Shown here: piece by piece, positions 1 to 64,000 of the stretch
How positions within the stretch are numbered: position 1 is the stretch's first letter
How the letters are laid out: every line of letters begins with the position of its first letter
Assembly: GCA_002842515.1 (NCBI GenBank)
Contig: PHDC01000001.1
Span: 2,108,001 to 2,172,000, forward strand
Reading direction: 5' to 3'
Source of the DNA: Bacteroidetes bacterium HGW-Bacteroidetes-5
GTDB taxonomy: Bacteria > Bacteroidota > Bacteroidia > Bacteroidales > UBA932
Length of the DNA: 64,000 nt
Notes under the pieces: model-generated
Database searches by the model: none
The model's input: the letters and a program-made list of their open reading frames with translations, nothing else
Told to the model about the DNA's origin: nothing
Program-made: the position numbers and the translations under genes

Positions 1-1220
1 AATCCTACAATGTTTCCCCAGGTAATTGTACAAACACCGTATGTATCGCAGTAGAAGTTCTGCTCTATAATAGCGATTGGGTCAAAAATTGCAAGGTTAG
101 AACCGAGACCGGCAGCATTCTCATACTCAGGACCATCAACTATTACTTTAGACCCTTTATAGGGGCCTGTTGTCAGCTCAAAATTATCTACACCCTTTGC
201 GCAGGACATATTACACCCAATCCAGCAACCATCGGGAACTCCCTGGGTAAAATATTTACGCCATACATCCATATCTATCTTCGGACAATCTTTATGGTCG
301 CCAAATTTGAAGTTCATTACAGGAAGAATGTCATATTTCTCCAGAACTCCCATCAGGTGAGCCGTTCCAAGTTGTTTCATCTGACACTGAACATCGTCCA
401 GGTCACGCATCTCTTTGTTGAACCTCTTTCCCCTCTCCATTATTGGCTCCATCTCGGCTACATTGTTGAAGTTCCCGGTAACCTTTGGAATTTTGGCAAC
501 AATGGCACGAACCCCCTTCTGCCTCATTAGTGTTCCGATGCCGCCTCTCCCGGCCTGTTTGAGACGCACCTTACCTCTTTTCATATCGTAGAAGGTGAAG
601 TTTAGCATCCCGATGAGCGAGTGCTCTGCAGCTTTTCCTGAGGCCACAACCGATACATTTATCTTATCCTTTTCACTATCTGCAAACATCTCTAAAAGCT
701 CCTCTCCCAAAAGGTGAGAGTCGTAACTCAACCCCTGTGGAGATTCAAAGATCTCTACCGTATGATCTACTCCATTGATGAAAACAATTACATCTTTTGG
801 GGAGATTCCCTGAAGCTCCAGTGCATCAAAACCGGCAATCTTAAGATGAGGGCCAAAGTGCCCACCCACATTGCTGTCAATTATCTTCTCTGTCTGGGGT
901 GAAATAGCCACAACAATAGATTTTCCGGAGCCCGAATATTGAGTTATTCCGCAGCAGGGACCACCGGAAATTACTATCTCATTCTCCGGATCACTCCACT
1001 TGGTGGTCGGTTTAACGGCATCCCAGAGCATTCTTAGCCCATAACCTTTACCTCCTATGAATTTATCCTTTGTTTGTGGTGCAATATCTCTCACCTCCAT
1101 TTTACCGGTTCCTACGTTAACATAAAGAGAGACATCACTATAGCCTTTAATAGTCGGTCTCCAGGTATATGGGAACGAGGCAATAATTTTTCTTCTGTTT
1201 TTAATCTCCTGAAAATTCAT
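1..1220 (-). CDS. aor: aldehyde:ferredoxin oxidoreductase, 3' part cut by window edge
   Basis: Tungsten-pterin enzyme family that oxidises aldehydes to carboxylic acids with ferredoxin as electron acceptor in the cytoplasm. About 406 codons are open from the ATG at 1220 to the window edge, so the C-terminal third or so is missing. Visible family marks are the N-terminal stretch GGKGYGLRMLWD (pterin/tungsten domain 1), SGGPCCGITQYSGSGKS, the glycine-rich GRGGIGTLMRQKG, and the cysteine cluster CWIGCNMSCAKG near residues 330-345, which fits the CxxCxxxC part of the [4Fe-4S] site. It is divergent from a ThiF/ThiS-like pair with a 73-bp gap. That pairing is common for AOR genes and suggests cofactor maturation. 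The substrate cannot be told from sequence. Confidence 0.92.
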   Translation of the reverse strand, partial: MNFQEIKNRRKIIASFPYTWRPTIKGYSDVSLYVNVGTGKMEVRDIAPQTKDKFIGGKGYGLRMLWDAVKPTTKWSDPENEIVISGGPCCGITQYSGSGKSIVVAISPQTEKIIDSNVGGHFGPHLKIAGFDALELQGISPKDVIVFINGVDHTVEIFESPQGLSYDSHLLGEELLEMFADSEKDKINVSVVASGKAAEHSLIGMLNFTFYDMKRGKVRLKQAGRGGIGTLMRQKGVRAIVAKIPKVTGNFNNVAEMEPIMERGKRFNKEMRDLDDVQCQMKQLGTAHLMGVLEKYDILPVMNFKFGDHKDCPKIDMDVWRKYFTQGVPDGCWIGCNMSCAKGVDNFELTTGPYKGSKVIVDGPEYENAAGLGSNLAIFDPIAIIEQNFYCDTYGVCTITWGNIVG

Positions 1221-1293
1221 TGAATAGTTTATTTTATAGTTTGCAATAGAATTGGTAAATTTACAAATAAATGAAACCTAAACAACCCGATTT

Positions 1294-1902
1294 ATGCTAA
1301 ATTTTAACCAAATTAAAACAATTTTATCAAAAAAGGTGGTTGGAATAGCCGGCGCCGGAGGGCTGGGCTCCAACTGTGCAGCTTCATTGGTAAGAAGCGG
1401 TCTCGGGAAGTTAATCATTGCAGATTTTGATGTTGTCTCCCAGCCAAACCTAAACAGACAGTTCTACTTTCACGATCAGATTGGGATGAACAAAACAGAT
1501 GCCCTACGGGATAATCTTTTGAGAATAAATCCAATGTGCCTTTTGCAAATCCATAATACCCGGGTCACAGAGGAGAATATCTCCCTACTGTTTTCTGTTT
1601 GCGATGTTGTTATTGAGGCATTTGACGATGCAGAGCAAAAGCAGATGCTCATAGAGTATATGCTCACCAACCATCCCAATATCCCGCTCATAGCCGCCTC
1701 CGGAATGGCCGGGTGTGGTAATCTGGAGCAGATATCACTTATACAATCCGGAAATCTCATTATCTGCGGAGATGGATCTTCGGAGGTCTCATATGATAAC
1801 CCGCCAATGGCTCCAAAAGTTGGAATTGTTTCAAATATGCAGGCAGATGTTGCGCTACAGATCCTTTTAAGCCAAAATGAGAATGAAAATAACACTAAAT
1901 AA
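1294..1902 (+). CDS. thiF: ThiF/MoeB-like E1 adenylyltransferase (short ThiF family)
   Basis: Adenylates the C-terminal glycine of a ubiquitin-like sulfur carrier. The 202-residue protein has the Rossmann ATP site GAGGLGSN at residues 20-27, the E1 stretch DFDVVSQPNLNRQFY and the later ADVALQILL helix. It matches the compact ThiF family of about 200 residues and lacks the CxxC zinc pairs and rhodanese domain of long MoeB proteins. It overlaps the downstream ThiS/MoaD-like gene by about 20 bp, so the two are translationally coupled. No thiazole genes (thiG, thiH, thiC) lie nearby and an AOR gene is divergent, so a role in tungstopterin cofactor synthesis is as likely as thiamine. That choice is inference. 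Confidence 0.85.
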   Translation: MLNFNQIKTILSKKVVGIAGAGGLGSNCAASLVRSGLGKLIIADFDVVSQPNLNRQFYFHDQIGMNKTDALRDNLLRINPMCLLQIHNTRVTEENISLLFSVCDVVIEAFDDAEQKQMLIEYMLTNHPNIPLIAASGMAGCGNLEQISLIQSGNLIICGDGSSEVSYDNPPMAPKVGIVSNMQADVALQILLSQNENENNTK

Positions 1903-2086
1903 CAGACAAGAGGAGTTTAACTCAGAGACGCTTACGATATCTCAAATAATGGAGATAAAATCTTTCCATTTTAAAATGTTGGTTGTAAGGCTGAATGACA
2001 CCCTAATAAAGAGAGAAGAGTACTCATCTACCCAAGTAAAGAATGGCGATGACCTTAAAATAATTCATCTGGTGAGTGGGGGATAG
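1883..2086 (+). CDS. thiS: ThiS/MoaD-like sulfur carrier protein
   Basis: Small ubiquitin-fold protein of 67 residues ending in Gly-Gly, the residues that become a thiocarboxylate after activation by the ThiF-like partner. The start is taken at ATG 1883, giving the family-like MKITLNN. An ATG two codons upstream (1877) would add MR. The pattern LTISQIMEIK...VVRLNDTLIKREEY...GDDLKIIHLVSGG is typical of ThiS. The gene overlaps the 3' end of thiF in another frame. It could donate sulfur for thiazole or for the dithiolene of a pterin cofactor; the AOR neighbour favours the second, but sequence alone does not decide. Confidence 0.8.
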   Translation: MKITLNNRQEEFNSETLTISQIMEIKSFHFKMLVVRLNDTLIKREEYSSTQVKNGDDLKIIHLVSGG

Positions 2087-2116
2087 GTTGATTATTACAA
2101 TCAATTCTTTTTTATA

Positions 2117-2905
2117 TTATTCTGTAAGTGAATCTACAAATTCCCAAAACCTTAAAATCTTCTCACTATTGGCTTTATTGAAAAGCAAGTGTTCAAAATC
2201 CTTTTGCTTCTTCTTCAAATCTACTGTTTTCTGTAATTCGGCAGTTGCCTGCTTGAATTCCTCCAAGTTATGCACTCCGCAACGCTTTGAAAGGAAATCG
2301 TAATCGGGATTTGTTTGTGACAATAAAAACATCAGGTCATAAAAATCACGCCCTTTAGCACGGGATAACATAGCTGCAATCTTCATACTGCACAATACGC
2401 TATCGGGAGGAACGGGAAACGGGAAAAAGAATCCGCAACCCTTTATATTTGTGATAACAGGAGAGTAAATGATACCCTGATCCTGATTTTCAATCTTTAT
2501 CAGAAACCGCTCTTCTTTGTGTCCGCTTAATCCTAAATCGAATAGCAGTTCAGGGAAATGAATATTGCGTCGGTAAGCTGTCAGCTTCGGATTTTCTTTG
2601 TCCCTGGCTTCCACCCGCAGCCCGGAACGCTCTAAAAACCGGATCACTCCGTTTGTCATCTCTACAAACTCCTCCTCAGACAACTCTTTGCAGTCAAAAT
2701 CAATATCCTCCGAAAATCTGTCGATTCCTTTTACCAACCGTAGGTTTGTCCCGCCAATGAATGTTATTTTTTTTATTATTGGGATAGATGAGATATAATC
2801 CAGAATCATTAGTTGCAGATACTCTTTAAGCAGATGCTTATCAAAACTTGAGTTACCGCTCATCTGAGCCGGAAAATAGTTTCTTATCTGTTCAATCTGT
2901 ATCAT
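2117..2905 (-). CDS. abiEii: AbiEii/AbiGii-family nucleotidyltransferase toxin
   Basis: Toxin half of a type IV toxin-antitoxin system first known for phage abortive infection; family members are polymerase-beta-fold nucleotidyltransferases. The 262-residue protein has the motif GGTNLRLVKGIDRFSEDIDFD at residues 51-71, which combines the GG(T/S) nucleotide loop with the D-x-D metal ligands. The later KLTAYRRNIHFPELL and KIAAMLSRAKGRDFYDLMFLL segments are typical of PF08843. Its start overlaps the stop of the upstream antitoxin gene as ATGA. The genes are intact. It converges on thiS with about 30 bp between stops. Confidence 0.9.
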   Translation of the reverse strand: MIQIEQIRNYFPAQMSGNSSFDKHLLKEYLQLMILDYISSIPIIKKITFIGGTNLRLVKGIDRFSEDIDFDCKELSEEEFVEMTNGVIRFLERSGLRVEARDKENPKLTAYRRNIHFPELLFDLGLSGHKEERFLIKIENQDQGIIYSPVITNIKGCGFFFPFPVPPDSVLCSMKIAAMLSRAKGRDFYDLMFLLSQTNPDYDFLSKRCGVHNLEEFKQATAELQKTVDLKKKQKDFEHLLFNKANSEKILRFWEFVDSLTE

Positions 2906-3519
2906 AAATCGTAAGTCTTAAAAAGCAGCTTAACCCGGTGCTCAAGAGCCTTGCCTTGGACCCTGGCGCAATAGTCCATCAGTAAATCCTTGTTTAGATC
3001 ATTGTGCAGGTAATTATTATCTAAACGCAGCTCTTCAAATTCCTGCTCGTTATCATAGAATGGATAGAGATACAGCAAATCTAGCAATGCCTTTTCGGGC
3101 GAGGCAAACTGTATGGTGCGGTTCTCTGCCATTGGCTTCAATTCATACCCGAACATCAGGTTTTCTTTTACACTCTTATATGAATATTCTCCAAAGTCGT
3201 TATTAAATGAGGCCGTTTTTAGTGATGTCACACAGGTGATCTGCACTACCGCCTCCGGTATCATCCCGTAAAAAGATAATGCTGTGTGCAGGCTAATATA
3301 GGAAGGACGGTAAATCCGATTGGCAATATAAAGGGAATAATGGGGCTTGCTCTTATACTCTGAAAAAGCAAAATAGCCCTGTCGTAAACGGATAAGATAA
3401 CCTCTCTTCGTCCAACGGGTAAGATTATTCCGGTCAAAATCCGGCTTCCAGGCATATACCTGATAGATATTGAAGCATCCCAAATCGAACATTTTAGTCT
3501 TAAATTCCAGAAAGGTCAT
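2902..3519 (-). CDS. abiEi: AbiEi-like antitoxin / transcriptional regulator
   Basis: Antitoxin partner of the AbiEii-type toxin. In this family an N-terminal winged helix binds the promoter and the C-terminal domain counters toxicity without binding the toxin. The 205-residue protein starts with a helical region (FLEFKTKMFDLGCFNIYQVYAW...NNLTRWTKRGYLIRLRQGYFAFSEY), fitting the wing-helix seen in AbiEi, then SYISLHTALSFYGMIPEAV and the conserved ASPEKALLDLLYL. It is the first gene of the operon and overlaps the toxin by 4 bp. An inverted repeat sits across its promoter, consistent with autoregulation. Confidence 0.85.
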   Translation of the reverse strand: MTFLEFKTKMFDLGCFNIYQVYAWKPDFDRNNLTRWTKRGYLIRLRQGYFAFSEYKSKPHYSLYIANRIYRPSYISLHTALSFYGMIPEAVVQITCVTSLKTASFNNDFGEYSYKSVKENLMFGYELKPMAENRTIQFASPEKALLDLLYLYPFYDNEQEFEELRLDNNYLHNDLNKDLLMDYCARVQGKALEHRVKLLFKTYDL

Positions 3520-3530
3520 TTCTCAACTAT

Positions 3531-3568
3531 GTTTCTATTATGCTGCAAATATAGTGCATTTTAGAAAC
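3531..3568 (-). promoter_or_regulatory. abiE promoter with inverted-repeat operator
   Basis: Two arms, GTTTCTATTATGC (3531-3543) and GCATTTTAGAAAC (3556-3568), are inverted repeats agreeing at 11 of 13 positions. The 12-bp centre holds a minus-strand -7 box TATATTTG (3546-3553). A repressor on the repeat would cover the promoter. AbiEi antitoxins are known to autoregulate through inverted repeats, so this is the likely site; binding itself is inferred. Confidence 0.65.
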
Positions 3569-3616
3569 AAAAAAAATATTCTGGGATTGATTTCTGAATG
3601 TGTAGAAAACTACTCT

Positions 3617-4687
3617 TTAATTATCACCCTTATTGAATATCTCAATTTGCTGCCTGACAGACTCTTCGTGTATGGCTTCCAGAATTAATTTAATGAAATC
3701 TTCATCTACCATTAGCTCTGATGCCTGGGAAACTCTTTGGGTAACCAGTCTGTCGTACCTCAGGGGTTGCAGGACCGGAATGTTGTTCTCTTTTTTGTAA
3801 CGACCTATCTCCCTTGAAATTGCCATCCGTTTAGAGAGGATATCCAGCAGTCGTTCATCCATCTGGTCTATCTCTCTCCTGAGCTCGCTGAGGCTTTCGG
3901 AGCACTCCTGTCTCTCCCTAACAACCAAGACTTTAAGGATATCTCTGAGCATAGAGGGAGTTATCTGCTGCTCCTTGTCGCTTAGTGCAGATGAGGGCAG
4001 ATAATGGCTCTCAATCATCAAACCGTCAAAACCCATATCAAGGGCCTGCTGCGATAGTGGATAAATAAGATCGGGTCTGCCTCCGATATGGCTGGGGTCA
4101 CAAATCATTACCAGAGATGGTACCCTTCTTTTGATCTCAATAGGTATGTGCCACTGGGGCTGGTTTCGGAAAAGACCCTTTTCGTATGCGCTGAATCCAC
4201 GGTGAATAGCTGCAATCTCGGTTATACCGCAGTTTTGCAATCTCTCTATTGCTCCAATCCAAAGATCGGGATCTGCATTCAAAGGATTCTTCACAAAGAC
4301 GGGAATATTTTTACCCTTTAATGAATCTGCAATATCCTGAACAGCAAATGGATTCCCGGTTGTTCTTGCACCTATCCACAAAATATCTACACCACCCTTT
4401 AGGGCCTCCTTTACGTGCTTTGAATTTGCAACCTCGGTAGCCGTGTACATTCCGGTTACCTCTTTTACCTCTGCAAGCCATTTAAGCCCCTCTTTGCCAA
4501 CCCCTTCAAACCCTCCCGGTTTTGTTCTAGGTTTCCATATTCCTGCACGAAAGATCTTCACCCCAAATGAGGCAAGCTCCTTTGCTGTTGACAAAAGCTG
4601 GTCTCGGCTCTCGGCACTGCAGGGGCCTGCCAGTACCAGCGGTTTATCCTTTACCAGCTCTTTTATGGTTATTGCGGGGTTGCTCAT
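3617..4687 (-). CDS. aroF: bifunctional DAHP synthase / chorismate mutase
   Basis: First step of the shikimate pathway (phosphoenolpyruvate plus erythrose-4-phosphate to DAHP) joined to chorismate mutase for phenylalanine and tyrosine. The start chosen at 4687 gives MSNPAITIKELVKDKPLVLAGPCSAES, 356 residues; longer reading upstream would run over the divergent gene's promoter and start. Residues 1-255 form the small type I DAHP synthase barrel (LAGPCSAES, FRAGIWKPRTKPGGFEG, IWIGARTTGNPFAVQ, CDPSHIGGRPDL). Residues about 265-350 form an AroQ-type mutase (LRREIDQMDERLLDILSKRMAISREIGRYKKE). This synthase-mutase order is usual in Bacteroidetes and the mutase part often gives allosteric feedback. 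Confidence 0.93.
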   Translation of the reverse strand: MSNPAITIKELVKDKPLVLAGPCSAESRDQLLSTAKELASFGVKIFRAGIWKPRTKPGGFEGVGKEGLKWLAEVKEVTGMYTATEVANSKHVKEALKGGVDILWIGARTTGNPFAVQDIADSLKGKNIPVFVKNPLNADPDLWIGAIERLQNCGITEIAAIHRGFSAYEKGLFRNQPQWHIPIEIKRRVPSLVMICDPSHIGGRPDLIYPLSQQALDMGFDGLMIESHYLPSSALSDKEQQITPSMLRDILKVLVVRERQECSESLSELRREIDQMDERLLDILSKRMAISREIGRYKKENNIPVLQPLRYDRLVTQRVSQASELMVDEDFIKLILEAIHEESVRQQIEIFNKGDN

Positions 4688-4726
4688 ATCTGCACAGAGG
4701 TGTTGTTTTTCATTGTAAAATGTTCC

Positions 4727-4734
4727 CAAATTTA
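4727..4734 (-). promoter_or_regulatory. -7 promoter box for the DAHP synthase gene
   Basis: Minus-strand TAAATTTG fits the Bacteroidetes -7 consensus TAnnTTTG, 40 bp before the start at 4687, and supports that start over an upstream one. No clear -33 element was seen. Confidence 0.45.
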
Positions 4735-4781
4735 ACAGTTTTTGTCTATTTTTGACACCTCCATAATTAAACAATCTTAAA

Positions 4782-6677
4782 ATGATTAAGTTTCGTACCC
4801 TTTTGGTGCTTCTTGTATTCACATTCGCCTCTGCAGGTTGCCGCTATTTCAACACAGATGCCTTTTCCGGCTCTACCCTTATTTGGGAGTCCGGTGCAAA
4901 CAACTATTTTAACAGAGAGAGCCCCCATCCACTCGAGTTTGGAGAGGATATTCTTGTTACCGGGGAGGTCGAAAAGGATGTAAGAGTTAATCTGGAGAAG
5001 CTCCCGTGGAGGTCTGTAGCTGTAAAAGAGAGCAGGATGGAGGGAGATTCACTAGTTTTCGAAGGTGCTTTTAGATATGATGGCTACGCATTAAGTGACA
5101 TCTTAAGCATTGTAAAGGTAGATAAATGGAAAAAGGAGGAGTTTTACCCCCCTGTTGATCTATATGTTGAGGTGTGGAATGACAAAGGGGAGTTTGCAGT
5201 TTTCAGTTGGGGAGAGCTCTTCTACTCGGCAGACCCCTATAATGTAATCATAGCCAAAAATGTCACCAGGGTAATACCCGGAAAGACAAAAGAGCTGTGG
5301 AAGCTGCCAAAAAGTGCCAAAATTGTGTCGGGCGGCGATAGATATTCGGTAAGAAACATATCAGACCCGGTGAAGATTGTGATAAAATCGCTAAGAGGTA
5401 ATTTTAAGGTGGACAGAGAGCCGGAAATCTTTACCTCAACAGCTTTAGAGGTGAACGACGGAACTCAACCGGTGTTAACCTTTCCAAACCTTCCTGCTCA
5501 TTTGCCGGTGGTAGAGAAGCGTACTCTGTTTTACGGGCAGAGTATGGGGTATAAAGGTGAGAAAAGATACAGAGGGGTCTCTATTGAGCAACTCATCGGG
5601 GAGTCTCTTCCATTGAATAAGAGTAGCCTCAGGGGAGGAATTGTTTGCATTGAGGCAACAGACGGTTATAGGGCATCATTCTCTCTCTCGGAGCTTATGA
5701 ACAGGGCAGACTTCAAAGAGCCGCTTGTTATGTATGGAGGAGATGAAAAAGGTCGTGACGGCTTCTCTCTGTTTTGCCCGGGAGATATGTTTGCAGACAG
5801 GGCAATCAAGAGTATTAACAAGATAACACTTACCAAATCAAAGCAGGAGCTTACCGGTAATCTTATAATATTTCACGCAGGCTCACTCTCGATGCCCTTT
5901 AAAGCCATTGCAGTTTCGTTTATGATAATGAATCCGGGGGTAAAAATTCTTGCCGAAGCCTCCGGGAGCCTGGATGCTGCAAGGAAGATAACGGAGTTAA
6001 AGAGGGATTGCGATATTATGGCATCTGCAGATTATATAGTGATTGATAATCTGTTAATACCGGAATATGGCGAGGAGAACATCAAATTTGCAACCAATGA
6101 GATGGCACTGGTATATACCGAAAAGTCAAAATACTCTAACGAGATAGACTCCCTAAACTGGCTCTCATACCTCTCCCGAAAAGATGTTGCAATTGGCAGG
6201 TCCGACCCCGACTCCGACCCCTGCGGGTACAGAACACTACTCACGCTGGAGCTTACAAAACTGCAATCAGGGTATAACCGGGAGGTTATTGAACAGATTG
6301 AGACCATAATCGCAAAAGACAGACGCTTTATAAGGCCAAAAGAGGTAGACCTGCTTGCACTTCTGGATGCCGGAGCGGTAGACTATATCTTCCTTTACAA
6401 AAGTGTTGCTGTCCAGCATAATCTTAAATATCTGGAATTGCCAAAAAGGGTTAATTTGGGAGATCCAAATTATAACTCTACATATTCACAGGCAACGGTA
6501 TCTGTGAGAGGCGCAAAACCGGGTGAAAAAATTCAGGTTAAGGGTGAAGCTATGGTTTATGGGGTTACAATTATGAAAAAAGCCCCAAACAGAGCTGCTG
6601 CCGAGGCATTTATTGAGTTTCTTCTTGACCAAAACGGTGGAAGAAAAATATTGAGAGAGATGGGTCAAAACCCGTAA
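4782..6677 (+). CDS. lipoprotein fusing molybdopterin-domain-like repeats to a WtpA-like tungstate-binding domain
   Basis: The 631-residue protein starts with a lipoprotein signal (lipobox ASAGC, Cys20). Residues about 362-631 resemble WtpA/ModA-type tungstate or molybdate binding proteins: FHAGSLSMPFKAIAVSF, ILAEASGSLDAARKITEL, IMASADYIVIDNLLIPE, IGRSDPDSDPCGYRTLL, VDYIFLYKSVAVQHNLKYLELP and an ending near GQNP. Residues about 40-190 and 200-350 look like two diverged copies of the sulfite-oxidase-type molybdopterin-binding fold (YDGYALSDILSIV; GVSIEQLIGESL...GGIVCIEATDGYRASFSLSEL), without a recognisable catalytic cysteine. The N-terminal call is less sure. No ABC permease or ATPase gene is adjacent, so its transporter partner must be elsewhere. 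It fits the AOR and cofactor genes nearby. Confidence 0.75.
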   Translation: MIKFRTLLVLLVFTFASAGCRYFNTDAFSGSTLIWESGANNYFNRESPHPLEFGEDILVTGEVEKDVRVNLEKLPWRSVAVKESRMEGDSLVFEGAFRYDGYALSDILSIVKVDKWKKEEFYPPVDLYVEVWNDKGEFAVFSWGELFYSADPYNVIIAKNVTRVIPGKTKELWKLPKSAKIVSGGDRYSVRNISDPVKIVIKSLRGNFKVDREPEIFTSTALEVNDGTQPVLTFPNLPAHLPVVEKRTLFYGQSMGYKGEKRYRGVSIEQLIGESLPLNKSSLRGGIVCIEATDGYRASFSLSELMNRADFKEPLVMYGGDEKGRDGFSLFCPGDMFADRAIKSINKITLTKSKQELTGNLIIFHAGSLSMPFKAIAVSFMIMNPGVKILAEASGSLDAARKITELKRDCDIMASADYIVIDNLLIPEYGEENIKFATNEMALVYTEKSKYSNEIDSLNWLSYLSRKDVAIGRSDPDSDPCGYRTLLTLELTKLQSGYNREVIEQIETIIAKDRRFIRPKEVDLLALLDAGAVDYIFLYKSVAVQHNLKYLELPKRVNLGDPNYNSTYSQATVSVRGAKPGEKIQVKGEAMVYGVTIMKKAPNRAAAEAFIEFLLDQNGGRKILREMGQNP

Positions 6678-6683
6678 CCCTTC

Positions 6684-7250
6684 TTAATCTGCCCTCCAGA
6701 TTAACTCATCTAAATCTCTTTTGGGTACGTGGTGCACCTGAAAGGAGTCTCTCCAGTATTTGATATCTCCATCCTTAACCTCATCTACAACCACAACCTC
6801 TTTAGGTTTGCCTAGCGCAATTACCATAATTATCTCCAGATGCTGTGGCAGATTTAGCAGCGGCGTAAGAACATCTTTTTTAAAGGTGGCAATCATACAC
6901 CCCCCGAAACCAAGCTCAACAGCTCTTAAAAGGATACTCTGGGCAAAAATACCGTGGTCGCAGGAGTAACCCTGGGAGATGTTTTTATCGTGCAGTAGTA
7001 CTATATATGCACTTGGCTGCTCCCCCTCACCGGGGCCGTCCCAATCTTTAAGATAACCGGCCCAGCCCAGATTCGGGAATATCTTATCGTTCATCTCCCT
7101 GTCGTTGCAGATATAGAACTTAATAGGTTGAATATTTCTGGATGATGGCGACAACCTTGCGGCATCTACCATAGATCTTAGATTTTCAGTTGAGATATCT
7201 TCACTCTGATAGAATCTTCTGTAACTTCTGTTCTTTGAAAAGGGTATCAT
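6684..7250 (-). CDS. nitroreductase-family FMN protein
   Basis: FMN-dependent NAD(P)H oxidoreductase of the nitroreductase fold, 188 residues from the ATG at 7250 (MIPFSKNRSYRRFYQSEDI). A longer reading into the upstream gene gives no family match. The SYRRFYQ start, the helix MVDAARLSPSSRNIQPIKFYI (FMN phosphate and isoalloxazine contacts), HDHGIFAQSILLRAVELGFGGCMIATF and VIALGKPKE are typical. Natural substrates in this family vary. It is the second gene of an operon, 13 bp after the HAD phosphatase. Confidence 0.85.
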   Translation of the reverse strand: MIPFSKNRSYRRFYQSEDISTENLRSMVDAARLSPSSRNIQPIKFYICNDREMNDKIFPNLGWAGYLKDWDGPGEGEQPSAYIVLLHDKNISQGYSCDHGIFAQSILLRAVELGFGGCMIATFKKDVLTPLLNLPQHLEIIMVIALGKPKEVVVVDEVKDGDIKYWRDSFQVHHVPKRDLDELIWRAD

Positions 7251-7263
7251 AGTTTTGCTGTTT

Positions 7264-7986
7264 TTAGTAGTTATCGGTAGTGTCAAAAAAATTTGGAATC
7301 TCCTCAATTGAGCTGCCTCTTACTAAGTTCGGATGATCTATCTCATTAACAATCTCGTGAGCCCATATTATATCCGAAGGGATATAGATTGCATTGGCGC
7401 CAATCTCAAGAACCGGCAGAATATCTGACTTAAATGAGTTACCCACCATCAGGAAATTGTGGGGCTCTAAACCGTGTCTTTTAATTATTGTGAGATATGA
7501 CTCCCTGTTCTTCTCGCTCAATATCTCTATATGAGAGAAGTAACTCTTAAGACCGGACCTTTCAATCTTTGACTCCTGCTCTTTAAGATCTCCTTTTGTG
7601 GCCAGAAGCAGCGGATAGTGCCTGTTAAGCTTGCCGAGAACATCCTCCACATTTGGGTAGAGCTCAATCTCCCTGCCTATGGTATCCTTGCCTATGCTTA
7701 TGAGTTTTAGAATCTGGTCATTGGTGAGAGCCCCTTTGCTTAGTTCAACTCCACACTCAATAAGCGATATTATAAAGGCTTTTGAGCCGTAACCCAGCAG
7801 TGGAAGATTATCTTTCTCAACTCTAAGCAGAACGCTGTTTGCAGTCTCATAATCGCACCAGGGTGCCATAACAGCTGCAAAGCGCTGCTCGGCATTGCGG
7901 TAGTGGTACTCATTAACCCACAAGGTATCATCTGCGTCAAATGCTATAAGCTTTATGTTGCTGTTAAATCGTTTACTGTTTTGCAT
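7264..7986 (-). CDS. HAD-superfamily phosphatase
   Basis: Haloacid-dehalogenase hydrolase of 240 residues, starting at 7986 (MQNSKRFNSNIKLIAFDADDTLW). Motif I DADDT carries the nucleophile aspartate near residue 18, ATKGD gives motif II with a Thr/Ser-type position, and VGNSFKSDILPVLEIGANAIYIP gives motifs III-IV. A helical cap lies between residues about 25 and 110. The substrate is unknown; phosphoglycolate-like or nucleotide phosphates are common for this type. A -7 box at 8006-8013 lies just upstream, supporting the start. It leads the operon with the nitroreductase gene. Confidence 0.85.
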   Translation of the reverse strand: MQNSKRFNSNIKLIAFDADDTLWVNEYHYRNAEQRFAAVMAPWCDYETANSVLLRVEKDNLPLLGYGSKAFIISLIECGVELSKGALTNDQILKLISIGKDTIGREIELYPNVEDVLGKLNRHYPLLLATKGDLKEQESKIERSGLKSYFSHIEILSEKNRESYLTIIKRHGLEPHNFLMVGNSFKSDILPVLEIGANAIYIPSDIIWAHEIVNEIDHPNLVRGSSIEEIPNFFDTTDNY

Positions 7987-8005
7987 AGTAGATCGTAATT
8001 GGCTC

Positions 8006-8013
8006 CAAAGATA
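8006..8013 (-). promoter_or_regulatory. -7 promoter box for HAD-nitroreductase operon
   Basis: Minus-strand TATCTTTG matches TAnnTTTG exactly, 20 bp before the ATG at 7986. Confidence 0.5.
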
Positions 8014-8020
8014 TAAAGAA

Positions 8021-10528
8021 CTATCTGACAATGGAAATATACTCTCCTGTAGATGTAGTCCCCTCAATTACAATATTTAAGCGAGTTTTTCTATCTGAGG
8101 TGTAAAAGAGAATTTTAGCAATACCGTTATCATCGGTTCTGACTGCCGGGTCCCAGAAAAGGGTAGTCCTGGTGTCATATTTTATGGCTTCATTATCTTT
8201 GGCCAGAGAGTAATCGGGAGAGTAGAACTTAGAGGGTTTCTGCCACCCCAGGGGGGAGAGGAGCTTTGTGTTGAAATACCAGCTCACATCTCTGTTTTGG
8301 GCGGCATATCTGAGAGTCACCAGAATCACTCCGGAGAGGGTACGGAACATAAACCCGTCGTTGCCTTTTAGGAATGCGACATTCTCTACATCGTCCACAG
8401 TGTACATATCCAGGTCACCTGTACTCTGCACCTGGGCTCTGTTAATAAAAAGTAACGGAACCCCGGGGTCTCCTGTAATGTTAAAACTTCTGGTAGATAT
8501 AACTGTCCTTTGACCATCGTCTCCGGTAGGGCCGTACATTAGACCAGGGAAGTTCCCGACAATATAATCCAGCAGAGACATTCCGGAGTAGAGGTCCAGC
8601 TCGCTCCTCTCCCTTAACTGCCGTCTGTCGAAATACTGGTTAAAGGGAGATGGGTTATATTTAGGTGCGACCTTAGGGCTGGAGGAGACAACTGCAGCAT
8701 TGAGAGTTACAGCCTCAGAGCCGCCGGTGTCGTAAAACATCTTTGTATAGATCATCATTGAACCTGGGTCTAAAACGCTCTCTCTCTTTTTAATGAAGCT
8801 ATATTGACCGACCGGGGGAAACTTCTGCTCCTCAATATCCAGATAGTACCCCTTTTGACCCTCTTTACCGGTACAAGAGAGAATAAAATTTGTGCTGTCC
8901 GGGAAATTAAGATCTGTTACGGTAAATTTTCCCGTTTTGTTTAGTGGTTCGCTCACTGCGAGCCCAATCTCTGGTGCCAGAACAGAGAGTGTAGATCTTT
9001 TTGTGTTACGAAAGGTGCTGGTTGCCCTGCCGGTTATTTGTTGAGTAAACTCCTTTTCGTACCACCTCTTTGCAGAAGAGCTCTGTGCAGATAGTATTGC
9101 AGGCAAGTCATAATATCTCCACCCCTGTACCATCATCAACAGATCCATAGCTCTCGCTCTTTGCAGAGAGTCATCCATAAAGTAGTATCCGGGATTCTCA
9201 ATGGCCCCCCTGATCTCCGAAGAGAGGAGCATATAAGATTTAAAGTTGTCACACAGGTTATCGTATGGAGATAAAAAACTGTCTGTTACAGAAACCGAGA
9301 ACTCTCCCTTTAACGGATTGCCCAAGGAGTCTTTCAGCTGCAGGGTGTACCCGGCACTCTCTCTGGTACCTGTAGTCTCATCTCCAATTTTTGAGACCAG
9401 GCTTACAATGACTTCGCTCTTAGGATAGACAAAAAACAGCCTCTCACTAAGAATTTTACTGTTTCTGTCAACTATCAGAATGTGATTTATACCCGGTGCA
9501 AGGCTCTCCTGCTTTAAGATAAAGGTCTTCTCCTGCCGGTTAATATCTTCACAAAGGAATAGACTATCTCCGTTGTGGATAAGAATTGTCACTCCTGTTG
9601 TTGCAAAGAGATCTGAAATATTGGTATTTATAAAGATCTTACCATCTCTGTTACGCAGGTTAATCACCGCCCCTTCGCTCTCTGGCTGAGGCAGGTTAAA
9701 CCTTACTCTATCTCCTTTTCCGTTGGATGCCAGGATGTAGTAGCTCTCCCCGGAAATTGGAAGGAATCTTAAAACACCCATTCCGTTGTGCTCTGTAACC
9801 AAAGGAGCTATTAATGAGTCCTTTCCATTATAGAGTGCACCCTCTGTATTAAACCCCCTCCCTTTTGTATCTGTGGCCTTAAAGGCTATAACGGCAAAAC
9901 GATCTGCCAAGTATCTGCCGCTCTCCGGAAAAAACTGAACTGAACCGAGAGTATCTGCACTCTGTTCGCCTGCCTCTCCTGTTTGCTTGACCTCTGTAGC
10001 TTTAATGTTTAAGAGCGAGCTGCTTATAGTTGTGCGGGTAACTCCCGGAGTGGTTACCAATCTGCTGCTCCTCTCTGTGGGGTTGATAAGAGAGATCTGC
10101 TTATGAAACATAAACTCAGGATTGGAGTTTATCATCCAGGTTGTATAGCCTCTCAGGGTGTACTCGCCCGATTTTAGATTGTGGGCCAGAGGCAGTTGAC
10201 CGGCAAAACCATCTTCGCTTTTTTTAATCTTTACCCTGCAGATGAGTGTGTCGCTATAGAGCTCTACATAAATAAAGTTGCTGTGAGCCATTTCGCTCAA
10301 AGCAGAGCTATTCTCCAGATAGCCCCGGAACCATATGTACTCTCCTGCTATATAGAGAGATTTATCTGTATGCAGATATAGTTTTTCCGGAGATGAAAAG
10401 CGTGAGTAATTTAAGTACCGGTTTGTTAACGAGTCTTTTAAATCCTGCGAAAAGGCGTTGATGCAACAAAAATTTATCAGGAGCAAAGCAGCAATGGCAG
10501 CTCCCTTTTTTCCGGCTTTCATACTCAT
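8021..10528 (-). CDS. secreted macroglobulin-domain protein with TonB-plug-like domain
   Basis: An 835-residue exported protein (signal peptide in the first 27 residues, ending near NAFSQ). Residues about 40-150 contain an MG2-like stretch, KLYLHTDKSLYIAGEYIWFRGYL, typical of a Bacteroidetes surface family, and several further beta-rich domains follow. Residues about 640-735 (LDYIVGNFPGLM...GVPLLFINRAQVQ...VDDVENVAFLKG...SGVILVTLR) resemble the plug of SusC/TonB receptors, but no beta barrel follows. It ends with a second MG-like domain (DDNGIAKILFYTSDRKTRLNIVIEGTT). The function of this family is not settled; assembly or maturation of surface proteins is a guess. An alternative start lies two codons in (10522). 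Confidence 0.75.
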   Translation of the reverse strand: MSMKAGKKGAAIAALLLINFCCINAFSQDLKDSLTNRYLNYSRFSSPEKLYLHTDKSLYIAGEYIWFRGYLENSSALSEMAHSNFIYVELYSDTLICRVKIKKSEDGFAGQLPLAHNLKSGEYTLRGYTTWMINSNPEFMFHKQISLINPTERSSRLVTTPGVTRTTISSSLLNIKATEVKQTGEAGEQSADTLGSVQFFPESGRYLADRFAVIAFKATDTKGRGFNTEGALYNGKDSLIAPLVTEHNGMGVLRFLPISGESYYILASNGKGDRVRFNLPQPESEGAVINLRNRDGKIFINTNISDLFATTGVTILIHNGDSLFLCEDINRQEKTFILKQESLAPGINHILIVDRNSKILSERLFFVYPKSEVIVSLVSKIGDETTGTRESAGYTLQLKDSLGNPLKGEFSVSVTDSFLSPYDNLCDNFKSYMLLSSEIRGAIENPGYYFMDDSLQRARAMDLLMMVQGWRYYDLPAILSAQSSSAKRWYEKEFTQQITGRATSTFRNTKRSTLSVLAPEIGLAVSEPLNKTGKFTVTDLNFPDSTNFILSCTGKEGQKGYYLDIEEQKFPPVGQYSFIKKRESVLDPGSMMIYTKMFYDTGGSEAVTLNAAVVSSSPKVAPKYNPSPFNQYFDRRQLRERSELDLYSGMSLLDYIVGNFPGLMYGPTGDDGQRTVISTRSFNITGDPGVPLLFINRAQVQSTGDLDMYTVDDVENVAFLKGNDGFMFRTLSGVILVTLRYAAQNRDVSWYFNTKLLSPLGWQKPSKFYSPDYSLAKDNEAIKYDTRTTLFWDPAVRTDDNGIAKILFYTSDRKTRLNIVIEGTTSTGEYISIVR

Positions 10529-10577
10529 ATAGTTAAGGTGTTTGGATAATTATTTGACTATCTGCAAAACGGATGAA

Positions 10578-10606
10578 AAAAGGGTGCCAAACTTGACACC
10601 CTTTGT
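10578..10606 (-). terminator. rho-independent terminator of the peptide transporter gene
   Basis: Hairpin arms AAAGGGTG and CACCCTTT with a 10-bp loop; read on the minus strand it is followed by a T run. It lies about 35 bp after the transporter stop. Confidence 0.75.
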
Positions 10607-10639
10607 AGATTTTTTATGGAATGTGAAATACAATCTCCT

Positions 10640-12172
10640 TTATTTGGCAACCCTCTCGAGCCACTTGAGCATTGCAAGCATTGTTCCCATTGAGATGAGA
10701 CAAGCCACAACAAATACTCCCCAAGTCATCCATACAGGAATACTTTCATAGAATATTGCTCCGATGAAAAGTAGCTGATTACCAACTGCTGTGGCACCCA
10801 GCCATCCACCCTGCATCACACCCTGATACTGAGGAGGAGCTACTTTCGAAACAAATGAGATTCCCAGAGGGCTAATGAAGAGCTCTGCAACTGTAAGTAT
10901 AAAGTATGTTCCAATCAGAAGGAATGGGGTAACTTTTTGAGCATCTGCCAGACCACCCATAGCCAGAACATCTTTCTGAAGTGGAAGACCATATGAACCG
11001 ATAGCCATAACAACGAACCCGAAAGCGGCAATAAGCATACCTATTGCTATCTTCTTAGGGGTAGACGGCTCTATACCTCTTGCCCTTAACCATCCGAACA
11101 GACCCATTATTACAGGGGTAAGAAGAACAACAAACAGAGGATTAATAGACTGGAATATCTCTGCACCAACTATTTTTACAAATCCCAGATTGATCTCAAT
11201 TCCGCTCAGGTCTGTAAACTCTTTTGCAAACATTGTAAGAGTAAGTCCGTTTTGGTGGAAAGAGAACCAGAAGAAGATTACAACTCCGAATACTGCGAAA
11301 AGTGCATAGATACGTTGACGAACCTCCTGTACAGACATCTTTATCTCATTAGGATCTAAAACTTTAATACCACCTTTAGCCTCAAGACCAGGGAAGGTTT
11401 TCTTGTTTGAAACGTAGATTGCAAGAGAGATTAACATTGCAATAATTGCAACGCCAAATGCGTAGTGATAACCTGTTGTAAATACACTCAGATACTGATT
11501 TGCAAAAGCTGTAAGGTCAGCCACAGGAGCTCCTGCAGATGTGTTTGCAAGTTCGGCAAAACGGGTTGCAGCCTCAGGAGAGAGGGTGTTTCCCAGTTGT
11601 GCGTGACAAAGAGCAGGAAGGTCTGCACTGTATTGGAAACCATTATGGTTAACCCACCAGTTACGGATACCTACTGCAAAGAATGGAGCGAAAATAGCAC
11701 CTACGTTAATAAACATATAGAACAGAGAGAAACCTGAGTCTCTCATTTTGCTATACTGATTGTTATCGTACATTTTTCCGACAAGAGCCTGAAGGTTTCC
11801 TTTAAACAGACCGTTACCAAAAGCGATTACAAAAAGTCCGATACAAACCAGAATAAGGAAAAGTGTTTTGTTAGGAACCGGAGTAGGGGTAGGTATTGAC
11901 AAAAGAAGGTATCCTACTGCCATAATGATAAGGCCGGTAAGAATAGTACCTTTGTAATTCCTGGTTTTGTCTGCAATTAAACCGCCTACAAGCGCAAGGA
12001 TGTAGATGGATGCGTAGAAGATGGAGTAGATTATACCTGCACTGGTTCCGTCAAGACCAAATTTTGCCTGAAGAAAGAGTACAAGAATCGCCATCATCGT
12101 GTAAAACCCGAAGCGCTCTCCCATATTTGCCAGGGCGGCTGCAAGTAGTCCTTTTGGATGATTTTTAAACAT
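10640..12172 (-). CDS. POT-family proton-coupled peptide transporter
   Basis: Inner-membrane symporter of the PTR2/POT branch of the major facilitator superfamily, taking up di- and tripeptides. The 510-residue protein has about 12-14 hydrophobic segments. It starts MFKNHPKGLLAAALANMGERFGFYTMMAILVLFLQ, the family's first helix, and has the second signature FSLFYMFINVGAIFAPF around residues 150-166. The usual ExxERFxYY reads NMGERFGFY, so the first glutamate is Asn16; Bacteroidetes members often show this. The gene has its own promoter and terminator and is divergent from the acyltransferase gene. Confidence 0.92.
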   Translation of the reverse strand: MFKNHPKGLLAAALANMGERFGFYTMMAILVLFLQAKFGLDGTSAGIIYSIFYASIYILALVGGLIADKTRNYKGTILTGLIIMAVGYLLLSIPTPTPVPNKTLFLILVCIGLFVIAFGNGLFKGNLQALVGKMYDNNQYSKMRDSGFSLFYMFINVGAIFAPFFAVGIRNWWVNHNGFQYSADLPALCHAQLGNTLSPEAATRFAELANTSAGAPVADLTAFANQYLSVFTTGYHYAFGVAIIAMLISLAIYVSNKKTFPGLEAKGGIKVLDPNEIKMSVQEVRQRIYALFAVFGVVIFFWFSFHQNGLTLTMFAKEFTDLSGIEINLGFVKIVGAEIFQSINPLFVVLLTPVIMGLFGWLRARGIEPSTPKKIAIGMLIAAFGFVVMAIGSYGLPLQKDVLAMGGLADAQKVTPFLLIGTYFILTVAELFISPLGISFVSKVAPPQYQGVMQGGWLGATAVGNQLLFIGAIFYESIPVWMTWGVFVVACLISMGTMLAMLKWLERVAK

Positions 12173-12213
12173 AGTAAATTATTGTATTAGTTAAAAATTA
12201 GCTCACAACTTCG

Positions 12214-12221
12214 CAAAAATA
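12214..12221 (-). promoter_or_regulatory. -7 promoter box for the peptide transporter
   Basis: Minus-strand TATTTTTG fits TAnnTTTG, 41 bp before the start at 12172. It is back to back with the plus-strand box at 12234. Confidence 0.5.
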
Positions 12222-12233
12222 GTAAAAATTGGA

Positions 12234-12241
12234 TAACTTTG
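12234..12241 (+). promoter_or_regulatory. -7 promoter box for the acyltransferase gene
   Basis: TAACTTTG matches TAnnTTTG, 20 bp before the ATG at 12262. Confidence 0.5.
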
Positions 12242-12261
12242 TTGAAAAGCTTAAGTAACCG

Positions 12262-13170
12262 ATGTCAAAAATTATCTTTTTATTACTCGCAGGCCCCTTT
12301 TATCTTATTTCACTACTACCGCTGCGGTTACACTATTTCATATCGGACAGTTTACTTTTTATAATCGGCAAAGTTTTTGGTTACAGAAAATCGGTTGTAA
12401 CGGTTAATATATCACGCTCTTTTCCAGAATTTAAGTACGATATGGTGGAGAGCACCGTAAAAGGCTTCTATAGTCACCTTGCAGAGATAATTGCAGAGAG
12501 TATGTGGATGATCTCTGCCTCAAAAAAAAAGTTGTCTAAATTGGTGAAAATTGAAAATTCCGAGGTGTTGAGAGCTTTTTTTTCGGCAAAAAGATCGGTA
12601 ATTGTCGTAGGCGGCCATATAGGAAACTGGGAGCTTCTTACAAAGATGGACAAATTTGACGCGGGTTTACCTTTAGGTTATAACGGAGATCAGCTAAAAT
12701 TCATATATAAAAAGCAGCACTCGAAATTTGCGGACAGGTTTGTGAGATGGATACGCGAGAGCAACTCCGGGATAGAGCTTATTGAATCCAACAGTGCTGC
12801 AAGGCATATACTAAAAAACAGAGATAAAACGGCCTGCTATTTCCTTTTTGCAGATCAAGCCCCTCTGCCTGGCTCAAAATTTGTGACAAAAATTTTTAAC
12901 CAGCAGACCCTGATGATTAACGGACCGGAAGTTATCTCAAAAAGTGCAGGCTTACCGGTTGTTTTTCTCAATATGGAGAGGGTAAAGAGGGGAGACTACA
13001 CGGTAAAATTAACCCTTGTAACTAATGACGCATCCAAAGAGGATGAGGGGTTTGTCACCGAAAGGTTTGCTTCTCTACTGGAGAGTTCTGTAAACGCCAA
13101 CCCCCACAATTGGCTCTGGTCTCATAAGAGGTGGAAAAGAACTGCTCAGGAGAACATTTTGAAGAGTTAG
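12262..13170 (+). CDS. LpxL/HtrB-family lipid A acyltransferase
   Basis: Membrane-associated acyltransferase that adds a secondary acyl chain to lipid A precursors in Gram-negative bacteria. The 302-residue protein has an N-terminal hydrophobic anchor (LLLAGPFYLISLLPLRLHYFI) and the catalytic motif HIGNWE (His119 to Glu124, the HxxxxE/D type). The later FADQAPLPGS and the C-terminal NPHNWLWSHKRWKR (the usual p.qWlW.hrRWk motif) are family marks. It stands as a single gene before the DUF4831 gene. The exact acyl donor and position cannot be told. Confidence 0.9.
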   Translation: MSKIIFLLLAGPFYLISLLPLRLHYFISDSLLFIIGKVFGYRKSVVTVNISRSFPEFKYDMVESTVKGFYSHLAEIIAESMWMISASKKKLSKLVKIENSEVLRAFFSAKRSVIVVGGHIGNWELLTKMDKFDAGLPLGYNGDQLKFIYKKQHSKFADRFVRWIRESNSGIELIESNSAARHILKNRDKTACYFLFADQAPLPGSKFVTKIFNQQTLMINGPEVISKSAGLPVVFLNMERVKRGDYTVKLTLVTNDASKEDEGFVTERFASLLESSVNANPHNWLWSHKRWKRTAQENILKS

Positions 13171-13191
13171 AGTGTTTAGATAATAATATAT

Positions 13192-13236
13192 ATGCCAAGA
13201 GGAATTAAATGTATGCCGAGAGGAATTAAAAAGAAA
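13192..13236 (+). repeat. two-unit 21-bp tandem repeat at the DUF4831 gene start
   Basis: ATGCCAAGAGGAATTAAA is followed 21 bp later by ATGCCGAGAGGAATTAAA. Each copy offers an ATG and an AGAGGAATT Shine-Dalgarno-like stretch, so it either adds MPRGIKCMPRGIKKK to the protein or is a duplicated ribosome-binding region before the ATG at 13237/13240. Confidence 0.7.
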
Positions 13237-14313
13237 ATGATGAAGAATATTTTAAAAGCACTCCTGCTAATTGTTATGATTGCCGGGGCAACTGAATCAA
13301 GGTCGCAATTTATCAATCCGGGCGATAAAATACCCGCCGGTGCAATAGTCTATTCCCTCCCTGTAACCTCTCTCCATTTTATTGTTGAGGTTACATACGA
13401 ATCTTTTACTTCAGGGCCTTACGCAAGATTTTCCCAAAAGTATCTGGGGGTTCAGGCAAGAGAGGAGAGCGGAGATTCATATCAGATTAGCAATGTGGAG
13501 GTTATACCCTATATTGAGGCAGACCCATCTGCAAATATTGCCCTTAACCTTGGAAATAGTAAAAACGCTTCGGCAAACTTTCTGGAGATGATAAATCAAG
13601 GTCTTATAATGTGGTCAGATTCATATGCAGGTAAACAGGAGAAGATGAGATTCCCGGATATGCGAAGCAACGCTCTTTTTGTGAAGGCTATCTCTACATC
13701 TAACCTGACAAGTGAGAAGAGTACCTTATACAGAACCGCCTCCACTCCAACCGGATCTGAGAGATCTGCAGTTCAGCAGAGCCAGGTTGTGGAGAAGAGC
13801 ATTGAGAAGAGGGCAGAGGAGAGTGCCAATATGATATTCAAATTAAGAACCAAACGACTCGAAATTATTACCGGAGAGACCGATGCAACATTCAGCGGAG
13901 ATGCTCTCAGAGCTGCTATTGACGAGATAAACAGGCTGGAAGATGAGTATCTGAGTCTTTTCTTTGGAAAGATCAGGAGCGGTTCTCAAAAGATGTCATT
14001 TGATGTTATGCCAAAGGCAGATAACGAAAAGCAGATTTACATTGCCTTTCGCCTTTCGGACAGTCAGGGATTGCTCCCCTCAAATAACCTTGCAGGTCGT
14101 CCTGTAGTGCTGGAGCTTCTTAAAGAGACAGAACAACCGGGGGTAACAATGGATGTAACCTCAGGCAGAGGTCGTGTGGTGTATCGCAAACCTGCAATGA
14201 TGAACCTTCGGCTGATGGATGGACAAAATGTAATTATGCAATCCAGAGTACCTGTTTACCAACTTGGAACCCTGCTATCGTTCCCGTTAGATATAGCAAC
14301 CGGGAAATTATAA
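13237..14313 (+). CDS. DUF4831-family secreted protein
   Basis: Conserved Bacteroidetes protein of unknown role. The start at 13237 (MMKNILKALLLIVMIAGATESRSQ) places a normal signal peptide at the N terminus; the two upstream in-frame ATGs of the 21-bp repeat (13192, 13213) would put 15 odd basic residues in front of it. The mature part is about 335 residues, mostly beta-rich, with VYSLPVTSLHFIVEVTYESFTSGPYARFSQKYLGVQ near the N terminus, EKRAEESANMIFKLRTKRLEIITGETDATFSGDAL in the middle and a predicted helix after it. These match the DUF4831 pattern. It lies 66 bp after the acyltransferase and 32 bp before pepD. Confidence 0.8.
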   Translation: MMKNILKALLLIVMIAGATESRSQFINPGDKIPAGAIVYSLPVTSLHFIVEVTYESFTSGPYARFSQKYLGVQAREESGDSYQISNVEVIPYIEADPSANIALNLGNSKNASANFLEMINQGLIMWSDSYAGKQEKMRFPDMRSNALFVKAISTSNLTSEKSTLYRTASTPTGSERSAVQQSQVVEKSIEKRAEESANMIFKLRTKRLEIITGETDATFSGDALRAAIDEINRLEDEYLSLFFGKIRSGSQKMSFDVMPKADNEKQIYIAFRLSDSQGLLPSNNLAGRPVVLELLKETEQPGVTMDVTSGRGRVVYRKPAMMNLRLMDGQNVIMQSRVPVYQLGTLLSFPLDIATGKL

Positions 14314-14345
14314 TGATTATTAATTAACAATTAAAACATAGAGTT

Positions 14346-15803
14346 ATGAATATTAAAGATCTTAAGCCAGAAAGAGTGTGGAACCACTTTTACTCCCTTA
14401 CACAGATTCCGCGCCCATCCAAAAAAGAGGAGAAGGCTGTTCTTTTTCTGGAAAAATTCGGCAAAGAGCTTGGTTTGGAGACAATCAAGGATGAGCTGGG
14501 CAACATTATCATCAGGAAACCTGCATCCAAAGGGATGGAGAACAGAAAAGGGATAATCTTCCAGGCACACATAGATATGGTCCCTCAAAAGAATAGTGAT
14601 AAGGTTCACGATTTTGAAAAAGATCCTATTATTCCGAGAATTGTAGACGGATGGATGTACGCAACAGGAACTACTCTTGGAGCAGATAACGGACTTGGAA
14701 TTGCTGTGGCAATGGCTGTTCTTGAAGATAAAAATATGGTACACGGGCCTGTTGAGGCTCTCTTTACTATTGACGAAGAGGCCGGAATGAATGGTGCCAG
14801 AGGTCTTAAGGGCGGTCTTCTTAAAGGAGATATTCTCATAAATCTGGATTCAGAGGATGAGGGCGAGCTTTATGTTGGTTGCGCAGGTGGCTTGGACGCT
14901 ACAGCGATTTTCAACTATAAAGAGGAGAAGACACCTACCGGAATGGAGGGTTACAAGTTGAATATAACAGGTCTTAAAGGTGGTCACTCGGGAATGGATA
15001 TCATTCTTGGCAGAGGCAATGCAAATAAGGCCCTTGTTAGAATACTGCTTCCTATTATGAAAGATCTTGGAGTGAGATTATCTTCAATAGAGGGTGGAAG
15101 TCTTCGTAACGCAATCCCGAGAGAGGGTTTTGCAACACTGGCAATTCCATCTGCAAAGGTTAAGGATGCACAGGCAATTGTAGAGAGACATTTTGCCGAA
15201 ATGGTTAATGAGCTTGCTGCTCACGAACCTAACCTGAACATTGTTCTTGAGAAGTGTGACACTCCGTCTGTACTAATAGATCAAACCACAGCCCTAAATC
15301 TTGTTAAGTCTGTTTATGCTTGTCCTAACGGAGTTGAGAGAATGAGCGATGCAATGCCGGGGCTCGTTGAGACATCAAACAATCTTGCAATTGTAAAATC
15401 TGCAAACGGTAAAATAGAGATCAACTGTCTTTTGAGAAGCTCGGTTGATTCTGCCAAGGATGTGCTGGGAGCAGCAATTACATCTGTTTTTGAACTGGCA
15501 GGTGCAGAGGTGAAACTAGCCGGAGGGTATCCCGGTTGGAAACCGGATGTTAACTCAGACATACTCAAGACTATGAAGGTTGTTTACAAAAACCTTTACG
15601 GAAATGAGCCGGAAGTTAAGGCAATACACGCAGGTCTTGAGTGCGGAATCCTGGGCGGGAACTATCCTAATTGGGATATGATCTCTTGTGGTCCAACAAT
15701 CCGCTCTCCTCACTCACCGGATGAGAGAGTAGAGATTGCAACTGTAGAGAAGTGGTGGAACTATGTTGTAGAGGTTCTCAAAAATGCTCCGGTTAAAAAA
15801 TAG
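14346..15803 (+). CDS. pepD: aminoacyl-histidine dipeptidase (M20 peptidase)
   Basis: Cytoplasmic zinc dipeptidase cleaving Xaa-His and other dipeptides. The 485-residue protein has the M20 metal and catalytic marks: HIDMVPQK (first His ligand), GTTLGADNGLGIAVAMAVLED (bridging Asp), FTIDEEAGMNGARGL (catalytic Glu-Glu), LINLDSEDEGELYVGCAGG, and HAGLECGIL then GPTIRSPHSPDERVEI near the C terminus (last His). The dimerisation/lid domain sits at residues about 205-390. Length and motif order fit PepD closely. Confidence 0.95.
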   Translation: MNIKDLKPERVWNHFYSLTQIPRPSKKEEKAVLFLEKFGKELGLETIKDELGNIIIRKPASKGMENRKGIIFQAHIDMVPQKNSDKVHDFEKDPIIPRIVDGWMYATGTTLGADNGLGIAVAMAVLEDKNMVHGPVEALFTIDEEAGMNGARGLKGGLLKGDILINLDSEDEGELYVGCAGGLDATAIFNYKEEKTPTGMEGYKLNITGLKGGHSGMDIILGRGNANKALVRILLPIMKDLGVRLSSIEGGSLRNAIPREGFATLAIPSAKVKDAQAIVERHFAEMVNELAAHEPNLNIVLEKCDTPSVLIDQTTALNLVKSVYACPNGVERMSDAMPGLVETSNNLAIVKSANGKIEINCLLRSSVDSAKDVLGAAITSVFELAGAEVKLAGGYPGWKPDVNSDILKTMKVVYKNLYGNEPEVKAIHAGLECGILGGNYPNWDMISCGPTIRSPHSPDERVEIATVEKWWNYVVEVLKNAPVKK

Positions 15804-15824
15804 CCACTTTTAAGAATTATTTGG

Positions 15825-15862
15825 AGGGCTGAAAATATTAAGTTATATTTGCAGCCCTTTTT
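15825..15862 (+). terminator. hairpin terminator between pepD and rpsF that encloses a promoter
   Basis: Arms AGGGCTG (15825-15831) and CAGCCCT (15852-15858) followed by a T run make a hairpin with a 20-base loop. The loop contains the rpsF -7 box, so the site seems to end pepD transcription and start the next operon. The long loop makes termination less certain. Confidence 0.5.
15844..15851 (+). promoter_or_regulatory. -7 promoter box of the S6-S18-L9 operon
   Basis: TATATTTG matches TAnnTTTG exactly; a TTG at 15821-15823 lies 20 bp upstream as a possible -33 element. The start of rpsF is 36 bp downstream. Confidence 0.6.
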
Positions 15863-15887
15863 TAATTATTTATTTTAATATAAAAGT

Positions 15888-16241
15888 ATGTTAAAACAGT
15901 ACGAAACCGTTTTCATTGCAACTCCCGTTTTATCTGACATCCAGATAAAGGAAGCGGTAAAAAAATTCCGTGACTTCATCACCGACAATGGTGGTGAGAT
16001 AGTTCACGAAGAGGATTGGGGCCTAAAGAAACTGGCTTATCCAATTCAGAAAAAAACAACAGGTTTTTACCACCTGATTGAATTCAAAGCAGATCCTGCC
16101 AATGTCTCAAAACTTGAGATTCAGTATCGCCGCGATGAGCGCATTATTCGCTTTTTGACATTTGCCCTGGACAAACACTCAGTGGCATATGCAGAGAGAA
16201 GACGCAACAACAAATCAGAGAATAAAGCTAAGGAGGTTTAA
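15888..16241 (+). CDS. rpsF: 30S ribosomal protein S6
   Basis: Primary part of the small-subunit platform; pairs with S18. The 117-residue protein has the S6 pattern [67 protein letters not shown] and ends with a charged tail. It is first in the standard rpsF-rpsR-rplI operon, with 2 bp before rpsR. Confidence 0.97.
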
Positions 16242-16243
16242 TT

Positions 16244-16516
16244 ATGGCAAATCAGGCAAACAACGAAATCCGCTATCTGAATCCTCCTACAGTTGAGGTG
16301 AAAAAGAAGAAATACTGCCGTTTTAAAAAATCCGGTATTAAGTATGTAGATTACAAAGACGCTGAGTTTTTAAAGAAATTCCTGAATGAGCAGGGTAAGA
16401 TTCTTCCCCGCCGTTTAACAGGTACCTCTTTGAAGTTCCAGAAAAAAGTTTCACAGGCCGTTAAACGCGCAAGACACCTTGCTTTACTGCCATATGTAAC
16501 AGATTTATTGAAATAA
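16244..16516 (+). CDS. rpsR: 30S ribosomal protein S18
   Basis: Binds S6 and 16S rRNA. The 90-residue protein has the core [64 protein letters not shown]. It keeps the single cysteine at the usual zinc-site position, so it is a C-minus type. Second gene of the operon. Confidence 0.97.
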
Positions 16517-16532
16517 GCAAAGGAGAGATACA

Positions 16533-16985
16533 ATGGAAATTATACTAAAACAGGATGTGCCTAATTTGGGCCATAAAGATGATCTGGTTAACGTGAAAAA
16601 CGGTTACGCCACAAATTATCTCATACCTCAAGGCTTTGCTACAATGGCTACACCTTCTGCAAAGAAGATGCACGCAGAAAACCTCAGACAAAGAGCTCAT
16701 AAAGAGACTAAGATAAGAGAAGTGGCTTCGGCTTTGGCAGCTAAACTGGAGGGATTCCAGGTTACTATTGCAACCAAAGTTAGCTCAACGGGTAAAATTT
16801 TCGGCTCTGTAAATAATATTCAGGTTGCGGAGGCACTAGCCGCAAAAGGATTTGAAATTGACAGAAGAAACATTACCATTCAGGGTGAAGAATCACTGAA
16901 AGAGGTTGGAATTTACGATGTTGTCGTTAAGTTTCACCGTGATATCAAGGCCAATATCAAGATTGAGATTGTAGGGGAGGAGTAA
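16533..16985 (+). CDS. rplI: 50S ribosomal protein L9
   Basis: Two-domain L9 of 150 residues: N-terminal rRNA-binding part (MEIILKQDVPNLGHKDDLVNVKNGYATNYLIPQGFA) with the signature GYxxNYLxPxG, a connecting helix, and the C-terminal domain (GKIFGSVNNIQVAEAL...DVVVKFHRDIKANIKIEIVGEE). Last gene of the operon, followed at once by a strong terminator. AGGAGAG at 16521-16527 is its ribosome-binding site. Confidence 0.97.
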   Translation: MEIILKQDVPNLGHKDDLVNVKNGYATNYLIPQGFATMATPSAKKMHAENLRQRAHKETKIREVASALAAKLEGFQVTIATKVSSTGKIFGSVNNIQVAEALAAKGFEIDRRNITIQGEESLKEVGIYDVVVKFHRDIKANIKIEIVGEE

Positions 16986-17007
16986 CCGGACCTTAACAAA
17001 AATATTA

Positions 17008-17034
17008 AAAGGCCTCAAAATGAGGCCTTTTTTT
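17008..17034 (+). terminator. rho-independent terminator of the ribosomal operon
   Basis: AAAGGCCTCA, a 3-base loop, TGAGGCCTTT and a T run: a perfect 10-bp stem 25 bp after rplI. Confidence 0.9.
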
Positions 17035-17055
17035 GAATAATTAATTATTTTTTTG

Positions 17056-17063
17056 TACATTTG
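17056..17063 (+). promoter_or_regulatory. -7 promoter box of the OmpA-like gene
   Basis: TACATTTG fits TAnnTTTG, with TTTG at 17032-17035 about 20 bp upstream as the -33 element. The start codon is 26 bp downstream. Confidence 0.6.
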
Positions 17064-17089
17064 AACATTACTACCAAAACTAACTTGTT

Positions 17090-18256
17090 ATGATAAAGAA
17101 ATTATTGACTGTTACAATTTTACTGTTCTCTGTTGCAGGTTTTGCACAGGAGCAGAACGAGGGCAATAAGTATGGCCCTTTCCTTACCAATAAATTTTTT
17201 GACAACTGGTTTATCTCTGCAGGAGGCGGTGTACAGGTTCTTTACGGAGAACACGATAATGTAGCTTCTTTTGGTAAGAGATTTACACCGGCTCTCGATT
17301 TCTCTGTAGGTAAGTGGATTACTCCTACAATTGGTGTTAGAGGTCAAATTGCAGGATTCTCAGCTAAAGGTTTAGTTGCCAGCTCTACAGCAAAATTTAT
17401 TGAGGGAGCATCAAGCGATCACGCCGGCTATTGGGATGAGAAATTCAGTTTCTTTAATCTGCACGGAGATCTTTTATGGAACATCTCAAATAGTATAGGT
17501 GGTTACAGAACAGATCGTACCTGGGAATTTATCCCTTTCCTTGGTGTAGGTTATGCCAGGTCTTGGAAAGAGAATGTAAATCCTGTTTACAAAGAGGCTG
17601 CGGCATCTACAGGAATTATCAATAAAATCAGACTTTCAGACGCTTTCAACCTCAATCTTGAGCTAAGAGCACTTCTTGTAAATGACAGGTTTGACGGATT
17701 TGAAATTGGTCAGGGAATTGAAGAGATCGTATCTGCAACCGTTGGGTTTACCTACAACTTCGCAAGAAGAGGTTTCGACAAATACAAAGAGCCTATCATT
17801 CCGGACTACACTCCTTATACATCAAAAATCTCAGATCTTGAAAAACAGATTGCAGATGCAGATGTTAAAACTAAGAAATTGTCTTCGGATCTTGCCGCTG
17901 AGAAGAATAAAAAGCCGGAAATCGTAAAATCGGTTGAGTACATTACCTCTCCGCTTGCAATTTTCTTCCCTATAAGCCAATCAAGGCTTACAGATATGGA
18001 CCTTATCAACCTTGGCAACTTTGCAGAGGGTGTTAAAAAATCCGGCAAGAAATACAAAATTATGGGTTCAGCAGACAAAGCAACCGGCAATAAAAAGCTA
18101 AATATGAAGATTAGCCAAAGTCGTGCGGATGCGGTTTACAATGCTCTTGTAAACAAATTTGGAGTGAATCCTTCTCAACTTGAAGTTATTGCTAAAGGTG
18201 ACGAGAACGAGCCATTCGGCAAACCAGTTCTTAATCGCGTAGTTATACTCGAATAA
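17090..18256 (+). CDS. OmpA-family outer-membrane protein
   Basis: Outer-membrane structural protein linking membrane and peptidoglycan. The 388-residue precursor has a signal peptide (MIKKLLTVTILLFSVAGFAQ), an N-terminal beta-barrel-like region up to about residue 240, a coiled linker (SKISDLEKQIADADVKTKKLSSDLAAEKNKK, residues about 244-275) and a C-terminal OmpA peptidoglycan-binding domain (IFFPISQSRLTD...KIMGSADKATGNKKLNMKISQSRADAVYNALVNKFGVNPSQLEVIAKGD...NRVVILE). It has its own promoter and terminator and should be highly expressed, as usual for this family. Confidence 0.9.
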   Translation: MIKKLLTVTILLFSVAGFAQEQNEGNKYGPFLTNKFFDNWFISAGGGVQVLYGEHDNVASFGKRFTPALDFSVGKWITPTIGVRGQIAGFSAKGLVASSTAKFIEGASSDHAGYWDEKFSFFNLHGDLLWNISNSIGGYRTDRTWEFIPFLGVGYARSWKENVNPVYKEAAASTGIINKIRLSDAFNLNLELRALLVNDRFDGFEIGQGIEEIVSATVGFTYNFARRGFDKYKEPIIPDYTPYTSKISDLEKQIADADVKTKKLSSDLAAEKNKKPEIVKSVEYITSPLAIFFPISQSRLTDMDLINLGNFAEGVKKSGKKYKIMGSADKATGNKKLNMKISQSRADAVYNALVNKFGVNPSQLEVIAKGDENEPFGKPVLNRVVILE

Positions 18257-18280
18257 GCACATAAATAATAGTTAATCTAA

Positions 18281-18315
18281 GAGGCTGTCTAATTTTAGAC
18301 AGCCTCTATTTTTAT
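18281..18315 (+). terminator. terminator hairpin after the OmpA-like gene
   Basis: GAGGCTGTCTAA, a short loop, TTAGACAGCCTC and a T run. The same GAGGCTG hairpin recurs at 33809 and, shortened, at 49479, each time directly before a copy of the dispersed hairpin element. Confidence 0.85.
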
Positions 18316-18362
18316 ATACTGTCGCCACTTATGCGTGGAATATAAACTTAGCGACAAATTTA
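18314..18362 (+). repeat. dispersed hairpin element, copy A (internal deletion derivative)
   Basis: Only the ends remain: left TGTCGCCACTTATGCGTGG (from 18320), as in the copies at 49.5 and 56.65 kb, and right TTAGCGACAAATT (about 18349-18360), as the right end of the 33.84-kb copy. About 170 bp of arm and core are missing. The two ends still pair through TGTCGC/GCGACA. Confidence 0.6.
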
Positions 18363-18402
18363 TAATGTGAAACCTTTCCAAAGATTTGGCGAACTAGAAA
18401 AT

Positions 18403-18471
18403 ATAGTTGAATAACTATTAAAAGTAGTTGCATAACTAAAAAATATAGTTACATTTGTATCAAATAACTAT
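18403..18471 (+). promoter_or_regulatory. BlaI-type promoter with three inverted-repeat operators
   Basis: Two perfect palindromes, ATAGTTGAATAACTAT (18403-18418) and TAGTTGCATAACTA (18425-18438), are followed by the same half-sites further apart, ATAGTT (18445-18450) and AACTAT (18466-18471). The -7 box TACATTTG (18450-18457) and a -33 TTG (18428-18430) lie inside this array. Transcription would start about 10 bp before the repressor gene. BlaI-family repressors bind such dyads as dimers and leave when the M56 sensor signals; that mechanism is inferred from the family. Confidence 0.75.
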
Positions 18472-18475
18472 TTTT

Positions 18476-18862
18476 ATGAAAATTCAATCTAACGGCTCTT
18501 CAAGATTAACCTCCAAAGAGGAGGAGCTTATGAATTTTTTCTGGGCTAAGGGAGCTCTCTTTGTGAGGGAGTTGCTGGATTTTTACGATGAACCAAAGCC
18601 ACATTTCAACACTCTCTCTACAATTGTAAGAGGGTTGGAGGAGAAGGGGTTCTTAGATCACAGGTCTTTCGGTAATACTTACCAGTACTTTGTTGTGATA
18701 ACTCAGGATGAGTATAAGAGTGGCGCTCTCGACAATGTTGTGAAAAAATATTTCAAGAACTCATACCTTGGCGTAGTATCCTCTCTAATTAAAGAGGAGC
18801 AGATATCTTTGGAGGAGCTTCGCAAACTCATAGACTCGGTTGAGAAATCCTCTAAAAAGTGA
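18476..18862 (+). CDS. BlaI/MecI/CopY-family transcriptional repressor
   Basis: Winged-helix repressor of 128 residues starting at 18476 (MKIQSNGSSRLTSKEEELMNFFWAKG); an upstream reading would start inside the operator. The region LFVRELLDFYDEPKPHFNTLSTIVRGLEEKGFLDHRSFGNTYQYF is the family's recognition helix and wing, and a C-terminal helical dimerisation domain follows. In this family the M56 partner triggers cleavage of the repressor. It is coupled to the M56 gene (a GTG overlaps its TGA; ATG 5 bp after the stop). Confidence 0.92.
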   Translation: MKIQSNGSSRLTSKEEELMNFFWAKGALFVRELLDFYDEPKPHFNTLSTIVRGLEEKGFLDHRSFGNTYQYFVVITQDEYKSGALDNVVKKYFKNSYLGVVSSLIKEEQISLEELRKLIDSVEKSSKK

Positions 18863-18867
18863 TAGCT

Positions 18868-20844
18868 ATGGGAGAGTTTTTTGTATATATATTGAAGTCT
18901 TCACTATGTTTGTCTGTGTTCTATCTTTTTTACAAACTGCTGCTTAGCAAAGAGACTTTTCACAGCTTTAACAGAGTGGTACTTATAGCGATTTTTCTCC
19001 TTTCTGGGTTAATACCGTTTATAGAACTTGCTCTTATTAAAGAGAGCCGGATATCGGAACTCTCTCTTAATCTTGATGCAATTATTGCAATGGCCGGTGA
19101 CGTTCCTGCAGATGAGGCTGCGTTGGGTGGTTCAGAGAGAGTAATTTACTTGCCCTTTATTGCTCTTATTGTATATATAACAGGAGTAGTATTTACATCC
19201 GGGTTCTCTATCCTGTCATTTGTAAGAATGTCTGCGCTCCTTACAAATAAAGACTCTCAAAGAAAATCTATCGGGGGAGGAGTTACACTTATTATCCACA
19301 AGGAGTCTGCCTCACCTTTCTCCTGGATGAGGTATATTGCAATAAGCGAGAAAGATTACAACGAAAATGCAAGAGAGATACTCTCTCACGAGATGGCTCA
19401 TATAAAAGGGCTTCACTCTGCAGATATAATTATTTCAGAGTTAATGAGGATACTCCACTGGTTTAATCCTGCAGTATGGTTATTGAAGCAGGAGATTAGG
19501 AATATTCACGAATTTCAGGCAGATGAAGCAGTCATAAACAGCGGCATCGATGCAAAACAATACCAGCTATTATTAATTAAAAAAGCTGTTGGCGACAGAC
19601 TCTACACTATGGCCAACAGCTTTAATCACAGCAAACTTAAAAACAGAATTACTATGATCACAAAGAAAAAATCAACTCGTTCGGCATCACTTAAAGCAAT
19701 GTTTGTGTTGCCTTTAACTCTTTTTGCAGTTATCTTGTTTGCAGATGAAAAGGTAACATCTGCACTTGAACCGGTTTCAAATGCCAAAATTACAGATTTA
19801 ATTCAAAAAGACACAACAAAAGAGGTCTCAAAAAGCGTTAAGATTATCCTAAACGGAGATAAAGCAGCATCTGCAAATGGGGATATAGTTGTATCTGCAA
19901 AAGGGGATATAGCAGATTCTACAAAAAAAGTCAAGGTCAGAATGATCTTGAACGGCAAAGATACATCAACAATGGTTTACAGCATTGCTTTGAAAGATAG
20001 CCTCAACTCTTCAGTTATCGTTATTGATAACAATAAGAACATCAACATTGAAAACAAGAAAATCAAAGAGGTAAAAGTAGTTAAGGGAGAGAAAGGAGAG
20101 AAGAGTGTTTTATGGGTTACATCTGCAGATGAAAAAAAACCATTGATTGTTGTGAACGGAGAGATTAAAAAGCCGGCTTTTGATATAACCAACTACTCAC
20201 CTGAATCAATTTACTCAATTAATATTCTTAAAGACGAAGCAGCAATATCGAAATACGGAGATGCAGGTATAAATGGTGTAATTGAAATCACATTAAAGGA
20301 TGGTGCACAAAAAATCGATGGTAAGACTGAAGTGAAAAATGAGATTAGGGTAATAGGGATCAACAAAATTGATAAAAACAGTCCCGATTCGGTAAAGAGT
20401 GAAATCAGGATTAAAAGCTCAGGAAATGTTCAAAATCCTCTTTATGTTATTGATGGAAAAGTTATAAAGGAGGGGGGTGACATTAATGCAATCAAAGCGG
20501 AAAACATTGAGTCAATCAATATATTGAAAGACAAGACGGCTATTGAAAAATATGGAGAACGAGCTAAGAACGGAGTTATTGAGATCACCCTTAAGAAGGG
20601 TGTTAAACCAGTCGCATCCGACAACCATAAGGCACAAGAGAGATCTGCAGGAGTGGCAAAATCTAGGGGGATAATTAATCCAATCTATGTGGTGGATGGA
20701 GAGATTATGAAAAAGGGCTTTGATATTGCTAATATTACACCTGAGAGGATAGCCTCTATGACAATTCTCAAAGATAAAAGTGCTATTGATAAATATGGCG
20801 AAAAGGGTAAGGATGGAGTCATTGAGATCACTTTAAAAAAGTAA
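18868..20844 (+). CDS. M56-family (BlaR1-like) sensor metallopeptidase with three plug-like repeats
   Basis: Inner-membrane sensor with the zinc peptidase motif HEMAH at residues 174-178, followed by HWFNPAVWLLKQEIRNIHEFQADEAV, both standard for M56. About four membrane segments lie in residues 1-300 (FVYILKSSLCLSVFYLFYKLL, VLIAIFLLSGLIPFIEL, VIYLPFIALIVYITGVVF, LKAMFVLPLTLFAVILFA). The long periplasmic part carries three copies of a SusC-plug-like module ending in GVIEIT (residues about 428-480, 525-578, 605-658), each with an (I/V)DGxxxK and SI(N/T)ILKD core. Start taken at ATG 18868; a GTG at 18859 overlapping the upstream stop is possible. The signal sensed is unknown. Confidence 0.9.
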   Translation: MGEFFVYILKSSLCLSVFYLFYKLLLSKETFHSFNRVVLIAIFLLSGLIPFIELALIKESRISELSLNLDAIIAMAGDVPADEAALGGSERVIYLPFIALIVYITGVVFTSGFSILSFVRMSALLTNKDSQRKSIGGGVTLIIHKESASPFSWMRYIAISEKDYNENAREILSHEMAHIKGLHSADIIISELMRILHWFNPAVWLLKQEIRNIHEFQADEAVINSGIDAKQYQLLLIKKAVGDRLYTMANSFNHSKLKNRITMITKKKSTRSASLKAMFVLPLTLFAVILFADEKVTSALEPVSNAKITDLIQKDTTKEVSKSVKIILNGDKAASANGDIVVSAKGDIADSTKKVKVRMILNGKDTSTMVYSIALKDSLNSSVIVIDNNKNINIENKKIKEVKVVKGEKGEKSVLWVTSADEKKPLIVVNGEIKKPAFDITNYSPESIYSINILKDEAAISKYGDAGINGVIEITLKDGAQKIDGKTEVKNEIRVIGINKIDKNSPDSVKSEIRIKSSGNVQNPLYVIDGKVIKEGGDINAIKAENIESINILKDKTAIEKYGERAKNGVIEITLKKGVKPVASDNHKAQERSAGVAKSRGIINPIYVVDGEIMKKGFDIANITPERIASMTILKDKSAIDKYGEKGKDGVIEITLKK

Positions 20845-20872
20845 AACAGGGCAATTAACTGAAAATATTTTG

Positions 20873-20880
20873 TACCTTTG
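20873..20880 (+). promoter_or_regulatory. -7 promoter box of glyA
   Basis: TACCTTTG fits TAnnTTTG, 41 bp before the start at 20922. No clear -33 element. Confidence 0.5.
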
Positions 20881-20921
20881 ATGACTTTTTATTAAGCATT
20901 TTAAAGACAAAATATAACATA

Positions 20922-22202
20922 ATGAAACAAGATCTTCAAATATCCGAACTAATTAAAAAAGAAGAGAACCGCCAGTTACACGGGATCGAGTTGATTGCAT
21001 CGGAGAACTTTGTTACTCCTCAGGTACTATCTGCCCTTGGCTCCGTTTTAACAAATAAATATGCCGAAGGGTATCCGGGAGCAAGATATTATGGTGGTTG
21101 CGAGGTGGTAGACCAGGTGGAGCAATTAGCTATAGATCGTCTTTGTCAACTTTTCGAAGCTGAGTACGCAAATGTACAGCCCCACTCAGGAGCCCAGGCC
21201 AATATGGCTGTTTTTATGGCTTGTCTCAAACCCGGAGATACATTTATGGGGTTGGATCTTGCACACGGCGGACACCTGACACACGGCTCTCCCGTTAATA
21301 TGTCCGGTATCTGGTATAATGCGATAGCATATCAGGTTAGAGAAGAGACCGGCCTTATTGATTACGATGATATGGAGCGCAAGGCTCTTGAATTCAAACC
21401 AAAGATGATAATCGGCGGAGCTTCTGCCTACTCAAGAGAGTGGGATTGGGAGAGGATGAGAGCAATTGCAGATAAAATAGGTGCACTTTTTATGGTTGAT
21501 ATGGCTCATCCGGCAGGACTTATTGCTGCAGGTCTGCTAAAGAATCCGGTTAAATATGCACATATTGTAACCTCTACAACACATAAAACATTAAGGGGTC
21601 CTCGCGGAGGTATTATTCTGATAGGGAAGGATTTTGAAAACCCATTCGGAATTCTGACTCCAAAAGGGGAGACAAAAATGATGTCTGCAGTTCTTAACTC
21701 AAGTGTATTCCCCGGAATTCAGGGTGGCCCACTGGAGCACTGTATTGCAGCAAAAGCTGTCTCTTTCTTTGAAGCCCTGCAACCGGAGTTTAAACTTTAT
21801 CAGACTCAGGTTCAGAAGAATGCAACAGCTATGGCAGCTGCATTTATGGAGAGAGGATATAAAGTAATATCGGGCGGAACAGACAACCATCTGATGCTTA
21901 TAGATCTCAGAAGCAAATTTCCGGAACTTACAGGAAAGATTGCAGAGAAGGTGCTGGTAACGGCAGATATAACAGTTAATAAAAATATGGTACCATTTGA
22001 CAGCAGATCTCCTTTCCAGACATCCGGTATACGAGTGGGTACACCTGCAATTACCTCTCGCGGTCTTCTTGAAAAGGATATGCCTTTCATTGTTGAGCTG
22101 GTAGATAGAGTTCTCTCAAATATAGATGATGAGGCCATTATTGCAGAGGTGAGAGAGCAAGTGAGAAAGAAGATGCACGGGTTACCTCTTAATATCTGGT
22201 AG
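20922..22202 (+). CDS. glyA: serine hydroxymethyltransferase
   Basis: PLP enzyme exchanging serine plus tetrahydrofolate for glycine plus methylene-tetrahydrofolate. The 426-residue protein shows [50 protein letters not shown] and the PLP lysine in [13 protein letters not shown] (Lys222). The C-terminal [15 protein letters not shown] is also present. Single gene with its own promoter. It supplies one-carbon units, as does the histidine pathway further on. Confidence 0.97.
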
Positions 22203-22243
22203 TTACGAGAATATCTGGTAGAGGTTCAGAGACTATGCCGGAG

Positions 22244-24313
22244 TTACAATGCGGAATCGACTAAAGTAGATTCAACTTGAGAAGGCGGAGCGGTTATTAC
22301 CGGCTCCGTCTCTTTTTTTGTGAATATCTCAAAGGCTGGTAAAACAGGAGTTTTCCCAAAAAGCTGATTTGTATAGAAGAAGCCGGGAAGTTCAAGGGTA
22401 GAGACATACTCTCTCGATGACGGAATGACTGACCTTGTTGTAACCTCAAAGCGACTGGCCGGTCTCTCGTTATACCTTAACCGAAAACCTTTTAGCCTCT
22501 TCTTTTCCGGTTCAACATCTATAATAGGATAGAGATCGCTCTGAACAGTTTCAAAGTATCTGACTCTTTGAACGCTCTTCTCTTTAATTATGGCGGTCAT
22601 AGTCTTACACTCCTTCTGATTCATAGTTGTGAGGATACTGTCCTCCGCGAAAAAGAAGATTACTGTTACCCCACCGTAAGCATCAAACCTGGTGAGGTCA
22701 CCCTCAGTAAAATGGGCAACAATATCTGTAGCTTTAATTTGATTGTAGTGCAGAGAGTCCTCTTTTGTAGCAACGAAAGCACCGGAGATAAGCTCTGTTT
22801 TGCTGAGCTGTTCATTAGAGGTAATAAGTTGTATACTGTCTGCGGTAAACTGATTGTTCTCATTCCAGAGCACAGGGTCTTTATATAGCCGGATAATTGA
22901 GTCTATAGAGTTGAACATTAAAGAGTCGCATCTGCCCTGAATATTGCTTCTGTAGAAACGGATGTTTTTATTTGCAGATATTACTCTTATTAAGGTTGTA
23001 TCTTTTGGAGTTAACAAAAGCGAGTCCTTGACCGGAATCTTGAGTGAATCTTTGAGATGATTTGAGAGTGAATCTTTGACCGGAATTCTGAGTGAATCTT
23101 TGAGATGATTTGAGAGTGAATCTTTGACCGAAATTTTGAGTGAATCCTTTGCGGTAATCTTTAGAAGGGAATCTACTGCGGCAGTTTTAAGCAAATCTGT
23201 AGCAGGGGGTTTAACAGCGACCACCGGTTTTTTTGCGGTTGAATCTTTGGGTAGCGGAGTAGGTCTGTTGTACATCTCTTTAATGGGGTCTTTCCGGCTA
23301 AGGGAGTACCTCTTTTGAGAGAGAGCAACTGTTGCGGAGTCCATCTCAAACTTAGGCAGCATTCGGTAGTGTATTGTATCAGCAGCAAAAAAGAGGGTAT
23401 CCGGAAGATCGTTCTCCACTGAGTAGTACGCAAGTGAAGGGTTTTTATAGAGTTCGGCAAAAACGGGATTCTCGCGGTATCTTACAAAATCCGAAAAGAG
23501 CAACATAGATTGTGCCGTATCCAGAATCTGAACATCATCGTAAAGCTCTGCTTTTGGCTCAGCTCTCTCGTAGTATATTCTTTTTGCCCAAAGTTCGTTT
23601 TGTCCGTTGAGCATATAGGCGTTGTCATCAAAATTGTATATCTCCTTCTCACGGTTGTACCAGCCACTGTTGGAGCTAAGAAAGCTGTTATTCTGCCACA
23701 CCTTTACAGAGCCAAGAAAATCTACACGCTTATCTTTACTCCAGTATGCGAGTGAATCACTCTTAAGGACAAGTGAGTCTGAGTTAAGTTCTACCCGTTC
23801 TATAAACTTAAACCGTTCAATTTTCGAGTGGTAGTACCCCCGTATGCTCTCTATAACCTTCCCCTTTTTATCCATCATACTTCCGCCGTTGAAGAAGTAT
23901 GCGATGCTATCTTTTGTATTATAGTCCAGATGTAATGTCCTGAGACGATTGCTATCCTTGTCTATAAGCTCAACCAGGTTACCTCTTACACGAGCAATAG
24001 AGCTGTCTGCAAGATAGTTAACTCTATCACCCGAAAGAATGGTGCGATCCTGAACTATCTTAACATTCCCGATAGCATCAACAATATTGTAGGTAAGATC
24101 CCATATTGCGGTATCACAAATTATTAATGTGTTGTTATGAAGAAATTGTGCAGGGCCTGTAACTTTTCTTATATTTCTGAATTCGTTTTGGTAAATCTCT
24201 GCTGTTTTGGCACTTAGCAGTCTAACAAGGCGATCTTCGCCCTGTGTCTGTTGTGCATTCGCAGAGATGGAAAAGAGTATAGTTAATATTAAAAATGACA
24301 GACTATGTCTCAT
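22244..24313 (-). CDS. OstA-like LPS transport/assembly family protein
   Basis: Exported 689-residue protein (signal peptide ending near SANAQ). Residues about 30-330 have repeated beta-strand units of the OstA/LptA fold (FLHNNTLIICDTAIWDLTYNIVDAIGNVKIVQDRTILSGDRVNYLADSSIARVRGNLVELID...). A low-complexity linker with KDSL repeats occupies residues about 385-435. A second OstA-like part (GRCDSLMFNSIDSIIRLYKDPVLWNENNQFTADSIQL) follows. Bacteroidetes carry such proteins beside SurA-like chaperones, as here: the stop of the SurA-like gene overlaps this start as ATGA. A role in moving lipopolysaccharide across the periplasm is inferred. Confidence 0.85.
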   Translation of the reverse strand: MRHSLSFLILTILFSISANAQQTQGEDRLVRLLSAKTAEIYQNEFRNIRKVTGPAQFLHNNTLIICDTAIWDLTYNIVDAIGNVKIVQDRTILSGDRVNYLADSSIARVRGNLVELIDKDSNRLRTLHLDYNTKDSIAYFFNGGSMMDKKGKVIESIRGYYHSKIERFKFIERVELNSDSLVLKSDSLAYWSKDKRVDFLGSVKVWQNNSFLSSNSGWYNREKEIYNFDDNAYMLNGQNELWAKRIYYERAEPKAELYDDVQILDTAQSMLLFSDFVRYRENPVFAELYKNPSLAYYSVENDLPDTLFFAADTIHYRMLPKFEMDSATVALSQKRYSLSRKDPIKEMYNRPTPLPKDSTAKKPVVAVKPPATDLLKTAAVDSLLKITAKDSLKISVKDSLSNHLKDSLRIPVKDSLSNHLKDSLKIPVKDSLLLTPKDTTLIRVISANKNIRFYRSNIQGRCDSLMFNSIDSIIRLYKDPVLWNENNQFTADSIQLITSNEQLSKTELISGAFVATKEDSLHYNQIKATDIVAHFTEGDLTRFDAYGGVTVIFFFAEDSILTTMNQKECKTMTAIIKEKSVQRVRYFETVQSDLYPIIDVEPEKKRLKGFRLRYNERPASRFEVTTRSVIPSSREYVSTLELPGFFYTNQLFGKTPVLPAFEIFTKKETEPVITAPPSQVESTLVDSAL
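23016..23155 (-). repeat. 24/48-bp in-frame tandem repeat in the OstA-like gene
   Basis: Six 8-residue units beginning KDSL: KISV, SNHL, RIPV, SNHL, KIPV, LLTP. Units alternate, so the larger period is 16 residues (48 bp) and DNA identity between the two SNHL pairs is very high. It encodes a flexible linker between the two OstA-like parts and is a likely spot for copy-number change. Confidence 0.8.
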
Positions 24314-25680
24314 TTAATCCAACCATTCTTAAGGAATGGGCAATGTTGAAATACAGGATCAATTCTGATAAATGTACTCTCCTTCTTCTTTTTAGTAAAG
24401 GCTTCAATAGCCTCCATTGCAAGCTTATTTCTAGCCTCGTTTTGAAGAACGGAGAAGTCATCCCTAAAAGTTGCCACGTGAGATGGTATTATCTTTTCAA
24501 GTTTAATAATCTTATAAACAGTGTTCCCGCTTCTTCCTTCGTTATCTGTAGTCTCAAAAGGCTCCGATATCTCACCCTCTTTAAGGTCTTTGATTATGTT
24601 ATAATCTACAGGTTTCAGCTGATCTTTCTCAAAATATGCAGAGCCACTCTGCTCATCGGCTACAAGACCACCGTTTACATAAGATTTGGGGTCGTGTGAG
24701 TATCTTTGCGCTGCAGCTTCAAAATTGATAGAGTCAATGAGGATAAGGTTCCTTATGCTGTCCAGTTTATTGAATGCCTTTGCACGATCTGCATTTGTAT
24801 ATTCAGGTCTAAGCAGAATGTGGCGGGCATTAAACATATCTCCCTCTTTTTTAATCATCTGAATAAGGTGAAAACCATCGGGAGTCTCAACTATCTGAGA
24901 AACTTGCCCCTCTTTAAGAGAGACAGCAGCATCCGAGAATGCCGGCCAGTAAAGCGTTTTTGAAGCCATACCAAGCTCTCCGCCTCTTCCTGCACTGCCG
25001 GGATCTTTAGAGTATAGAGTAGCCAGTGTGCTGAATTTATCTCCTTTGATTACCCTTTCACGAAACTCCAGAAGCCTCTCTTTAACGGCCATAATAGAGT
25101 TCTCTTTATCCGGATATTGTGCTATTTGGCGAAATTTGTACTGAGTTGATATAATTGGAAGACTATCTGCAGGAGTAGCTTTATAATAACGCTCAACATC
25201 AAAAGGGGTCAGTTCCGGAGCAGTCTGAGCAACTTTGTTTCTCATCTCCTGTGTAAGGAATTGCTCGGTTAAAGCCTCTCTCCATTCATCTTTTACTCTG
25301 AATAGCGGTTTTTTGAAATACTGCTCTGCAGCTTTCTCACCACCCAGCTGAGTGAGTACCTCCTGTATTCTTCTGTTGAGTTCTCCCTCAACATTGTCCG
25401 GACTCACCTGCAGACTATCCAGCCTTGCCTGTGTAAGGAACAACTTCTGGATAAGCATATTTTCAAGCACATCGCATCTAAGGTTCCTGTCTGAAGTTAC
25501 CCCCTGCAGCATCATCATCTGAACCTCTGCCTCAAGAGCCGATAGTTGGATCATATCATTTCCAATGAGTGCTATTGTTTTGTCTATGAGCCCTTTTTGA
25601 TATTTCTGCGCGGAGAGGGTCACTCCCGAAGCGATAATTACAAGAAGAGTAATCAGAAATCTTTGAGTCTTACTGTTCAT
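24310..25680 (-). CDS. SurA-like peptidyl-prolyl isomerase/chaperone
   Basis: Periplasmic chaperone of 456 residues with signal peptide, started at 25680 (MNSKTQRFLITLLVIIASGVTLSAQ). A reading starting further upstream would lie inside the preceding gene. The N-terminal SurA domain (IDKTIALIGNDMIQLSALEAEVQMMML...CDVLENMLIQKLFLTQARLD) is followed by two parvulin domains: residues about 175-270 (KFRQIAQYP...FSTLATLYSKDPGSAGRGGELGMASKTLYWPAFSDAAVSLKEGQVSQIVETPDGFHLIQM) and 275-385 (FNARHILLRPEY...YSHDPKSYVNGGLV...LKEGEISEPFET). It overlaps its neighbours on both sides by a few bases, so the three envelope genes form one operon. Confidence 0.92.
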   Translation of the reverse strand: MNSKTQRFLITLLVIIASGVTLSAQKYQKGLIDKTIALIGNDMIQLSALEAEVQMMMLQGVTSDRNLRCDVLENMLIQKLFLTQARLDSLQVSPDNVEGELNRRIQEVLTQLGGEKAAEQYFKKPLFRVKDEWREALTEQFLTQEMRNKVAQTAPELTPFDVERYYKATPADSLPIISTQYKFRQIAQYPDKENSIMAVKERLLEFRERVIKGDKFSTLATLYSKDPGSAGRGGELGMASKTLYWPAFSDAAVSLKEGQVSQIVETPDGFHLIQMIKKEGDMFNARHILLRPEYTNADRAKAFNKLDSIRNLILIDSINFEAAAQRYSHDPKSYVNGGLVADEQSGSAYFEKDQLKPVDYNIIKDLKEGEISEPFETTDNEGRSGNTVYKIIKLEKIIPSHVATFRDDFSVLQNEARNKLAMEAIEAFTKKKKESTFIRIDPVFQHCPFLKNGWIK

Positions 25681-26539
25681 TTTTTGGGGTATCGTTAATG
25701 TTTGTTTTAATTTTATTCTTTTGATGAGCCTCACGAACAAGGTCCTTCTCCAGTTGAGAGATAAGGTTCTGTTTGCGTTTGCTTATAATTATCTCTTTTA
25801 TTCTGGGCAGATAGTACTCAAAAGGTGGAGTGCCGTCCGGCTTTATCCTCTCCGGAAAGAAGGCAAAGTAGTTGTAGAGTGAATCTTTGGTCTCGATATA
25901 CTGTTTGTTCTCCAGCTCTCTTTCGCAACTGTACAGGTCTAAAGGCATCTCTCTTGCAACTTGTGAGAGATCTGCCCATTGATTGTTAAAATTGTTGTAA
26001 CGATCTGCAGAGTTGAAGCACAGTTTCTCAAGTTCGTCTATATCTTCAAGGCTGACAGCTTTGTATAGGCTTCTTATCCTCTCCAGATTAGGAGATTTGG
26101 CAGAGATCTTAATGACTCTGGCCTTTACTACGGAGTTATTGAGAGAGATATTTGAAGAGTTTGCCAGATAGTAACTTCTTGCCTCCTCATTGGTAACCAG
26201 GGTGTCAAGCCTTTGGTCAATGTAGAGTTTTTCGTAACGGTAGGCAAGCAGTGAGTTTCGGTAGTCTTCAAGCTCTACTGTTACATCCTTATCCTCTTTG
26301 AGAAGCTGACTCTCCGCTTTCTCAACAATCAGGTATTTGAGTGCCCAGGAGTTTACATATTGACGGAGCATAGTAATGCTGTCGCCATAAGGTGTTCCGG
26401 CAGGGATTAGGTTACGGATATCCTCCTTGTAGAGATATCTGTCTCCTACCTGAGCAACAACATCATCCCCGGAACGGAACTCCAGAAACCTGCAGGAGGA
26501 GACCAGAAGGAGAAGTAATATTGTTGTTATTGCTCTCAT
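25670..26539 (-). CDS. SurA-N-like periplasmic lipoprotein (peptidyl-prolyl isomerase relative)
   Basis: Lipoprotein of 289 residues with lipobox VSSC (Cys16). The part VVAQVGDRYLYKEDIRNLIPAGTPYGDSITMLRQYVNSWALKYLIVEKAESQLL resembles the N-terminal domain of SurA/PrsA chaperones. The parvulin region is diverged and no active-site pattern is clear. It precedes the full SurA-like gene with an 11-bp overlap, so it probably acts with it in outer-membrane protein folding; that is inference. Confidence 0.8.
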   Translation of the reverse strand: MRAITTILLLLLVSSCRFLEFRSGDDVVAQVGDRYLYKEDIRNLIPAGTPYGDSITMLRQYVNSWALKYLIVEKAESQLLKEDKDVTVELEDYRNSLLAYRYEKLYIDQRLDTLVTNEEARSYYLANSSNISLNNSVVKARVIKISAKSPNLERIRSLYKAVSLEDIDELEKLCFNSADRYNNFNNQWADLSQVAREMPLDLYSCERELENKQYIETKDSLYNYFAFFPERIKPDGTPPFEYYLPRIKEIIISKRKQNLISQLEKDLVREAHQKNKIKTNINDTPKNEQ

Positions 26540-26577
26540 ATTTCTATTAACTATTTGCTTTACTTATATTTAAGCCT

Positions 26578-28047
26578 CTACCTGGTGTAGTTTGGAGACT
26601 CTCTGGTAATTGTAACATCGTGAGGGTGGTTCTCTATTACTCCTGCAGATGTTATTCGAATAAATTGTGCTGCCCGTAACTCCTCAAGGTTTTTGGCACC
26701 GCAGTAACCCATACCTGCTTTCAAACCGCCAACCAGCTGGTAAACAACCTCGCTTAAAGTTCCCTTATAAGGAACCTGTGCAACGATGCCCTCCGGTACA
26801 AGTTTTTTTACATCATCTTCCATATCCTGGAAATATCTGTCTTTGGAGCCTTGAGCCATCGCTTCAAGAGACCCCATACCACGATAAGATTTAAATTTTC
26901 TACCGTTGAGTATGATTGTGTCTCCGGGAGACTCCTCTACTCCGGCAAACAAAGACCCTGCCATAATTGTACTGGCACCCGCAGCAAGTGCTTTTACTAT
27001 GTCTCCGGAGTACCTGATGCCTCCGTCTGCAATTATAGGAATTCCTGTTCCCTTGAGAGCCTGAGCGGCAAGCATTATTGCCGTAAGCTGAGGGACTCCC
27101 ACTCCTGCAACCACTCTTGTTGTGCAGATAGAACCCGGCCCAATTCCAACCTTAACACCATCTACATTGCACTCTGCCAAAGCTCTGGCTGCATCTGCAG
27201 TGGCAATGTTCCCTGCAATCACCTGAAGATTCGGGAAAGCTTGCTTTACCTTTTTTACAGTCTGTAAAACATATACAGAGTGGCCGTGTGCCGTATCGAC
27301 AACAATTGCATCTATCCCCACAGAGACCAGTTTTTCAACCTTAAGAATTGTATCTGCACCAACACCTACTGCAGCCGCTACTCTAAGGCGTCCCTTTTCG
27401 TCCTTGCTCGCGTGAGGATTATCTTTAATCTTTGTAATATCCTTATAAGTGAGAAGACCTATCAGAACACCGCTCTCATCTACAACAGGAAGTTTTTCAA
27501 TCTTGTAATTTTTAAGAATGAGAGAGGCTTGTTGCAGATCTGTTCCTCTAACCGCAGTTATGAGGTTCTCCTTTGTCATCACCTCGGAGATAGGCGTCTT
27601 CATATTGTCTATAAAGCGAAGGTCGCGGTTTGTCACAATACCGATTAGCTTTTTATTCTCGTCAACAACGGGAATTCCTCCGATTTTGTTCTCTTTCATC
27701 AGAAAGAGCGCATCCCCGACAATCCCGTCTTTGTGTATGGTAATGGGGTCATAAATCATTCCGTTTTCTGCCCTTTTAACCCGTCTCACGTGGTCCATCT
27801 GCATCTCTATAGGCATATTTTTGTGAATTACACCGATACCCCCTTCGCGTGCAATCTCAATTGCCAGCTCTGCCTCGGTCACAGTATCCATTGCTGCAGA
27901 TACTACAGGAGAGCTGATTTTTATATTTTTTGAGAAATATGAACTCACATCTACATCTCTTGGAAGAACCTCACTTCTTGCAGGAACAAGAAGGACATCG
28001 TCAAAGGTAAGACCTTCTGGAATAATGATATTTGCCAATGATTGCAT
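26578..28047 (-). CDS. guaB: IMP dehydrogenase
   Basis: Converts IMP to XMP with NAD, the committed step to guanine nucleotides. The 489-residue protein starts at 28047 ([29 protein letters not shown]); a reading from 28071 would begin inside the promoter. Two CBS domains lie at residues about 95-205. The catalytic cysteine loop [20 protein letters not shown] is near residue 305, and [20 protein letters not shown] forms the flap. Single gene. Confidence 0.97.
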
Positions 28048-28068
28048 AACTCTTTTTTTTATAATCTG

Positions 28069-28076
28069 CAAAGATA
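28069..28076 (-). promoter_or_regulatory. -7 promoter box of guaB
   Basis: Minus-strand TATCTTTG matches TAnnTTTG, about 22 bp before the ATG at 28047; it supports that start. Confidence 0.55.
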
Positions 28077-28087
28077 GTGAAAAATGG

Positions 28088-29026
28088 TTACAGGTTATAG
28101 AGCCTGGATTGAAATGTTTCTCTCTCTTGTAGCCTTTTCTCCAATAATCTTAAAAGTTCCACATTCCGGATAAACCCCCAGGGGTTAGATTTAACAAATC
28201 TTGGGGGGAGTTCGCCCGCAAACCTCTCTATAAATAGGTTTGGACGAAGCAGCTCCAGGAAATCTACAAAGAAATCTATATACTCTTCAAGAGACATCTG
28301 CACAAAATCCTGCGGCCTCTGTTCAAACTCCAGCTCCATCTTTGTCCCGGTAACAATCTGAAGTTGATGAAATTTTACGGAGTTAACCGGAAGGCGGTTA
28401 ATCTCACCTGCATATGCCATCATATCTTCGCGACTCTCTCCCGGAAGCCCGAATATGAAGTGTGCCCCCTGATGAAGCCCTTTGAGGGCTGTCTTCTCTA
28501 TTGCATCTATAGCGTCTTTGAAGGTGTGGCCTCTGTTTATCCTCTCCAGAGTTTTGTCGTGAATACTCTCTATGCCGTACTCTATTACCACTATGTGATC
28601 ATTTGAGATTTGCGAAAGGAGTTCAAGCTTACTCTCATCTATGCAGTCCGGGCGGGTTCCAATAACAATACCCTTAACCAGCGGGTGGGAGAGTGCCTCC
28701 ATATAGCGTTTACGCAGAGTCTCGGTGCCGGCATAAGTGTTGGAATATGGCTGAAAATATGCAAGATAGCCCTCCGCAGTGCGATATCTTTTTTTGTGAA
28801 ACTCAATACCCTCCTCTATCTGCAATAGGATATCCTTATCTGGCGTGCTGTAGGAGGGGTGGAAGGCATCGTTGTTGCAATATGTACAACCTCCTGTCGT
28901 TATAGAGCCATCTCTGTTGGGGCAGGAGAAGCCTGCATCCACAACAATCTTCTGAAGCCGGCTCCCATATTTTTCGCGAAAGTATCCTACATAGGAGTTG
29001 AATCTTCTGTTGCCGTTAAAGCGCAT
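28088..29026 (-). CDS. TIGR01212-type radical SAM protein (YhcC-like)
   Basis: Radical S-adenosylmethionine protein of 312 residues. The cluster region reads GFSCPNRDGSITTGGCTYCNN near residue 34, the family's variant spacing. Other family marks are GYLAYFQPYSNTYAG, GIVIGTRPDCID, VVIEYGIESIHDKTLERINRGH and GAHFIFGLPGESREDMM. The reaction of this family is not established. Its start overlaps the YhcH stop by one base (TGATG), so the two are an operon. Confidence 0.9.
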   Translation of the reverse strand: MRFNGNRRFNSYVGYFREKYGSRLQKIVVDAGFSCPNRDGSITTGGCTYCNNDAFHPSYSTPDKDILLQIEEGIEFHKKRYRTAEGYLAYFQPYSNTYAGTETLRKRYMEALSHPLVKGIVIGTRPDCIDESKLELLSQISNDHIVVIEYGIESIHDKTLERINRGHTFKDAIDAIEKTALKGLHQGAHFIFGLPGESREDMMAYAGEINRLPVNSVKFHQLQIVTGTKMELEFEQRPQDFVQMSLEEYIDFFVDFLELLRPNLFIERFAGELPPRFVKSNPWGFIRNVELLRLLEKRLQERETFQSRLYNL

Positions 29027-29472
29027 CAGAGAAGAATTTTAAAAATAGCCTTCTTGATTTTTCCGACCCCGATAAGTGGAGCGTGTGCATCGTGTGGGAA
29101 GAGAACCACCAGTGTTCCCGGACCCATATTGAGAAAATACTCCGGCTCCTCTTCCAGGAAGGCAATATCTTTTACCTGGTCATAAGGAATATCGTCTCCG
29201 TTGCACCGGCTGCGATCTCTAACTCCGATTGTCTCCTCTCCCTGCAAAAGAATATGAATGTCTATGTAAGAGTCGTGAACTTCTAGTTTTGGAATCACCA
29301 GACCTTTTCCCTCGCCCTCCCATATTTTGCAATATATATCTTTGCCCATAATTTGATACTCACCGGGTTCAAGTTCATCCAACCGGGTTTTTGTCATATA
29401 TTCAAAGGCTTTCTGAAATCTGGAGTGGAGATGGGTATATCTCTCAAAACCTTTTAAAGAATCTACTATCAT
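29026..29472 (-). CDS. YhcH/YjgK/YiaL-family protein
   Basis: Small cupin-like beta protein of 148 residues (DUF386). The segments DELEPGEYQIMGKDIYCKIWEGEGKG, KLEVHDSYIDIHILLQGEETIGV and MGPGTLVVLFPHDAHAPLIGVG are typical, with His residues that may bind metal. Members are linked to sugar (sialic acid type) metabolism or to biofilm control. Here the partner is a radical SAM gene, so no sugar role is indicated. Confidence 0.9.
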   Translation of the reverse strand: MIVDSLKGFERYTHLHSRFQKAFEYMTKTRLDELEPGEYQIMGKDIYCKIWEGEGKGLVIPKLEVHDSYIDIHILLQGEETIGVRDRSRCNGDDIPYDQVKDIAFLEEEPEYFLNMGPGTLVVLFPHDAHAPLIGVGKIKKAIFKILL

Positions 29473-29489
29473 AATTCAGGATATTTATG

Positions 29490-29506
29490 CAAATATAGTA
29501 TCTTTG
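29490..29506. promoter_or_regulatory. back-to-back -7 boxes of yhcH and the GHL10 gene
   Basis: Minus-strand TATATTTG (29490-29497) and plus-strand TATCTTTG (29499-29506) are one base apart and make a near-palindrome. Both genes start 18-35 bp away. RNA polymerase could not hold both at once. Confidence 0.6.
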
Positions 29507-29540
29507 TAAGGATATACTAACCTCAAAAGCCAATAACCCT

Positions 29541-31061
29541 ATGAAGAAAAATTTTATCATTCTGTTTACGGCTCTTATCTTTAACCTCCATTTCAATAGT
29601 GCCGTTTCACAGGTTTATGACGGTAAACACGAGTGGAGGGCTGTTTGGATAGCCACGGTTAATAACATTGACTGGCCCTCTCGCCCGGGACTCAGCTCTC
29701 AGGATCAGCAAAAGGAGCTTATTGAGTATCTGGATCTTTTCAAAAAGATGAATTTTAATGCCGTTGTACTTCAGGTACGGCCAACTGCAGATGCCTTTTT
29801 TGTATCACCATATGAACCCTGGTCCATATACCTTACAGGTGACCAGAAAGTTGCACCATCTCCTGTATACGATCCCCTCGAATTTGCGATAAAGGAGTGT
29901 CATAAAAGAGGGATGGAACTTCACGCGTGGCTAAACCCATACAGGGTCTCTCAGGATACTTCAAACCTAAAGGAGATGAGTCCCAACCATCTTTACAGAG
30001 AGAGGCCGGAGCTCTTTGTACGACACGGTAAAAAACTCTATTTTGACCCGGCTTTTCCTCAGACGAGGGAGTTTCTGGTAAAAGTTATTAAGGATCTTGT
30101 TATCCGTTACGATCTGGATGGAATTCACTTTGACGACTACTTCTACCCTAATAATGATTTTGAAGATTCAAAATCTTTTGCATCCCACTCCAGAGGTTTT
30201 AAGCCCGAAGAGAAGATGGCCTGGAGGAGAGAGAATGTAGATATGGTAATCAAGATGCTTCGGGACACTATAAAATCTGTTAAGCCGTATGTAAAATTCG
30301 GAATCAGCCCCTATGCAGTGTGGAGAAACAAGAAAGAGGATCCGAGAGGTTCAGATACAAAGAGCTATAGTTACACTAACTACGACCATCTTCACGCAGA
30401 CATTCTTCTTTGGATGGAGAAGGGCTGGCTGGACTATATTCTTCCACAGCTCTATTTTAACATTGGGTATGATGCTGCAGATTTTAAAGTTCTGGCAAAA
30501 TGGTGGGAAGATTATAACGCAGGCACTCCGGTTTATGGAGGTCTCGGTACCTACAGGCTGGCAGCAGATGCTAAGATACCGGAGTGGCGCTCTGCAAAGG
30601 AGATAAAGCTACAGGCAGATATGCTCAGGACAATGCCATCTTACCAAGGCGTTTGTTATTTTAATGCGAAGAATTTCAAAGAGAATCGCCTTGGGATAAA
30701 TTCGGTAATGGAAGAGCTCTATCCACACCCGGCATTGGTTCCGGCTCTAAAGGGGATTCCGCTAAAAGCACCTGCTGCACCCAAAAATCCGAATTTAATT
30801 CAAACGGGGGATGTTCTTAAGATAACCTGGGATACCGGGAAAAAGGACAAATCGGATGTTCACGCTGCAAAATACCACCTGATTTATCGTTTTGAAAAGG
30901 GTGAGAAACCGGACTTCACAAAGGGAACCGCAATCGTTGCGCTAACAGGTGAAGATTCATATTTAATAAAGGAGTCTAACGGGAAAGATTATCAATATTA
31001 CCTATCTGCTCTGGACAGGCTGTTTTGCGAAAGCAAACCTGTAAAAGTGACTGGCAGATAA
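29541..31061 (+). CDS. GHL10-family (DUF187) secreted glycosyl hydrolase-like protein
   Basis: Exported protein of 506 residues (signal peptide MKKNFIILFTALIFNLHFNSAVSQ). Residues about 28-350 form a TIM-barrel of the GHL10 family: EWRAVWIATVNNIDWPSRPGL, FNAVVLQVRPTADAFF, ELHAWLNPYRVS, YDLDGIHFDDYFYP with acidic residues in the pocket, and WLDYILPQLYFNIG. A C-terminal fibronectin-like domain follows (APAAPKNPNLIQTGDVLKITWDTG). Members are linked to peptidoglycan, and it is followed by NlpC/P60 and dipeptide epimerase genes, so a cell-wall role is likely. Confidence 0.88.
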   Translation: MKKNFIILFTALIFNLHFNSAVSQVYDGKHEWRAVWIATVNNIDWPSRPGLSSQDQQKELIEYLDLFKKMNFNAVVLQVRPTADAFFVSPYEPWSIYLTGDQKVAPSPVYDPLEFAIKECHKRGMELHAWLNPYRVSQDTSNLKEMSPNHLYRERPELFVRHGKKLYFDPAFPQTREFLVKVIKDLVIRYDLDGIHFDDYFYPNNDFEDSKSFASHSRGFKPEEKMAWRRENVDMVIKMLRDTIKSVKPYVKFGISPYAVWRNKKEDPRGSDTKSYSYTNYDHLHADILLWMEKGWLDYILPQLYFNIGYDAADFKVLAKWWEDYNAGTPVYGGLGTYRLAADAKIPEWRSAKEIKLQADMLRTMPSYQGVCYFNAKNFKENRLGINSVMEELYPHPALVPALKGIPLKAPAAPKNPNLIQTGDVLKITWDTGKKDKSDVHAAKYHLIYRFEKGEKPDFTKGTAIVALTGEDSYLIKESNGKDYQYYLSALDRLFCESKPVKVTGR

Positions 31062-31081
31062 CATAAAACATATTCAGTTAT

Positions 31082-32290
31082 ATGAAAAAATTTACTTTGT
31101 TATTATTGGTGGCTCTTTTAGCCATCTCCTGTACTTCAGGTAAAAAGAGTGAGAAGATCCAAAAAGAGTTTGACGAGATAGCTCAGCAGGTCAAACAGGA
31201 GTTTGCCCCCGACAGAAGGGTGAAAACATTTGAGCCCTCAGTTGAGATGTCGGAAAATGACGACAGGTCTCTCATACTTAAAGGATCTACCACCGAAGCT
31301 GCTGCCAAGGAGGCCCTTCTAAAAGCTCTTTTGGAAAAAAACTTCCAGGTGCTGGACAGTATGGTTATCTTACCGGATCCATCTCTCGGGGATAAAACCT
31401 TTGGAATAACTGCGCAGTCTGTAATTAACTTTAGGTATGGTTCGGGCTACTCCAACGAATCTGCCACACAGACACTAATGGGAGCACCTTTACGAATACT
31501 AGAGAAGAGGGGTGGATGGATAAGGGCTATTACACCCGAAGGATACATCGCCTGGGTCACATCGGGAAGTATACAACCGATGAACCAGAGTGAATTCAAT
31601 GACTGGACATCTGCAGCAAGACTAATAATCACAACACATTACACTCTGTTTCGTGAGTCACCGTCAGAGGAGTCTGCCGTGATTTCCGATGGAGTTTGGG
31701 GCAATATTGTTCGTATGGACGGAACCTCCGGTAACTACTACAAAGTTATACTGCCAAACGGGAAGAGCGCGTTTTTACAAAAGTCTCACGCTCAAGACTT
31801 CACTAAGTGGACTGAGAGCAGAAACCCCACTGCCCAGAATATATTAGCTACCGCCAAACAGTTTTTAGGCTTCCCTTATATGTGGGGTGGAACATCCATT
31901 AAAGCTGTTGACTGTTCGGGATTTACAAAGAGTGTCTTCTTTTTTAACGGAGTCATACTCGAAAGAGATGCATCTCAACAGGCTTTAACAGGTGAAGATG
32001 TAGATATTAGCAACGGATTTGAAAATCTTCTTCCGGGAGATCTTCTCTTCTTTGGTTCAAAGGCTACCGAGCAGAAGAAGGAGCGGATTACACACGTTGG
32101 AATTCATATTGCATCAGGAGAGTTTATCCACTCTGCCACATCTGTAAGAATTAACTCGCTCATTCCTGACTCTGCAAACTACTATGAAGGCTCAAACCGT
32201 CTTGTCAGGGCAAAAAGGCTGCTTACCAGAGTAGATCAGGAGAGTGATATTATCTCAATTAAAAAGCACCCTTGGTATTTTGTAAATTAA
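31082..32290 (+). CDS. NlpC/P60 lipoprotein with SH3 domains (YkfC-like)
   Basis: Lipoprotein peptidase of 402 residues, lipobox AISC (Cys17). Two SH3-like regions fall at residues about 120-175 (LMGAPLRILEKRGGWIRAITPEGYIAWV) and 185-240. The C-terminal NlpC/P60 domain has the catalytic Cys in WGGTSIKAVDCSGFTKS (near residue 277) and His in THVGIHIASGEFIHS (near residue 339). Such enzymes cut the gamma-D-Glu to diamino acid bond of wall peptides and release L-Ala-D-Glu, the substrate of the epimerase encoded next. Confidence 0.92.
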   Translation: MKKFTLLLLVALLAISCTSGKKSEKIQKEFDEIAQQVKQEFAPDRRVKTFEPSVEMSENDDRSLILKGSTTEAAAKEALLKALLEKNFQVLDSMVILPDPSLGDKTFGITAQSVINFRYGSGYSNESATQTLMGAPLRILEKRGGWIRAITPEGYIAWVTSGSIQPMNQSEFNDWTSAARLIITTHYTLFRESPSEESAVISDGVWGNIVRMDGTSGNYYKVILPNGKSAFLQKSHAQDFTKWTESRNPTAQNILATAKQFLGFPYMWGGTSIKAVDCSGFTKSVFFFNGVILERDASQQALTGEDVDISNGFENLLPGDLLFFGSKATEQKKERITHVGIHIASGEFIHSATSVRINSLIPDSANYYEGSNRLVRAKRLLTRVDQESDIISIKKHPWYFVN

Positions 32291-32306
32291 ATGAATCTTA
32301 AAAGAG

Positions 32307-33461
32307 ATGAACAACATTACAACAAGAAGAAACTTTATTAAATCTGCAGGCCTTCTTACAGCTGCGGCTGCAATTTTGAACCCATTCGAAATTTTCGCAC
32401 AGAGCAGATCCTCTGCCGCAAAAAAAACTGCAGAGAAAAAGCTTACCCTGTCGTGGGTTCCGTTTGACGCAAAGCTCAGGCACCCCTTTACGATATCAGG
32501 CTTTACCAGAACTACTACACCAATTGTGCTTACAGAGATTACCTGGGATGGCTTCACCGGTTATGGAGAGGCTGCAATGCCTCCATATTTAGGTGAAACA
32601 CAGGCGTCTGTGATGGAGTTTCTCAAAAAACTGGATCTTTCAAAATTTAGTTCACCATTCCAGATTCAGGACATAATGAATTATGTAGACTCTGTTGCCC
32701 TTAACAACACAGCGGCAAAAGCTGCGGTGGATATTGCACTTCACGATTTAGTGGGCAAAATTATGGGACAGCCCTGGTGGAAAATATGGGGGTTCAACCC
32801 TGCAACCACACCCAACACATCATTCACTATTGGTCTCGATACAGAGGAGGTTGTGAAGATTAAAACTCTCGAGGCATCTCCATACAAAGTTATTAAGGTT
32901 AAGCTTGGAGTAAACGAGAAGACAGACAAAATGATGGTAGATACAATCCGCTCTGTAACCAACACAATAATTTGCGTTGATGCCAACCAGGGATGGAAAG
33001 ATAAGCACTATGCTCTGGATATGATTCACTGGCTCAATGAGAGAAATGTGAATATGATAGAGCAGCCTATGCCAAAACTGCTTCTTGACGAAACCGCCTG
33101 GCTTAGCGAAAAGAGTCCGCTTCCGGTGATTGCAGATGAAGCTTGCCAGCGCCTTACCGATATTCCTAAACTCAAAGGTGCCTACCACGGGGTTAATATA
33201 AAGCTGATGAAGTGTACCGGAATGCGCGAGGCGAGGGAGATGGTATCTCTTGCAAAGGCTTTGCATATGAGAATAATGATTGGATGTATGACAGAAACAT
33301 CTTGCGCAATCTCTGCCGCTGCTCAAATAGCGCCCGAGACAGAGTGGGCAGATCTGGACGGAAATCTGCTTATTTCAAACGATATGTTTGACGGAATGAA
33401 GATTGTAGAGGGTAAAATCACACTCAATGAGCTAGCCGGCATTGGAGCGATAAAACTTTAA
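32307..33461 (+). CDS. dipeptide epimerase (L-Ala-D/L-Glu type), enolase superfamily
   Basis: Enolase-superfamily enzyme of 384 residues with a Tat-like leader (TRRNFIKSAGLLTAAAAILNPFEIFAQ). The active-site set is complete: Lys-x-Lys in VIKVKLG (near 195-200), metal ligands in ICVDANQGW, NMIEQPM and VIADEAC, and a second catalytic Lys in NIKLMKC (near 298). This matches muconate-lactonizing-type dipeptide epimerases. With the P60 and GHL10 genes it forms a wall-peptide recycling set. The exported leader is unusual for YcjG, which is cytoplasmic, but is common in Bacteroidetes members. Confidence 0.9.
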   Translation: MNNITTRRNFIKSAGLLTAAAAILNPFEIFAQSRSSAAKKTAEKKLTLSWVPFDAKLRHPFTISGFTRTTTPIVLTEITWDGFTGYGEAAMPPYLGETQASVMEFLKKLDLSKFSSPFQIQDIMNYVDSVALNNTAAKAAVDIALHDLVGKIMGQPWWKIWGFNPATTPNTSFTIGLDTEEVVKIKTLEASPYKVIKVKLGVNEKTDKMMVDTIRSVTNTIICVDANQGWKDKHYALDMIHWLNERNVNMIEQPMPKLLLDETAWLSEKSPLPVIADEACQRLTDIPKLKGAYHGVNIKLMKCTGMREAREMVSLAKALHMRIMIGCMTETSCAISAAAQIAPETEWADLDGNLLISNDMFDGMKIVEGKITLNELAGIGAIKL

Positions 33462-33477
33462 GATTAAAATTATTTAT

Positions 33478-33485
33478 TACCTTTG
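33478..33485 (+). promoter_or_regulatory. -7 promoter box of the 90-residue protein gene
   Basis: TACCTTTG fits TAnnTTTG, 20 bp before the ATG at 33505. Confidence 0.45.
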
Positions 33486-33504
33486 GCCCAAATTAAATTC
33501 TAGT

Positions 33505-33777
33505 ATGGCAAGTTTAAAAATTATTAAAAAAGATATTGATTATCTTATTTCTGAGGTGGTTTCAGATTGCTGGACATTCCTTTACATCAACCCCGATAAA
33601 AAAGCTGAAGATGTGGTTGAGATTATAAATGATTCAATCAAGCTCAGGAATGAACTTTTTGCAAGAGTCAATAATCCGGACAAAAAGAGTATGAAAGCTC
33701 ACTATAAAGCTATAAATCAAGATCTTCTGACAGGCGTAGACGCGCTGTTTCAAAGGATAAGCCAGTTGACAAAATAG
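33505..33777 (+). CDS. small conserved helical protein, function unknown
   Basis: A 90-residue, mainly helical, charged protein (MASLKIIKKDIDYLISEVVSDCWTFLYINPDKKAEDVVEIINDSIKLRNELFARVNNPDKKSMKAHYKAINQDLLTGVDALFQRISQLTK) without signal peptide or membrane segment. The regular codons, promoter box upstream and terminator downstream support a real gene. I recognise the general look of a Bacteroidetes-only family but no function. Confidence 0.75.
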   Translation: MASLKIIKKDIDYLISEVVSDCWTFLYINPDKKAEDVVEIINDSIKLRNELFARVNNPDKKSMKAHYKAINQDLLTGVDALFQRISQLTK

Positions 33778-33808
33778 GCGTTATATAAGAGAGCATTTGC
33801 TCAAAATA

Positions 33809-33842
33809 GAGGCTGTCTAAATGTAGGCAGCCTCTGTTTTTA
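33809..33842 (+). terminator. terminator hairpin before element copy B
   Basis: GAGGCTGTCTA, short loop, TAGGCAGCCTC and a T run. The stem is nearly the same as at 18281, although the upstream genes are unrelated. Confidence 0.85.
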
Positions 33843-34058
33843 TATATAGTCGCCAGTTCTGCTATAGAAAGCTCAACAATCGCAACGCAGTTTTTCTTAA
33901 CGCTTTTTTCTTTGTGTTTTTCGGGGCTTCCGGAACGCCTCCCTTCGGTCGTTGAACGGTCCTCAGCCTAATCCGAAAAACCCTACAGAAAATAAGCTAA
34001 AAAACAGATGTTGCTTATAGTTGAGCTTTCCAAAGCATAGAACTATAGCGACATATTC
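33843..34058 (+). repeat. dispersed hairpin element, copy B (full length)
   Basis: About 215 bp. The left end AGTCGCC and right end TAGCGACA are inverted. Inside them AGAAAGCTCAAC (33866-33877) pairs with GTTGAGCTTTCC (34020-34031), and GCAAC pairs with GTTGC. The core from 33892 (AACGCAGTTTTT) to 34012 (CAGATGTTGC) is almost the same as in copies C and D, including TTCGGGGCTTCCGGAACGCC and GTCGTTGAACGGTCCTCAGC. The whole folds as one long hairpin. No ORF. Confidence 0.85.
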
Positions 34059-34236
34059 TAAAAAAACCTCTTTTCTTTTACAACAGTATGCTGTCAACAA
34101 TATCAGCTCACGGTGTCAGCACGGAAAATCCTCCCCACCTGCTTAAACGCCACATTTTCAGCAAATATCTGTGCAACCTCTCGGTTTTTTTGGATAGCGC
34201 AGATAATCAAATGCAAAATTTTCACAGACCGCATTC

Positions 34237-34343
34237 ATCTCAGAGCTATAGTGCCAAACATCAGATTTTAACCTACTTACACCAAACACGCTATTTGTAA
34301 TAATTCCTTGATATTAAGCAAATTGGCACTATAACTCTGAGAT
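34237..34343. repeat. 107-bp inverted-repeat unit inside the gene-free block
   Basis: Arms 34237-34257 (ATCTCAGAGCTATAGTG...) and 34323-34343 (...ACTATAACTCTGAGAT) agree at 20 of 21 positions around a 65-bp AT-rich centre. Size and form are MITE-like. Confidence 0.65.
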
Positions 34344-34550
34344 AAAACTCTCCCGCGCAGCGGTAAACACACCTGCGCAGTAGACCGCATCCTTGGGAGT
34401 ATTTTGTAATTAATTGTATTTAAAAGATACAGTCCCGATGACTTTGAGTATGGTATGGAGTTGACAAGAACTATATATCACAATATGTGTATAATGCAAA
34501 AAACTCCCGAGGATCAAAAAGTTATGTGGGGAACTTTAGTAGTTGGAATT

Positions 34551-34720
34551 CTCACAGCAGGAAAGCCAATCTCCCGCGGGCTGTTAAATAACCCCCTCTG
34601 CAGCAAAAGGGCACACTCAGCCGGAAGGAGCGAACTTGTGAGCGGATGAGGATGGACGTGCCCGTTGTGTAGAGGGGGGTATAAGCCCGCAACGTTTAAA
34701 ATATGCTTTTCTGCTGTGAG
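34551..34720 (+). ncRNA. candidate structured RNA (strand uncertain)
   Basis: The outer stem CTCACAGCAGGAAAGC (34551-34566) pairs with GCTTTTCTGCTGTGAG (34705-34720) with one G-U. The next stem GCGGGCT (34576) pairs with AGCCCGC (34684), then ACCCCCTCT (34591) with AGAGGGGGGT (34671), and GGGCAC (34609) with GTGCCC (34658), leaving a 43-base head. Stems separated by internal loops along 170 bases look like a folded RNA of the 6S-like kind, but I cannot assign a family. Strand and expression are unknown. Confidence 0.4.
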
Positions 34721-34753
34721 AGGTGAGCTGATGTTGTTGACAGCTAAAGAAAT

Positions 34754-35464
34754 TTAGAGCTCGGGACGGAATCTCAGGAGCTCTTTAGTGATCTCCTTCT
34801 CGTTTCCGCCGCACAATTCGTTCACAAGTTTGTGGAACTTATCACCGTGATTCCGATATTTCAGGTGGCAGAGCTCGTGAATTATAATATAGTCGCACAA
34901 CTCATACGGCAGTCTCATCAGGTGAATGTTAAGATTTATATTGCCTTTTGAAGAGCAGCTGCCCCAGTTGCTGGTATTATTTTTAAGAAATAGTTTGTTG
35001 TAAATAAAGCCGTGTTGGCGGGCGAGGCTCTCCAGCCTGGCCGGAAGGTACTCCCGTGCATCTTTACGCAGTATCTTAATGACAGCCTCTTTAAGCTCCT
35101 CATTGGTTACCTCCGGGAGGTAAGTTATAATCCTGTCAACCCCCTTCACGGAGATTTTTATCTTTTTACCCGTCATTGAATCTACCCTAGAAAACTTAAT
35201 TACCCCGGAGAGAATTAAAATCTCCTCCCCCTCACCCATAGCGATAGTAAATCTATCTGCCCGCTTTTTCTGTTTTACAAGGGCTGCAGTTATCCACTCT
35301 ACTCTTGATTCGATGAACCTCTCTGCTTCGCTGAATGAGGCAAATCGCGGAATTGAAACTCTCACACCTCTTCGAATATGAACAGAGAGCCGTATGGAAC
35401 TTCCTCCGCCTCCCTTAACAATTTTAATATCTCCGATTAATGGATGCTTGAGAATCTTTTCCAC
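34754..35464 (-). CDS. YgjP-like M48-family metallopeptidase
   Basis: Predicted zinc peptidase of the DUF45/YgjP family, 236 residues. The motif HELCHLKYRNHGDKFHKLV near the C terminus gives HExxH and the downstream His. Upstream are SIRLSVHIRRGVRVSIPRFASFSEAERFIESRVEWI and NNTSNWGSCSSKGNINLNIHLMRLPYELCDYIIIHE, both family marks. No signal peptide, so cytoplasmic. Substrate unknown. It follows moeA with one base between stop and start and is probably cotranscribed. Confidence 0.9.
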   Translation of the reverse strand: MEKILKHPLIGDIKIVKGGGGSSIRLSVHIRRGVRVSIPRFASFSEAERFIESRVEWITAALVKQKKRADRFTIAMGEGEEILILSGVIKFSRVDSMTGKKIKISVKGVDRIITYLPEVTNEELKEAVIKILRKDAREYLPARLESLARQHGFIYNKLFLKNNTSNWGSCSSKGNINLNIHLMRLPYELCDYIIIHELCHLKYRNHGDKFHKLVNELCGGNEKEITKELLRFRPEL

Positions 35465-35465
35465 T

Positions 35466-36725
35466 TTAACTTAATATAAAGATTTCTGCAGTTTCGCCTT
35501 TCTCAATTCGGGTAACGCCCACCGGTATCATTGCAACAGCGTCTGAAATGGTCATTGCCATAATATGTGCAGATCCGTTGTATTTAACCGGCGCAAAGGT
35601 GCCGTTTTTTTCAATAGTAACGGGTATAAGAGCTGTCCTTTCGCTGTTTCGTCTTTTATACTCTGTTGCAGAAGAGAGAATTATGCTCTTTGGGAAGTAG
35701 CTCCCACCCATAGATTTAATAATAAATGGCCGTACAAGCATCTCAAACTGAATATATGATGAGACAGGATTTCCGGGAAGTGCAAAAACAACTTTTAATG
35801 GTTCCACTATCTCTTTTCCCGGCTCCGCTCTCTCTTTAATCCCGAACGTGCTTGGTTTGCCCGGTTGAACGGCTATCCTGTCAAAAAGTATTTTAAAGCC
35901 ACACTCGGTAAGAACTTGCGGCACATAATCGAACTCTCCCATTGAGACTCCTCCGGTAAGTATGAGAATATCGCACTCAGATGAAACTTTTTGAATTGCT
36001 GTAAAAAGCTCATCGCGGCCATCTTTCACAATACCGTAAAATTTAGCATCTGCACAGCTTTTCGCCTGAGCTGTTAACTGCGCTCCGTTTGAATCTCGGA
36101 TCTGATAATCCAGAGGCTTTATATGTGGCTCTACAATTTCGTCACCGGTTGAGAGAACTCCAACTTTTGGGCGGGTAGATACCCGAACACTGCACACCCC
36201 GGCACCGGCAAGAACAGCTACTTGAGCAGCTCCTATTGTTGTGCCGGACTTTATGATAGTCTCTCCCTGCTTTATATCCTCCCCTTTATAGCATATGTTT
36301 GAACCCCTTGCTGCCGATAGAGCTCCCTTCTCACTTATGTTACTCGCCCGGATCTTCATAAAACCATCTTCAACCTCACTATCTTCAACCATAAGGATAT
36401 AATCTGCACCATTTGGTACCACTGCACCGGTCATAATCCTGCTGCATTCACCCTCTTTTATCTCCATAGTTGGCCGGTATCCGGCAGGTATGGTCTCAAG
36501 AATTGTGAACCTCTTTTCAAGTTGCTCATTACCTTGCGGGAAAAGGTCACCTCTTCTGCAGGCAAATCCGTCTACGGCAGATTTATTAAAGGGCGGCATA
36601 TCTCTGTCTGCGGAGATATCTACGGCGAGTACCCTTCCTGTAGACTCCCACAGAGGCACATCCTCACAGGGGAGTTTTAAAGAGCTACCTAAAACCAGAT
36701 CTATTGCCTGCCGAAATGTTATCAT
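35466..36725 (-). CDS. moeA: molybdopterin molybdotransferase
   Basis: Inserts molybdate or tungstate into adenylated molybdopterin, the last step of the basic cofactor. The 419-residue protein has the MoeA layout: MITFRQAIDLVLGSSLKLPCEDVPLWESTGRVLAVDISADRDMPPFNKSAVDGFACR, EGECSRIMTGAVVPNGADYILMVED, KVGVLSTGDEIVEP, ILILTGGVSMGEFDYVPQVL, ALPGNPVSSYIQFEMLVRPFI and a C-terminal domain IV. Given the AOR and WtpA-like genes in the same window, tungsten is the likely metal. That is inference. Confidence 0.95.
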   Translation of the reverse strand: MITFRQAIDLVLGSSLKLPCEDVPLWESTGRVLAVDISADRDMPPFNKSAVDGFACRRGDLFPQGNEQLEKRFTILETIPAGYRPTMEIKEGECSRIMTGAVVPNGADYILMVEDSEVEDGFMKIRASNISEKGALSAARGSNICYKGEDIKQGETIIKSGTTIGAAQVAVLAGAGVCSVRVSTRPKVGVLSTGDEIVEPHIKPLDYQIRDSNGAQLTAQAKSCADAKFYGIVKDGRDELFTAIQKVSSECDILILTGGVSMGEFDYVPQVLTECGFKILFDRIAVQPGKPSTFGIKERAEPGKEIVEPLKVVFALPGNPVSSYIQFEMLVRPFIIKSMGGSYFPKSIILSSATEYKRRNSERTALIPVTIEKNGTFAPVKYNGSAHIMAMTISDAVAMIPVGVTRIEKGETAEIFILS

Positions 36726-36743
36726 ATAAAACTATTTAGGAAA

Positions 36744-36791
36744 CAAAATTAGATAAATAACTTGCGCAGTCAAAAATAATATATAACTTTG
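36744..36791. promoter_or_regulatory. divergent promoters of moeA and rpsO
   Basis: Minus-strand -7 box TAATTTTG (36744-36751) with -33 TTG at 36771-36773 serves moeA. Plus-strand -7 box TAACTTTG (36784-36791) with -33 TTG at 36762-36764 serves rpsO. The two promoters interlock. Confidence 0.6.
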
Positions 36792-36836
36792 CAGTCCCAA
36801 TTTTGGGGGATTATTATAAATATCAATTGCTTAGAA

Positions 36837-37112
36837 ATGGCAACTTATCTTGAAAAAGAAAAAAAGCAAGAGATTTTCGGACAATACGGAAAGTCTAATG
36901 CAGATACCGGCTCCCCAGAGAGTCAGGTAGCTTTATTTTCATACCGTATCGCTCACCTAACCGGTCACCTTAAGACAAACAAAAAAGACTTCTCAACACA
37001 GAGGTCACTACTTAAGCTGGTTGGTAAAAGACGTCGTCTTCTGGACTACCTGAAAGAGACAGACATTGAGAGATACAGAAATATAGTGAAGGCACTTAAC
37101 CTTCGTAAATAA
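36837..37112 (+). CDS. rpsO: 30S ribosomal protein S15
   Basis: Small-subunit protein binding 16S rRNA, 91 residues from ATG 36837 (MATYLEKEKKQEIFGQYGKSNADTGSPESQVALFSYRIAHLTGHLKTNKKDFSTQRSLLKLVGKRRRLLDYLKETDIERYRNIVKALNLRK). A longer reading upstream is not family-like. Own promoter and terminator; pnp follows, the usual neighbour. Confidence 0.97.
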   Translation: MATYLEKEKKQEIFGQYGKSNADTGSPESQVALFSYRIAHLTGHLKTNKKDFSTQRSLLKLVGKRRRLLDYLKETDIERYRNIVKALNLRK

Positions 37113-37117
37113 AGCTT

Positions 37118-37144
37118 AAAGGTGCCACAAGGCACCTTTTTTTA
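37118..37144 (+). terminator. rho-independent terminator of rpsO
   Basis: AAAGGTGCC, loop ACAA, GGCACCTTT and a T run directly after the gene. Confidence 0.85.
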
Positions 37145-37249
37145 AATTACATCTTCTGTTAAATAAAGCAATCCGGGACAGGAGTTTGTAGCTGAACCAG
37201 AATTATTAATCAACTCTCGCTGGGAGAGCCGGATAGCGTAAAGTAAAAT

Positions 37250-39499
37250 ATGAATGTTATTACAAAAACCATCCATTTAAGAGATGGTAGAACAATCGAG
37301 ATTGAGACCGGAAAACTTGCAAAACAGGCAGACGGTTCTGTGGTTGTTAAGATGGGCAAAACTATGTTGCTTGCAACAGTTGTTGCTGCCAAAGAGGCCA
37401 AAGAGGGTGTAGATTTTATGCCACTCTCGGTAGAGTACAAAGAGAAGTATGCATCGGCCGGAAGATACCCCGGTGGTTTTCTCAAAAGAGAGGGACGCCC
37501 CAACGATTCTGAGATTCTTGTTTCCAGACTGATAGACAGGGCACTTCGCCCACTTTTCCCGGATGATTTCCACGCAGAGGTGTTTGTAACGGTAAACCTA
37601 ATCTCTGCAGAAAAAGATATAATGCCCGATGCTCTTGCAGGCCTTGCCGCTTCGGCAGCTCTTGCAGTAAGTGATATTCCGTTCAACGGACCAATATCTG
37701 AGGTTAGGGTAGCACGAATTGACGGTAAGCTTGTAGTTAATCCATCTTTTGATGAACTTAAGCTCTCCGATATTGACATTATGGTTGCCGGTACACTGGA
37801 CAACATAATGATGGTTGAGGGTGAATTCAAAGAGGTTAGCGAAGCAGCAATGCTTGAGGCAATCAAATATGCTCACGAAGAGATTATTATTCAGTGCCAG
37901 GCTCAGGTAGAGCTTATGGAGGAGACAGGAAAGACTGTTAAAGCAGAGTACTGTCACGAAGTTAATGATGCCGATCTTAAAGCAGCTGTACACAATTTTT
38001 GTTATGACAAATGCTATGCAATAGCAAAAGAGCCTAGTGCCAAACACGACAGAACCAATGCTTTCAAAGCTTTAAAAGAGGAGTTTATAGCAACATTGCC
38101 GGAAGAGGAGCGCGACGAGAAAAAAGAGATGGTTGAGAGATACTACCACTCGGTTGAGAAAGAGGCAATGAGAAACCTTATCCTTAACGAAGCTGTGCGT
38201 CTTGACGGAAGGAAGACTAACCAGATAAGACCTATCTGGTGTGAGGTTGACTATCTTCCTGCCACACACGGATCTGCAGTATTTACCCGCGGAGAGACTC
38301 AGTCACTGACAACTGTGACACTGGGAACCCGTCTGGATATGAAATCGGTAGATGAGGTTCTGGTTGAGGGTTCTGAGCAGTTTGTGCTTCATTACAACTT
38401 CCCGCCGTTCTCTACAGGAGATGCAAAACCATACAGAGGAACAGGCCGCAGAGAGATCGGGCACGGAAACCTCGCTATGAGAGCTCTTAAATATGTTGTT
38501 CCGGTTGGAGAAGATAATCCTTATGCAGTAAGAATTGTTTCTGACATTTTGGAGTCAAACGGATCTTCATCTATGGCTACGGTTTGTGCAGGAACACTTG
38601 CCCTTATGGATGCAGGTATTCAAATTAAAAAGCCTGTATCCGGTATTGCAATGGGTTTGATATCTGAGGGTAAAGATGGCCGTTACGCCATTCTTTCGGA
38701 CATTTTAGGTGACGAAGATCACCTGGGTGATATGGACTTCAAGGTTACAGGCACAAAAGATGGTATTACAGCCACTCAAATGGATATCAAGGTAGACGGC
38801 CTCTCTTATGAAGTTCTGGAGAAAGCTCTGGAGCAGGCCAAAGAGGGACGCCTTCATATTCTTGGAGAGATGAACAAGACCTTGGATGCACCTCGTGCTG
38901 AGCTTAAGCCTCATACACCAAGAATCGTCTCTCTGATAATTCCGCAGGAGTTCATTGGCGCTGTAATAGGAACAGGCGGAAAAGTTATTCAGGAGATTCA
39001 GAAAACAACAGATACTACTATCACTATTACAGAGAAAGACAGTTCCGGTATAGTAGAGATCTTTGGAGAGAATAAAGATAATATGGATGCTGCTCTTGCC
39101 TGGATAAAGGGTATAACCACAGTTCCGGAAGAGGGTACGATTTACCACGGTAAAGTGGTGTCTATTCTTGAATTCGGCGCATTTGTCCAGATTCTTCCCG
39201 GTAAAGAGGGTCTGCTTCACATCTCAGAGCTTGATTGGAGAAAGGTAGACCAGGTAGAGGATGTTCTCAAAGTTGGAGATGAGGTAGATGTTAAGCTTCT
39301 TGAAGTAGATGCAAAAAGCGGTAAAATGAGACTCTCCAGAAGAGCCCTAATCGAAAAACCGGAAGGATATGTAGAACCGGTAAGAAGACCTAGACCCGAA
39401 GGAGGCAGTAACGATCGCGGAAGAGGCGGAAGATCGGACAGCCGGGGCGGCGACAGAGGCGGTGACAGAGACAGGGACAGGGGACCTCGCAGAAGGTAA
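37250..39499 (+). CDS. pnp: polyribonucleotide nucleotidyltransferase (PNPase)
   Basis: 3'-to-5' phosphorolytic RNA-degrading trimer of 749 residues. Two RNase PH domains (residues about 5-230 and 310-540; [41 protein letters not shown]), a KH domain ([21 protein letters not shown]) and an S1 domain ([57 protein letters not shown]) appear in order. The tail of about 35 residues is rich in Arg, Gly and Asp, a low-complexity RNA-binding extension often seen in this phylum. Confidence 0.97.
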
Positions 39500-39544
39500 T
39501 TAATTGGCAGGGAGATTTTTGAGCTTCTTGGTAAAAAAAAACAG

Positions 39545-39571
39545 AGCATCCGATGAGGGTGCTTTTTTTTT
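39545..39571 (+). terminator. rho-independent terminator of pnp
   Basis: AGCATCC, a 5-base loop, GGGTGCT and nine T; an A run on the other side may make it work both ways. The rest of the 39500-39944 gap holds only the SusC leader described separately and AT-rich DNA. Confidence 0.75.
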
Positions 39572-39725
39572 GTCTTAAAAACAGCAAATTGTAATATGCA
39601 GATCTTTTAGATATAACGGAATGAAACTAGAATGATGATATGACTTACAATATATCATATATTATGGGCTTTATCCATTTTAAAAGATAGATGCTTCCCT
39701 GATATAATATGTCAACACCCTTAAT

Positions 39726-39790
39726 GCAAAATGATTTACAGAGATTTTGTTTTGTTATTATTTTGTCATAAATTGGTAGCCGAATTAGTG
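39726..39790 (+). promoter_or_regulatory. conserved leader upstream of the first SusC gene
   Basis: The block GCAAAATGATTTACAGAGATTTT...TTGT(C)ATAAATTGGTAGCCGAA is closely matched at 44720-44780 upstream of the second SusC gene, while flanking DNA is not. It is AT-rich with a T-tract and a TATAAATT-like box, so it probably contains the promoter or a regulator site used by both systems. Distance to the start is about 155 bp here against 40 bp at the second copy. Confidence 0.65.
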
Positions 39791-39944
39791 AATGAGGTAG
39801 GTAGGATAAAAAATCAGAGATTTTATAGAGCGAATACAAAAGTTTCTTATCTGGCAGCAATGTCAAATAATAGCTGATATATATTTCCAATTTTCCAGCT
39901 CCTTTAAGGTTTTTTATTTATTTACTTACTTAACTAATTTAAAT

Positions 39945-42900
39945 ATGGCTAAACGAACTTGTTTACTCTTGTGCACTATCTTGCTTTCTTTAAGCGCAGC
40001 ATTTGCACAAACCAGAGTTACCGGCGTGGTAACCGATCTCTCTGATGGCTCTCCAATTCCGTATGCAAATGTTATGATTAAAGGCACAACTACCGGTGTG
40101 GCTGCCAACGCCAATGGTGTTTATGTTTTTGTTAATGTGCCGGCAAATGCTACACTTATCTTCTCCTCAATCGGGTATCAGACTATGGAGATTCCGGTTG
40201 ACTCAAGAACAGTAATAAATGCCTCTTTATCTACCGTTGCTGTAGGTCTGGAAGAGATTATGGTTGTTGCCTACGGATCTGTAAAAAAAGGATCATACTC
40301 CGGCTCTGCAACACAAATCAACCAACAGAGTTTTAAAGATGTTCCTGTTGTTACTTTTGAACAGGCAATAGTTGGGGCGGTACCCGGAGTCCAGATTTCT
40401 CAAAAATCGGGTCAGCCGGGATCTTTGCCCGAAATTCGGATTCGAGGTTTTGGCTCATTCAATGCCGGAAACGAGCCTTTGTATGTTATCGATGGTGTTC
40501 CTGCCACCAGCGGGGACTATGGTTCTCAAAACATCTACACCAGCTCTATGAACTATCTGAACCCCGGAGATATTCAGTCAATAACAATATTAAAAGATGC
40601 TGCTGCATCTTCGCTTTACGGCTCCAGAGCCTCTAATGGTGTAATTCTAATAACCACAAAGAAAGGAAGTGCAGGTAAAGCAATCTCTACATTCAAAGCT
40701 AATGTTGGGGTCTCTTACTTCGCCTTCAATAACTATCCTATGGTTTCAGAAGAGGAGAAAGAGATTCTTACAAGAGAGGCTTGGAGAAATTATGGTTCAG
40801 ACAATCCTTCTCAGTGGCAAAGTTACGGGTCGCTTGATAGCTATGTAAATTTTATGGCAGAGAAGTACTTTCCTTCAAGAAAAACAGATCTTATCTATAA
40901 AGATTGGGAGAGCGCACTCTTCCGTACAGGGGTTTCTCAAAACTATGAGTATAGCATCTCAGGAGGTACAGATAAATCCAAGGTCTTTGCATCTGTTGCA
41001 TATACCGATGAAAATGGTGTTAACCGAATTCAGTACTTAAACAGATTAACAGCAAGTGTAAATGCAGAGAGCAAAGTCTCGAACAGAATAACAATAGGTG
41101 GCTCTTTTCAGTTCTCAAATCAGAAGCAGAGCGGACACCAAGACGGACAGGCCAAAGACAACCTCTTCTACCTGTGGAAAGTTCACCTTACAGAACGCTG
41201 GCCTTTTCAATATGCATCAGACGGATCCTACTGGATGAAGTACTATGACGGAGGGACGCGCGTAAACCCTGTTCCTCAGTGGCACCTTCAGCTAAATGAC
41301 GCCACCCAGCAGAGAATATTGCTAAAGGGTTGGATAGAAGCAAGATTAACAGACGACATTAAAATTAAAAGTGTTGTTGGAGGAGACTATTTAAAAAGTC
41401 ACGACCGGTTCGGATGGCTATATGGGCATATTAACTTTACAGCCTATGGGAACGGATATGCATCTGACAGGTTCCGCAATGTGGACAGGATTGTAAGTTC
41501 AACTACCGCCAACTTCACAAAATCCTTCGGCAAACACAATGTTTCTGCTTTAGTAGGGTGGGAAGCCGAAAAAGAGGACTTCCTCTATTCAAGGCTGGAA
41601 AAAATTGATTTTGCAAACTTTGGAGCAACAGAGTCTGCTCTTGCAAATACATTCAGATCTGGGTTTACTTACAGGAGTAACTCAAACCTATTATCTGCGC
41701 TAAGTAACATTAGTTATGACTACGACAATAAATATTATCTCTCTGGATCATATCGTCTGGATGGCTCCTCAAGGCTTGGTCCGGACAGCAGATGGGGTAA
41801 CTTCTGGTCTGTTGCAGGTTCGTGGAGGCTTAGCAAAGAGATGTTTTTAAGAGATGTAAGCTGGCTGGATGAACTTAAAATAAGAGGTTCATACGGAACT
41901 AGTGGAACACTTCCTTCTAACTACTACGGTTATATGGCTGTTTTCAGTTATGGGGTATATGGTACAGAAGGTGCAGGGTATCCATCCAATCTTGCTAATG
42001 CAGACCTTACCTGGGAGAAAAACAAAAACTGGAACGTTGCTTTAGATGCAAGAATATTTGACAGGGTGGACATTGTAGCCGAATTCTACAATAAAACCAC
42101 AGAAGATCTTTTGCTAAATGCATCAGTACCCTCAACAACAGGATTCTCGTCTGCACTATCAAATATCGGCTCTATGCTTAACAGAGGTCTTGAACTCTCA
42201 GTGAGTGCAGATATAATAAAGAAAAAGGATATGACCCTTACGGTTGGTCTTAACTGGGCAAATCTATATAATGAGATTATCTCACTTGCCAATGAAGGTG
42301 AGCAAATTGTTACAAGACCTCATATATGGAAAGCGGGCTATTCGTATGTGCAATATTATACCAGAGAGTATTATGGTGCAGACCCCCAGACGGGAGCAGC
42401 AATGTACTACTCTAATGCTACACTGCCCGATGGTTCAAAAGACAGGTCTTTAGTAAGCAGAGCTCAGGCTTCATCTGTAATTCTTGATGGGATGACTGCA
42501 ATTCCAAAAGGATTTGGAGGGTTCAACTCTACCTTTACCTGGAAATCCCTTACAGCATCTATGGCTTGGTCATATAAATATGGGCACTATGTGTTTGATA
42601 ATGCGGTAGATGATATTGAGGATGATGGTTACAACTCCTATAAAAACAGTGCACAATCTCAGAATGACCGATGGCAGAAACCAGGTGATGTTACTCAGGT
42701 TCCGCGTCGTGTTGCCGGGAATACAGGAGGTGGTTATTACGATTCAAGTCGTGCCCTTAAAGAGGGAGATTATTTAAGGTTGAAAAATATGACAATCTCC
42801 TATACGATTCCGGACAATATTAAGAATTATCTTAGATTGTCAAATGCAAGGGTTTATGTTTCAGGAACCAATCTCTTGACATTTACCGGTTTAAATTTCG

Positions 42901-42986
42901 ACCCTGAGGTTCAGTCAAACGGGTATTATAACTTCACTTTCCCTGCGCTAAGAACCATAACCCTTGGGATAGAAGTATCACTATAA
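39945..42986 (+). CDS. SusC/RagA-family TonB-dependent outer-membrane transporter (1)
   Basis: Outer-membrane importer of 1013 residues. Signal peptide (MAKRTCLLLCTILLSLSAAFAQ), a carboxypeptidase-D-like regulatory domain (VTGVVTDLSDGSPIPYANVMIKGTTTGVAANANGVYVFVNVPANATLIFSSIGYQ, residues about 24-95), plug (VPVVTFEQAIVGAVPGVQISQKSGQPGSLPEIRIRGFGSF...VIDGVP...LKDAAASSLYGSRASNGVILITTKKG) and a C-terminal barrel ending in LGIEVSL with a terminal hydrophobic residue. It is paired with a SusD gene 20 bp downstream. No hydrolase, sigma or hybrid regulator gene flanks it, so the substrate is unknown; peptides or small glycans are both possible. Confidence 0.95.
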   Translation: MAKRTCLLLCTILLSLSAAFAQTRVTGVVTDLSDGSPIPYANVMIKGTTTGVAANANGVYVFVNVPANATLIFSSIGYQTMEIPVDSRTVINASLSTVAVGLEEIMVVAYGSVKKGSYSGSATQINQQSFKDVPVVTFEQAIVGAVPGVQISQKSGQPGSLPEIRIRGFGSFNAGNEPLYVIDGVPATSGDYGSQNIYTSSMNYLNPGDIQSITILKDAAASSLYGSRASNGVILITTKKGSAGKAISTFKANVGVSYFAFNNYPMVSEEEKEILTREAWRNYGSDNPSQWQSYGSLDSYVNFMAEKYFPSRKTDLIYKDWESALFRTGVSQNYEYSISGGTDKSKVFASVAYTDENGVNRIQYLNRLTASVNAESKVSNRITIGGSFQFSNQKQSGHQDGQAKDNLFYLWKVHLTERWPFQYASDGSYWMKYYDGGTRVNPVPQWHLQLNDATQQRILLKGWIEARLTDDIKIKSVVGGDYLKSHDRFGWLYGHINFTAYGNGYASDRFRNVDRIVSSTTANFTKSFGKHNVSALVGWEAEKEDFLYSRLEKIDFANFGATESALANTFRSGFTYRSNSNLLSALSNISYDYDNKYYLSGSYRLDGSSRLGPDSRWGNFWSVAGSWRLSKEMFLRDVSWLDELKIRGSYGTSGTLPSNYYGYMAVFSYGVYGTEGAGYPSNLANADLTWEKNKNWNVALDARIFDRVDIVAEFYNKTTEDLLLNASVPSTTGFSSALSNIGSMLNRGLELSVSADIIKKKDMTLTVGLNWANLYNEIISLANEGEQIVTRPHIWKAGYSYVQYYTREYYGADPQTGAAMYYSNATLPDGSKDRSLVSRAQASSVILDGMTAIPKGFGGFNSTFTWKSLTASMAWSYKYGHYVFDNAVDDIEDDGYNSYKNSAQSQNDRWQKPGDVTQVPRRVAGNTGGGYYDSSRALKEGDYLRLKNMTISYTIPDNIKNYLRLSNARVYVSGTNLLTFTGLNFDPEVQSNGYYNFTFPALRTITLGIEVSL

Positions 42987-43006
42987 TTTAATAAACAACT
43001 ATAGAT

Positions 43007-44467
43007 ATGAAAAGATTTATTCTAAATATTCTGGTTTTCTCGGGGTTGATGATATCCATATCCTCTTGTGAAGGGTTTCTCGAGACAAGACCTACAAATG
43101 TCATTGTTGCCGAAACAGCTATGCTCACTCTCTATGATGCGGGAATTGTTGTTAATGGCCTTTATGAAAATATGAAGTGGTTTGATTACTACGGTACTCA
43201 AATGCAGCTCTTTGGAGACGAAAGAGGAGATAACATACAACCTCGTGCAATGTCTGTGGGGTGGCCACAAATTTATACTCTTGGGTATGAGTCAGAAGCA
43301 AATACCTATTTTTCTACCTGGTCCAGATGTTATGAGACAATAATGAGGTGCAACACACTCATAGGTAATATTGGTAATCTCCAGGTAACCTCTACTGCCG
43401 ATATCGCAAAAAGAGACGACTATCTTGGTCAGGCATATGCAATAAGAGCTCTGGTATATTTTGACCTGGCAAGACTTTATGGCTACCCGTATGCAAAGGA
43501 TAACGGAGCATCGCTTGGGGCAGTTCTTATTACTGAGATCACCTCTCCTCTGAATTCAAAAAAACCGAGAAGTACTGTTGCCGAGACCTACACACAAGTT
43601 CTGGGAGACCTGACAATTGCTTTGCCTTTGCTCTCAAAGACAAAAAACACCTATCACTTCAATTACTGGGCAGCAAAACTGCTTCAGGCGAGAGTCTACC
43701 TTTATAAGGGGGATTGGAATAATGCATACACAGCTGCCAAGGAGGTTATAGATTCATCTCCTTATTCGCTTGTTTCAAATGCAGGATATGTAAACTACTG
43801 GAAAGAGGAGGGTGCATCCGAGACCGTTCTTGAGCTGTTTGTCTCAAATCAGGCAAGAATTGACCTTGACGGAGGATATGCGTCTATGTGTCATAACTTG
43901 TGGCACGGCGCACCATCTTCCGGAGCTACCTTAATCCCTACTGTGAGCTGGATCAACCTTATAAAATCTGAACCGGGCGATGTGAGAGCACAATTTGTAA
44001 GATACGATTCTCAATATGAGATATCAAAGGCTTGGTTATCAAAATTTCCGGGGAACGGAGGGGTAAACTTCCGTCTTAACAACCCAAGAATTTTAAGAAT
44101 CTCAGAGGCATATCTTATTGCAGCCGAAGGAGCAATCAAAGGATCTGCAGGTGTAACAGCTGCAAGTACATATCTTAACGCAATACGAAAAAGAGCAAAT
44201 CCTTCTTTATCTGATATTACCGCTACGGATGCTCTTATCCAGATTGAGAGAAGGAAAGAGTTTATTGGTGAAGGGCACAGGTTTTTTGACCAGATGCGTT
44301 TGGGTAATTCAATTACCAGAGCAGATGGTGATGGCCATAATTTTGCAGTATCTGCAGGTTGTCCCGAGACTATCACCTGGAATTATTTTAAGATTGTTCT
44401 CCCAATTTCGCATACTGAGAGGAAGCTATATCCACAGCTACAGCAAAATCCAGGATATACGGAGTAG
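43007..44467 (+). CDS. SusD/RagB-family surface lipoprotein (1)
   Basis: Substrate-binding lid of the SusC importer, 486 residues, lipobox ISSC (Cys21). The alpha-helical TPR-like fold shows as YETIMRCNTLIGNI, YLGQAYAIRALVYFDLARLYGYPYAKDNG, AKLLQARVYLYKGDWNNAYTAAKEVID and the C-terminal IQIERRKEFIGEGHRFFDQMRLG...PISHTERKLYPQLQQNPGY, which are typical of RagB/SusD proteins. Forms an operon with the SusC gene before it. Confidence 0.95.
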   Translation: MKRFILNILVFSGLMISISSCEGFLETRPTNVIVAETAMLTLYDAGIVVNGLYENMKWFDYYGTQMQLFGDERGDNIQPRAMSVGWPQIYTLGYESEANTYFSTWSRCYETIMRCNTLIGNIGNLQVTSTADIAKRDDYLGQAYAIRALVYFDLARLYGYPYAKDNGASLGAVLITEITSPLNSKKPRSTVAETYTQVLGDLTIALPLLSKTKNTYHFNYWAAKLLQARVYLYKGDWNNAYTAAKEVIDSSPYSLVSNAGYVNYWKEEGASETVLELFVSNQARIDLDGGYASMCHNLWHGAPSSGATLIPTVSWINLIKSEPGDVRAQFVRYDSQYEISKAWLSKFPGNGGVNFRLNNPRILRISEAYLIAAEGAIKGSAGVTAASTYLNAIRKRANPSLSDITATDALIQIERRKEFIGEGHRFFDQMRLGNSITRADGDGHNFAVSAGCPETITWNYFKIVLPISHTERKLYPQLQQNPGYTE

Positions 44468-44540
44468 AGTTGGAATAGTTAAATTACATATGTAAGAAAC
44501 AGGCATTAAACAGTTTACGACAAACTGTAGGCTTTATTAA

Positions 44541-44567
44541 GGCATCTGATAAGGATGCCTTTTTTTG
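44541..44567 (+). terminator. rho-independent terminator after the first SusD gene
   Basis: GGCATC, loop TGATAAG, GATGCC and a T run. The rest of the 352-bp gap before the second SusC gene is AT-rich and holds its conserved leader. Confidence 0.8.
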
Positions 44568-44719
44568 TTGAAAATTTATGAAATGTTAAGTTTTCATTGA
44601 CAATTCATTAAAAAGTAAAACTCTTGTCATAAAAATGCTTACATATTATTATGTAATTCAAGATAATTTTAAATTTATACTTTAATAATGACCACTCTTT
44701 ATCTTCTGAAACGTACCTT

Positions 44720-44780
44720 ACAAAATGATTTATAGATTTTTTTGTTTTCGTTTTTTTTTGTTATAAATTCGTAGCCGAAA
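44720..44780 (+). promoter_or_regulatory. conserved leader upstream of the second SusC gene
   Basis: ACAAAATGATTTATAGATTTTTTTGTTTT...TTGTTATAAATTCGTAGCCGAA is the second copy of the block found at 39726-39790. Core words AAAATGATTTA, TATAAATT-like and GTAGCCGAA are kept. A start codon follows 40 bp on. Confidence 0.65.
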
Positions 44781-44819
44781 CAGTCACTAACTAATTTTTT
44801 AACTTAATCTAACTAGTCT

Positions 44820-47800
44820 ATGAAGAAATCAATCTTGATTGTCTTAGCCCTCTTGCTTGTCAATATGGCTATGGCACAGATGAAGGTTACGGGTACGGTG
44901 ACCTCCTCCGAGGACGGCTCACCAATTCCTTTTGCAACCGTCTTGGTTCAGGGCGCAAGAAACGTAGGAGCATCAACAGACCTGGATGGTAAGTACTCTT
45001 TTGACAATGTCTCAAAAGATGCAGTACTTATCTTCTCCTACATCGGATTTACTACGCAACAGGTACCTATCAACGGCAGATCGGTAATTAATGTTGTCCT
45101 TGTACCGGATGCAACCCGTCTGGATGAGGTAATGGTGGTTGCATATGGAACCGCCACAAAAGGGACCTTTACCGGAGCAGCCAGTGTCGTTAAAAATGAC
45201 GCTATCAAAGATGTACCCAGCATCACTTTTGAAAATGCTCTAAACGGAAAGGTAGCCGGGTTGCAAATCACCACACTCTCCGGCCAGGCAGGCTCTACCT
45301 CTGCTATCAGGGTGCGTGGTATTGGTTCTATGAATGCATCAAATGAGCCTCTTTATGTTATAGACGGAGTTCCAGTGGTATCCGGCAATGCAGGCCAGAT
45401 GAGTGGTTACATCTACTCAACAAGTAATGTAATGAGTTCACTTAACACTGCAGATATCGAGTCTATTACAGTATTGAAAGATGCTGCTGCTTCTTCACTT
45501 TACGGCTCTCGTGCAGCAAACGGTGTAATTCTCATTACAACAAAAAGGGGAAAACAGGGAAGGACAATTGTTAATTTCAAAGCATCGGTAGGTATTACCC
45601 CATCTTGGGCTACAGATAACTACGAAGTTGCAACAACCGAGCAACAGGTTGAGATGTACTATGAGAACTTTTGGAATGCAGGCGTTTACTATCAAAACAG
45701 AACTCAGCAGGATGCAAGTGTGAGAGCACTACAACAGCTTAATAACCGTTTTGCCAAACACGGCTATACATTTACAGCACCTGACCACACTGTAAAAACT
45801 CTTACAATTGGAGGTGACAGGGCTGGACAATATTTTGACTGGGAGGATGTGCTTTTCAGAACATCTGTATATCAGACATATGATCTATCTGTTAGCGGTG
45901 CAACAGAGAGTTCAAACTACTACACATCACTTTCATACACAAAAGAGCAGGGACGAATTCCTGTTAACAGTTTTGACAGGATTACAGGACGGGTTAATTT
46001 AACTCAAAAGGTTGGGAAAAGTGTTGAGTTCAATACCAATATTAATATAGCCAGAAGCGGTAAAGTGGGCTTTAACGATACCCGTGCTTTAGGAAACAAC
46101 TATTTCCTTCAGAGCCGTAACCTAATGTGGGGTCTTTACTGGCCAACAGATTATATTACCGGAGCTCCTTGGACACTTAGATACGGAAGTTATGCATATA
46201 ATCCGCTATTCTATAATAATGAGTGGGACAATAACTCAAGCACACTAAGGATATCTGCAAACGAAACAGTGACGGTAAAAATTCTACCGGAACTTACATT
46301 AAAGACAATCTTCTCATATGACAATGCAGGTACACTAGACCATCTTTATTACAGTCCGGTTCACTTCCTGGGATCTGCTTCAAAGGGTTCGGTGAGAGAG
46401 ATGAGCACAAATGTAAATAAGCTGGTATCATCTACCACTCTTAACTATAACAAGACATTTGCACAGAAACACACAATTGGTCTGCTAGTTGGTTGGGAAG
46501 CAGAGGAGAACAAAACAGAGTTTATCAGAGCAGAGGGTTCAGACCTGCCAACGGGAGCACTTCAAACAGTTGCAACTGCAGGGGTTTTAACATCTAATGC
46601 ATACTACTGGGGAAACACTATGCTCTCTATGCTCTCACGCGCAGAGTATAACTACGATAACAGATACTACTTCTCAGGCTCATTCCGTCGTGACGGATCT
46701 TCAAGATTGGGCCCTGATGCCCGCTGGGGTAACTTCTGGTCATTAGCCGGTTCGTGGAGAATAGACAAGGAGGAGTTTATGAAAAATGTAGATGTCATAA
46801 GCAGTTTGAGATTAAGAGGCTCATACGGGGTAAACGGAACACTTCCTTCGGCTAACTACGGATGGCGCTCACTTGCTACATATGGAAATAAATATATGGA
46901 GCAATCCGGTGGCGGAGTAAGTACAATTGCAGATGCTAGCCTATCCTGGGAGACAAGTTACACCTCTAATATAGCTTTGGAGTTTGGGTTACTTGACCAA
47001 AGAATCAGCGGAACAGTAGAGTTCTTTAACAGAGATTCAAAAGACCTGCTGCAAGATGTTCCAACTTCCCGTGTTACAGGTTTTGGGTCCACACTCAAGA
47101 ATATCGGAGAGATTAATAATAAAGGGATTGAGATTGAGCTAAGCGGAGATATCATTAAGAATGAGACTATCACATGGAGTGCAGGAATAACAGCATCAAG
47201 TGTAAAATCTACTGTTACAAAACTGTATGGTGGTCAGAACATAATTTGGAATGAACCTACAGGTGGTGACGCCAGAACTAAGTTTATCTACCAGGAGGGA
47301 CAATCTACTCTTGCTATTTATGGTCGTGAGTGGGCAGGTGTAGATAGAGAGACAGGTAAAAATGTTTGGTATATGAATAATGAAAACACAACCACACAAC
47401 CTACCACAGTTAACGGACGCCCGGCTACATTCAGATATCAGGATGCAAGCGAGAAGATTATTGGAAATGTCCATCCTAAGCTATTTGGAGGTTTCAATAC
47501 AGATGTTAAATGGAAAGGGTTCTCTCTTGCTCTTAACTTTACCTATAAACTTGGAGGATATACTTATGACGCTGCCGGTCGTGATGTAACCGATGACGGT
47601 TACTACTGGGAGAGGATTATGTCTAAAGATCAGTATGACAACAGATGGACTCCTGAGAACAAGGATGCCAAATATCCGCAACGCGTCGCTGTTGACTTTG
47701 AAGATGTAAACCAAAAGAGTAGCAGGCATATGCACGATGCAGACTATTTAAGATTAAAGAGTTTAACTTTATCCTATAACCTGCCAAAGAGTATTCTTAA

Positions 47801-47963
47801 CAAGGTTAAGATTTCTAACACAAGGATCTATTTCAACGGAATGAACTTATGGACATTGGCGGCATACAAAGTGTATGATCCTGAGGTTAATGAGTATGGT
47901 TCAAGAGGTTGGGAAACTCCAATTGGTAAGACATATACTTTCGGTGTTGAATTTAGTTTCTAA
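44820..47963 (+). CDS. SusC/RagA-family TonB-dependent outer-membrane transporter (2)
   Basis: Second importer, 1047 residues, with signal peptide (MKKSILIVLALLLVNMAMAQ), regulatory domain (VTGTVTSSEDGSPIPFATVLVQGARNVGASTDLDGKYSFDNVSKDAVLIFSYIGF), plug (VPSITFENALNGKVAGLQITTLSGQAGSTSAIRVRGIGSM, YVIDGVPVVSGN, LKDAAASSLYGSRAANGVILITTKRG) and a barrel ending GVEFSF. The overall layout and many strand motifs (NYDNRYYFSGSFRRDGSSRLGPDARWGNFWSLAGSWR) match the first copy, so the two are paralogues, perhaps an old tandem duplication. Its SusD partner follows 18 bp on. Confidence 0.95.
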   Translation: MKKSILIVLALLLVNMAMAQMKVTGTVTSSEDGSPIPFATVLVQGARNVGASTDLDGKYSFDNVSKDAVLIFSYIGFTTQQVPINGRSVINVVLVPDATRLDEVMVVAYGTATKGTFTGAASVVKNDAIKDVPSITFENALNGKVAGLQITTLSGQAGSTSAIRVRGIGSMNASNEPLYVIDGVPVVSGNAGQMSGYIYSTSNVMSSLNTADIESITVLKDAAASSLYGSRAANGVILITTKRGKQGRTIVNFKASVGITPSWATDNYEVATTEQQVEMYYENFWNAGVYYQNRTQQDASVRALQQLNNRFAKHGYTFTAPDHTVKTLTIGGDRAGQYFDWEDVLFRTSVYQTYDLSVSGATESSNYYTSLSYTKEQGRIPVNSFDRITGRVNLTQKVGKSVEFNTNINIARSGKVGFNDTRALGNNYFLQSRNLMWGLYWPTDYITGAPWTLRYGSYAYNPLFYNNEWDNNSSTLRISANETVTVKILPELTLKTIFSYDNAGTLDHLYYSPVHFLGSASKGSVREMSTNVNKLVSSTTLNYNKTFAQKHTIGLLVGWEAEENKTEFIRAEGSDLPTGALQTVATAGVLTSNAYYWGNTMLSMLSRAEYNYDNRYYFSGSFRRDGSSRLGPDARWGNFWSLAGSWRIDKEEFMKNVDVISSLRLRGSYGVNGTLPSANYGWRSLATYGNKYMEQSGGGVSTIADASLSWETSYTSNIALEFGLLDQRISGTVEFFNRDSKDLLQDVPTSRVTGFGSTLKNIGEINNKGIEIELSGDIIKNETITWSAGITASSVKSTVTKLYGGQNIIWNEPTGGDARTKFIYQEGQSTLAIYGREWAGVDRETGKNVWYMNNENTTTQPTTVNGRPATFRYQDASEKIIGNVHPKLFGGFNTDVKWKGFSLALNFTYKLGGYTYDAAGRDVTDDGYYWERIMSKDQYDNRWTPENKDAKYPQRVAVDFEDVNQKSSRHMHDADYLRLKSLTLSYNLPKSILNKVKISNTRIYFNGMNLWTLAAYKVYDPEVNEYGSRGWETPIGKTYTFGVEFSF

Positions 47964-47981
47964 TTATTAAATGATGCTACA

Positions 47982-49454
47982 ATGAAAAAAATAAATTTAC
48001 TATTTACGGTTCTGGGCATTGCACTACTTTCTTCTTGCGAGGGTTTTTTGGATGTTAAGCCAAGTGACTCTGCAGCAGCAGAAACGTCAATCACAAATGC
48101 AAATGATGCTAAGGTTGTGATGAGCGGTTTAATGAGGAAGTTGACATCTGCAGACTATTACGGCAGAAATTTTGTCCTTTATGGTGATGCCAAAGGTGGC
48201 GATTTTGCCATTCGCTCTCAGGGTAGAGGAAATGATGCCCTCTATACTTTTAATCACTCGATATCTTCAAATAACTACGGAGGTTACTGGGCTCAGATGT
48301 ACCACTGTATTCTTCAGGCAAACAATCTTCTGCTTAATATCGCAAAGATAGAGGCAGCAGGTAATGGAAGTGCAGCTTTAAATGAATATAAAGGCCAGGC
48401 ACTTACAGCAAGAGCACTAATCTATTTTGACCTTGTTCGCCTTTATGGAAAGCCATACAATATGGACAAGGCTTCCTATGGAGTTCCATTGGTTCTTGAG
48501 CCTCTGGATGCATCTGCACAGCCATTGAGAGCCTCAGTTGAGGCGGTTTATACTCAAATAATGAAGGATCTTACAGATGGCGCTCCGCTTCTTGCAAAGA
48601 CAAAAGTAAACGGCTTCCTTAACTACTACGGAAATATGGCACTTCAGGCACGGGTAAATCTCTATATGGGAAAATATACCGAGGCCCTGGCTGCTGCAGA
48701 AGTGGTTATGGGAACTACTCTTTACTCGTTATACTCTAATGCAAACTGGAACGGCTCTTGGGCACTTCCTTTTGGCTCAGAGTCAATTTTCGAACTTGGA
48801 GTTTACGCCAGTGAGGCAAATCTTGGAACAGCATCTCTTGGTTATTATCTGCTTCGTCTGGCAAAAGTTACTGGAGCAAGCGGATGGTTTATGGCTAGCG
48901 ACTACTATCTTGCAAGGCTTAATCAAGACCCTACCGATGTTCGCTTCGGTATGATGGAGAGAGATGAGTCATCGACAACAAGATTAGGCTCTTGTCTTAA
49001 ATATGTTGGAGGTCCTGCAATGTTGGGAGATAAAGGCGTAGCCTCCTCAACCAATATTAAGGTTATCCGTCTGTCTGAGATTTATCTGCTTGCCGCAGAG
49101 GCTGCTCTTAATCTTCCTACACCGGATAAGACAAAAGCTTCTAATTACCTTAATGCAATTCGCAAAAGGGCTCCGGCTCTGGCACCTTCAACTCCTGTAA
49201 ATGTTACTATGTCTATGATTGAAGACGAGAGAAGTAAGGAGCTTTTCGCAGAAGGTCACAGATATTTTGATATGATTCGCTGGAATAAGAACATTGAGTT
49301 TAACGATGACTTTATCTATCCTGCAGTTATCATATCTCACAGAGAGAAAATTATAAACAGAACTTTCTACAAGACAATTCTGCCAATTCCTCAAAATGAG
49401 ATTGATGCAAATCCAAAAATTGCAGAACAGCAAAATCCGGGTTATGTAAACTAA
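47982..49454 (+). CDS. SusD/RagB-family surface lipoprotein (2)
   Basis: Partner of the second SusC, 490 residues, lipobox LSSC (Cys19), then EGFLDVKPSDSA. Family marks: MYHCILQANNLLLNIA, YKGQALTARALIYFDLVRLYGKPYNMDKASYGVPLV, MALQARVNLYMGKYTEALAAAEVVM and MIEDERSKELFAEGHRYFDMIRWNKNIEF...LPIPQNEIDANPKIAEQQNPGY. A terminator and copy C of the hairpin element come directly after it. Confidence 0.95.
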   Translation: MKKINLLFTVLGIALLSSCEGFLDVKPSDSAAAETSITNANDAKVVMSGLMRKLTSADYYGRNFVLYGDAKGGDFAIRSQGRGNDALYTFNHSISSNNYGGYWAQMYHCILQANNLLLNIAKIEAAGNGSAALNEYKGQALTARALIYFDLVRLYGKPYNMDKASYGVPLVLEPLDASAQPLRASVEAVYTQIMKDLTDGAPLLAKTKVNGFLNYYGNMALQARVNLYMGKYTEALAAAEVVMGTTLYSLYSNANWNGSWALPFGSESIFELGVYASEANLGTASLGYYLLRLAKVTGASGWFMASDYYLARLNQDPTDVRFGMMERDESSTTRLGSCLKYVGGPAMLGDKGVASSTNIKVIRLSEIYLLAAEAALNLPTPDKTKASNYLNAIRKRAPALAPSTPVNVTMSMIEDERSKELFAEGHRYFDMIRWNKNIEFNDDFIYPAVIISHREKIINRTFYKTILPIPQNEIDANPKIAEQQNPGYVN

Positions 49455-49478
49455 CAGTTATGTGACTAGTTAATGAAG

Positions 49479-49507
49479 AGGCTGCCATTTTTGGTAGCCT
49501 TTTTTTA
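49479..49507 (+). terminator. terminator hairpin before element copy C
   Basis: AGGCTGCCA, loop, TGGTAGCCT and seven T. Shortened relative of the GAGGCTG hairpins at 18281 and 33809. Confidence 0.8.
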
Positions 49508-49632
49508 TATTAAGTCGCCACATATGCGTGGAAAGCTCACCGGCAGCAACGCAGTTTTTTCAAACGCTTTTTTCTTTGAGTTTTTCGGGGCTTCCGGAAC
49601 GCCTCCCTACGGTCGTTGAACGGTCCTCAGCT
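49508..49632 (+). repeat. dispersed hairpin element, copy C (right arm missing)
   Basis: Left end AAGTCGCCACATATGCGTGG, left arm GAAAGCTCACCGGCAGCAAC (49531-49550) and the conserved core through GTCGTTGAACGGTCCTCAGC (49612-49631) are present. After that the match to copies B and D stops, and the flavodoxin gene's stop codon follows 16 bp on. The right arm has been deleted or replaced. Confidence 0.8.
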
Positions 49633-49647
49633 TTAACTATGAAAATA

Positions 49648-50109
49648 CTACGAAAATAGATCAATTTTTGAATGATTGATTTTGCTGGTTGTCTCCTTTA
49701 TACCGGATATATTTCTGACCAGCATCTTCTCTATGAAATTCATTTTGTCGAAAAGGAATTCACCACCAACAACCTCTTTTACATATGCGTGGTTATAAAG
49801 AAGTTCCGGGAAGGCATTTTTAAGCTCGCTCTCAAATTCCGGTTCATTCATAGCGCACACATAAAGGGCTACCCTTTTTTGAAGCAGATCTACAAGATTT
49901 TTATTACAAAACTCTTTGACGCTGTTCTGGATACTCCCGGCGTGGATAGATCCGCCAATTATGATGTTATCATAAAGGCTCAGGTCTATAGTTTTGCCCT
50001 CTTTTAAATTAAATAGAGTGGTCTCACAGTTTTTGTGTTTCTCTTTAATAAGATTTGCCACCTTCTCCGAAGTTCCGTGCGATGTTGCATAGATAATTGT
50101 TGTTCTCAT
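49648..50109 (-). CDS. flavodoxin-domain protein
   Basis: FMN-binding electron-transfer or menaquinone-dependent oxidase-like protein of 153 residues. The phosphate loop YATSHGTSEKVANLI is at residues 7-21, then NIIIGGSIHAGSIQ and VALYVCAMNEPEF, as in HemG-type flavodoxins. No signal peptide. It lies after the AraC-type gene on the same strand with a 117-bp gap full of 21-bp repeats. The 3' end abuts truncated element copy C, so the last residues could be altered. Confidence 0.85.
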   Translation of the reverse strand: MRTTIIYATSHGTSEKVANLIKEKHKNCETTLFNLKEGKTIDLSLYDNIIIGGSIHAGSIQNSVKEFCNKNLVDLLQKRVALYVCAMNEPEFESELKNAFPELLYNHAYVKEVVGGEFLFDKMNFIEKMLVRNISGIKETTSKINHSKIDLFS

Positions 50110-50157
50110 CTTTTGATATTAAATGTTTTTGCAAAGAAACATAGAGGCTCTCAGAGA

Positions 50158-50240
50158 GAGGTCTCACTTTGCCTTTAAAGGGTCTCAGTTTGCCTTTAAC
50201 AGGTATCACTTTACCTTTAACGGGTATCACTTCACCTTAA
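50158..50240 (-). repeat. four-unit 21-bp tandem repeat between the AraC-type and flavodoxin genes
   Basis: Units at about 50160, 50180, 50201 and 50222 share GG(T/G)(C/A)TCA(C/G)TTT(G/A)CCTTTAA. The last unit covers the final codons and stop (KVK-TGA) of the AraC-type gene, so the array looks like repeated copying of that gene's end. It may be a set of binding sites or only slippage. Confidence 0.8.
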
Positions 50241-51354
50241 GATAGTACTCACTGGGTGTTACACCGGTAGTTTTTTTGAATACGCGGTTAAAGGCGGCCT
50301 TAGAGTTGAACCCGCAGTCGTAGGCCAAAGATATGATTGTGTAGTTTCTGTTAGATAGATCTTTGCACATATGCTTGAACTCTTCAACTCTGTAATGGGC
50401 AATAAAGTCAAAGAAGTTCATATTAAGTCGTGTGTTTATTACCCGGGAGAGGTATTCAGAAGAGACCTTCATTTGAGAGCTCAGAACACCAAGAGTAATC
50501 TCAGGGTTAAGATATGGTTTGCTCTCCTTCATATAAGAGAGCAGCTGGTTTATAAACTCCTCCTCCTGCTTAGCAATCGGCTCCCTGTTTTCGGTAACCT
50601 CTTGAGGTTTATTGATGATATAATCCCTGTTTGTACCGGAGAAAAGATCTCCCTGTCTTAGCCCGAAAAATCCCAAAATAATCACAAAAACAGATGCAAT
50701 TGCGTATCCTATAGTTTGTAATGAGTTGTATGAAAAGATATCGACAAATGAGTCAAATAGATAGAGTAAACTAATTACGGAGTAGCAAATCAGTGCCCAT
50801 ATCAGTAAAAACTTAAGCCATCTGAGATCAATTTTCTCTGTTTGGGAAAAATAGCTTTTTATTCTTTTTCTGTGAGCGGAAATAAGTGATAACCCCCATC
50901 CGATGTAACCAATGTTAGAGAGTGCTATCATCGAAGCGATAATGAGAAAGAGCGGCTTTTCGTGAAATGATTCAGATCTGTCTGACGCAATTTTAACAGT
51001 GTCATCTGCAGAGTAGCTATTTAAGAAGAGTAAAATGAAAGCAATGAAAAAAGGGGTCAGAAGCAGAAGATGAACTCTTTTGTATCTGAAATTCGGGGTT
51101 ATGAGCCTTTTAACATAGAGCCACAATGTGGGGCCAAGAAGAAGAATAAACGGTACAGAGCTATTTATTAAAAAGGGGTAATTATAGCCGGATTCACGGT
51201 TAATAATCTCTAGATAGGCAAGTGCAAGACTCAGAGCAGATATCAGAAGATAGACAGAAAGCAGATTATCTGCATCGTTTCTACCCTTCTTAGTGAGTAA
51301 AAGAGCAGATAGCATCAGCGACATAAATATCCCATAAATAAGGGTTGTTTCCAT
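50227..51354 (-). CDS. AraC-family regulator with N-terminal membrane domain
   Basis: Membrane-anchored transcription factor of 375 residues, start at 51354 (METTLIYGIFMSLMLSALLLTKKG); the -7 box at 51373-51380 would place the RNA start after the alternative ATG at 51375, so that one is unlikely. About seven membrane helices occupy residues 1-240. The C-terminal AraC domain has both helix-turn-helix parts (LGVLSSQMKVSSEYLSRVINTRLNMNFFDFIAHYRVEEF and YTIISLAYDCGFNSKAAFNRVFKKTTGVTPSEYYLKVK). Target and signal unknown. The flavodoxin gene follows on the same strand and the hut operon is divergent. Confidence 0.9.
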   Translation of the reverse strand: METTLIYGIFMSLMLSALLLTKKGRNDADNLLSVYLLISALSLALAYLEIINRESGYNYPFLINSSVPFILLLGPTLWLYVKRLITPNFRYKRVHLLLLTPFFIAFILLFLNSYSADDTVKIASDRSESFHEKPLFLIIASMIALSNIGYIGWGLSLISAHRKRIKSYFSQTEKIDLRWLKFLLIWALICYSVISLLYLFDSFVDIFSYNSLQTIGYAIASVFVIILGFFGLRQGDLFSGTNRDYIINKPQEVTENREPIAKQEEEFINQLLSYMKESKPYLNPEITLGVLSSQMKVSSEYLSRVINTRLNMNFFDFIAHYRVEEFKHMCKDLSNRNYTIISLAYDCGFNSKAAFNRVFKKTTGVTPSEYYLKVK

Positions 51355-51372
51355 CTTCTGTCTATAAGTTGA

Positions 51373-51380
51373 CAAAGTTA
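51373..51380 (-). promoter_or_regulatory. -7 promoter box of the AraC-type gene
   Basis: Minus-strand TAACTTTG fits TAnnTTTG, 18 bp before the ATG at 51354. Confidence 0.5.
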
Positions 51381-51429
51381 ATCAAAGTGTGAAATCTTGG
51401 TTAATATTTCAGATAGCACCTTTTTGTTT

Positions 51430-51437
51430 TATATTTG
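51430..51437 (+). promoter_or_regulatory. -7 promoter box of the hut operon
   Basis: TATATTTG matches TAnnTTTG, 39 bp before hutH. The -33 element is weak, as expected for a regulated promoter. Confidence 0.5.
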
Positions 51438-51476
51438 TAGCAAATTTCGAAAAATCAATAATTAATTGTAGCCATA

Positions 51477-52964
51477 ATGGAGTATTTTCATATAAGTTCA
51501 CACAACAATACCATAGATGAGGTAAGGTTACTGCTTGATCCAAATTGTAAAATTGTTTTGTCTCAGCAGGCCAGGGAGAGAATTTTTGAAAGCAGGGAGT
51601 ATCTGGATAATCAGATGCTTAAAGCTAAGGAGCCTATTTATGGGATAAATACAGGGTTTGGCTCGCTTTGCAATGTTAAGGTAGATAGTGACCAGCTTTC
51701 TCAACTACAGATAAACCTTGTGATGTCTCACGCTTGCGGGTTAGGGGAGGAGGTTCCCGAGGATATTGTGAAGCTTATGATGGCACTCAAGATAAAATCC
51801 CTCTCATACGGCTATTCCGGAGTGAGAACTGAGACCGTAGAGAGGTTGGCAGATATGTTTAACAACAGGGTCTATCCTGTGGTTTACAAACAAGGATCTC
51901 TTGGTGCATCAGGCGATTTGGCTCCTCTTGCAAATATGTCACTACCTTTAATTGGTCTTGGAGAGGTAAATTATCAGGGGAGAAGATATCCATCTGCAGA
52001 GATTAACAGTGTGTTCAAATGGGAGCCGCTAAAGCTGGAGTCAAAAGAGGGTCTGGCTCTTTTAAATGGCACCCAGTTTATGCTTGCATACAGTATTTGG
52101 TGTATAATTAAAGCAAGAAAACTATCTCAACTTTCGGACATAATTGCCGCTCTCTCTTTGGATGCGTATGACGGAAGGGTTGAACCATTCACAGAGGCGG
52201 TCCATCTGGTTCGCCCGCACAAGGGACAACTTGAAACAGCTGCAAAGATGAGAGAACTCCTTAAGGGTAGTGAGCTTATTTCCAGAGATAAATTGCACGT
52301 TCAGGATCCATACTCATTCCGTTGCGTTCCTCAGGTTCACGGAGCTTCAAAGGATGCAATAAATTACGCCCTAAATGCCTTTGTGACGGAACTAAACAGC
52401 GCAACAGACAATCCGACTATTCTGCCGGAAGAAGATAAAATTATATCTGCAGGTAATTTTCACGGACAGCCTCTTGCTCTTCCTCTTGACTTTCTGTCAA
52501 TTGCATTGGCAGAGCTTGGCAGTATATCGGAGAGACGCACCTATCAACTGATATCCGGTAAGAGAGGGTTACCCTCATTTTTGGTTGCACATCCGGGCCT
52601 CAATTCCGGATTTATGATTCCTCAGTATGCACAGGCATCTGTAGTGAGCCAAAATAAACAGCTGGCAACACCTGCCTGCGTAGATACTATTGACTCATCT
52701 CAGGGTCAGGAAGACCACGTAAGTATGGGAGCAAATGCCGCAACCAAATGCTATCAGGTGGTTGAGAACCTGGAGAAGATTCTTGCAATAGAGCTTATGA
52801 ATGCAGCACAGGCACTTGAATTTCGCAGGCCTTTAAAGAGCTCTCCAGTTATTGAAGAGTTTGTCTCAAAATATAGAGGAGTTGTCCCGTTTGTAAAGGA
52901 GGATGAAGTTATGTATATTCACATTAACAACTCCATTGCTTTTTTAAGAGATGTAGAGATTTAG
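51477..52964 (+). CDS. hutH: histidine ammonia-lyase
   Basis: Removes ammonia from L-histidine to give urocanate. The 495-residue protein has the MIO cofactor triad Ala-Ser-Gly at residues 144-146 (GSLGASGDLAPLANMSLPLIG), YGINTGFGSL near 55-64, NGTQFMLAY, HVQDPYSFRCVPQVHGASKD and SATDNPTIL. First gene of the histidine-degradation operon, 7 bp before hutI. Full length. Confidence 0.96.
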   Translation: MEYFHISSHNNTIDEVRLLLDPNCKIVLSQQARERIFESREYLDNQMLKAKEPIYGINTGFGSLCNVKVDSDQLSQLQINLVMSHACGLGEEVPEDIVKLMMALKIKSLSYGYSGVRTETVERLADMFNNRVYPVVYKQGSLGASGDLAPLANMSLPLIGLGEVNYQGRRYPSAEINSVFKWEPLKLESKEGLALLNGTQFMLAYSIWCIIKARKLSQLSDIIAALSLDAYDGRVEPFTEAVHLVRPHKGQLETAAKMRELLKGSELISRDKLHVQDPYSFRCVPQVHGASKDAINYALNAFVTELNSATDNPTILPEEDKIISAGNFHGQPLALPLDFLSIALAELGSISERRTYQLISGKRGLPSFLVAHPGLNSGFMIPQYAQASVVSQNKQLATPACVDTIDSSQGQEDHVSMGANAATKCYQVVENLEKILAIELMNAAQALEFRRPLKSSPVIEEFVSKYRGVVPFVKEDEVMYIHINNSIAFLRDVEI

Positions 52965-52971
52965 CGGATTC

Positions 52972-54225
52972 ATGAAGATCATTATAATAAATATCAAAGA
53001 GATTGTTCAAACAGAGCAGGTAGAGAGAGTTTCGGTCCGTTCCGGTGCCTCAATGTCCTCTATGAATAATATTCGTGATGGTTATATAATAATAAACGGA
53101 GAGCTTATAGAGGAGTTCGGGGAGATGTTGCACCTTACAGAGGAGCAGACTACCGGGGCAAACATTATAGACGCTGCCGGCAGAATGGTCCTTCCGGCAT
53201 TTTGTGACTCTCATACACATCTGGTTTACGCCGGCAGCCGCGAGATGGAGTATATAGATAAGATTCGCGGATTGTCCTATCAGGAGATTGCAGCCAGAGG
53301 GGGAGGGATTCTCAACTCCGCACAACTGCTTCACGCAACAAGTGAAAAGGATCTTTTAAATCAAACAATGGCGAGAGCCCGGGAGATTATTCGTTTCGGA
53401 ACAGGAGCAGTGGAGATAAAGAGCGGATATGGCCTCACGGTTGAGGATGAGGTGAAGATGCTGCGAGTTGCACGAGAGATTGGATTATGCACCCCGCTCA
53501 CGGTTAAAACAACATTTTTGGGAGCTCACGCAGTCCCTCTCAGGTATAGAGACAGGAGAGAAGCATATGTAGATGAGATTATTACAGAGATGATTCCTGC
53601 CGTAGCCTCAGAAAATCTTGCAGATTTTATAGATGTCTTTACAGAGGATGGCTTCTTCTCTGTTGCAGATACCGAAAGGATATTTGAAGCCGGAGTAAAA
53701 TATGGTTTAAGACCAAAAGTGCACGCAAATCAGATGAGCTTTTCGGGAGGTGTGCAGGTTGGAGTGAAGTATAACGCAATCTCTGTAGATCATCTTGAGT
53801 TCACAGGCGAGCACGAGTTTGAAGCTCTTAAAGATACCGGCACAATTGCAACAGTTCTGCCCGGATCTACATTCTTTCTGGAGATGGAGTATGCACCGGT
53901 TAGAGATATGATTAACTTTGGACTTCCGGTAGCAATCGCGACAAACTACAATCCGGGCTCATCACCCTCCGGAGATATGAAGTTTATGATGGCACTTGCC
54001 GCATTAAAGATGAAGATGACACCTTATGAGGTAATTAACGCCTCAACAATAAACGGAGCTTATGCAATGGGCATAAGCAATACACACGGTACTATTGCAG
54101 TAGGAAAAGTGGCCAACCTAATGGTTACAAACCCCATTCCGTCAATTGAATATATCCCTTATGCAATATCCACTCCTCTGGTAGAGAGGATGTTCCTAAA
54201 AGGGAAAGAGATAGATGTTCGTTAA
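52972..54225 (+). CDS. hutI: imidazolonepropionase
   Basis: Opens the imidazolone ring to N-formimino-L-glutamate, third step of histidine breakdown. Amidohydrolase of 417 residues with metal ligands HTHLVYAG (near residue 80), substrate loop EIKSGYGLTVEDEVKMLR, FLGAHAVP, VHANQMS, VDHLEF and NYNPGSSPSGDMKFMMALA. Second gene of the hut operon. The preceding enzyme, urocanate hydratase, is not encoded in the window. Confidence 0.96.
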   Translation: MKIIIINIKEIVQTEQVERVSVRSGASMSSMNNIRDGYIIINGELIEEFGEMLHLTEEQTTGANIIDAAGRMVLPAFCDSHTHLVYAGSREMEYIDKIRGLSYQEIAARGGGILNSAQLLHATSEKDLLNQTMARAREIIRFGTGAVEIKSGYGLTVEDEVKMLRVAREIGLCTPLTVKTTFLGAHAVPLRYRDRREAYVDEIITEMIPAVASENLADFIDVFTEDGFFSVADTERIFEAGVKYGLRPKVHANQMSFSGGVQVGVKYNAISVDHLEFTGEHEFEALKDTGTIATVLPGSTFFLEMEYAPVRDMINFGLPVAIATNYNPGSSPSGDMKFMMALAALKMKMTPYEVINASTINGAYAMGISNTHGTIAVGKVANLMVTNPIPSIEYIPYAISTPLVERMFLKGKEIDVR

Positions 54226-54248
54226 ATAAGGTAAAATAATTTAAAGCT

Positions 54249-54893
54249 ATGTTCAGATTCACTACACCATTGGGAGATATAGCAATTACATTGCTGGGAC
54301 ACGCCTCGCTGATTATTCAGTGGAATGAAAAATATATATTTGTCGACCCATACAGTAATGTAGCCGACTATTCAAAACAACCTAAGGCAGATCTTATCCT
54401 CCTGACTCACCATCACTATGACCATCTGGACGAGGATGCTCTAAAAGAGATCGTTACAGACAAGAGTCTCTTTGTAACCAGCCAGGGGTGTAAGGAGAGC
54501 TTACCTCAGGCAAATGTACTTACCCCGGGAGAGAGCTTCACTTATAATGAGTTAAAGATAGAGGCAGTATATGCCTATAATATTATAAATATGAGAGAGG
54601 ATGGCTCTCCGTATCATCCCAGAGGAGAGGGTAACGGATATATCCTCAACTTTGGAGAGTACAGAGTCTATATTGCAGGCGACTCGGAGATAACTCCCGA
54701 GATGAGAGAGATTAAAAATATTGATATTGCCTTTCTTCCAAAGAACCTCCCCTACACAATGAGTGACCAGATGTTCATTGAGGCAGCCTGGGCATTAAAA
54801 CCAAAGAATCTCTTTGCATATCACTTCTTTAACCTTGAACTTGAATATTTAAAGAGCAAGATGCCACAGGGAGTTGTGCTGCGAAATAGTTAG
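54249..54893 (+). CDS. metallo-beta-lactamase-fold hydrolase
   Basis: MBL-fold protein of 214 residues with the zinc motif THHHYDHLDEDAL (HxHxDH) near residue 56 and GDSE (third Asp ligand) near 145. It is related to UlaG/UPF0173-type hydrolases. It sits inside the hut operon between hutI and the FTCD fusion, with short gaps of 23 and 48 bp, so a link to histidine breakdown is possible, but no known hut step needs it. Confidence 0.87.
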   Translation: MFRFTTPLGDIAITLLGHASLIIQWNEKYIFVDPYSNVADYSKQPKADLILLTHHHYDHLDEDALKEIVTDKSLFVTSQGCKESLPQANVLTPGESFTYNELKIEAVYAYNIINMREDGSPYHPRGEGNGYILNFGEYRVYIAGDSEITPEMREIKNIDIAFLPKNLPYTMSDQMFIEAAWALKPKNLFAYHFFNLELEYLKSKMPQGVVLRNS

Positions 54894-54941
54894 GGTAGTC
54901 AACTAATATTTTAAAATAACAGAAGTAACCGTAGTTAAGTT

Positions 54942-56639
54942 ATGATCAAAAAAATTATTGAGTGCGTTCCCAATTTTAGCGAAGGACGCAATATGCAGGT
55001 TATAAAAGAGATAACCGATCAGATTGAGAAAGTGGAGGGGGTTAACCTTTTGAATGTAGATCCCGGTGCTGCAACCAACAGGACAGTGGTGACATTTGTG
55101 GGAGAGCCAAAGCAGGTTGTTGAGGCAGCTTTTCTGGCGATAAAGAGGGCAGCAGAGGTTATAGATATGAAGCACCATACTGGAGAGCACCCACGAATGG
55201 GGGCAACAGATGTTTGTCCGTTGATCCCAATATCGGGTGTTACAATGGAGGAGTGTGCAGATTATGCAAGAGCACTGGCAAAAAGAGTGGGGGAGGAGTT
55301 ATCTATTCCGGTTTACTGTTATGAGAATGCTGCTTTTGAGCCTAAAAGAAAGAACCTGGCAAATTGTCGCTCCGGTGAATACGAAGGGTTGCCAAAGAAG
55401 TTTACCGACCCAGGGTGGAGGCCGGATTTTGGCCCGGCAAGCTTTACAGAGAGCGTGGGCCACACAGGTGCCACAGCAATAGGGGCGCGTGATTTTTTAA
55501 TAGCAATTAACTTCAACCTCAATACTACATCTACCCGCAGAGCCAATGCCATTGCATACGATGTTAGGGAGAAGGGGCGCAAGAAAAGAGAGGGAAATCC
55601 GTTTACGGGAAAAGTTGTAAAGGATGAGAAGGGAGATGAAGTTTGGTTGCCGGGTACTTTAAAAGGGTGTAAAGCAATAGGATGGTTTATTGAGGAGTAT
55701 GGTATTGCACAGGTTTCAATGAATGTGACAGATCTCTCTGCTACTCCTGTGCACATTGCTTTTGACGAGGTGGTTGCCAAAGCATCTGCCAGAGGAATAA
55801 GGGTTACCGGAAGCGAGATTGTGGGGCTTATACCTAAAAGGGTTCTTATAGATGCGGGTAAATTCTATCTGGCAAAGCAGAGCAGATCTGCAGGGGTGTC
55901 AGAGGAGGAGATAATTAAGATTGCCGTTAAATCTATGGGACTAGACGATCTTAAACCATTTGATCCGCAGGAGAAGGTTATTGAATACCTGATAGAAAAC
56001 AGAGCAGAGAAGAGACTGATAGATTTAACCTGCAGAGGATTTGCGATGGAGACTGCGCGTGAATCACCTGCTCCGGGAGGTGGTTCGGTATCTGCCCTGA
56101 TGGGTTCCCTGGGTGCCGCGCTTGGTACAATGGTTGCCAACCTCTCTTCTCACAAAGCGGGCTGGGATGAGAGATGGGAATACTTCTCAGAGTGGGCAGA
56201 AAAGGGGCAGCAGATTATCTCGGAGATGCTTATTCTAGTTGATGAAGATACCAATGCATTCAAAAAAATTATGGAGGCGTTTGGGCTTCCCAAGGGAAGC
56301 GATACCGAAAAGGAGGCCAGAAGCAGAGCTATTCAGGAGGCCACTCTTTACGCTACAGCAATTCCTTTTAAAACAATGGAGGTTGCATACAGAGCATTTG
56401 ACCTGGTTGAGGCTATGGTTAAAGAGGGAAACCCAAACTCTGTTTCAGATGCAGGGGTGGGAGCACTCGCGCTGAGGTCGGCCATTTTTGGAGCATATAT
56501 GAATGTAAGGATTAACTCAAAAGATCTTAAAGATAGAGTTGTTGCAGATGCAATGGTAGAGGAGGCACAACTAATTTTTGACAAAGCTATGTTGCGCGAA
56601 AAGCAGATTACCGATGCAGTTTTAAAAACCCTTGAATAG
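54942..56639 (+). CDS. ftcD: bifunctional glutamate formimidoyltransferase / formimino-THF cyclodeaminase
   Basis: Moves the formimino group from formiminoglutamate to tetrahydrofolate and releases ammonia, giving glutamate and methenyl-THF. The 565-residue protein joins an FT domain (residues 1 to about 330: IECVPNFSEGRNMQVIKEITDQIE, HTGEHPRMGATDVCPLIPISG, GARDFLIAINFNLNT) with a cyclodeaminase domain (about 350-565: FAMETARESPAPGGGSVSALMGSLGAALGTMVANLS). This is the order of the vertebrate fusion enzyme; many Bacteroidetes carry the parts as separate genes. Last gene of the hut operon. Confidence 0.95.
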   Translation: MIKKIIECVPNFSEGRNMQVIKEITDQIEKVEGVNLLNVDPGAATNRTVVTFVGEPKQVVEAAFLAIKRAAEVIDMKHHTGEHPRMGATDVCPLIPISGVTMEECADYARALAKRVGEELSIPVYCYENAAFEPKRKNLANCRSGEYEGLPKKFTDPGWRPDFGPASFTESVGHTGATAIGARDFLIAINFNLNTTSTRRANAIAYDVREKGRKKREGNPFTGKVVKDEKGDEVWLPGTLKGCKAIGWFIEEYGIAQVSMNVTDLSATPVHIAFDEVVAKASARGIRVTGSEIVGLIPKRVLIDAGKFYLAKQSRSAGVSEEEIIKIAVKSMGLDDLKPFDPQEKVIEYLIENRAEKRLIDLTCRGFAMETARESPAPGGGSVSALMGSLGAALGTMVANLSSHKAGWDERWEYFSEWAEKGQQIISEMLILVDEDTNAFKKIMEAFGLPKGSDTEKEARSRAIQEATLYATAIPFKTMEVAYRAFDLVEAMVKEGNPNSVSDAGVGALALRSAIFGAYMNVRINSKDLKDRVVADAMVEEAQLIFDKAMLREKQITDAVLKTLE

Positions 56640-56649
56640 TTGCAGATTG

Positions 56650-56855
56650 CTTTTATATACTGTCGCTACTTATGCAGTGGGAAGCTCACCGGCAGCAACG
56701 CAGTTTTTTCAAACGCTTTTTTCTTTGTGTTTTTCGGGGCTTCCGGAATGCCTCCCTACGGTCGTTGAACGGTCCTCAGCCTTTTTCCGAAAAACCCTTC
56801 AGAAAACAAGCTAAAAAACAGATGTTGCTGCCGGTGAGTTTTCTCCACTGCATAA
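56650..56855 (+). repeat. dispersed hairpin element, copy D (full core, shortened right end)
   Basis: Outer arms TTATGCAGTGG (56670-56680) and CCACTGCATAA (56845-56855) are perfect inverses. Inner arms GCTCACCGGCAGCAAC (56684-56699) and GTTGCTGCCGGTGAG (56824-56838) also pair. The core matches copies B and C. The far right TAGCGACA end of copy B is missing. Several short open frames here are not coding. Confidence 0.85.
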
Positions 56856-56890
56856 AAAAAGAGGATGACCAAAAAGTCATCCTCTTTTTT
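56853..56890. terminator. bidirectional terminator between the hut operon and nifJ
   Basis: An A run, AGAGGATGAC, loop CAAAAA, GTCATCCTCT and a T run: a perfect 10-bp stem readable as a terminator on both strands. The nifJ stop is 16 bp away on the minus strand. Confidence 0.9.
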
Positions 56891-56905
56891 AGTGTTACAG
56901 AGAGA

Positions 56906-59900
56906 TTACTCAGCCGCAGAGGTTAACCTCTTGTATGAGTTATATCTCCATTTTGCGAACTCCTCTGTTAGTTTGAAGAGCTCTTCGGCCTCGTTAGGGA
57001 ATGTTTTAACAAGTGAAGTGTACCTCACCTCTCCCTTTAGGAACTCCTGGAACTTAGTCCAGTCCGGCTCTTTGCTATCCAGAGTGAATGGATTCTTACC
57101 CTCTGCCTCAAGTACGGGGTTGTAACGGTAGAGTTGCCAGTAACCGCATTCAACTGCCAGTTTCTCCTCTCTCTGGGTTGCTCCCATTCCGTTCTTTAGC
57201 CCGTGGCTGATACAAGGTGCATAAGCGATAATCAAAGATGGTCCGTCATACTCCTCGGCCTCTTTGAGCACTTTGAAGAGTTGGTTCTGGTTTGCTCCCA
57301 TTGCCACCTGTGCAACATAAACATAACCATAGCTCATTGCCATCATACCAAGATCTTTCTTGCGGATCTTCTTACCGGATGTTGCAAATTTCGCAACGGC
57401 ACCAACCGGGGTAGATTTAGATGATTGACCTCCTGTGTTAGAGTATACCTCTGTGTCAAGTACAAGAACATTAACATTGCTTCCCGATGCCAGTACGTGG
57501 TCAAGACCTCCGTATCCAATATCATAAGCCCATCCGTCTCCTCCAATTATCCACTGTGAACGCTTAACGAAGTAATCTTTAAGAACTGTAAGCTCTTTGC
57601 ATATCTCACATTTGCAAGCAGAGATAAGCGGAATCAATTTATCTGCAATCTCTTTTGTTGCGATAGTATCTTCGCGTTTAGAGAGCCACTCTCCAAAGAG
57701 AACCTTCATCTCGGCAGTGCAGGTGTTGCACTCAAGGCCATCTGCCATCAATTTGGCAACCCTGTCGCGAACCCTCTCAGATCCCAGGTGCATACCCAGA
57801 CCATATTCGGCGTTATCTTCGAACAGTGAGTTAGCCCAAGATGGACCTTTTCCGTCTTTGTTGGTTGTGTATGGAGATGATGGGAATGAACCTCCGAAAA
57901 TGGAAGAGCAACCTGTAGCGTTTGCAATCATCATTCTGTCTCCGTAGAGCTGAGTTACAGCTTTAATGTAAGGAGTTTCACCGCAACCTGCGCAAGCTCC
58001 CGAGAACTCAAACAGTGGCTGGGCAAACTGAAGATTCTTCACATTTTGACTCTTTGGCTGGATGGTGTCTTTGTACCCAACAACAGAGTGCAGATGGTCG
58101 AAGTTGGCCTGCTCGTGAACCTGAGTTTCGAATGGTTTCATAACAAGAGCCTTGGTTTTGGCAGGACATACATCTGCACAGTTACCGCAACCTGTACAAT
58201 CCATAGGTGTTACCTGAATTGTAAAGCTGTACTCTTTGAATGGTCCGTTACCCTTTATCTTCTTAACTCCCTCGGGAGCTTTCTGCTGCTCATCTTCGTT
58301 CATAAGGAAAGGTCTGATGGCTGCGTGAGGGCAAACATAGGCGCACTGGTTACACTGAATACAGTTTTCTGACTGCCACTCAGGGATATGTACAGCAATA
58401 CCGCGTTTTTCGTAAGCAGATGTTCCTGAAGGAATTGTGCCGTCTTCCAGGTGAAGGAATGCACTTACAGGAAGGTCATTGCCACTTTGGGAGTTCACAA
58501 CATCGGCAACATTTCTTACCCAGTCCGGTGCAAGTCTGTCAAAAGTGTCCGGACGGAACTTGCCGGTTAGGTTTTTCCATTCGCAAGGGATCTCTACCTT
58601 TTCGCACTCTGCCCCTCTGTCTATAGCGTCATAGTTCATCTTTAGAACTTTGTCGCCCTGTTTTCCGTATGATTTTTTAGCAGCATCTTTCATCTCTTTA
58701 ACTGCCTGCTCATAAGGAATAATATCTGCAATCTTAAAGAAGGCACTCTGGAGAATTGTGTTGGTTCTGTTTCCAAGCCCAATCTCCTCTGCAATCATTG
58801 TAGCGTTAATGATATAGAGGTTAAGTTGTTTCTTGGCAATTGTAGCCTTAACAAAATCCGGAAGTTTCTCAATAGTCTCCTCTTTGTTCCAAAGGGTGTT
58901 AAGAAGAAGTGTTCCACCCTTCTTAATTCCTTTAAGAACATTGTATTTAGTAAGATAAGTTGTTACGTGACAAGCAACGAAATCCGGGTTAGAGACAAGA
59001 TATGGAGAGGTGATAGGGGTATCTCCGAATCTTAGGTGTGAGCAGGTGTATCCGCCGGACTTCTTGGAGTCGTAGTCGAAGTAAGCCTGAACATACTTAG
59101 GTGTTGTCTCACCGAGAATTTTGATTGTATTTTTATTTGCACCAACAGTACCATCTGAACCGAGTCCGTAGAATTTACACTCAACTACACCCTTCTTAGA
59201 TACATTGATCTCCTCTTTAATAGGGAGTGACTTAAATGTAACATCATCAACGATACCAATGGTGAAGCCGTTCTTTGGCTCTTTCATATTTAGGTTTTCG
59301 TAAACCGAGAAGATCTGGGCAGGGGTTGTGTCTTTAGATGAGAGACCGTAACGGCCGCCAACGATTAGAGGGAGTTTCCCGCTTCTGTCTGCAATTGCAG
59401 ATTTAACATCTAAATAAAGAGGTTCACCAACTGCACCCGGCTCTTTAGTTCTGTCCAGGACTGCGATTCTCTTGACGCTCTTAGGAAGTACGCGGAAGAA
59501 GTATTTTGCCGAGAATGGTCTGTATAGACGAACGGTAAGAACACCGACTTTTTCACCTTTTGCAACCAATACATCTACAACCTCTCTGATAGTTTCGCAA
59601 ACAGAACCCATTGCAATAACAATATTCTCAGCTTCAGGGTCTCCGTGATAGTCAAAAGGAAGATAGTGACGCCCTGTAGCTTCACTTATCTCGCCCATAT
59701 AACGCGCTACGATATCCGGAACAGCGTCATAGTATGGGTTACAAGCCTCTCTGGCCTGAAAGAATACATCCGGATTCTGGGCAGTACCTCTTGTAACAGG
59801 TTTATTTGGGTTGAGAGCTCTTGTGCGGAACGCGGTTAGTGATTTCTCACTGATCATTTTTTTCAATTCATCCTGGTCAAGATCTTCAATTTTCTGAATC

Positions 59901-60442
59901 TCGTGTGATGTCCTGAATCCGTCAAAGAAATGAAGGAAAGGAACTCTGGACTTTAATGTGGAGAGATGTGCAACAGCTCCCATATCTAAAGCCTCCTGAA
60001 CTCCGCTTGAAGCGAGCAGTGCAAAACCTGTTTGTCTTGCAGACATAACATCGGAATGGTCTCCGAAGATTGAAAGTGCCTGAGCAGCAAGAGTTCTGGC
60101 AGAAACGTGAAAAACTGTAGGAAGTAATTCGCCGGCAATCTTGTACATATTAGGAATCATCAGGAGAAGTCCCTGAGAAGCAGTAAAAGTAGTAGTCAGG
60201 ACACCAGCCTGAAGTGCCCCGTGAAGCGTACCTGCAGCACCCCCCTCGCTCTGCATCTCCACAACCTTAACGGCCTCTCCGAAGAGATTCTTTTTCCCAT
60301 AAGCAGACCATTCATCCACATACTCTGCCATCGTAGATGAGGGAGTGATAGGATATATGGCTGCCATCTCGCTAAACATGTATGCAACATGCGCTGCGGC
60401 GTAATTACCATCACAGGTAATAAATTTTTTTTCTTTTGCCAT
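56906..60442 (-). CDS. nifJ: pyruvate:ferredoxin (flavodoxin) oxidoreductase
   Basis: Oxidises pyruvate to acetyl-CoA and CO2, reducing ferredoxin; a central enzyme of anaerobic metabolism. The 1178-residue single-chain enzyme has the N-terminal TPP-binding part (CDGNYAAAHVAYMFSEMAAIYPITPSSTMAEYVDEW), the domain II/III region (SDGTVGANKNTIKIL), two ferredoxin-type motifs (CIQCNQCAYVCPH near residue 695, CTGCGNCADVCPAK near 750), the cluster/TPP motif FSGACAGCGETPY and the C-terminal TPP site GDGWAYDIGYGGLDHVLASG (near 970). Full length. Reduced ferredoxin links it to the AOR at the start of the window. Confidence 0.97.
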   Translation of the reverse strand: MAKEKKFITCDGNYAAAHVAYMFSEMAAIYPITPSSTMAEYVDEWSAYGKKNLFGEAVKVVEMQSEGGAAGTLHGALQAGVLTTTFTASQGLLLMIPNMYKIAGELLPTVFHVSARTLAAQALSIFGDHSDVMSARQTGFALLASSGVQEALDMGAVAHLSTLKSRVPFLHFFDGFRTSHEIQKIEDLDQDELKKMISEKSLTAFRTRALNPNKPVTRGTAQNPDVFFQAREACNPYYDAVPDIVARYMGEISEATGRHYLPFDYHGDPEAENIVIAMGSVCETIREVVDVLVAKGEKVGVLTVRLYRPFSAKYFFRVLPKSVKRIAVLDRTKEPGAVGEPLYLDVKSAIADRSGKLPLIVGGRYGLSSKDTTPAQIFSVYENLNMKEPKNGFTIGIVDDVTFKSLPIKEEINVSKKGVVECKFYGLGSDGTVGANKNTIKILGETTPKYVQAYFDYDSKKSGGYTCSHLRFGDTPITSPYLVSNPDFVACHVTTYLTKYNVLKGIKKGGTLLLNTLWNKEETIEKLPDFVKATIAKKQLNLYIINATMIAEEIGLGNRTNTILQSAFFKIADIIPYEQAVKEMKDAAKKSYGKQGDKVLKMNYDAIDRGAECEKVEIPCEWKNLTGKFRPDTFDRLAPDWVRNVADVVNSQSGNDLPVSAFLHLEDGTIPSGTSAYEKRGIAVHIPEWQSENCIQCNQCAYVCPHAAIRPFLMNEDEQQKAPEGVKKIKGNGPFKEYSFTIQVTPMDCTGCGNCADVCPAKTKALVMKPFETQVHEQANFDHLHSVVGYKDTIQPKSQNVKNLQFAQPLFEFSGACAGCGETPYIKAVTQLYGDRMMIANATGCSSIFGGSFPSSPYTTNKDGKGPSWANSLFEDNAEYGLGMHLGSERVRDRVAKLMADGLECNTCTAEMKVLFGEWLSKREDTIATKEIADKLIPLISACKCEICKELTVLKDYFVKRSQWIIGGDGWAYDIGYGGLDHVLASGSNVNVLVLDTEVYSNTGGQSSKSTPVGAVAKFATSGKKIRKKDLGMMAMSYGYVYVAQVAMGANQNQLFKVLKEAEEYDGPSLIIAYAPCISHGLKNGMGATQREEKLAVECGYWQLYRYNPVLEAEGKNPFTLDSKEPDWTKFQEFLKGEVRYTSLVKTFPNEAEELFKLTEEFAKWRYNSYKRLTSAAE

Positions 60443-60531
60443 AGCTTTTTTGTTAGAAATTAGTACTTTTTATATTTATTAATCTTATATTTAATTATTT
60501 ATCTCTATATTTGGAGAGTGATATATGACTT

Positions 60532-60705
60532 TTAGATGTGCAATAAAAAAATAACACCCCGCGCTCTTTTGATAATTGCGGAGATGTCATCTGATATCTT
60601 ACCTGCTTTTTTGTTCAACCAAACATTCTCGCCGGGGCTCTTGAGGAGCCCGACGAGCTCTGTCTCTGTATCGAACTCTTTTGCTATTTGATAGTAATTT
60701 GGCAT
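60532..60705 (-). CDS. possible 57-residue protein upstream of nifJ
   Basis: An open frame from ATG 60705 to TAA 60532 on the minus strand reads MPNYYQIAKEFDTETELVG, then LLKSPGENVWLNKKAGKISD and DISAIIKRARGVIFLLHI. Codon use looks normal and it ends 89 bp before nifJ on the same strand, but no family is recognised and no strong ribosome-binding site is seen. The rest of the 60443-60798 gap is AT-rich without a clear nifJ promoter box. Confidence 0.4.
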   Translation of the reverse strand: MPNYYQIAKEFDTETELVGLLKSPGENVWLNKKAGKISDDISAIIKRARGVIFLLHI

Positions 60706-60798
60706 ATTATATACTACCCGTCAAAAATACGATATTTTTTTAAAACTTAAAAGGATTTTCACTATTTTTATGCACCAGTAAACCTAAATAAATATACT

Positions 60799-61491
60799 AT
60801 GAAAAGATGTTTTTTAATAGCAATTGCACTGATAGTTTCATTAACATCTCAGGCACAAAGCGGTACGATCAAAGTGTTAAACGGGAAGGTAGTTGAGGGT
60901 GATTTTTTCAAAGAGAAGCTTTATGTCTTTGATAAATATATAAACGGAAGAATAAGATTATCAGACGGAACGGTTTACGTGGGAGATCTTAACATCAATA
61001 CTCTGGGCCAGACAGTAAGGGTCATTACAGACACCGGAGACACTATTGCTATTAAAACAGAGAAGCTGGTAGAGGCAGTAAGTGCAGGGAACACTCTTTT
61101 TCTGAAACTTAATAACACCTATGTACAGGTACTAAATACATATGGTGACACCTATTTGGGAATATCAAGGGTTCTTAAGCTTGGTCAGGAGAAGATTGAG
61201 GGGGCATACGGCGGAACCAATGAGGTCTCCTCTATTGCCAAGTACTCCTCCGTGGAGGTGGAGAACAGACTGGAGAAAATTGTGGGCAGCAGCAATATCC
61301 GCTATGACTATTACGAAAATATACACCTGATTAAGGGTGGCAAGATACTTCCTGCAACTAAAAAGAATTTTGAGAAACTATTCTCAGATCAAAAGAAGAT
61401 GATTGAAAGTTATATTGTCGAGAACAATATAAAATTCAATCATAATGAGAGTGTAATACAACTGTTCAACTATCTGGCAAACAGTAAGTAA
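60799..61491 (+). CDS. secreted protein of unknown function
   Basis: 230 residues with a clear signal peptide (MKRCFLIAIALIVSLTSQAQ). The mature part is beta-rich at the N terminus (VLNGKVVEGDFFKEKLYVFDKYINGRIRLSDGTVYVGDLNINTLGQTVRVITDTGDTI) and helical at the C terminus (LPATKKNFEKLFSDQKKMIESYIVENNIKFNHNESVIQLFNYLANSK). This layout is common in small Bacteroidetes periplasmic proteins, but I cannot name a family. Single gene between nifJ and fabD. Confidence 0.75.
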   Translation: MKRCFLIAIALIVSLTSQAQSGTIKVLNGKVVEGDFFKEKLYVFDKYINGRIRLSDGTVYVGDLNINTLGQTVRVITDTGDTIAIKTEKLVEAVSAGNTLFLKLNNTYVQVLNTYGDTYLGISRVLKLGQEKIEGAYGGTNEVSSIAKYSSVEVENRLEKIVGSSNIRYDYYENIHLIKGGKILPATKKNFEKLFSDQKKMIESYIVENNIKFNHNESVIQLFNYLANSK

Positions 61492-61526
61492 TTCTATTTA
61501 TAAAGAGTTTCTGCAATTGCAGAGTG

Positions 61527-62402
61527 CTACTGATGACCAGATACCACGCTTTCGGGGGCAATCTTCTTGATTAAGCCCTGAAGAACATTTCCGGGACCCA
61601 GTTCCACAAACTCTCTCGCTCCGTCACTCCACATATTCTCCACAATTTGCCTCCACCTTACGGGTGCCGTGAGTTGGGTAATGAGATTCTCTTTAATTTT
61701 CTTTGGGTCGCTGTTTGGCAGAGCATCTACATTTTGGTAAACAGGGCATACAGGTGCTTTGATATCTGTTGCCTCAATGGCAGAGGCCAGCTCCTTTCTT
61801 GCAGGTTCCATAAGCGGTGAGTGAAATGCGCCTCCTACTGCCAGAACCAGAGCTCTCTTTGCCCCTGCGGCTTTTAGTTGCTCACACGCCAGATTAACAG
61901 CCTCCACGCTCCCGGAGATCACGATTTGCCCATTACTGTTAAAGTTAGCCGGTACCACTACTCCCTCAATTTTTGCGCAGATTTCCTCTACGATTTTGTC
62001 GTCCGATCCAAGAATTGCGGCCATAGTGGATGGCTCCAGTTTGCAAGCCTTTTGCATTGCCTGAGCCCTTGCCGAAACAAGTCTCAATCCATCTTCAAAG
62101 TTCATTGCTCCTGCTGCTACCAGTGCACTGAACTCACCCAAAGAGTGACCCGCCACCATATCGGGATTAAAGTTCTCAATACACTTTGAGAGTATTACAG
62201 AGTGAATAAATATGGCAGGTTGTGTAACATTTGTCTGTTTAAGCTCTTCGTCGCCTCCTTCAAACATTATGTCTGTAATACGGAAACCAAGAATCTCATT
62301 TGCTTTCTCAAACATCTCTTTTGCAAGCGGATGGCTATTGTAGAGATCTTTGCCCATCCCGCTAAACTGTGCTCCCTGTCCGGGGAATACAAATGCTTTC
62401 AT
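61527..62402 (-). CDS. fabD: malonyl-CoA:ACP transacylase
   Basis: Loads malonate onto acyl carrier protein for fatty acid synthesis. The 291-residue protein begins FVFPGQGAQFSGMGKDL, has the active-site serine in GHSLGE (Ser87), the arginine region RAQAMQKAC and the catalytic histidine in GGAFHSPLM (His194). Length is normal. It has its own promoter, divergent from the tRNA. Confidence 0.97.
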   Translation of the reverse strand: MKAFVFPGQGAQFSGMGKDLYNSHPLAKEMFEKANEILGFRITDIMFEGGDEELKQTNVTQPAIFIHSVILSKCIENFNPDMVAGHSLGEFSALVAAGAMNFEDGLRLVSARAQAMQKACKLEPSTMAAILGSDDKIVEEICAKIEGVVVPANFNSNGQIVISGSVEAVNLACEQLKAAGAKRALVLAVGGAFHSPLMEPARKELASAIEATDIKAPVCPVYQNVDALPNSDPKKIKENLITQLTAPVRWRQIVENMWSDGAREFVELGPGNVLQGLIKKIAPESVVSGHQ

Positions 62403-62425
62403 ATTTTAAATTATTGATTACCGGG

Positions 62426-62433
62426 CAAAGTTA
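62426..62433 (-). promoter_or_regulatory. -7 promoter box of fabD
   Basis: Minus-strand TAACTTTG fits TAnnTTTG, 24 bp before the ATG at 62402. Confidence 0.55.
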
Positions 62434-62459
62434 CATTTTTTAGTGAAAATTAAAATAGC

Positions 62460-62467
62460 TATATTTG
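62460..62467 (+). promoter_or_regulatory. -7 promoter box of the tRNA-Arg gene
   Basis: TATATTTG matches TAnnTTTG, 13 bp before the mature tRNA 5' end; the short distance fits a tRNA promoter. Confidence 0.6.
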
Positions 62468-62479
62468 CCGCCCAGTGAC

Positions 62480-62553
62480 GGCCCCGTAGTTCAGCTGAAT
62501 AGAACGTCAGATTCCGGTTCTGAAGGTCGGGGGTTTGAATCCCTTCGGGGTCA
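62480..62553 (+). tRNA. tRNA-Arg (anticodon CCG)
   Basis: A 74-base cloverleaf: acceptor GGCCCCG/CGGGGTC, D arm GTTCAGCTGAATAGAAC, anticodon stem TCAGA/TCTGA with loop TTCCGGT (anticodon CCG), and T arm GGGGGTTTGAATCCCTT. CCA is not encoded. Confidence 0.95.
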
Positions 62554-62574
62554 CTAATTTTAGTTCTTGCTAAC

Positions 62575-62670
62575 AAAAGGCACTCTCTGATTTTGAAAAT
62601 CCTCCCCACCTTACGGCGGGTCCCCTCCCTCTTTGGGAGCCAATGTTTTCTAAATCAGAGAGTTCCTTTT
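62575..62670. repeat. 96-bp inverted-repeat element next to tRNA-Arg
   Basis: End arms AAAAGGCACTCTCTGATTT (62575-62593) and AAATCAGAGAGTTCCTTTT (62652-62670) are inverses at 18 of 19 positions. The centre holds two small hairpins (CCCACC/GGCGGG and CTCCC/GGGAG). The 17 bases GAAAATCCTCCCCACCT at 62595 also occur at 34124. It could end tRNA transcription or be a miniature repeat. Confidence 0.7.
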
Positions 62671-62699
62671 CCTCTTTTTGCCTTGTGACCCGGAAGGGT

Positions 62700-63401
62700 T
62701 TATTTTCGGGTGAAGCGAATTTCTCGGGTTGGTGTGTTGTTGTGCAGACCATCCCAGGAGAGGATGAATTTTACCTGTTTACCTCTCTCCAGTGTTGAGA
62801 GGATTGGGGAGATGTCAAATGATACTCGTCCGAAGGTGCGATAGATTTGGGCGTCACCTTTTGCATTATGTCGGAACTTTAGGTAAATTTTGTCGGAAGT
62901 GCTATTTTGCTCATCTACCACAAGGTTAACCATATGAGTGATGTTTGGAAGGTTACGGAAGATGTTAAAATTGATATTGAAGTACTTGGAGCTAATCCAG
63001 GCATCAACTACTTCCGATCTGTCGTTGCCGATACTGTCTTGTTGAGCAGGGGTATTAACATCTGTGGAATAGAGTGCGGGTTTGGAGAGTACGCTGAACA
63101 GATCATTAAGTACAATAGGGTACTTAGATGTTGAGTCATTGAGTTGGATCCTGCCTCCTGTGATTTTGTAATCTGCAATAACCCTTTGTCCCACTTTTAC
63201 CGATGCGTAAGGTATTCTATTCTCAACTATCTCAAGAATTGCTCCGTTGTCCAGGCGGATAGAGTATCCGGGTGAGCCATCTGCAATTTCGCCATAGCTA
63301 ATAAGGAAATTTCCTCTGTTATGGTCATCTTTTTCACATCCGGCGGCGAATGGTAAAACCAATAGAATAGCCGCGGCAAGTCTAATAAATGTTCTTTTCA
63401 T
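62700..63401 (-). CDS. NigD-like lipoprotein
   Basis: Lipoprotein of 233 residues, lipobox AAGC (Cys22). The N-terminal OB-like part (DNGAILEIVENRIPYASVKVGQRVIADYKITGG) and the beta-rich C-terminal part (SSKYFNINFNIFRNLPNITHMVNLVVDEQNSTSDKIYLKFRHNAKGDAQIYRTFGRVSFDISPIL...VKFILSWDG) fit the NigD family named from a Bacteroides bacteriocin locus. Its own role is not known, and no bacteriocin genes are nearby. Confidence 0.88.
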   Translation of the reverse strand: MKRTFIRLAAAILLVLPFAAGCEKDDHNRGNFLISYGEIADGSPGYSIRLDNGAILEIVENRIPYASVKVGQRVIADYKITGGRIQLNDSTSKYPIVLNDLFSVLSKPALYSTDVNTPAQQDSIGNDRSEVVDAWISSKYFNINFNIFRNLPNITHMVNLVVDEQNSTSDKIYLKFRHNAKGDAQIYRTFGRVSFDISPILSTLERGKQVKFILSWDGLHNNTPTREIRFTRK

Positions 63402-63511
63402 ATTCTATCAGATTAAAGTTACTTCTAGATATGAGATGCAAAAAAGATTCCAAATGTTGCATAAATAGAGATGTCGCAACAAATCAGCAAAAGTATTTTT
63501 GGATCTGAAAG

Positions 63512-64000
63512 TTAGTCTATAAAAGCAATAATCTCACCTTTTTCGACTGTATCTCCCTGTTTTGCAAAGATCTGAACAATTTTACCTGTTTTTGGAGATT
63601 TTAAGAGCTCGAGGCCGTAAAATGTCTGAACAAAACATATCGCTTTATCTTCTTGTACAGAGTCTCCAATAATTGGCGCAGATGATTTGTCTGTTAAATC
63701 ATACTGCCATAGAAGCTGACCTTTAACAGTTGCTTGAACCGGTTTGGCTTGAGGGTATTTTTCAAGAATTTTCTCTACATCGAATTTAGGAACCTCAAGT
63801 ACCGGACGCTTGATTATTATTGGTGCTCCGGCCTTCTCTTTTGCCGCCTCCAACTCCTGCTCGAAACGCTGTTTTGCAACTCCGCTCTTATAATCGCGGT
63901 ATTGTCTCTCGTGCATTGCAAACTCAAACAGCTCCTCATCGTCCTCTCCCTGTTCCCAGTTGTTTTCAACCATCTCTGCTCTGAATTTTTCCAGTTCATT
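63512..64000 (-). CDS. C-terminal part of a biotin/lipoyl-carrier-like protein, cut by window edge
   Basis: The frame is open to the window edge with 162 codons visible (NELEKFRAE before the internal MVENNWEQGEDDEELFEFAMHERQYRDYKSG). The N-terminal visible part resembles the tail of pyruvate carboxylase subunit B / oxaloacetate decarboxylase alpha chains. The last 75 residues form a barrel-sandwich hybrid (ATVKGQLLWQYDLTDKSSAPIIGDSVQEDKAICFVQTFYGLELLKSPKTGKIVQIFAKQGDTVEKGEIIAFID). The biotin-accepting (A/V)MKM motif is absent; TFYGLELLK stands at that place. The gene starts beyond 64000. Confidence 0.8.
   Translation of the reverse strand, partial: NELEKFRAEMVENNWEQGEDDEELFEFAMHERQYRDYKSGVAKQRFEQELEAAKEKAGAPIIIKRPVLEVPKFDVEKILEKYPQAKPVQATVKGQLLWQYDLTDKSSAPIIGDSVQEDKAICFVQTFYGLELLKSPKTGKIVQIFAKQGDTVEKGEIIAFID

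Follow-up and report, generated by a model that had tools for sequence, protein, structure and literature searches.

A dispersed hairpin repeat of Bacteroidales with a conserved head and variable arms, a candidate mobile DNA element

Introduction

It is an open question by what route non-autonomous palindromic repeats come into being and how their two arms stay complementary. The locus at 56650-56855 of the window (the whole stretch of 64,000 nucleotides analysed here) poses it in concrete form, since it holds one copy of a repeat, named H1 here, whose arms pair with each other and differ between copies. A preliminary description of this DNA had left three options for the repeat, namely a structured RNA, a palindromic mobile element and a single-strand recombination substrate. 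The question is therefore what keeps the arms paired, and what kind of element H1 is.

Results

Copies in the window and in its genome

Three related copies had been described at the outset, at 33843-34058, 49508-49632 and 56650-56855. All three lie at these places and were recovered independently by repeat finding as family D1, while a second family, D5, which is the right part of the repeat, comprises copies B and D only. The features of the window are as follows.

56650..56855, plus strand: H1 copy D, core complete; a relative has a longer outer right end at this locus (L012)
56693..56832, plus strand: covariance-model match of copy D, 158.5 bits (G000:C1:2164693-2164832)
56685..56699, plus strand: left arm of copy D, CTCACCGGCAGCAAC, named in the preliminary description and read from the sequence
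56824..56838, plus strand: right arm of copy D, GTTGCTGCCGGTGAG, named and read likewise
56745..56777, minus strand: conserved H1 head of copy D; the family's heads mostly read GA, 2-bp stem, 3-nt loop, 2-bp stem, GA on this strand
33843..34058, plus strand: H1 copy B, complete, with arms different from those of D (model match 33880-34018)
49508..49632, plus strand: H1 copy C, left arm and head only, the right half lost
18318..18356, plus strand: coreless form of the H1 outer ends; a locus with the same flanks in a relative (L013) holds an element
33808..33835, plus strand: terminator-like hairpin of the AGGCTGYC type, directly left of copy B
18280-18307 and 49479-49500: hairpins similar to this AGGCTGYC terminator-like one
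56858..56887, found on both strands: terminator-like hairpin directly right of copy D

In the window's own genome (G000; 2.8 Mb, 5 contigs), blastn returned 11 rows, which correspond to seven H1 copies, three self-complementary matches and one remnant, the coreless form at 18318-18356. Elsewhere in this genome (L286, G000:C1:1734595-1735395, minus strand), the short perfect palindrome ATACTGTCGCCAC-TTATGC-GTGGCGACAGTAT consists of the outer ends of own-genome elements without any core. A further repeat, starting AACCTTGCCAAGC, lies near two H1 copies (L002 and L007), and in L002 it is found on both sides in inverted orientation.

Folding and covariation

Copy D folded as RNA reaches -84.4 kcal/mol, against a mean of -48.5 for shuffled sequences (z -8.1; 0 of 200 shuffles as good). 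Its minus strand folded as DNA gives a z of -9.5, and the fold of copy B a z of -6.2. The paired arms originally ascribed to all three copies are present in D and B; in copy C the right half is gone, and the arms cannot pair.

Covariation was assessed on the structure used for model R1, which has 140 positions and 37 pairs and was built from 44 selected copies. Given that the RNAalifold consensus on the sequence-only alignment of these copies (A1) contains no more than 16 pairs, of which 9 are changed on both sides, the model structure was set from single-sequence folds. On the sequence-only alignment of the 44 copies, 21 of the 37 pairs are changed on both sides (shuffles: mean 13.1, 0 of 500 as high; slid controls: 3-14), 120 cells are changed on both sides (shuffles: mean 33.7; slid controls: 10-54), and the covariation score is 0.231 (shuffles: 0.110; partners slid: 0.032-0.072), where the shuffles ignore relatedness and both kinds of control allow for kinship incompletely. 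Thus, the compensating change first noticed between two copies is real and holds in this larger set. It is partly, however, a matter of whole arm pairs that differ around similar cores, and not of point-by-point replacement.

The two small palindromes noted at the tip are present as well, but covariation favours another head, made of helix 64-67/81-84 and a mini-hairpin, 72-73/78-79. Three of its pairs covary among the 44 copies: 64-84 (A-T in 31, G-C in 9, other in 4), 72-79 (C-G in 38, G-C in 5, A-T in 1) and 73-78 (C-G in 41, and T-A, T-G and other in 1 each). Pair 67-81 is broken in 14 of the 44. In all, 16 cells of the head are changed on both sides, compared with 3.5 in shuffles, while two alternative foldings of the same stretch show no such cell in the 44 copies. 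Unpaired positions of H1 are conserved between species with different arms.

Of 54 distinct H1 heads, 38 show on the minus strand a mini-hairpin with a 2-bp stem and a 3-nt loop, set between two GA dinucleotides, and 16 do not; the loop is GNA in 27 of the 38. The motif occurs 0 times on the other strand and in 131 of 10800 shuffled H1 heads. The apex is thus built like the DNA mini-hairpins of the d(GCGNAGC) type, in which GNA loops lie next to sheared G·A pairs and which are known for their stability and for recognition by proteins. In DNA, a GNA mini-hairpin that adjoins G·A pairs is very stable.

Probable exchange of whole arms

H1 arms are long, inverted and different between lineages. 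They were compared within one genome, G010, which we take to be Bacteroidales bacterium CF and which is a single contig titled complete genome. The comparison covered 17 of its 18 matches (L330 was left out); three were dropped for weak pairing, and the arms of the remaining 14 of 17 are paired at p<0.01. In 24 of the 91 pairs of copies there is no significant arm similarity on either side (p>0.05), with cores 75-92% identical. At least three arm sets are mutually unrelated, namely those of L069, of L019 and of the large family of L091 and L071. Given that L069 and L091 carry unrelated arms around cores up to 90% identical, block exchange is indicated, and gradual compensation is hard to reconcile with these copies. 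We read this as a sign that the pairing of H1 is probably kept both by covariation and by the exchange of whole arms. These figures supersede an earlier arm-comparison score (126 of 666 pairs), whose background of 0.49 left related and unrelated arms inseparable.

Distribution

A search of the genome and its relatives with the covariance model, the check proposed in the preliminary description, confirmed H1 as a dispersed repeat. Apart from the seven own-genome copies, it showed the repeat throughout the genus, where R1 has 148 matches in 19 of 25 genomes, at 1 to 20 per positive genome; these counts may be low because at most 130 candidates per genome were scored. All 12 genus genomes with completeness of 90% or more and contamination of 5% or less are positive. 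With copy D as blastn query, 18 of 99 genomes matched, the own genome included; all 18 belong to the own genus (25 genomes), and 0 of the 74 genomes of other genera matched. Near relatives hold H1 copies at the same loci as the own genome, and hence no recent jump is seen. A conserved single-copy gene was considered and rejected: the five genomes with one match hold H1 at four different places, only G011 and G013 sharing one.

Beyond the genus, a 32-base head pattern was found in 83 stretches of a genome contig collection. Among the 80 matches listed of these 83, 71 come from records named Bacteroidales, Bacteroidetes, Bacteroidia or Rikenellaceae, 7 from five Candidatus Gastranaerophilales genomes, 1 from a TM6 genome and 1 from an Eubacteriales bin; the last is probably misplaced, its sample series (C8) being also that of a Bacteroidales carrier. 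Bacteroidales bacterium CF (CP006772) is among the carriers. The Gastranaerophilales copies have the same head within different, AT-rich arms. R1, run on these loci with L187 left out, matched four of them over the whole model (41-49 bits) and gave three head-only matches in two loci (41 bits). Among 292 sampled genomes of the same phylum, the head pattern matched the centre genome, G099, alone, and the distribution of the head is therefore patchy. The TM6 copy has a Bacteroidales-like form (111 bits) and lies about 200 bases from a contig end, so that an assembly error is possible there.

A viral or plasmid origin was also rejected, the head having 0 exact matches in IMG/VR and a stretch of 146 bases no blastn match in phages or plasmids.

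Two of the Gastranaerophilales loci (L170:1030-1200 and L190:300-1200) contain similar arms with other heads, for example GA, GCTGAC, TTT, GTCAGC, GA in L170; in L190 the hairpins form a tandem array.

Placement among genes and terminators

Placement was examined for 116 distinct copies, with ORFs called mechanically. None of the 116 lies inside an ORF over 200 aa. Among the 80 that could be classified (36 were unclassifiable), 40 lie in convergent, 35 in tandem and 5 in divergent gaps; the background, which consists of 50-900-base gaps in retrieved loci 6 kb or longer and draws in part on the same loci, comprises 39 convergent, 113 tandem and 51 divergent. In tandem gaps, 14 copies have the orientation of their neighbours and 21 the opposite one. 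H1 thus sits between genes, mostly at gene ends, without fixed orientation to its neighbours.

Several copies are found beside, directly after or between terminator-like hairpins. The own genome has 17 hairpins of the AGGCTGYC type, 5 of which stand directly before an element or the remnant. Given that 12 of the 17 have no full element (at least 3 of these 12 are followed by left-end remnants), the terminator was rejected as a part of the H1 unit; it probably belongs to the host.

H1 forms clusters in one orientation in G010 and G006, an arrangement that brought integron attC sites to mind as a possible parallel; such sites are marked by R boxes at the hairpin base, an IntI integrase and gene cassettes. 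In L071 and L091 (G010) and L094 (G006), copies in the same orientation alternate with genes that we take to be toxin-antitoxin- and defence-like; to judge by sequence, the presumed look-alikes are an AbiE-like pair, a HipBA-like pair, an acetyltransferase-type pair, a type I restriction subunit and Cas9. Over the whole of G010, 15 H1 matches are on the plus and 3 on the minus strand, and comparison of the noisy GC-skew halves gave no clear switch that would have supported a replication-strand bias. L091:4040-4809 and G006:C134:9889-12433 have flanks of 97 and 98% identity and differ in gene content between the repeats, G010 having about 770 bp with an H1 copy and G006 about 2.5 kb with a 796-aa ORF.

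Signatures of DNA and of RNA

Base pairs were counted after left arms had been aligned to the complement of right arms with no wobble credit, for 55 of 68 representatives (the 13 with an arm score under 20 were dropped). The 55 copies give 3823 Watson-Crick pairs, 110 G·U, 116 A·C and 598 other mismatches (G·U versus A·C, p 0.74). As a strand-specific RNA should have far more G·U than A·C, this favours DNA. Alignment A1 has 53 G·U and 33 A·C, with 28 of the 53 coming from three columns. A control of 24 distinct tRNAs shows 43 G·U and 0 A·C, and is biased since ARAGORN selects paired stems.

A match to Rfam or to a known IS end had been named at the outset as a possible refutation. No family of Rfam 15 reaches its gathering score on H1, the only match in the window being a tRNA. 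At E up to 1, a search of seven loci yielded only a chance-level match to mir-627 (25 bits, cut-off 86), located over the right edge of copy D and the terminator beside it. No match of H1 to a known IS end was found.

Hairpins nested in hairpins

A second hairpin family, H2, has a head pattern of its own, with 21 matches in G010, 12 in G006 and 0 in the other 23 genomes of the genus, the window's included; these 21 and 12 matches are H2 tips without H1. H1 and H2 are otherwise different, but the same apical GA-flanked mini-hairpin is present in 9 of 15 distinct H2 heads and absent from 6.

Ten of the 116 H1 copies, all in G010 or G006, are flanked by both halves of the H2 head and thus lie within an H2 tip. 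The halves stand at near-constant distances, 77-78 nt to the left and 81-91 nt to the right, and the left junction falls at the CTTAA that H1 keeps in an unpaired stretch. In all, 28 H1 copies have any H2-like match; 18 of these matches are fuzzy and on one side only, many of them probably due to chance. Conversely, among 23 distinct H2 copies with enough flank, H1 arms are found on both sides in 9, on the left only in 5, on the right only in 3 and on neither side in 6. At 1200 random places the two H1 arm motifs never occur together; 155 places have just the left one, which is lax, and 4 just the right one. One locus, L325, reads H2>H1>H2 (fold z -5.1). As G010 is a single contig titled complete, the nesting is not only an artefact of drafts; as G010 and G006 share several nested loci, independent nesting events are fewer than copies.

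G014 and G001 each have one locus at which H1 copies, two and three respectively, alternate with REPIN-like units. An exact-motif search for H1 arms with a non-H1 head gave 0 in the locus set preceding the H2-in-H1 loci. The coreless forms (18318-18356 and L286) no more than hint that the window's own copies lie nested within an outer hairpin, and deletion could equally have produced them.

Discussion

What kind of element is H1?

We lean, with somewhat better than even confidence, towards H1 being a non-coding mobile DNA of the fold-back kind, which acts as a DNA hairpin and inserts at hairpin tips. The best reading of its way of life is MITE/REPIN-like, H1 being moved in trans or by repair template switching. 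A palindromic repeat would be extruded as a hairpin or cruciform and its tip opened; a copy of another hairpin would then be joined or copied into the opened tip, giving nested palindromes. Through such an insertion at a hairpin tip, the core would get new arms that are already complementary. The apical module (GA, 2-bp stem, 3-nt loop, 2-bp stem, GA) may be the single-stranded DNA target of the enzyme, for which the candidates are a Y1/HUH (RAYT-type) transposase acting in trans or SbcCD-type hairpin-opening repair with template switching. H1 would decay through deletions that take one half or the centre. Among the options first offered, a palindromic, mobile-like DNA element is thus best supported, and the single-strand recombination substrate fits as a mode of action, although no enzyme was found for it.

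A narrower form of the RAYT proposal would make H1 a REPIN variant that a resident Y1 (HUH) transposase mobilises in trans, as may hold for the inverted doublets beside RAYT genes of this genus. Y1_Tnp matches are present in 22 of the 25 genus genomes, and 22 of the 47 Y1 loci examined are flanked on either side by an inverted repeat, which in a few cases is terminator-like. Furthermore, the arm of a RAYT doublet in G010, GTGGCACTGATTTTTCTAA, resembles the H1 arm end GACACTGATTTTTCTTAA of the same genome, and the alternation of H1 with REPIN-like units in G001 and G014 points the same way. However, among 50 Y1 matches a single one has an H1 match within about 1 kb, and there H1 stands on one side only. 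H1 is also carried by genomes free of Y1 matches, namely G005 and G020, which are incomplete, and all five Gastranaerophilales carriers, whose genomes may be incomplete; the TM6 genome has two partial matches. We therefore consider this variant rather unlikely. That H1 is instead a structured non-coding RNA or 3'-UTR element, with its RNA fold under selection, would agree with the covariation, the conserved unpaired positions, the closeness to gene 3' ends and the G·U surplus of A1. Against it stand the lack of a G·U excess over whole arms and of a fixed orientation in tandem gaps, the several copies beyond terminator-like hairpins, the unrelated arms on similar cores and the Rfam result, and we disfavour this option as improbable. 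A shade more improbable still is a passive palindrome, a dispersed repeat that lacks both a mover and a selected head and owes its form to replication slippage and quasi-palindrome correction alone. The lost halves and centres and the symmetric mismatches, which fit correction, are what it would produce, but it does not account for unpaired positions conserved between species with different arms, for the head in other phyla or for nested units at near-constant positions. By these comparisons, the mobile DNA hairpin remains our preferred reading.

A retron ncRNA was rejected: RVT_1 occurs in 7 of the 25 genus genomes and in none of G000, G010 and G006.

Comparison with known systems

REPs, BIMEs and REPINs with their RAYT (TnpA-REP) transposases, and the terminal inverted repeats beside RAYT genes (TIRtrons), are described as palindromic, intergenic, mostly downstream of genes, and arranged in dimers and clusters (PMC3733652, PMC6006769). 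H1 resembles them in all of these respects. It differs in being a hairpin of 140 to about 330 nt with a conserved head, in flanking no RAYT gene and in having some Y1-free carriers. REP and REPIN hairpins are short and carry GTAG or CGTC as a tag at the foot. The H1 core consensus of 44 copies has no GTAG tag, and CGTC/CGTT only inside the head; GTAG is found near the outer right end in some own-clade copies and was not seen in the arms of other species. Bacterial MITEs (ERIC, YPAL, NEMIS, Nezha) are non-coding units of 70-300 bp with inverted repeats, often beside genes (PMC3733652). H1 is alike in being non-coding, with inverted repeats and often gene-adjacent; it differs in that no target-site duplication or transposase match was seen, in arms that differ as blocks and in the nesting of hairpin in hairpin. 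In the loci read by eye, neither a target-site duplication nor an autonomous partner was seen. Mitochondria have mobile hairpins too, among them the double-hairpin elements of Allomyces. Yeast GC42 and the sponge RHE are short and mobile with a constrained fold, and the yeast units merge and shuffle (PMC4478555, PMC2800124). Their stems are conserved and their loops vary, whereas in H1, which resides in a bacterial chromosome, the head is conserved and the stems vary.

No description of an H1 element was found among the titles and abstract beginnings listed in searches of an open-access library. H1 is most likely new as a family, with hairpin-in-hairpin nesting as an unusual trait. We advance more tentatively, as a possibility on the doubtful side, that it represents a hitherto undescribed kind of mobile DNA, in which hairpins enter the tips of other hairpins, are directed there by an apical module that they have in common on single strands, and reach different phyla while encoding no transposase themselves. 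Unrelated arm pairs and tip-in-tip nesting, both readable in a complete genome, would offer a concrete route to complementary arms by insertion at hairpin tips. Likewise, the one-strand apical module of two otherwise different families would provide a DNA target with which to seek the enzyme.

Further observations

Near genes for Y1, RAYT-like transposases (L120-L129 and L222-L258), many of the flanking repeats are doublets of 100-150 nt with family-specific arms, and several of these doublets contain CCCCAGGGG or CCTCAGAGG. In the window itself, neighbouring large ORFs at 40548-41929 and 45432-46861 have three stretches in common, at 71-76% identity, and a 24-base tandem repeat lies at 23019-23162 within a reverse-strand ORF.
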